A stretch of 10,036 bases of DNA. Origin: Gammaproteobacteria bacterium (GTDB lineage: Bacteria > Pseudomonadota > Gammaproteobacteria > Steroidobacterales > Steroidobacteraceae). A model generated the notes under the pieces. It saw only the letters and a program-made list of their open reading frames with translations. It had not been told where the DNA came from and made no database searches. The position numbers and the translations under genes are program-made. Below, one piece after another: positions 1 through 10,036 of this stretch (the first letter of the stretch is position 1; each line of letters opens with the position of its first letter). The stretch spans positions 1 to 10,036 of the forward strand of contig JAQGOE010000098.1 of the NCBI GenBank assembly GCA_028293725.1. The letters run 5' to 3'.

Positions 1-163
1 GGGCGGTCAAAACATAACCTCATTCACGGTGTTTTCTCACCCTGCCAACAGAAATGCGAATTAGACTCAATCAACCAGTCAGGTTCCCAGGTCAAGGTCG
101 TTCGAATTTGGTTTTCACACGGCCTCGGTCGCGACGAGTCGGTGGAGGCGGTACCGTCCGCCA
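1..163. other. Left-edge stretch without a recognisable gene
   Basis: No open frame of convincing protein character and no RNA gene is visible on either strand. The stretch precedes the small membrane-protein gene at 278 and could be the degraded end of a gene lying outside the window, but nothing in it supports a specific assignment. Confidence 0.4.
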
Positions 164-277
164 GTGCTTCTTCCCGGCCGGGAGCGGACCCTAAAATTCA
201 CGCGATTAGGTTCCAGAAAGCAGTCATTCGTTACCTACGTTATGCTGAGCCCCATACATGACGAGGCCAGTGAAGCG

Positions 278-517
278 ATGACTTTCAGCATATTTGAGTG
301 GCGATGCCCGAACATCCGCGGGGAGAGTCTGTTTACGGATATCCTTCTAGTTGCCCTCGGCGTACTGTTTGCCGCCGGTAGTTTCGCTCGAAACTTGAAG
401 TTGGGCCGAAATCCTGGAACCGCCATCCCGGCTCCACCTCACGCCAGAGTCATTATTTTCATGCTCGGATGCTTAATGGTATTTGAAGGAACGAAATTGA
501 CATTATTGTGCAGGTGA
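278..517 (+). CDS. Small putative two-helix membrane protein
   Basis: This is a hypothetical protein of 79 residues that I do not recognise. Two hydrophobic segments are visible, roughly residues 19-36 (around LLVALGVLFAAGS) and 56-72 (around VIIFMLGCLMVFEG), joined by a short basic, proline-rich loop (PGTAIPAPPHAR), as in a small inner-membrane protein. The frame is open from a GTG at 164 and also contains an ATG at 242. I prefer the ATG at 278 because GAGG and GTGAAG lie just upstream, whereas the other two starts have no Shine-Dalgarno-like sequence. The 3' end overlaps the 3' end of the minus-strand membrane gene (439-777), and two genuine genes are unlikely to share that stretch, so one of the two tails is probably artefactual. 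Its hydrophobic organisation makes this frame the better candidate. Confidence 0.5.
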   Translation: MTFSIFEWRCPNIRGESLFTDILLVALGVLFAAGSFARNLKLGRNPGTAIPAPPHARVIIFMLGCLMVFEGTKLTLLCR

Positions 518-777
518 GGAGCTTCTCGTGTAAGTGGGCCACATAACAGTTGGTTCGAAGGGCCAGCAATCGTCACCCCAACCCAGCCGACCGCGAGAAT
601 CATAAGGCCCGGCTGATACGCCATTTTCGAAAAAGCGACAAGGTCGCTATCCCAAAGAGAAAGGCGGTCGTAATGCAATAGACGACGGTGAAACCACACG
701 CTCAGCAGCCCCATCAGCACTGCGAGGGCTGCGCCAAACCAAACCACGGAGCGTTTCAGGTGAATGAACACGGCCAC
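439..777 (-). CDS. Putative small membrane protein, 3' end probably altered
   Basis: This frame encodes about 112 residues starting at GTG (complement of 775-777). The first two thirds contain two hydrophobic helices, around VVWFGAALAVLMGLLSVWF and GLMILAVGWVGVTIAG, separated by a polar loop rich in Arg, His and Asp. After about residue 73 the sequence becomes polar and irregular and runs antisense to the better-looking plus-strand gene at 278-517. I therefore suspect that the genuine protein ended near 540 and that the present tail was acquired at a recombination junction. The start codon follows directly on the stop codon of the upstream minus-strand gene (778-1065), an arrangement typical of translational coupling in an operon. 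I cannot assign a family or function. Confidence 0.5.
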   Translation of the reverse strand: MAVFIHLKRSVVWFGAALAVLMGLLSVWFHRRLLHYDRLSLWDSDLVAFSKMAYQPGLMILAVGWVGVTIAGPSNQLLCGPLTREAPHLHNNVNFVPSNTIKHPSMKIMTLA

Positions 778-1065
778 TTATGCGAAATTGAATATTCCGA
801 GTAGGGCGAGCAGTAGGATAACCAAGAAGATTCCCGCAGCCACCTTAGCCACCGTTCGGGGCGGACTATACGATCCACCCGCAACGGCGGTCCGTGCAAG
901 GATAATGTGTGCGAGCGGAGCAACGGCAATCATTAGGGCGCCGGTCAATAGATACAGGGCGGTCAACCCGGCAAGTCCCGGAAGCAGAAAACCGAGGACG
1001 AAGGGAAACGCGAGACCGGCGCAAACCCATCCGGCAATGATCATTGGCACGGAAGGTCGGGCCAC
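778..1065 (-). CDS. Putative small integral membrane protein
   Basis: This gene encodes a 95-residue, very hydrophobic protein that I do not recognise. Three membrane segments are apparent: residues 8-28 (IIAGWVCAGLAFPFVLGF), about 30-57 (LAGLTALYLLTG onward to ILAR), and 74-93 near the C-terminus (AAGIFLVILLLALLGIF). A short basic loop with SYSPPR separates the last two. The GTG start is supported by GAGGA about 8 bases upstream on the minus strand (complement of 1074-1078). Its TAA stop is directly followed by the GTG of the next minus-strand gene, so the two are probably co-transcribed. They may once have formed a cluster with the broken membrane-protein gene at 1275-1518, which has the same orientation. 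No catalytic motif is visible. Confidence 0.6.
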   Translation of the reverse strand: MARPSVPMIIAGWVCAGLAFPFVLGFLLPGLAGLTALYLLTGALMIAVAPLAHIILARTAVAGGSYSPPRTVAKVAAGIFLVILLLALLGIFNFA

Positions 1066-1274
1066 GCTACTCGTCCTCTAACCTCGAAATTACGGCTGCG
1101 CAATTTTGCGCCGACACCGTCCCAAAGCCAATGACCGGTTTCGCACTTGCGAACGACCGCTTCGGCGGACACGACTTGTCCGCTTCGGGTCGATTTGGAG
1201 CGTAGCGTTTTGAGCGCTTTCGGCCAGAAGCGGCCGGCCGCTGCTATGAGCCGGAGGTTTAGGGGCTTGCCCAA
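1066..1274. other. Non-coding stretch with palindromes
   Basis: This gap lies between two minus-strand membrane-protein genes. Frames crossing it are arginine-rich and of low complexity, typical of shadow frames in GC-rich DNA. It holds a perfect 14-bp palindrome, AGCGGCCGGCCGCT (1229-1242), and a close inverted repeat GCGCAA-TT-TTGCGC (1098-1111). It resembles degenerate intergenic repeat sequence more than a gene. Confidence 0.35.
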
Positions 1275-1518
1275 TCACCAGATTTGTTTGCTCCACGGAA
1301 GAGGGGTGAGATCATCGTACAGCCCCGCAGCTTTTCTCTTTCGGTATACGTCCTGAGCAATCACACCCACCATGGACGAGCACAGAAAGCCGATAGCAGC
1401 GATGCTGTCCCCACGGCGCCCCTGTCTCAAGAAACAGCGGAATCCACAGCAGAGCTAGCGCCCATGTACCTATCACGATTATTTGGGTCTTCGGTCGGCC
1501 AATGGAAATCAGTGCCAT
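1275..1518 (-). pseudogene. Frameshifted small two-helix membrane protein
   Basis: The minus strand starts at ATG (complement of 1516-1518) with a normal membrane-protein beginning, including the segment IIVIGTWALALLWIPLFLE. After GAPWG the frame turns into cysteine- and arginine-rich nonsense. Moving to the next frame at the C run at 1409-1412 restores a convincing continuation: DSIAAIGFLCSSMVGVIAQD as a second helix, then the basic stretch VYRKRKAAG, then LYDDLTPLPW and a stop at 1275-1277. The joined product would be about 81 residues with two membrane helices. One inserted base or two lost bases explains the break. A sequencing error in the homopolymer is possible. I do not recognise the family. 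Confidence 0.55.
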
Positions 1519-1564
1519 AAACCCGAATGTACTCCCGTCCGGAAGCGGACGCTGCCGACCGGCA

Positions 1565-1798
1565 ATGGGGCGCGAAACCGATCATTTTTCTCTGGGCGGT
1601 CGGAGTTCGGCGGCTCGCTCGGCTCTCGCGTGCAGCTCGGATCCCGTAACGCTGAACGCCTATCCGTCGCTCATAGAGCGCGGGTTGCGACAGCCGACCT
1701 TGAGCATGCTGTTGCGGCTCGCCTATGCGATCGATACGGAACCGACAAAACTGGTCGAAGACACGTTAGCAAATCTGCAGGTTGAGTCATTAGGCTGA
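1565..1798 (+). pseudogene. Degraded XRE-family HTH regulator
   Basis: The C-terminal half is a recognisable XRE-type helix-turn-helix tail, YPSLIERGLRQPTLSMLLRL followed by an Ala/Asp/Glu-containing helix and LVEDTL. This matches the conserved Y.S.IERG.R.PTL..LLRLA pattern. The N-terminal half expected for this fold survives only in another frame: EFGGSL (from 1603) resembles the usual FG..LR beginning. Between that phenylalanine (1606) and the tyrosine of YPSLIERG (1661) there are 55 bases where an intact domain has about 84. I infer an internal deletion of about 29 bases with a frame change, which removes the turn and the recognition helix's lead-in. It lies divergent from the broken membrane-protein gene and may once have regulated neighbouring mobile-element genes. 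A short expressed fragment cannot be excluded. Confidence 0.5.
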
Positions 1799-1970
1799 AG
1801 GCTGCGCATCCAGTCTCATACCGTCGCACGTAGCTGCAAAGTGTAGTAATCCGTCGCAGCACGAAATTTCGCATCCATTCGACACAAGCGCGTTTGTTGG
1901 CTATCTCGGCGGAAATGACCACTCGCCGGAACCTGGTCGATCGTGGATCATCGCACCCGTAAGGATTACG
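1799..1970. other. Intergenic stretch upstream of the integration module
   Basis: No gene is supported here. The stretch contains a 10-bp palindrome CGAAATTTCG (1863-1872), a repeated octamer CCGTCGCA, and an inverted pair GCTGC/GCAGC about 20 bases apart. It separates the decayed regulator from the small gene preceding the recombinase and probably carries the promoter of that unit. I could not fix clear -35 and -10 boxes. Confidence 0.3.
1961..1965 (+). promoter_or_regulatory. Ribosome binding site deciding the GTG start at 1971
   Basis: AAGGA sits 5 bases before the GTG at 1971. The internal ATG at 1998 has no comparable site, so translation most likely begins at the GTG. Confidence 0.5.
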
Positions 1971-2243
1971 GTGGCTTTCCGCGCGCGATCACGATTCATG
2001 AAACCGGAAGTGGAATTCCTTGTGGGGCTTGTAGCTCGCTCTGTCTACGAACGCTGGAAAGCTGGCGAGCTGTCGCCCAACGTCACGCCTGGGCATCCGG
2101 CTGGTGCAAAAAAGGATCGGATACCAAGTACAGCGCTTGTGGCATATGATCCATCCAGCAACATACCTGCAATGGAGTTGTTGGGATGCACATCTACTCG
2201 TACGCCCGGTACAGCACGGACCGGAAAACAGAAGCCTCCATAG
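1971..2243 (+). CDS. Small hypothetical protein preceding the serine recombinase
   Basis: This frame encodes a 90-residue protein that I do not recognise. The N-terminal half looks like a genuine soluble alpha-helical domain (MKPEVEFLVGLVARSVYERW followed by KAGEL), while the second half is proline-, threonine- and lysine-rich. Translation is supported by AAGGA 5 bases before the GTG start. The 3' end overlaps the recombinase start at 2186 by 58 bases in another frame. That overlap is longer than expected, so the last 20 residues may result from a small frameshift or from loss of the original stop near 2170. Its place directly upstream of a large serine recombinase would suit an accessory or directionality protein, but this is inference from position only. 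Confidence 0.45.
   Translation: MAFRARSRFMKPEVEFLVGLVARSVYERWKAGELSPNVTPGHPAGAKKDRIPSTALVAYDPSSNIPAMELLGCTSTRTPGTARTGKQKPP
2174..2177 (+). promoter_or_regulatory. Ribosome binding site of the serine recombinase
   Basis: GGAG ends 8 bases before the ATG at 2186. This supports 2186 as the true recombinase start even though the long open frame only begins at 2260. Confidence 0.55.
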
Positions 2244-3741
2244 TTGATCAGCAGCGAAGATGTCACAATATGCCGACTCGCGCGGCTGGCGGATGACGGC
2301 GGATCTCAAAGACGAAGGCATTTCCGGGGCGGCGCTCGGCAACCGACCCGGATTCCAACGAGCAATGTCAGCGGTTCAGGCCGGCGACGTTCTGCTGGTT
2401 GCCGACCTTACCCGTTTGTCTCGAAGCCAGGAGCTTGCGCCACTCCTTGACCGACTACGATTTCGCGGTGTCCGTGTGATTGGCGTGCTCGACGGGTTTG
2501 ATAGCGACAGTCCACAAGCTCCAATGCAAGCTGGGCTCTCGGGCCTCATGTCGGACGAACTTCGTGCCAGCATTCGTGCGCGCACTCACTCGGCGCTGCA
2601 GATGCGTGCCCAGAACAATCGCTCAACTGGCGGGAAAGTATACGGCTACGACTCCGCCGGTCAGGTCATCGATGCGCAGGCGGGCATCGTGCAGCAGATT
2701 TTCGAGCGCACTGCCAACGGCGAGTGTATGCGGACAGTCGCGAACGACTTGAACGCGAGCGGTGTGCCGTCACCTGGTGCAATGTTGAAGCGCAGCGAGC
2801 GACGCCGCGATGGGCGCTGGCTCATTTCGACATTAAACGCGATGTTGCAAAACGAGCGGTATGTCGGCCGACTCGTCTGGAACAAGTCGCAATGGGTAAA
2901 GGACCCCGACTCGGGCCGTCGCGTTAGGCGCGAACGGCCAGAAGCCGAGTGGACGACTACGGAATGCCCAACCCTGGTCGACGCGGCGATTTGGGCGAAA
3001 GTGCAAGTGCGGATGAGGGAGCGGGCGACTGGTCACAAAGCACGCAGCGGAGTGCGCCGGTATTTGCTGTCCGGTCTGCTGATTTGCGATCGTTGTGGGT
3101 GTCCAATGGTCATTCGCGGGACTGACGGTTCCCACTATGGATGCAGCACCTACATGCAGGGTGGTGAGTCGGCATGCTCGATGGGTCTTCATCTGCGACG
3201 AAAGGTCGGGGAGCAGGTCGTACTTGGTCCGGTACAGAGTCAATTGCTTGCGCCCGAGGCGGTCGAGCGTTCTTGCGAGCTCATTCGAGGATGGGCGCGG
3301 AGTGAAAGCGCGCACGTCGAGCAGGGGACGAACCCATCGATTGCGGCTATCGACGCGGAGATCGCCGATCTCGAAGCGCTGATCGAGGCGCGACCGGCTC
3401 GCGCAGCGACAATGCGTCCTTTGATCGAGGAGCTACGCGCGAAGAAGGCGAACCTGCGTCGGGCGGCTCTACGAAAGGCACAGTCCAAGGGTGACGCGGA
3501 CTTACCAGCGGCAGACGCTTATCGTGCGGCAATCGCGGATCTATCAGCGACGCTGCTGACCGGCTCAAACGTCGAGGCGGCCAGATCCGCACTACGCAGT
3601 CTAGTCGGCAGCGTTTCAGTCTTCGCAGAAGGTAGGAAGCTCTACGGGCGTATCGGACTCAATCCCGCGCAGCTCTTGCGGACGAGTAACCCAGGCTTCA
3701 TTGAATCGATTGGTAGCGGGGGGCCGCTACGAGCTTTATAG
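2186..3741 (+). pseudogene. Large serine recombinase, frameshifted near the N-terminus
   Basis: This gene encoded a site-specific DNA recombinase of the large serine (resolvase/invertase) family, which integrates and excises mobile elements. The N-terminal frame from ATG 2186 carries the catalytic-serine motif YARYSTDRK (Ser10) and SIVDQQRRC, then closes at 2296. The rest lies in the frame open from 2260: DEGISG, the catalytic-arginine segment DLTRLSRS, a recombinase DNA-binding domain (N..GVPSPG, then YVGRLVWNK), a zinc ribbon (CDRCGCPM, then YGCSTY and a later Cys), and a charged coiled coil. Typically two residues separate the Cys and Tyr of the C..YA motif; here five bases lie between them, so one base is missing near 2264-2268. 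No slippery heptamer is seen, and restart at 2260 would lack the catalytic serine. The enzyme is therefore probably inactive unless this is a sequencing error. Its last codons lie inside the putative att repeat. Confidence 0.85.
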
Positions 3742-3807
3742 CAACTACCCCCTTGAGATTCAGGCAGTTGCCGCGAGCGTCGCCCCAGCATGAGACATAA
3801 TGCAGGA
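3711..3807 (+). repeat. Attachment-site-like direct repeat, copy A
   Basis: The first 70 bases match 9401-9470 at 64 positions, and looser similarity with a 3-base gap continues to 3807. The 20 bases immediately upstream match at only about 6 positions, so similarity begins abruptly at TGGTAGCGGGGG. The copy spans the last codons and stop of the recombinase and the 3' flank. It contains a hairpin, GTAGCGG-GGGG-CCGCTAC (3713-3730). An abrupt edge, position at a recombinase 3' end and two direct copies flanking cargo are what an att site of a serine-recombinase element would show. Confidence 0.6.
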
Positions 3808-3843
3808 TCAGCGTCGAGCCGCCGGTTGCAGCTCGATGCAAAA

Positions 3844-3847
3844 AAGG
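3844..3847 (+). promoter_or_regulatory. Ribosome binding site deciding the start at 3857
   Basis: AAGG lies 9 bases before the ATG at 3857. The frame is also open from an ATG at 3800, but that start has no such site and would add residues before the conserved winged helix. Confidence 0.45.
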
Positions 3848-3854
3848 CGACAAT

Positions 3855-3873
3855 TGATGCTAAATATGCATCA
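3855..3873 (+). promoter_or_regulatory. Dyad over the antitoxin-like gene start, possible operator
   Basis: TGATGC and GCATCA form a perfect 6-bp inverted repeat around a 7-base AT-only spacer, and the dyad covers both candidate start codons (3857 and 3866). The gene product has a winged helix, so autoregulation by binding here is plausible but unproven. Confidence 0.35.
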
Positions 3874-4471
3874 GTCTCTATCCGCCGTCCTGTTTCCCGG
3901 CTATCGTCGCCGAGTGCTCGGAATGCTCCTTCTGCATCCCGAGGAATCCCTTCATGGTCGCGAGATTGCCCGAAGGACAGGATTGCCCGCCGGGACGCTG
4001 ACACGCGAGCTGAAACGTTTGGCTGAAGTTGGGCTGCTCAACCGCCAGCGACGGGGTAACCAGCTTATCTATAGCGCAAACCGAGACTCTCCTATCTTCG
4101 AGGAGCTAGCCGGGATTTTGCGCAAAACGTCCGGGCTGGCCGACGTGGTTGCGGAGGCACTCGAGCCGCTGACAGATCGGGTCGACGTGGCATTTATTTT
4201 CGGCTCAGTTGCGCGTGCGGCCGAGACACAGGGAAGCGACGTCGACGTGTTGATCATCGGATCGATGGACTTCGGAACCGTCCTCGATGCGCTGCATACG
4301 GCGCAGCAACGACTGGCGAGGGACATCAACCCGAAGGTGTTTTCCGCGCGCGAATGGAAGGCGAAGCTAAGTGAGAGGGATCCGTTCGTGTTGGATGTAC
4401 TCTCGAAGAAGAAAATTTTCCTGGTAGGGGACGAGAATGGGCTTGCAGAACTTGGTCGGCATCAGTCTTGA
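3857..4471 (+). CDS. Winged-helix / MNT-type nucleotidyltransferase (antitoxin-like)
   Basis: The product has 204 residues. Residues about 8-75 form a winged helix-turn-helix (LHGREIARRTGLPAGTLTRE, then a recognition helix and wing). Residues about 105-190 form a minimal nucleotidyltransferase domain with the signature FGSVARAAETQGSDVDVLII, where G116-S117 and D128/D130 are the expected nucleotide- and metal-binding residues; INPKVFS follows in the place usual for this family. Proteins of this layout commonly precede a HEPN gene. In the characterised MntA/HepT pairs the nucleotidyltransferase neutralises the HEPN toxin by adding AMP. The next gene overlaps this one by 35 bases and is such a HEPN protein, so the two are probably translated together. 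All catalytic residues appear intact. Start chosen at 3857 for its AAGG site. Autoregulation through the dyad at the start codon is possible. Confidence 0.85.
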   Translation: MLNMHQSLSAVLFPGYRRRVLGMLLLHPEESLHGREIARRTGLPAGTLTRELKRLAEVGLLNRQRRGNQLIYSANRDSPIFEELAGILRKTSGLADVVAEALEPLTDRVDVAFIFGSVARAAETQGSDVDVLIIGSMDFGTVLDALHTAQQRLARDINPKVFSAREWKAKLSERDPFVLDVLSKKKIFLVGDENGLAELGRHQS

Positions 4472-4871
4472 GCAGGTCACGCCTGTCAAAGAAACGGTTA
4501 AGCGCCTGCTCGACGCTGCGCGGCATATCGCCGACGCGAAGGTTCAGGCGATAAGTGCTGAGACCCGCTTTTCGAGCGCGTACACAGCGATCCGGATGCT
4601 CGCTGATGTGGGCTTGCATGCTCACGGCTATCGAACGCTTACCAGCAGGCCCGGGCACCATCAGACGGCAATTCAGACGCTGCCGACGACGCTGGGGACC
4701 GACTCTCAGACGCTCGTCCGGTTGGATCACTTGCGCAAGCAGCGGAATCTTACGGAATACACAGGGGACCTCATCCCAGAATCGGCGGTCACCGAATGTG
4801 TGGCCCAGGCGCAGTCGCTGTACGCGGTGACTCACGGTTGGCTGAAAGAAAACAAGCGCGACCTGTTGTGA
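4437..4871 (+). CDS. HEPN-domain protein, partner of the nucleotidyltransferase
   Basis: This 144-residue, mainly alpha-helical protein has the shape of a HEPN domain. Landmarks are the helix ISAETRFSSAYTAIRMLA (about 39-56), the conserved segment GYRTLTSRPGHHQT (64-77) and LRKQRNLTEYTGD (99-111). The last is the HEPN signature region: R103 and N104 are present, but the histidine of the RX4-6H ribonuclease motif is replaced by Y108, as in the RN...Y type of HEPN family I recall. By analogy it is the toxin-like partner of the preceding nucleotidyltransferase, possibly an RNase whose signature tyrosine is AMP-modified. Without the histidine, RNase activity is uncertain. The ATG overlaps the upstream gene by 35 bases and is preceded by GGGGA. 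A substrate-binding, non-toxic HEPN role is the main alternative. Confidence 0.8.
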   Translation: MGLQNLVGISLEQVTPVKETVKRLLDAARHIADAKVQAISAETRFSSAYTAIRMLADVGLHAHGYRTLTSRPGHHQTAIQTLPTTLGTDSQTLVRLDHLRKQRNLTEYTGDLIPESAVTECVAQAQSLYAVTHGWLKENKRDLL

Positions 4872-4900
4872 TTCAGTAGCGCAGGCGAGCAGGGCGGGTA

Positions 4901-4917
4901 GCTACCGGAACGGTAGC
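4901..4917 (+). other. Hairpin between the HEPN and HAF-repeat genes
   Basis: GCTACCG-GAA-CGGTAGC is a perfect 7-bp stem with a 3-base loop, 29 bases after the HEPN stop codon. The overlapping 10-bp palindrome GGTAGCTACC (4897-4906) offers an alternative fold. No T run follows, so it is not a standard intrinsic terminator. It ends 4 bases before the AAGG site of the next gene and could modulate its translation. Confidence 0.45.
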
Positions 4918-4933
4918 GATTAAGGTAATGCGA

Positions 4934-6580
4934 ATGAACCTCTATCAGAGTACAAGAATTGTGTGTCTATGTCTTGCCCTGACCATCACGCTGCCGCCGT
5001 GCAGGGCATTGTCGCAGGCATCCAATCGCGCCCGGAGCGTCTCGGCGACTCATATTGAGATTGGAGATTCGTTGGCGTTTGTTCAACATGCATTGGTGGC
5101 CTCGGATCCGCAAGCGCATGTGGCAAGTGTCGACCAACCCGTCAACGGACAGATACGTCTCGGTGATCGCGGGATCTGGGTCTTTTTCGACGATATGAAC
5201 CACGTCCGACAGTATCGCTTTGATGCTCCATTCGGTGGGGATATCCATGGCGCGCGAATCGGTGCCTCGATGGAACAGATTCATGGGGTCTTGGGGAGTG
5301 CGGTGAAAGAGTTTCCCTTGGCTCCCGGCACGACGGCCTATCTTTATCGCATCGATTCGGCGACGACAATCCAGTGCGAATTCGTGAATCAGAAGTTGCA
5401 AACCATTCGATTACTGAGCGGCTTTGCGAATTTTTCAGAATTCAACACTAATGACGGTGCGGTGTCGGGGCTCCGCCAACAAGCCACTACGGCCGGCGCT
5501 CAGCAGAATGACGTTCCCAATACCAGCATTCCGGGTGCCTCTTCTGCCCCGCTGCTCAATATGGACCACTCGGCCACGTTCAAGGAGCCAACGACACCGA
5601 TCATTTTGGACCTGGGGCGGCTGAGCGGTGGAGGGAATAGTTCCTACGCATCGGCGATTAGCGCTGACGGTACGGTGGTTGTCGGGTCAGCAAATCACGG
5701 GAACTATGGTCAGGTCGCATTTAAATGGAAACCTGACACCGGCATGGTCTCTCTTGATCAGTCATTCTTCATCCGACATTCTGCGTACGCCACCGCCGTC
5801 AACTATAACGGGTCCGTGATTGTCGGCGCGTGGGACTCCGCGGGTAGTGGTCTAGATCGCGCGTTCAGGTGGACCAAAGAGACTGGAATGTTTACGTTGC
5901 CGGAGTCAAATCGCTCGCGCGCGAACGCGGTTAGCATGGACGGCCAAGTAGTCGTTGGACTCTCAGGTGGTGGAGCATTCCGATGGACGGAGCGGGAGGG
6001 GATGGTCGCGCTGCCCGGGCGAACCCTGTTCGGCGCTACGGCTGTGAGTGCAGACGGGCGGGCGGTATACGGCGATGAAGAGGGCGACGAAGACGTCCAC
6101 GTTATCCGCTGGGACGTCGATGGGCGTATCACCCGTTACCCCAATCCGGAGGGGGTGAGCGCGTCGTTCGTAAGAGCCGTGACAACCGACGGCTCGATCG
6201 CAGTTGGCGAACAGCACGTGAAGATGGCCGGTGGTCGCCTCCAAATGAGGGCGGTCGTGTGGTACTCGCCCACGAATATTGTGCAACTCGGATTCTTTCG
6301 GAGCGGCAGCTACTCGAAGGCGACTGCGGTTAATTCCGATGGAACAGTGATTGTTGGCGAGGCTGATCGCGCCGCCGTGTTTCGCTGGACACAGGCGACG
6401 GGCATGGAGTCCCTCACTGAATGGATCGAAAAGGCCGGTGGAAGTCTTCCGTCCTCGTCCCCCAATAGCGCCCAGGGCGTCAGTGGCGACGGATCCAAGG
6501 TGGTGGGAGGCTTGCAGAACGGAAATCCGTACGTTGCCTTCGGTCCTGCACGCGTAAAGAACCCCGGGCCGCAGCCCTGA
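4934..6580 (+). CDS. Secreted HAF-repeat protein with BamE-like N-terminal region
   Basis: The product has 548 residues. Residues 1-27 resemble a Sec signal peptide (basic start, hydrophobic LCLALTITLP, then ALSQA); the Cys in LPPC does not fit a lipobox. Residues about 38-165 look like two consecutive BamE/SmpA-type units: IEIGDSLAFVQHAL...WVFFDDMNHVRQYRF and ARIGASMEQIHGVLGS...FVNQKLQTIRL. A Ser/Thr/Gln-rich linker follows. From about 210 to 535 there are seven HAF-type repeats of pattern A(V/I)S.DG.VVVG plus AFRW.. (AISADGTVVVGSA, AVNYNGSVIVGAW, AVSMDGQVVVGLS and so on), expected to fold as a beta-propeller. It is probably periplasmic or extracellular, function unknown. It follows the HEPN gene by 62 bases. 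AAGG ends 8 bases before ATG 4934, which I prefer to ATG 4928, where the spacing would be only 2. Confidence 0.8.
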   Translation: MNLYQSTRIVCLCLALTITLPPCRALSQASNRARSVSATHIEIGDSLAFVQHALVASDPQAHVASVDQPVNGQIRLGDRGIWVFFDDMNHVRQYRFDAPFGGDIHGARIGASMEQIHGVLGSAVKEFPLAPGTTAYLYRIDSATTIQCEFVNQKLQTIRLLSGFANFSEFNTNDGAVSGLRQQATTAGAQQNDVPNTSIPGASSAPLLNMDHSATFKEPTTPIILDLGRLSGGGNSSYASAISADGTVVVGSANHGNYGQVAFKWKPDTGMVSLDQSFFIRHSAYATAVNYNGSVIVGAWDSAGSGLDRAFRWTKETGMFTLPESNRSRANAVSMDGQVVVGLSGGGAFRWTEREGMVALPGRTLFGATAVSADGRAVYGDEEGDEDVHVIRWDVDGRITRYPNPEGVSASFVRAVTTDGSIAVGEQHVKMAGGRLQMRAVVWYSPTNIVQLGFFRSGSYSKATAVNSDGTVIVGEADRAAVFRWTQATGMESLTEWIEKAGGSLPSSSPNSAQGVSGDGSKVVGGLQNGNPYVAFGPARVKNPGPQP

Positions 6581-6726
6581 GCGGCGTCGAGCTGAAAGGT
6601 CCCTGAATCGAACGCTGTCCTGCTGTGTCCGACTGGCTCGCGGACTGCGCATGGCCGCAGGGGTAGAATGAGCGTCGAATACTCAATCCGGCGGTGCATC
6701 TCCATGCTGAGTGAAATTGCTTCGGA
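6581..6726. other. Intergenic stretch after the HAF-repeat gene
   Basis: No gene is supported. A short stem CTGCG/CGCAG occurs near 6640-6660 without a T run, so no convincing terminator is seen. GAAAGGTCCCT at 6594-6604 recurs exactly at 6855-6865. Confidence 0.3.
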
Positions 6727-7153
6727 ATGAATTTCGATAAAGTACAAGTCGCGCTGAGCTGAACCTGCCTTTTATTGGAACGGCGGCGAGCGCGCCAAAT
6801 GCTCGCTTTACTGGCCGACCGCGGATGGTTTTGGCTGAAAGGACTATGAGGAACGAAAGGTCCCTTCAGCTGACCAACTGCGGAAGTTTTTGCGAAAGGA
6901 AGGTACGGAGCTTTCAGCGAAAGTCTCGAAGCAACTGAGACGGTCTGTCGGGCGGAAAAAGACGGTAAAACGGAAAAAGCGCGGTAGATGGAAGAGCGGA
7001 CCCACAGGCGTCCCGGCAGTCGCGACCAACGCGCTCCAGAACACTCCGAGCAATGAAGCGGTGAGGGGTGAGTTGCCACGGGAGGTGACCGGTGATTCGA
7101 TCACATCCAACTCATGCTCCCGCCGAGACGTGAGCGCCGCGCCCGGAGTTTGA
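6727..7153 (+). pseudogene. Decayed basic protein gene (tentative)
   Basis: A short frame from ATG 6727 (MNFDKVQVAL) closes at once. The neighbouring frame continues with AEPAFYWNGGERAKCSLYWP, meets a TGA at 6836-6838, then resumes in the same frame with KDYEERKVPSADQLRKFLRK and a strongly basic region (GRKKTVKRKKRGRWK) until a stop at 7151-7153. The charged, helix-like composition after the TGA looks more protein-like than a chance frame. One frameshift and one nonsense change would explain the pattern. A TTG at 6890 could start an 87-residue remnant. I recognise no family. The alternative is non-coding repeat DNA, supported by the inverted repeat across the TGA. Confidence 0.3.
6834..6870 (+). 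repeat. Imperfect inverted repeat
   Basis: GCTGAAAGGACT (6834-6845) pairs with GGTCCCTTCAGC (6859-6870) across a 13-base loop, with ten Watson-Crick pairs, one G-T pair and one mismatch. It covers the TGA that interrupts the surrounding frame. Parts of it (GCTGAAAGG, and GAAAGGTCCCT just inside) also occur at 6591-6604. Confidence 0.45.
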
Positions 7154-7192
7154 CAAAGAACGGCATTCTAGCAATGATTGAGACGGCGCTCC

Positions 7193-7921
7193 ATGTTCCA
7201 ATTCGCTGTAAAACTGTTCAAGTCAGCTGCAGCCGACGCTCTGCGCGGCATGGGCACTACCGCACTTGCGGTAAGTGTTGGGCTCAGCGTTTGGGCCGTG
7301 TCGCAGGTCGAAGTCTTCCGGATCGGAGGCGTGCGTGCCGCTCTGGCGAATTGGGACTACGGACTGCTGTGGGTCGTGGTCGCTTGGCTGGCGGTGCTGG
7401 CTTTCTGTGCGCGCAAACGCTTCCATTCGCTCCTACGCGAACACCATCGCGTGTTCCGCTTGGTTGCGTTGAATCAGGACCAAGTGTCAGACCCCGATCG
7501 CATTTCGATTTGGTGCGCTTTGGAATTCTGCAGAGATCTCGGACCGGTTGACCTTGTTGTGCGTGTTACAACGTTACTTACCTCCGCCCCAGCTACACGT
7601 GTCGTCCACACCGAGAGGGTCGAAAGGGTCGCGAAAAATGAGATAAAGCGTCTCGCGCTAGGTAGTCTCAGAGTCGCAAACCCGCACCGACCGGCATATC
7701 ATTCGATTTGGGGAAGTGAGCCGGGCACGGAAGACTTGAAGCGAGGACAGGTGTCGATCCTTTCCGACTCAAAGCACATAATCGACATTTCGGTAAGCCG
7801 GCAAAACTACCGATGCTACATTGAGTTTGTAACAGCGCCCCCTGGAGCATTGAGCGCGGCAATGTATATGACGGATGAGGACCGCTCTTCTTGGATTCTC
7901 AAACTTCCGGAGATCGGCTAG
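7193..7921 (+). CDS. Unrecognised protein with two N-terminal membrane helices
   Basis: The product has 242 residues and I do not recognise its family. A short amphipathic start is followed by two likely membrane helices, residues about 21-40 (GTTALAVSVGLSVWAVSQV) and 57-73 (YGLLWVVVAWLAVLAF). Then comes the basic segment RKRFHSLLREHHR and a soluble C-terminal domain of about 160 residues with mixed strands and helices, presumably cytoplasmic. No catalytic motif stands out. The frame is open from a TTG at 7178; I chose ATG 7193 because a GAGA lies 9 bases upstream. A TIR-domain gene follows after 75 bases in the same orientation. This arrangement suggests a membrane effector or anchor working with the TIR enzyme, which is inference from context and common practice in defence loci, not from homology. 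Confidence 0.65.
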   Translation: MFQFAVKLFKSAAADALRGMGTTALAVSVGLSVWAVSQVEVFRIGGVRAALANWDYGLLWVVVAWLAVLAFCARKRFHSLLREHHRVFRLVALNQDQVSDPDRISIWCALEFCRDLGPVDLVVRVTTLLTSAPATRVVHTERVERVAKNEIKRLALGSLRVANPHRPAYHSIWGSEPGTEDLKRGQVSILSDSKHIIDISVSRQNYRCYIEFVTAPPGALSAAMYMTDEDRSSWILKLPEIG

Positions 7922-7981
7922 CACCCCCGGGGCACCGTACTGTTGACAGTGTTCGCGCTCGGGCCCGCCTGAGTGATTGGG

Positions 7982-7987
7982 TATAAT
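7982..7987 (+). promoter_or_regulatory. Perfect -10 box just before the TIR gene
   Basis: TATAAT ends 9 bases before the ATG at 7997, so transcription from it would start only about 1-5 bases before the coding region and give a nearly leaderless message. No good -35 box lies at 16-18 bases. A perfect TTGACA (7943-7948) exists, but 33 bases away. Confidence 0.35.
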
Positions 7988-7996
7988 AGGCCACCT

Positions 7997-8791
7997 ATGA
8001 ACACGCAGACACCGAAAATCTTTGTCTCCCACATCCACGAAGAGGCGGTTTTGGCGTCGGCCCTCAAGGAGGGACTAGAGGATGCATTTGCCGGACGCAT
8101 TTCTGTCTTTGTTAGTAGTGACAAGCGGGATAACCCTGGCGGCGATGAGTGGTCGGAAAAGGTTAGGGGGGAGCTTCAAGACCCCAGAACGTGCATGGTG
8201 ATTTCGCTAATCAGCCTCACATCCGTGAAGCGGCCGTGGATCTCGATTGAACTCGGCGCCGCCTGGGCGCGCAATCTTGCACTATTTCCACTCTGTCACT
8301 CAGGAAGTTCGCCGGGCATGCTACCCCGACCGCTAAGCGATTTTGGTGGCGCCGCGCTGCATTCCGATGAGGCGGTTGATCGGTTGATCAGTGCGGCGGA
8401 GAACGCAGTGGGACACAAGGTGTCTCGAAGGTGGCCGCGTGCCGATTTTCTGACGGAGCTTCGCACTGCGGCAGATCGATCGACGACCGAGCCAACTCCG
8501 GAGCCGGCGTCCGTTCTAAAAGCGTTTGAATCCGGACGCGTATCGGAACAGGTCACTATCCTGCAACTGCTGTCGCAACTGCAAGACCAGCGCATCGAAG
8601 ATATAACCTGCCATGACGGCGCGACGATGCTCAGGATGTCGCCGTCGATCTTCCTCTATCACGCAACTCAACTGGTAAATGAAGGTCTAGCGCGGGATTC
8701 GTTGTACATGGATGAAAGACACTACAGCATCACGCCGGGCGGCGTAGGTTGGTTGATGGAAAGCGGCCAAATGCCCGTAACCGAAAAGTAA
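7997..8791 (+). CDS. TIR-domain protein with C-terminal winged-helix-like region
   Basis: The product has 264 residues. Residues about 6-100 form a bacterial TIR domain: KIFVSHIHEEAVLASALKEG, then VFVSSD..DNPGGDEWSEKV, the strand CMVISLIS, and WISIELGAAW. The last contains the WxxxE motif W81...E85, whose glutamate is catalytic in TIR NADases. PLCHSG...LPRPL (98-113) is a typical extension of this family. A linker rich in Thr, Pro and Glu (about 160-172) leads to a C-terminal domain (about 185-258) that looks like a winged helix. Bacterial TIR proteins commonly act in phage defence by degrading NAD+ or making cyclic ADP-ribose signals. The frame is also open from GTG 7973, but ATG 7997 begins directly before the domain. 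Neither start has a clear Shine-Dalgarno. The preceding membrane-protein gene may be its partner. Confidence 0.85.
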   Translation: MNTQTPKIFVSHIHEEAVLASALKEGLEDAFAGRISVFVSSDKRDNPGGDEWSEKVRGELQDPRTCMVISLISLTSVKRPWISIELGAAWARNLALFPLCHSGSSPGMLPRPLSDFGGAALHSDEAVDRLISAAENAVGHKVSRRWPRADFLTELRTAADRSTTEPTPEPASVLKAFESGRVSEQVTILQLLSQLQDQRIEDITCHDGATMLRMSPSIFLYHATQLVNEGLARDSLYMDERHYSITPGGVGWLMESGQMPVTEK

Positions 8792-8825
8792 AGGGGGCTC
8801 CTCACTCTCACAGTGTCCCTTTTCG

Positions 8826-9431
8826 GGCGAGTACAGCTGCTCGAGCTACCACAACGGGCGCGCGTGCGATAACCACATCCGGGTGAACCGGCTCAGCCTG
8901 GAAGACAACATCATCGGCCCGATCCGTACCGCCGTACTCGCGCCGGAGCGCATTGTGCAGATGGCGAAAGAGATGCAGGCGTACTACGCCGAGCAACTCC
9001 AGGGGATGCAGGCGCGCGGGACTGAAGCACCGCGTGAACTGCAGGAGCTGAACGCCCGGATACAGCGCCTGCGGGAGCGGCTCAAGCATGGTGACGCTGA
9101 CATGCTGCCGGATGAGATCCAGGCCGCTATCGATCGGGCCGAGGTGAAGCGCTTGGAGCTCGATTCGCAGCAGCCGGGGAAGGGCACTGCCAAAGTACTC
9201 TCGATCCTGCCCAAGGCCCCCGAGATGTTTCGCCGGCAGATCGCGGATGGCTTGAACGGGAATGAGCGGGAAGCACTGAAGTCCCGCGTTATCCTGCGCG
9301 AAATGTGCGGCGGTCGGATCGACCTGAAGCGAGAAGGCGAGGAGCTTTGGGCGGAGTATGGCCTGCAGCCCGCGGCCTTACTCCGAATCGTAGGGAATCG
9401 TGGTAGCGGGGGGCTGCTACGAGCTTTATAG
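8826..9431 (+). pseudogene. C-terminal remnant of a second large serine recombinase
   Basis: This frame begins inside the zinc ribbon of a large serine recombinase (GEYSCSSYHNGRACDN, with the second cysteine pair) and continues through RVNRLSLEDNI, a long charged coiled coil (about 8940-9170) and the C-terminal segment, ending GSGGLLRAL. The catalytic domain, with its serine and arginines, and the DNA-binding recombinase domain are absent. The TIR gene stops at 8791, so the deletion junction must lie within about 35 bases. Apart from the shared last nine codons it is only distantly similar to the recombinase at 2186-3741, so it is a separate lineage and not a recent duplicate. A 182-residue fragment from GTG 8883 could still be translated but could not recombine DNA. 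Confidence 0.8.
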
Positions 9432-9500
9432 CAATTACCCCCTTCAGATTCAGGCGGTTGCAGCGAGTGTCACCACGCCTGCATGAGCCACGGTGCAGGA
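9401..9500 (+). repeat. Attachment-site-like direct repeat, copy B
   Basis: Partner of copy A at 3711-3807, with 64 of the first 70 positions identical. It covers the last codons and stop of the recombinase remnant and about 70 bases beyond. The hairpin is retained: the change of CCGCTAC to CTGCTAC still pairs through a G-T pair. It would mark the right end of the 5.7-kb cargo segment. Confidence 0.6.
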
Positions 9501-9666
9501 GCGAGCGGCAGGCTGGCCAATACCTCAGGCTAGGCCGACTTTCACCGAAAACCGTGTTCCGGCAAAGCTCAGCCAATCGGTACTATTAAAAGCAACTTGA
9601 ACGGGGGAACATCGCGCGCTGCTGCATCGGCCGGGCGGCGCTCACGGTTTGACCGGCTTGGAACGC
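9501..9666. other. Intergenic stretch between att copy B and the reductase gene
   Basis: No gene, clear promoter or terminator is supported. The reductase frame is open from 9601, but the residues encoded before about 9679 do not resemble the start of that family. Confidence 0.3.
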
Positions 9667-9670
9667 GAGG
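9667..9670 (+). promoter_or_regulatory. Ribosome binding site facing an ATA codon
   Basis: GAGG ends 8 bases before the ATA at 9679, exactly where this reductase family would be expected to begin. The start codon appears to have changed from ATG to ATA. Confidence 0.4.
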
Positions 9671-9678
9671 TTGTAGTC

Positions 9679-10036
9679 ATAGCCGAGGCCCAGCGTTACA
9701 ACATTCTCATCCTTGGCAGCGGTGAGGCGGGAAAATACCTCGCCTGGACATTCGCCAAGGCCGGGCGCCGCGTTGCTCTAGTTGAGCGCGGCCTGATCGG
9801 TGGCTCGTGTCCAAACATCGCCTGCCTGCCGAGCAAGAACGTCATCCACAGTGCACGGGTTGCGGCGCTGTGCCGCCGGAGCCGCGAGTTTGGCATCGGC
9901 ACCGGCGATATACATGTGGACATGAAGGGCGTGCGCCAGCACAAGCGAGCGATGGTCGATGGCCTGATTGCCACTCATCGCGAGCGATACGAGGCAAGTG
10001 GGACGGAGCTGATTCTCGGAGAGGCACGCTTCATTG
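9679..10036 (+). CDS. Mercuric-reductase/dihydrolipoamide-dehydrogenase-like flavoenzyme, 3' end outside window
   Basis: This is a class I pyridine-nucleotide-disulfide oxidoreductase. It has the FAD-binding Rossmann motif ILILGSGEAGKYLAW, the acidic end of the second strand (ALVERG), and GGSCPNIACLPSKN, which holds the redox-active CxxxxC disulfide and the following SK. The enzyme would use NAD(P)H and FAD to reduce a disulfide or metal substrate. Members with the GEAGKYLAW and CPNIACLPSKN wording are often annotated as mercuric reductases, but no N-terminal metal-binding domain is present and the specific substrate is unknown. The window ends after about 119 codons. No ATG or GTG lies in frame between 9601 and the domain; TTG at 9649 or 9658 are alternatives without a ribosome binding site. 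I place the original start at ATA 9679. Confidence 0.85.
   Translation, partial: MAEAQRYNILILGSGEAGKYLAWTFAKAGRRVALVERGLIGGSCPNIACLPSKNVIHSARVAALCRRSREFGIGTGDIHVDMKGVRQHKRAMVDGLIATHRERYEASGTELILGEARFI

Follow-up and report, generated by a model that had tools for sequence, protein, structure and literature searches.

Staphylococcal SCC elements, mobilised by large serine Ccr recombinases, insert at the 3′ end of rlmH, build tandem composite islands and include members that lack a recombinase. Chromosomal integrons hold same-strand arrays of small, recombinase-less toxin–antitoxin cassettes whose order varies between genomes. Prochlorococcus tycheposons are tRNA-anchored cargo elements with tyrosine recombinases, and the 3′ ends of tRNA genes are also targeted by P4-type tyrosine integrases. 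Passages of PMC5704250 describe the accretion of ICEs and IMEs as tandem units at one att site, together with CIMEs, recombinase-less units that retain attL and attR, and present site-specific serine-recombinase IMEs as interrupting genes. The TIGER/Islander resource, according to parts of PMC12424338, places precise islands in tRNA genes, resolves tandem arrays, demands an integrase gene and drops islands below 2 kb. No description of serine-recombinase arrays at an initiator tRNA was found in the literature, judged by titles and abstract openings with few subscription journals and no bioRxiv preprints.

The window analysed here, a stretch of 10,036 nucleotides, is very probably part of a tandem array of mobile units built up at the 3′ end of an initiator tRNA gene. 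In related genomes we observed a core that coincides with the tRNA, recombinase tails that depend on reading frame, empty sites, a dyad in attP and shuffled units. For the window itself we infer the crossover point and also array membership, the latter because its 5.7-kb unit has ends that fail to match, both recombinases are damaged and no tRNA gene is present.

A repeat search of the window returned one strong direct repeat (3711–3784 and 9401–9474, 74 nt, 91%), the runner-up family being 26 nt long at 77%. Counted base by base, 67 of 74 positions agree, while identity to the left is at chance level (6 of the nearest 20 bases, 12 of the nearest 40) and 15 of 40 bases agree to the right. The near-identical block that the original prediction had placed at the 3′ ends of two recombinase genes is therefore real. 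Each copy opens with the 12-base core TGGTAGCGGGGG (3711–3722 and, by core search, 9401–9412), with predicted crossovers at GG 3721–3722 and 9411–9412. The closest relative of rec1, the first of the two genes (P0001, 92%), aligns exactly through GSGG and then ends in RI-stop, so the ~60 bp after the core most plausibly form the left end of the following unit. The likeness of the two stretches would reflect a left-end type that the two following units share: 3723–3784 as the putative left-end arm of the 5.7-kb unit (P′ half-site plus flank), of a type common to array units of related genomes, and 9413–9474 as that of the next unit, assigned by repeat comparison. A third core with up to one mismatch was not found in the window and the sole two-mismatch match lies inside the nucleotidyltransferase gene, so the first unit's left end was not located. 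A fixed 33-base pattern from the block matched one genome contig and no viral contig, and blastn of the block against plasmids and phages gave no match. Two similar blocks in one window could also reflect copying of a 70-bp block between recombinase genes by segmental duplication or gene conversion, but the same block occurs with different left flanks in other genomes; this contradicts the explanation, which we regard as very improbable.

All features described are on the + strand. To the left-hand unit belongs rec1 (2186–3741), a large serine recombinase gene matching Pfam Resolvase, Recombinase and Zn_ribbon_recom and scoring 781.6 bits against the profile of the recombinase family. Its N-terminal residues (MHIYSYARYST...) are read from 2186 in one frame and its body (2260–3741) from 2248 or 2260 in another; the frame is either broken in the window or misread. 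By analogy with viral attP, positions 3671–3710 at the rec1 3′ end form a putative right-end half-site (P arm) of this unit. Against NCBIfam, rec1 reached 57.8 bits for CcrB and 31.1 bits for CcrC, below the cut-off of 900 for each. The second gene had been predicted as a distantly related serine recombinase. The distance holds (29% identity to rec1 over the aligned part), but rec2 (8793–9431), with no Pfam match and 59.6 bits to the family profile, is only the C-terminal remnant of one, its 3′ end forming the right end of the 5.7-kb unit. An uninterrupted reading frame is thus absent from both rec1 (frame change) and rec2 (truncation); relatives with at least 500 aa exist. As a lone query rec1 found no viral relatives, whereas an alignment query did, and tblastn of a relative (P0015) against plasmids and phages yielded only distant recombinases, below 60% identity among the matches listed.

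Between the two cores the 5.7-kb unit (3711–9401) would carry as cargo a PDC-M05-like nucleotidyltransferase pair, a HAF-repeat protein and a TIR protein, with a recombinase remnant only. The pair comprises a helix-turn-helix and nucleotidyltransferase protein (3800–4471; PADLOC candidate PDC-M05A, 3.2e-76, with Pfam support) and its partner (4437–4871; PADLOC candidate PDC-M05B, 3.5e-58). The HAF-repeat protein follows (4928–6580, 550 aa, NCBIfam TIGR02913), then a 247-aa ORF (7178–7921) that matches no Pfam, PADLOC or NCBIfam family, and the TIR-domain protein (7973–8791; Pfam TIR_2, 4.6e-08). Beyond the second core a pyridine nucleotide-disulphide oxidoreductase gene starts at 9649 and runs off the window at 10036 (Pfam, NCBIfam); it is either cargo of the next unit or host DNA.

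The origin of the core is indicated by the relatives, in which TGGTAGCGGGGG is the 3′ end of an initiator-type tRNA-Met(CAU) gene read antisense, with its CCA. ARAGORN placed a tRNA-Met(cat) overlapping the core in three arrays (G041 C29, G047 C51 and G035 C3). Its first acceptor pair is a T:T mismatch and its anticodon stem has three G-C pairs, which we take to be initiator hallmarks. The relatives thus point to an initiator tRNA gene as the original integration target, which the original prediction had missed. Among 35 fetched genome loci with recombinase matches, tRNA-Met(cat) lies antisense across the recombinase stop in 27, 17 of these loci having the GSGGRI frame and the other 10 the FEPATFGL frame. 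One further locus has tRNA-Pro(cgg) in the same geometry, one has tRNA-Met downstream of the recombinase, and six have no tRNA call, one of these having an N in the tRNA. The tails next to the tRNA, GSGGRI-stop and VAGAGFEPATFGL-stop, are accordingly one site read in two frames. Across a tree of 95 recombinases the tail label requires at least 14 changes, and it is more clustered than shuffled labels (14 versus 25 changes, 0 of 500 shuffles as low).

In viral contigs the core sits in the recombinase gene tail exactly at 25 of 38 loci, with one mismatch at one and with two or more at six; the remaining six lack it, four being cut by the contig end. Before another unit, the GSGG of the recombinase continues into that unit's left end, as in PLRAL and LLRAL in the window. 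The original prediction that the att site supplies the recombinase tail is therefore right for GSGG, which comes from TGGTAGCGGGGG, and has to be revised for (P/L)LRAL-stop, which would come from the left end of the next unit. GSGG occurs near the C-terminal end of 98 of 120 homologues among the matches listed, as would be expected if, instead of an att site, the block were a coding and terminator feature conserved at the C-terminal end of these recombinases. That explanation is contradicted by the present data and we give it almost no credence: 25 of 38 diverged viral genes keep the 12 bases intact though GSGG could be encoded otherwise, the sequence after the core varies with the neighbour, the same bases recur at recombinase-free array joints and in the tRNA itself, and the second reading frame of the core gives FEPATFGL.

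Uninterrupted empty sites, which had been expected in related genomes, were found. In six of 23 relatives of G625 examined, the G625 flank is joined directly to the tRNA and one core. In 15 the flank is present with no core or tRNA in the stretch examined, and in two the tRNA lies ~1.8 kb further from the flank. Tandem integration at one att site, as first proposed, is backed by the relatives, with the amendment that the common att site is only the 12 bp of TGGTAGCGGGGG.

Of the 26 viral loci whose core has no more than one mismatch, 20 were scored for attP symmetry; they collapse to 13 distinct sites. The best dyad centre fell at core +10.5 in all 13 (mean 0.599), compared with a mean of 0.401 and a maximum of 0.494 in 300 trials with re-paired arms. 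The outer arms of a 10.6-kb element in G625 score 0.58 at the expected centre, which is also their best; its junctions score 0.37 (attL) and 0.32 (attR) there, attL reaching up to 0.53 elsewhere. The arms of a second integrated element, G037 C134, reach no more than 0.42 at the expected centre, and another centre does equally well. The two window junctions (0.32 and 0.37) are not symmetric, and the two arms of the 5.7-kb unit, paired with each other, score 0.37 and form no symmetric attP. The segment is thus bracketed by att-like repeats in the sense that a core stands at both ends, but it does not behave as a single intact element. Arm pairing among 143 left arms gave no clear partner recombinase for the window's left-arm type.

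Better pairing of a unit's own ends than of shuffled ends, which we had expected, was not seen overall: 1311 of 2000 permutations were as good as the real pairing in 32 units, and 462 of 5000 in a larger set of 56. Because of this result most units are judged to be without matching ends under the pairing test. Four of the 56 units reached 9 of 15 pairs, and 14 of 5000 permutations did as well; two of these units represent one Fic unit present in two genomes, and another is flanked by one-mismatch cores, which may be chance matches.

Related genomes contain tandem same-strand arrays in which units begin and end at cores and their order is shuffled. A 5.9-kb and a 3.5-kb unit, 97.9% and 97.3% identical, stand in opposite order in G041 C128 and G047 C51. 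The 3.5-kb unit ends at a core in both (within 57 bp), and the alignment of the 5.9-kb unit runs from 32 bp before to 107 bp beyond its cores. Among the 294 alignment ends on all array contigs, 44 are no more than 40 bp from a core in each of the two partners; with random cores (1000 trials) the mean was 0.11 and the maximum 2. No ORF matching the recombinase family profile is present in 50 of the 56 units, and one unit has a long match. Nineteen of the 56 measure 0.3–1.5 kb, and several carry toxin–antitoxin or defence-like genes. In G004 a recombinase-less Fic unit and an intact recombinase element have similar arms on both sides (left 18 of 20 positions; right 13 of 20 in G004 and 15 of 20 in G057). 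G041 seems to mix strains, as its contigs C29 and C133 share DNA at 96.9%. A left boundary of host DNA for the arrays of G041, G047 and G035 was considered and dropped, because the shared DNA on the left is itself preceded by a core (G041 C11, G035 C137).

A weaker form of the tandem-array explanation is accretion with decay, in which complete serine-recombinase islands inserted serially at the tRNA and lost genes, leaving the small units as immobile remnants. We consider this a reasonable possibility, somewhat short of an even chance. The broken frame of rec1 and the truncation of rec2 fit it, as do the family profile matches, limited to two fragments in G041 and none in G047, and the scarcity of matching ends. 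It is harder to reconcile with units 97–98% identical in swapped order where the host DNA beside the tRNA is only 77–85% identical between G041 and G047, with small toxin–antitoxin or Fic units that recur core to core in several genomes, and with the one Fic unit that has matched ends.

In G004 C65 the unit nearest the tRNA, at the same core, encodes a P4-like tyrosine integrase (Arm-DNA-bind_3 and Phage_integrase), and a similar ORF occurs in G013 C217; not every core copy need therefore stem from a serine recombinase. That the cores derive mainly from such integrases, with the serine recombinases as passengers, seems to us very unlikely given the exact core in serine recombinase gene tails at 25 of 38 viral loci, the tRNA across the recombinase stop at 27 of 35 genome loci and the dyad axis inside the core of serine recombinase attP sites.

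Under the tandem-array explanation, a large serine recombinase would recombine a circular unit's attP with the 3′ end of the tRNA gene, with crossover probably at the last GG of TGGTAGCGGGGG. The attP would carry TGGTAGCGGG to the left of the crossover and so rebuild the tRNA 3′ end, CCA included, and a second core copy would remain at the far end of the unit. As GG is not self-complementary, all units should point one way. The next unit could enter the same core, giving core-unit-core-unit chains that end at the tRNA. Since the recombinase gene reads through the core, its last residues would be set by the neighbour: RI-stop or VAGAGFEPATFGL-stop at the tRNA and a different tail before another unit. 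Units without a recombinase would keep the core, could bear cargo and may be moved by a recombinase made elsewhere. We see an even chance that these arrays constitute a cassette system based on serine recombination. Small recombinase-less units with toxin–antitoxin and defence-like genes would then be taken up, reordered and kept in same-strand arrays at the initiator tRNA gene, and large serine recombinases with the same tRNA core, either resident or carried by phages, would move them in trans.

Two recurrent serine recombinase C-terminal tails, GSGGRI and VAGAGFEPATFGL, can be explained as one tRNA in two frames, and a sequence rule is gained for locating attB and attP of this family. The arrays also point to a store of small defence and toxin–antitoxin cassettes invisible to finders that demand an integrase and at least 2 kb. 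If recombinase-less units do move in trans, the arrays would be a serine-recombinase counterpart of integron arrays, anchored at an essential tRNA with 12-base joints.

Among known systems, SCC is similar in its large serine recombinases, insertion at a gene 3′ end, tandem islands and recombinase-less members, but the target here is a tRNA, rec1 scores 57.8 against the CcrB cut-off of 900 and the arrays hold many small units. With integrons the arrays share small same-strand units without recombinases, toxin–antitoxin genes and an order that differs between genomes; joints made of tRNA 3′-end copies and the linked serine recombinases set them apart. Tycheposons are likewise tRNA-anchored and carry cargo, but with tyrosine recombinases. 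The islands of TIGER/Islander resemble ours as precise tRNA-gene insertions in tandem arrays, and the integrase and 2-kb demands stated in parts of PMC12424338 would leave out most array units described here. Features in common with the ICEs, IMEs and CIMEs in the passages of PMC5704250 are site-specific insertion at one site, tandem units and members without a recombinase. Unlike the gene-interrupting serine-recombinase IMEs described there, the units here rebuild the tRNA 3′ end, measure 0.3–1.5 kb in 19 of 56 cases and are shuffled between genomes.

The near-identical block of 70 bp at the ends of the window's two serine recombinase genes, on which the original prediction was built, is real. 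It forms a 74-nt direct repeat (3711–3784 and 9401–9474) with copies agreeing at 67 of 74 bases (91%); agreement is 6/20 in the adjoining sequence to the left and 15/40 to the right, and all other direct repeats in the window are far weaker. The first gene, rec1, has its body at 2260–3741 with Resolvase, Recombinase and zinc-ribbon domains, and its N-terminal residues lie in a different frame from the body. The two genes are indeed distant (29% identity), but the second, rec2 (8793–9431), is only a C-terminal remnant. The ORFs listed upstream of rec1 (1–2185) are all short, and coding density there looks low by eye; the sole ORF scanned there (164–514) was without a Pfam match.

The 12 bases opening the block, here called the core, are the antisense 3' end of a tRNA-Met(CAU) gene in relatives, and ARAGORN placed an antisense tRNA-Met(cat) exactly over the core in three array contigs. 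The acceptor stem of this tRNA opens with a T:T mismatch and its anticodon stem contains three G-C pairs, both hallmarks of an initiator tRNA. A search for rec1 homologues found 386, and among the 120 listed the tail GSGGRI ends 31, GSGG is followed by other residues in 67, VAGAGFEPATFGL ends two, two break off in VAGA, two are variants, and 16 have no such tail, some of these being fragments. One homologue (P0001) gives a 92% alignment with rec1 ending exactly after GSGG, beyond which it reads RI and ends whereas rec1 reads PLRAL. GSGG is coded by TGGTAGCGGGGG in the DNA of relatives. Recombinase matches were examined at 35 genome loci: five came from a search of 369 genomes (E 1e-60), and 30 were fetched out of the 40 places that a search at E 1e-40 gave in 34 of 396 genomes. 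A tRNA-Met crosses the recombinase stop codon in 27 of them, in the frame giving GSGGRI or a close variant at 17 and in that giving VAGAGFEPATFGL or a close variant at 10; both tails therefore come from reading the same tRNA in two frames. Six of the 35 loci yielded no tRNA call, one has a tRNA-Met beyond the gene, and one has a tRNA-Pro(cgg) in the same geometry. In this last case (L097, contig C31 of G644) a family member with the tail GRGDRI has its stop inside the antisense tRNA-Pro, so the family may target other tRNA genes too.

A tree of 95 recombinases, truncated ahead of GSGG, requires at least 14 changes of the tail label (RI or other), and well-supported branches force 11 of these. 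With labels shuffled, 25 changes were needed and none of 500 shuffles was as low as 14, so the label is also clustered on the tree. The tail depends partly on the neighbouring DNA and not on descent alone.

The block was matched at E 0.001 or better in 8 of 99 genomes (a block-bearing MAG and its relatives), at up to five places. Within one family, 167 of 217 genomes contain the exact core, of which the tRNA alone predicts one copy; at least five exact cores were found in 11 genomes, and a reversed control pattern was as frequent in two. The clear multi-core cases are tandem and on the same strand: G041 C29 (1362 with one mismatch, 4387, 5320, 6518 with one mismatch, 6576, 7606, 8677, and 11851 at the tRNA), G047 C51 (324, 3909, 9836, 11769, and 20123 at the tRNA) and, with the contig turned, G035 C3 (2483, 4840, and 11366 at the tRNA). 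We counted 56 core-to-core units >300 bp in the contigs examined, although some have cores with one mismatch and not every unit is necessarily genuine. Of these, 50 lack any ORF that matches the recombinase profile, five contain recombinase fragments (including rec2), and one, in G004 C26, has a long recombinase match; 19 are shorter than 1.5 kb.

The order of two units, of 5.9 kb and 3.5 kb, is swapped between G041 C128 and G047 C51, which share them at 97.9% and 97.3% identity respectively, whereas the host DNA adjoining the tRNA is 77–85% identical between G041 C29 and G047 C51. Alignment of the 3.5-kb unit runs from the core in both genomes to 1 and 57 bp short of the next core, and that of the 5.9-kb unit from 32 bp before to 107 bp past its cores. 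Across 165 alignments from all array contigs, 44 of 294 testable ends, not all independent and some on the host side of the tRNA, fell ≤40 bp from a core in both partners; randomly placed cores gave 0.11 on average and never more than 2. Stretches of 58 bp separate cores in G041 C29 (L021 6518–6576, the first core with one mismatch) and G041 C182 (L190 1042–1100), and are perhaps by-products of deletion. Many recombinase-less right ends in G041, G047 and G033 carry a motif like ATGCAAA-CGTTGCAAA directly before the core.

Relatives of the recombinase are encoded at 38 viral-contig loci, with the core in the gene tail exact at 25, with one mismatch at one, with two or more at six, and not found in the tail at six. 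We scored the dyad symmetry of the flanking arms at 20 of the 26 loci with at most one mismatch, representing 13 distinct sites and leaving out five look-alikes and one GSGGRI locus at a contig end. The best centre lay between the 11th and 12th core bases at all 13, and mean attP symmetry was 0.599 versus 0.401 (maximum 0.494) for re-paired arms, a centre that predicts crossover at the last GG of the core. An element in G625 has two cores 10.6 kb apart and a recombinase ending at the tRNA. Its outer arms, placed side by side, score 0.58 at the viral centre, their best; its attL and attR score 0.37 and 0.32 there and up to 0.53 and 0.47 elsewhere. For a second such element (G037 C134) the score was only 0.42, a value that another centre equalled; the attB sites reported score 0.32–0.37. 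The left flank of the G625 element was matched in 53 of 60 genomes searched. We examined 24 flank loci, G625 among them; among the 23 others, six are empty sites in which the flank is followed by a single core and tRNA ≤170 bp from the predicted place, the tRNA lies ~1.8 kb further from the flank at two, and neither core nor tRNA was present in the available stretch beside the flank at 15.

Array cargo, listed from a chosen subset of ORFs, includes MazE/MazF, HigA, a CAAX-type protease, DUF6036 nucleotidyltransferases, Fic/Doc and PIN proteins; the remaining scanned ORFs matched TPR, cytochrome c or PF00144 serine-hydrolase families, or had no match. A 1.56-kb unit encoding a SoFic-like protein gives the strongest evidence that units without a recombinase can move in trans; it runs core to core in G057, G015 and G004 (92% identity between G057 and G015, 82% between G004 and G057). 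At the expected axis, 12/15 positions of its arms pair in G004 and 10/15 in G057. Compared with the tRNA-site element of G004 C26, an intact recombinase element, its left arm agrees at 18/20 and its right arm at 13/20 (G004) and 15/20 (G057), a likeness that falls to chance after ~40 bases. Against movement in trans, own-end pairing across all units was no better than shuffled pairing, and one unit at the shared core, adjoining the tRNA in G004 C65, encodes a tyrosine integrase by Pfam (L207 10756–12009, minus strand), presumably P4-like. An ORF with a near-identical start lies in a unit adjoining the tRNA core in G013 C217 (L210 11274–12527, minus strand).

The cargo of the window's 5.7-kb unit (3711–9401) opens with a PDC-M05A/B pair also present in G004 (78% DNA identity, 815/1040), there ~120 bp before a one-mismatch core; the same contig goes on to three exact cores, the final one at the tRNA. 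The rest comprises a HAF-repeat protein, an ORF without a match and a TIR protein. The window's joints score 0.32 and 0.37 and the 5.7-kb unit's own arms 0.37, within the range of the hybrid sites (attL and attR of G625). Given this cargo, the G004 match and the hybrid-range joints, the window fits a stretch of tandem array with at least three units: that of rec1, the 5.7-kb unit and one starting at 9401. The proposal that the blocks are att sites flanking 5.7 kb of cargo is partly supported. No tRNA lies within the window, and we infer that its array ends at the initiator tRNA. The right arm of rec1 (3671–3710) and the left arm of L068, a viral element, pair at 12/17, a better score than any arm reached with the window's own left-arm type. 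A lone block in a Gammaproteobacteria MAG is followed by an ORF (L001 364–663, minus strand) with a nucleotidyltransferase-like stretch by eye (LAILFGSCVRGDHRG), resembling the window, where a nucleotidyltransferase-like ORF also follows the block.

In the literature searched, which takes in a minority of subscription journals and no bioRxiv preprints, we found no description of serine-recombinase arrays at an initiator tRNA. Accretion and CIMEs are already known (PMC5704250), and an island resource omits integrase-less units and units <2 kb (PMC12424338). A bold reading of the arrays would be an integron-like system.
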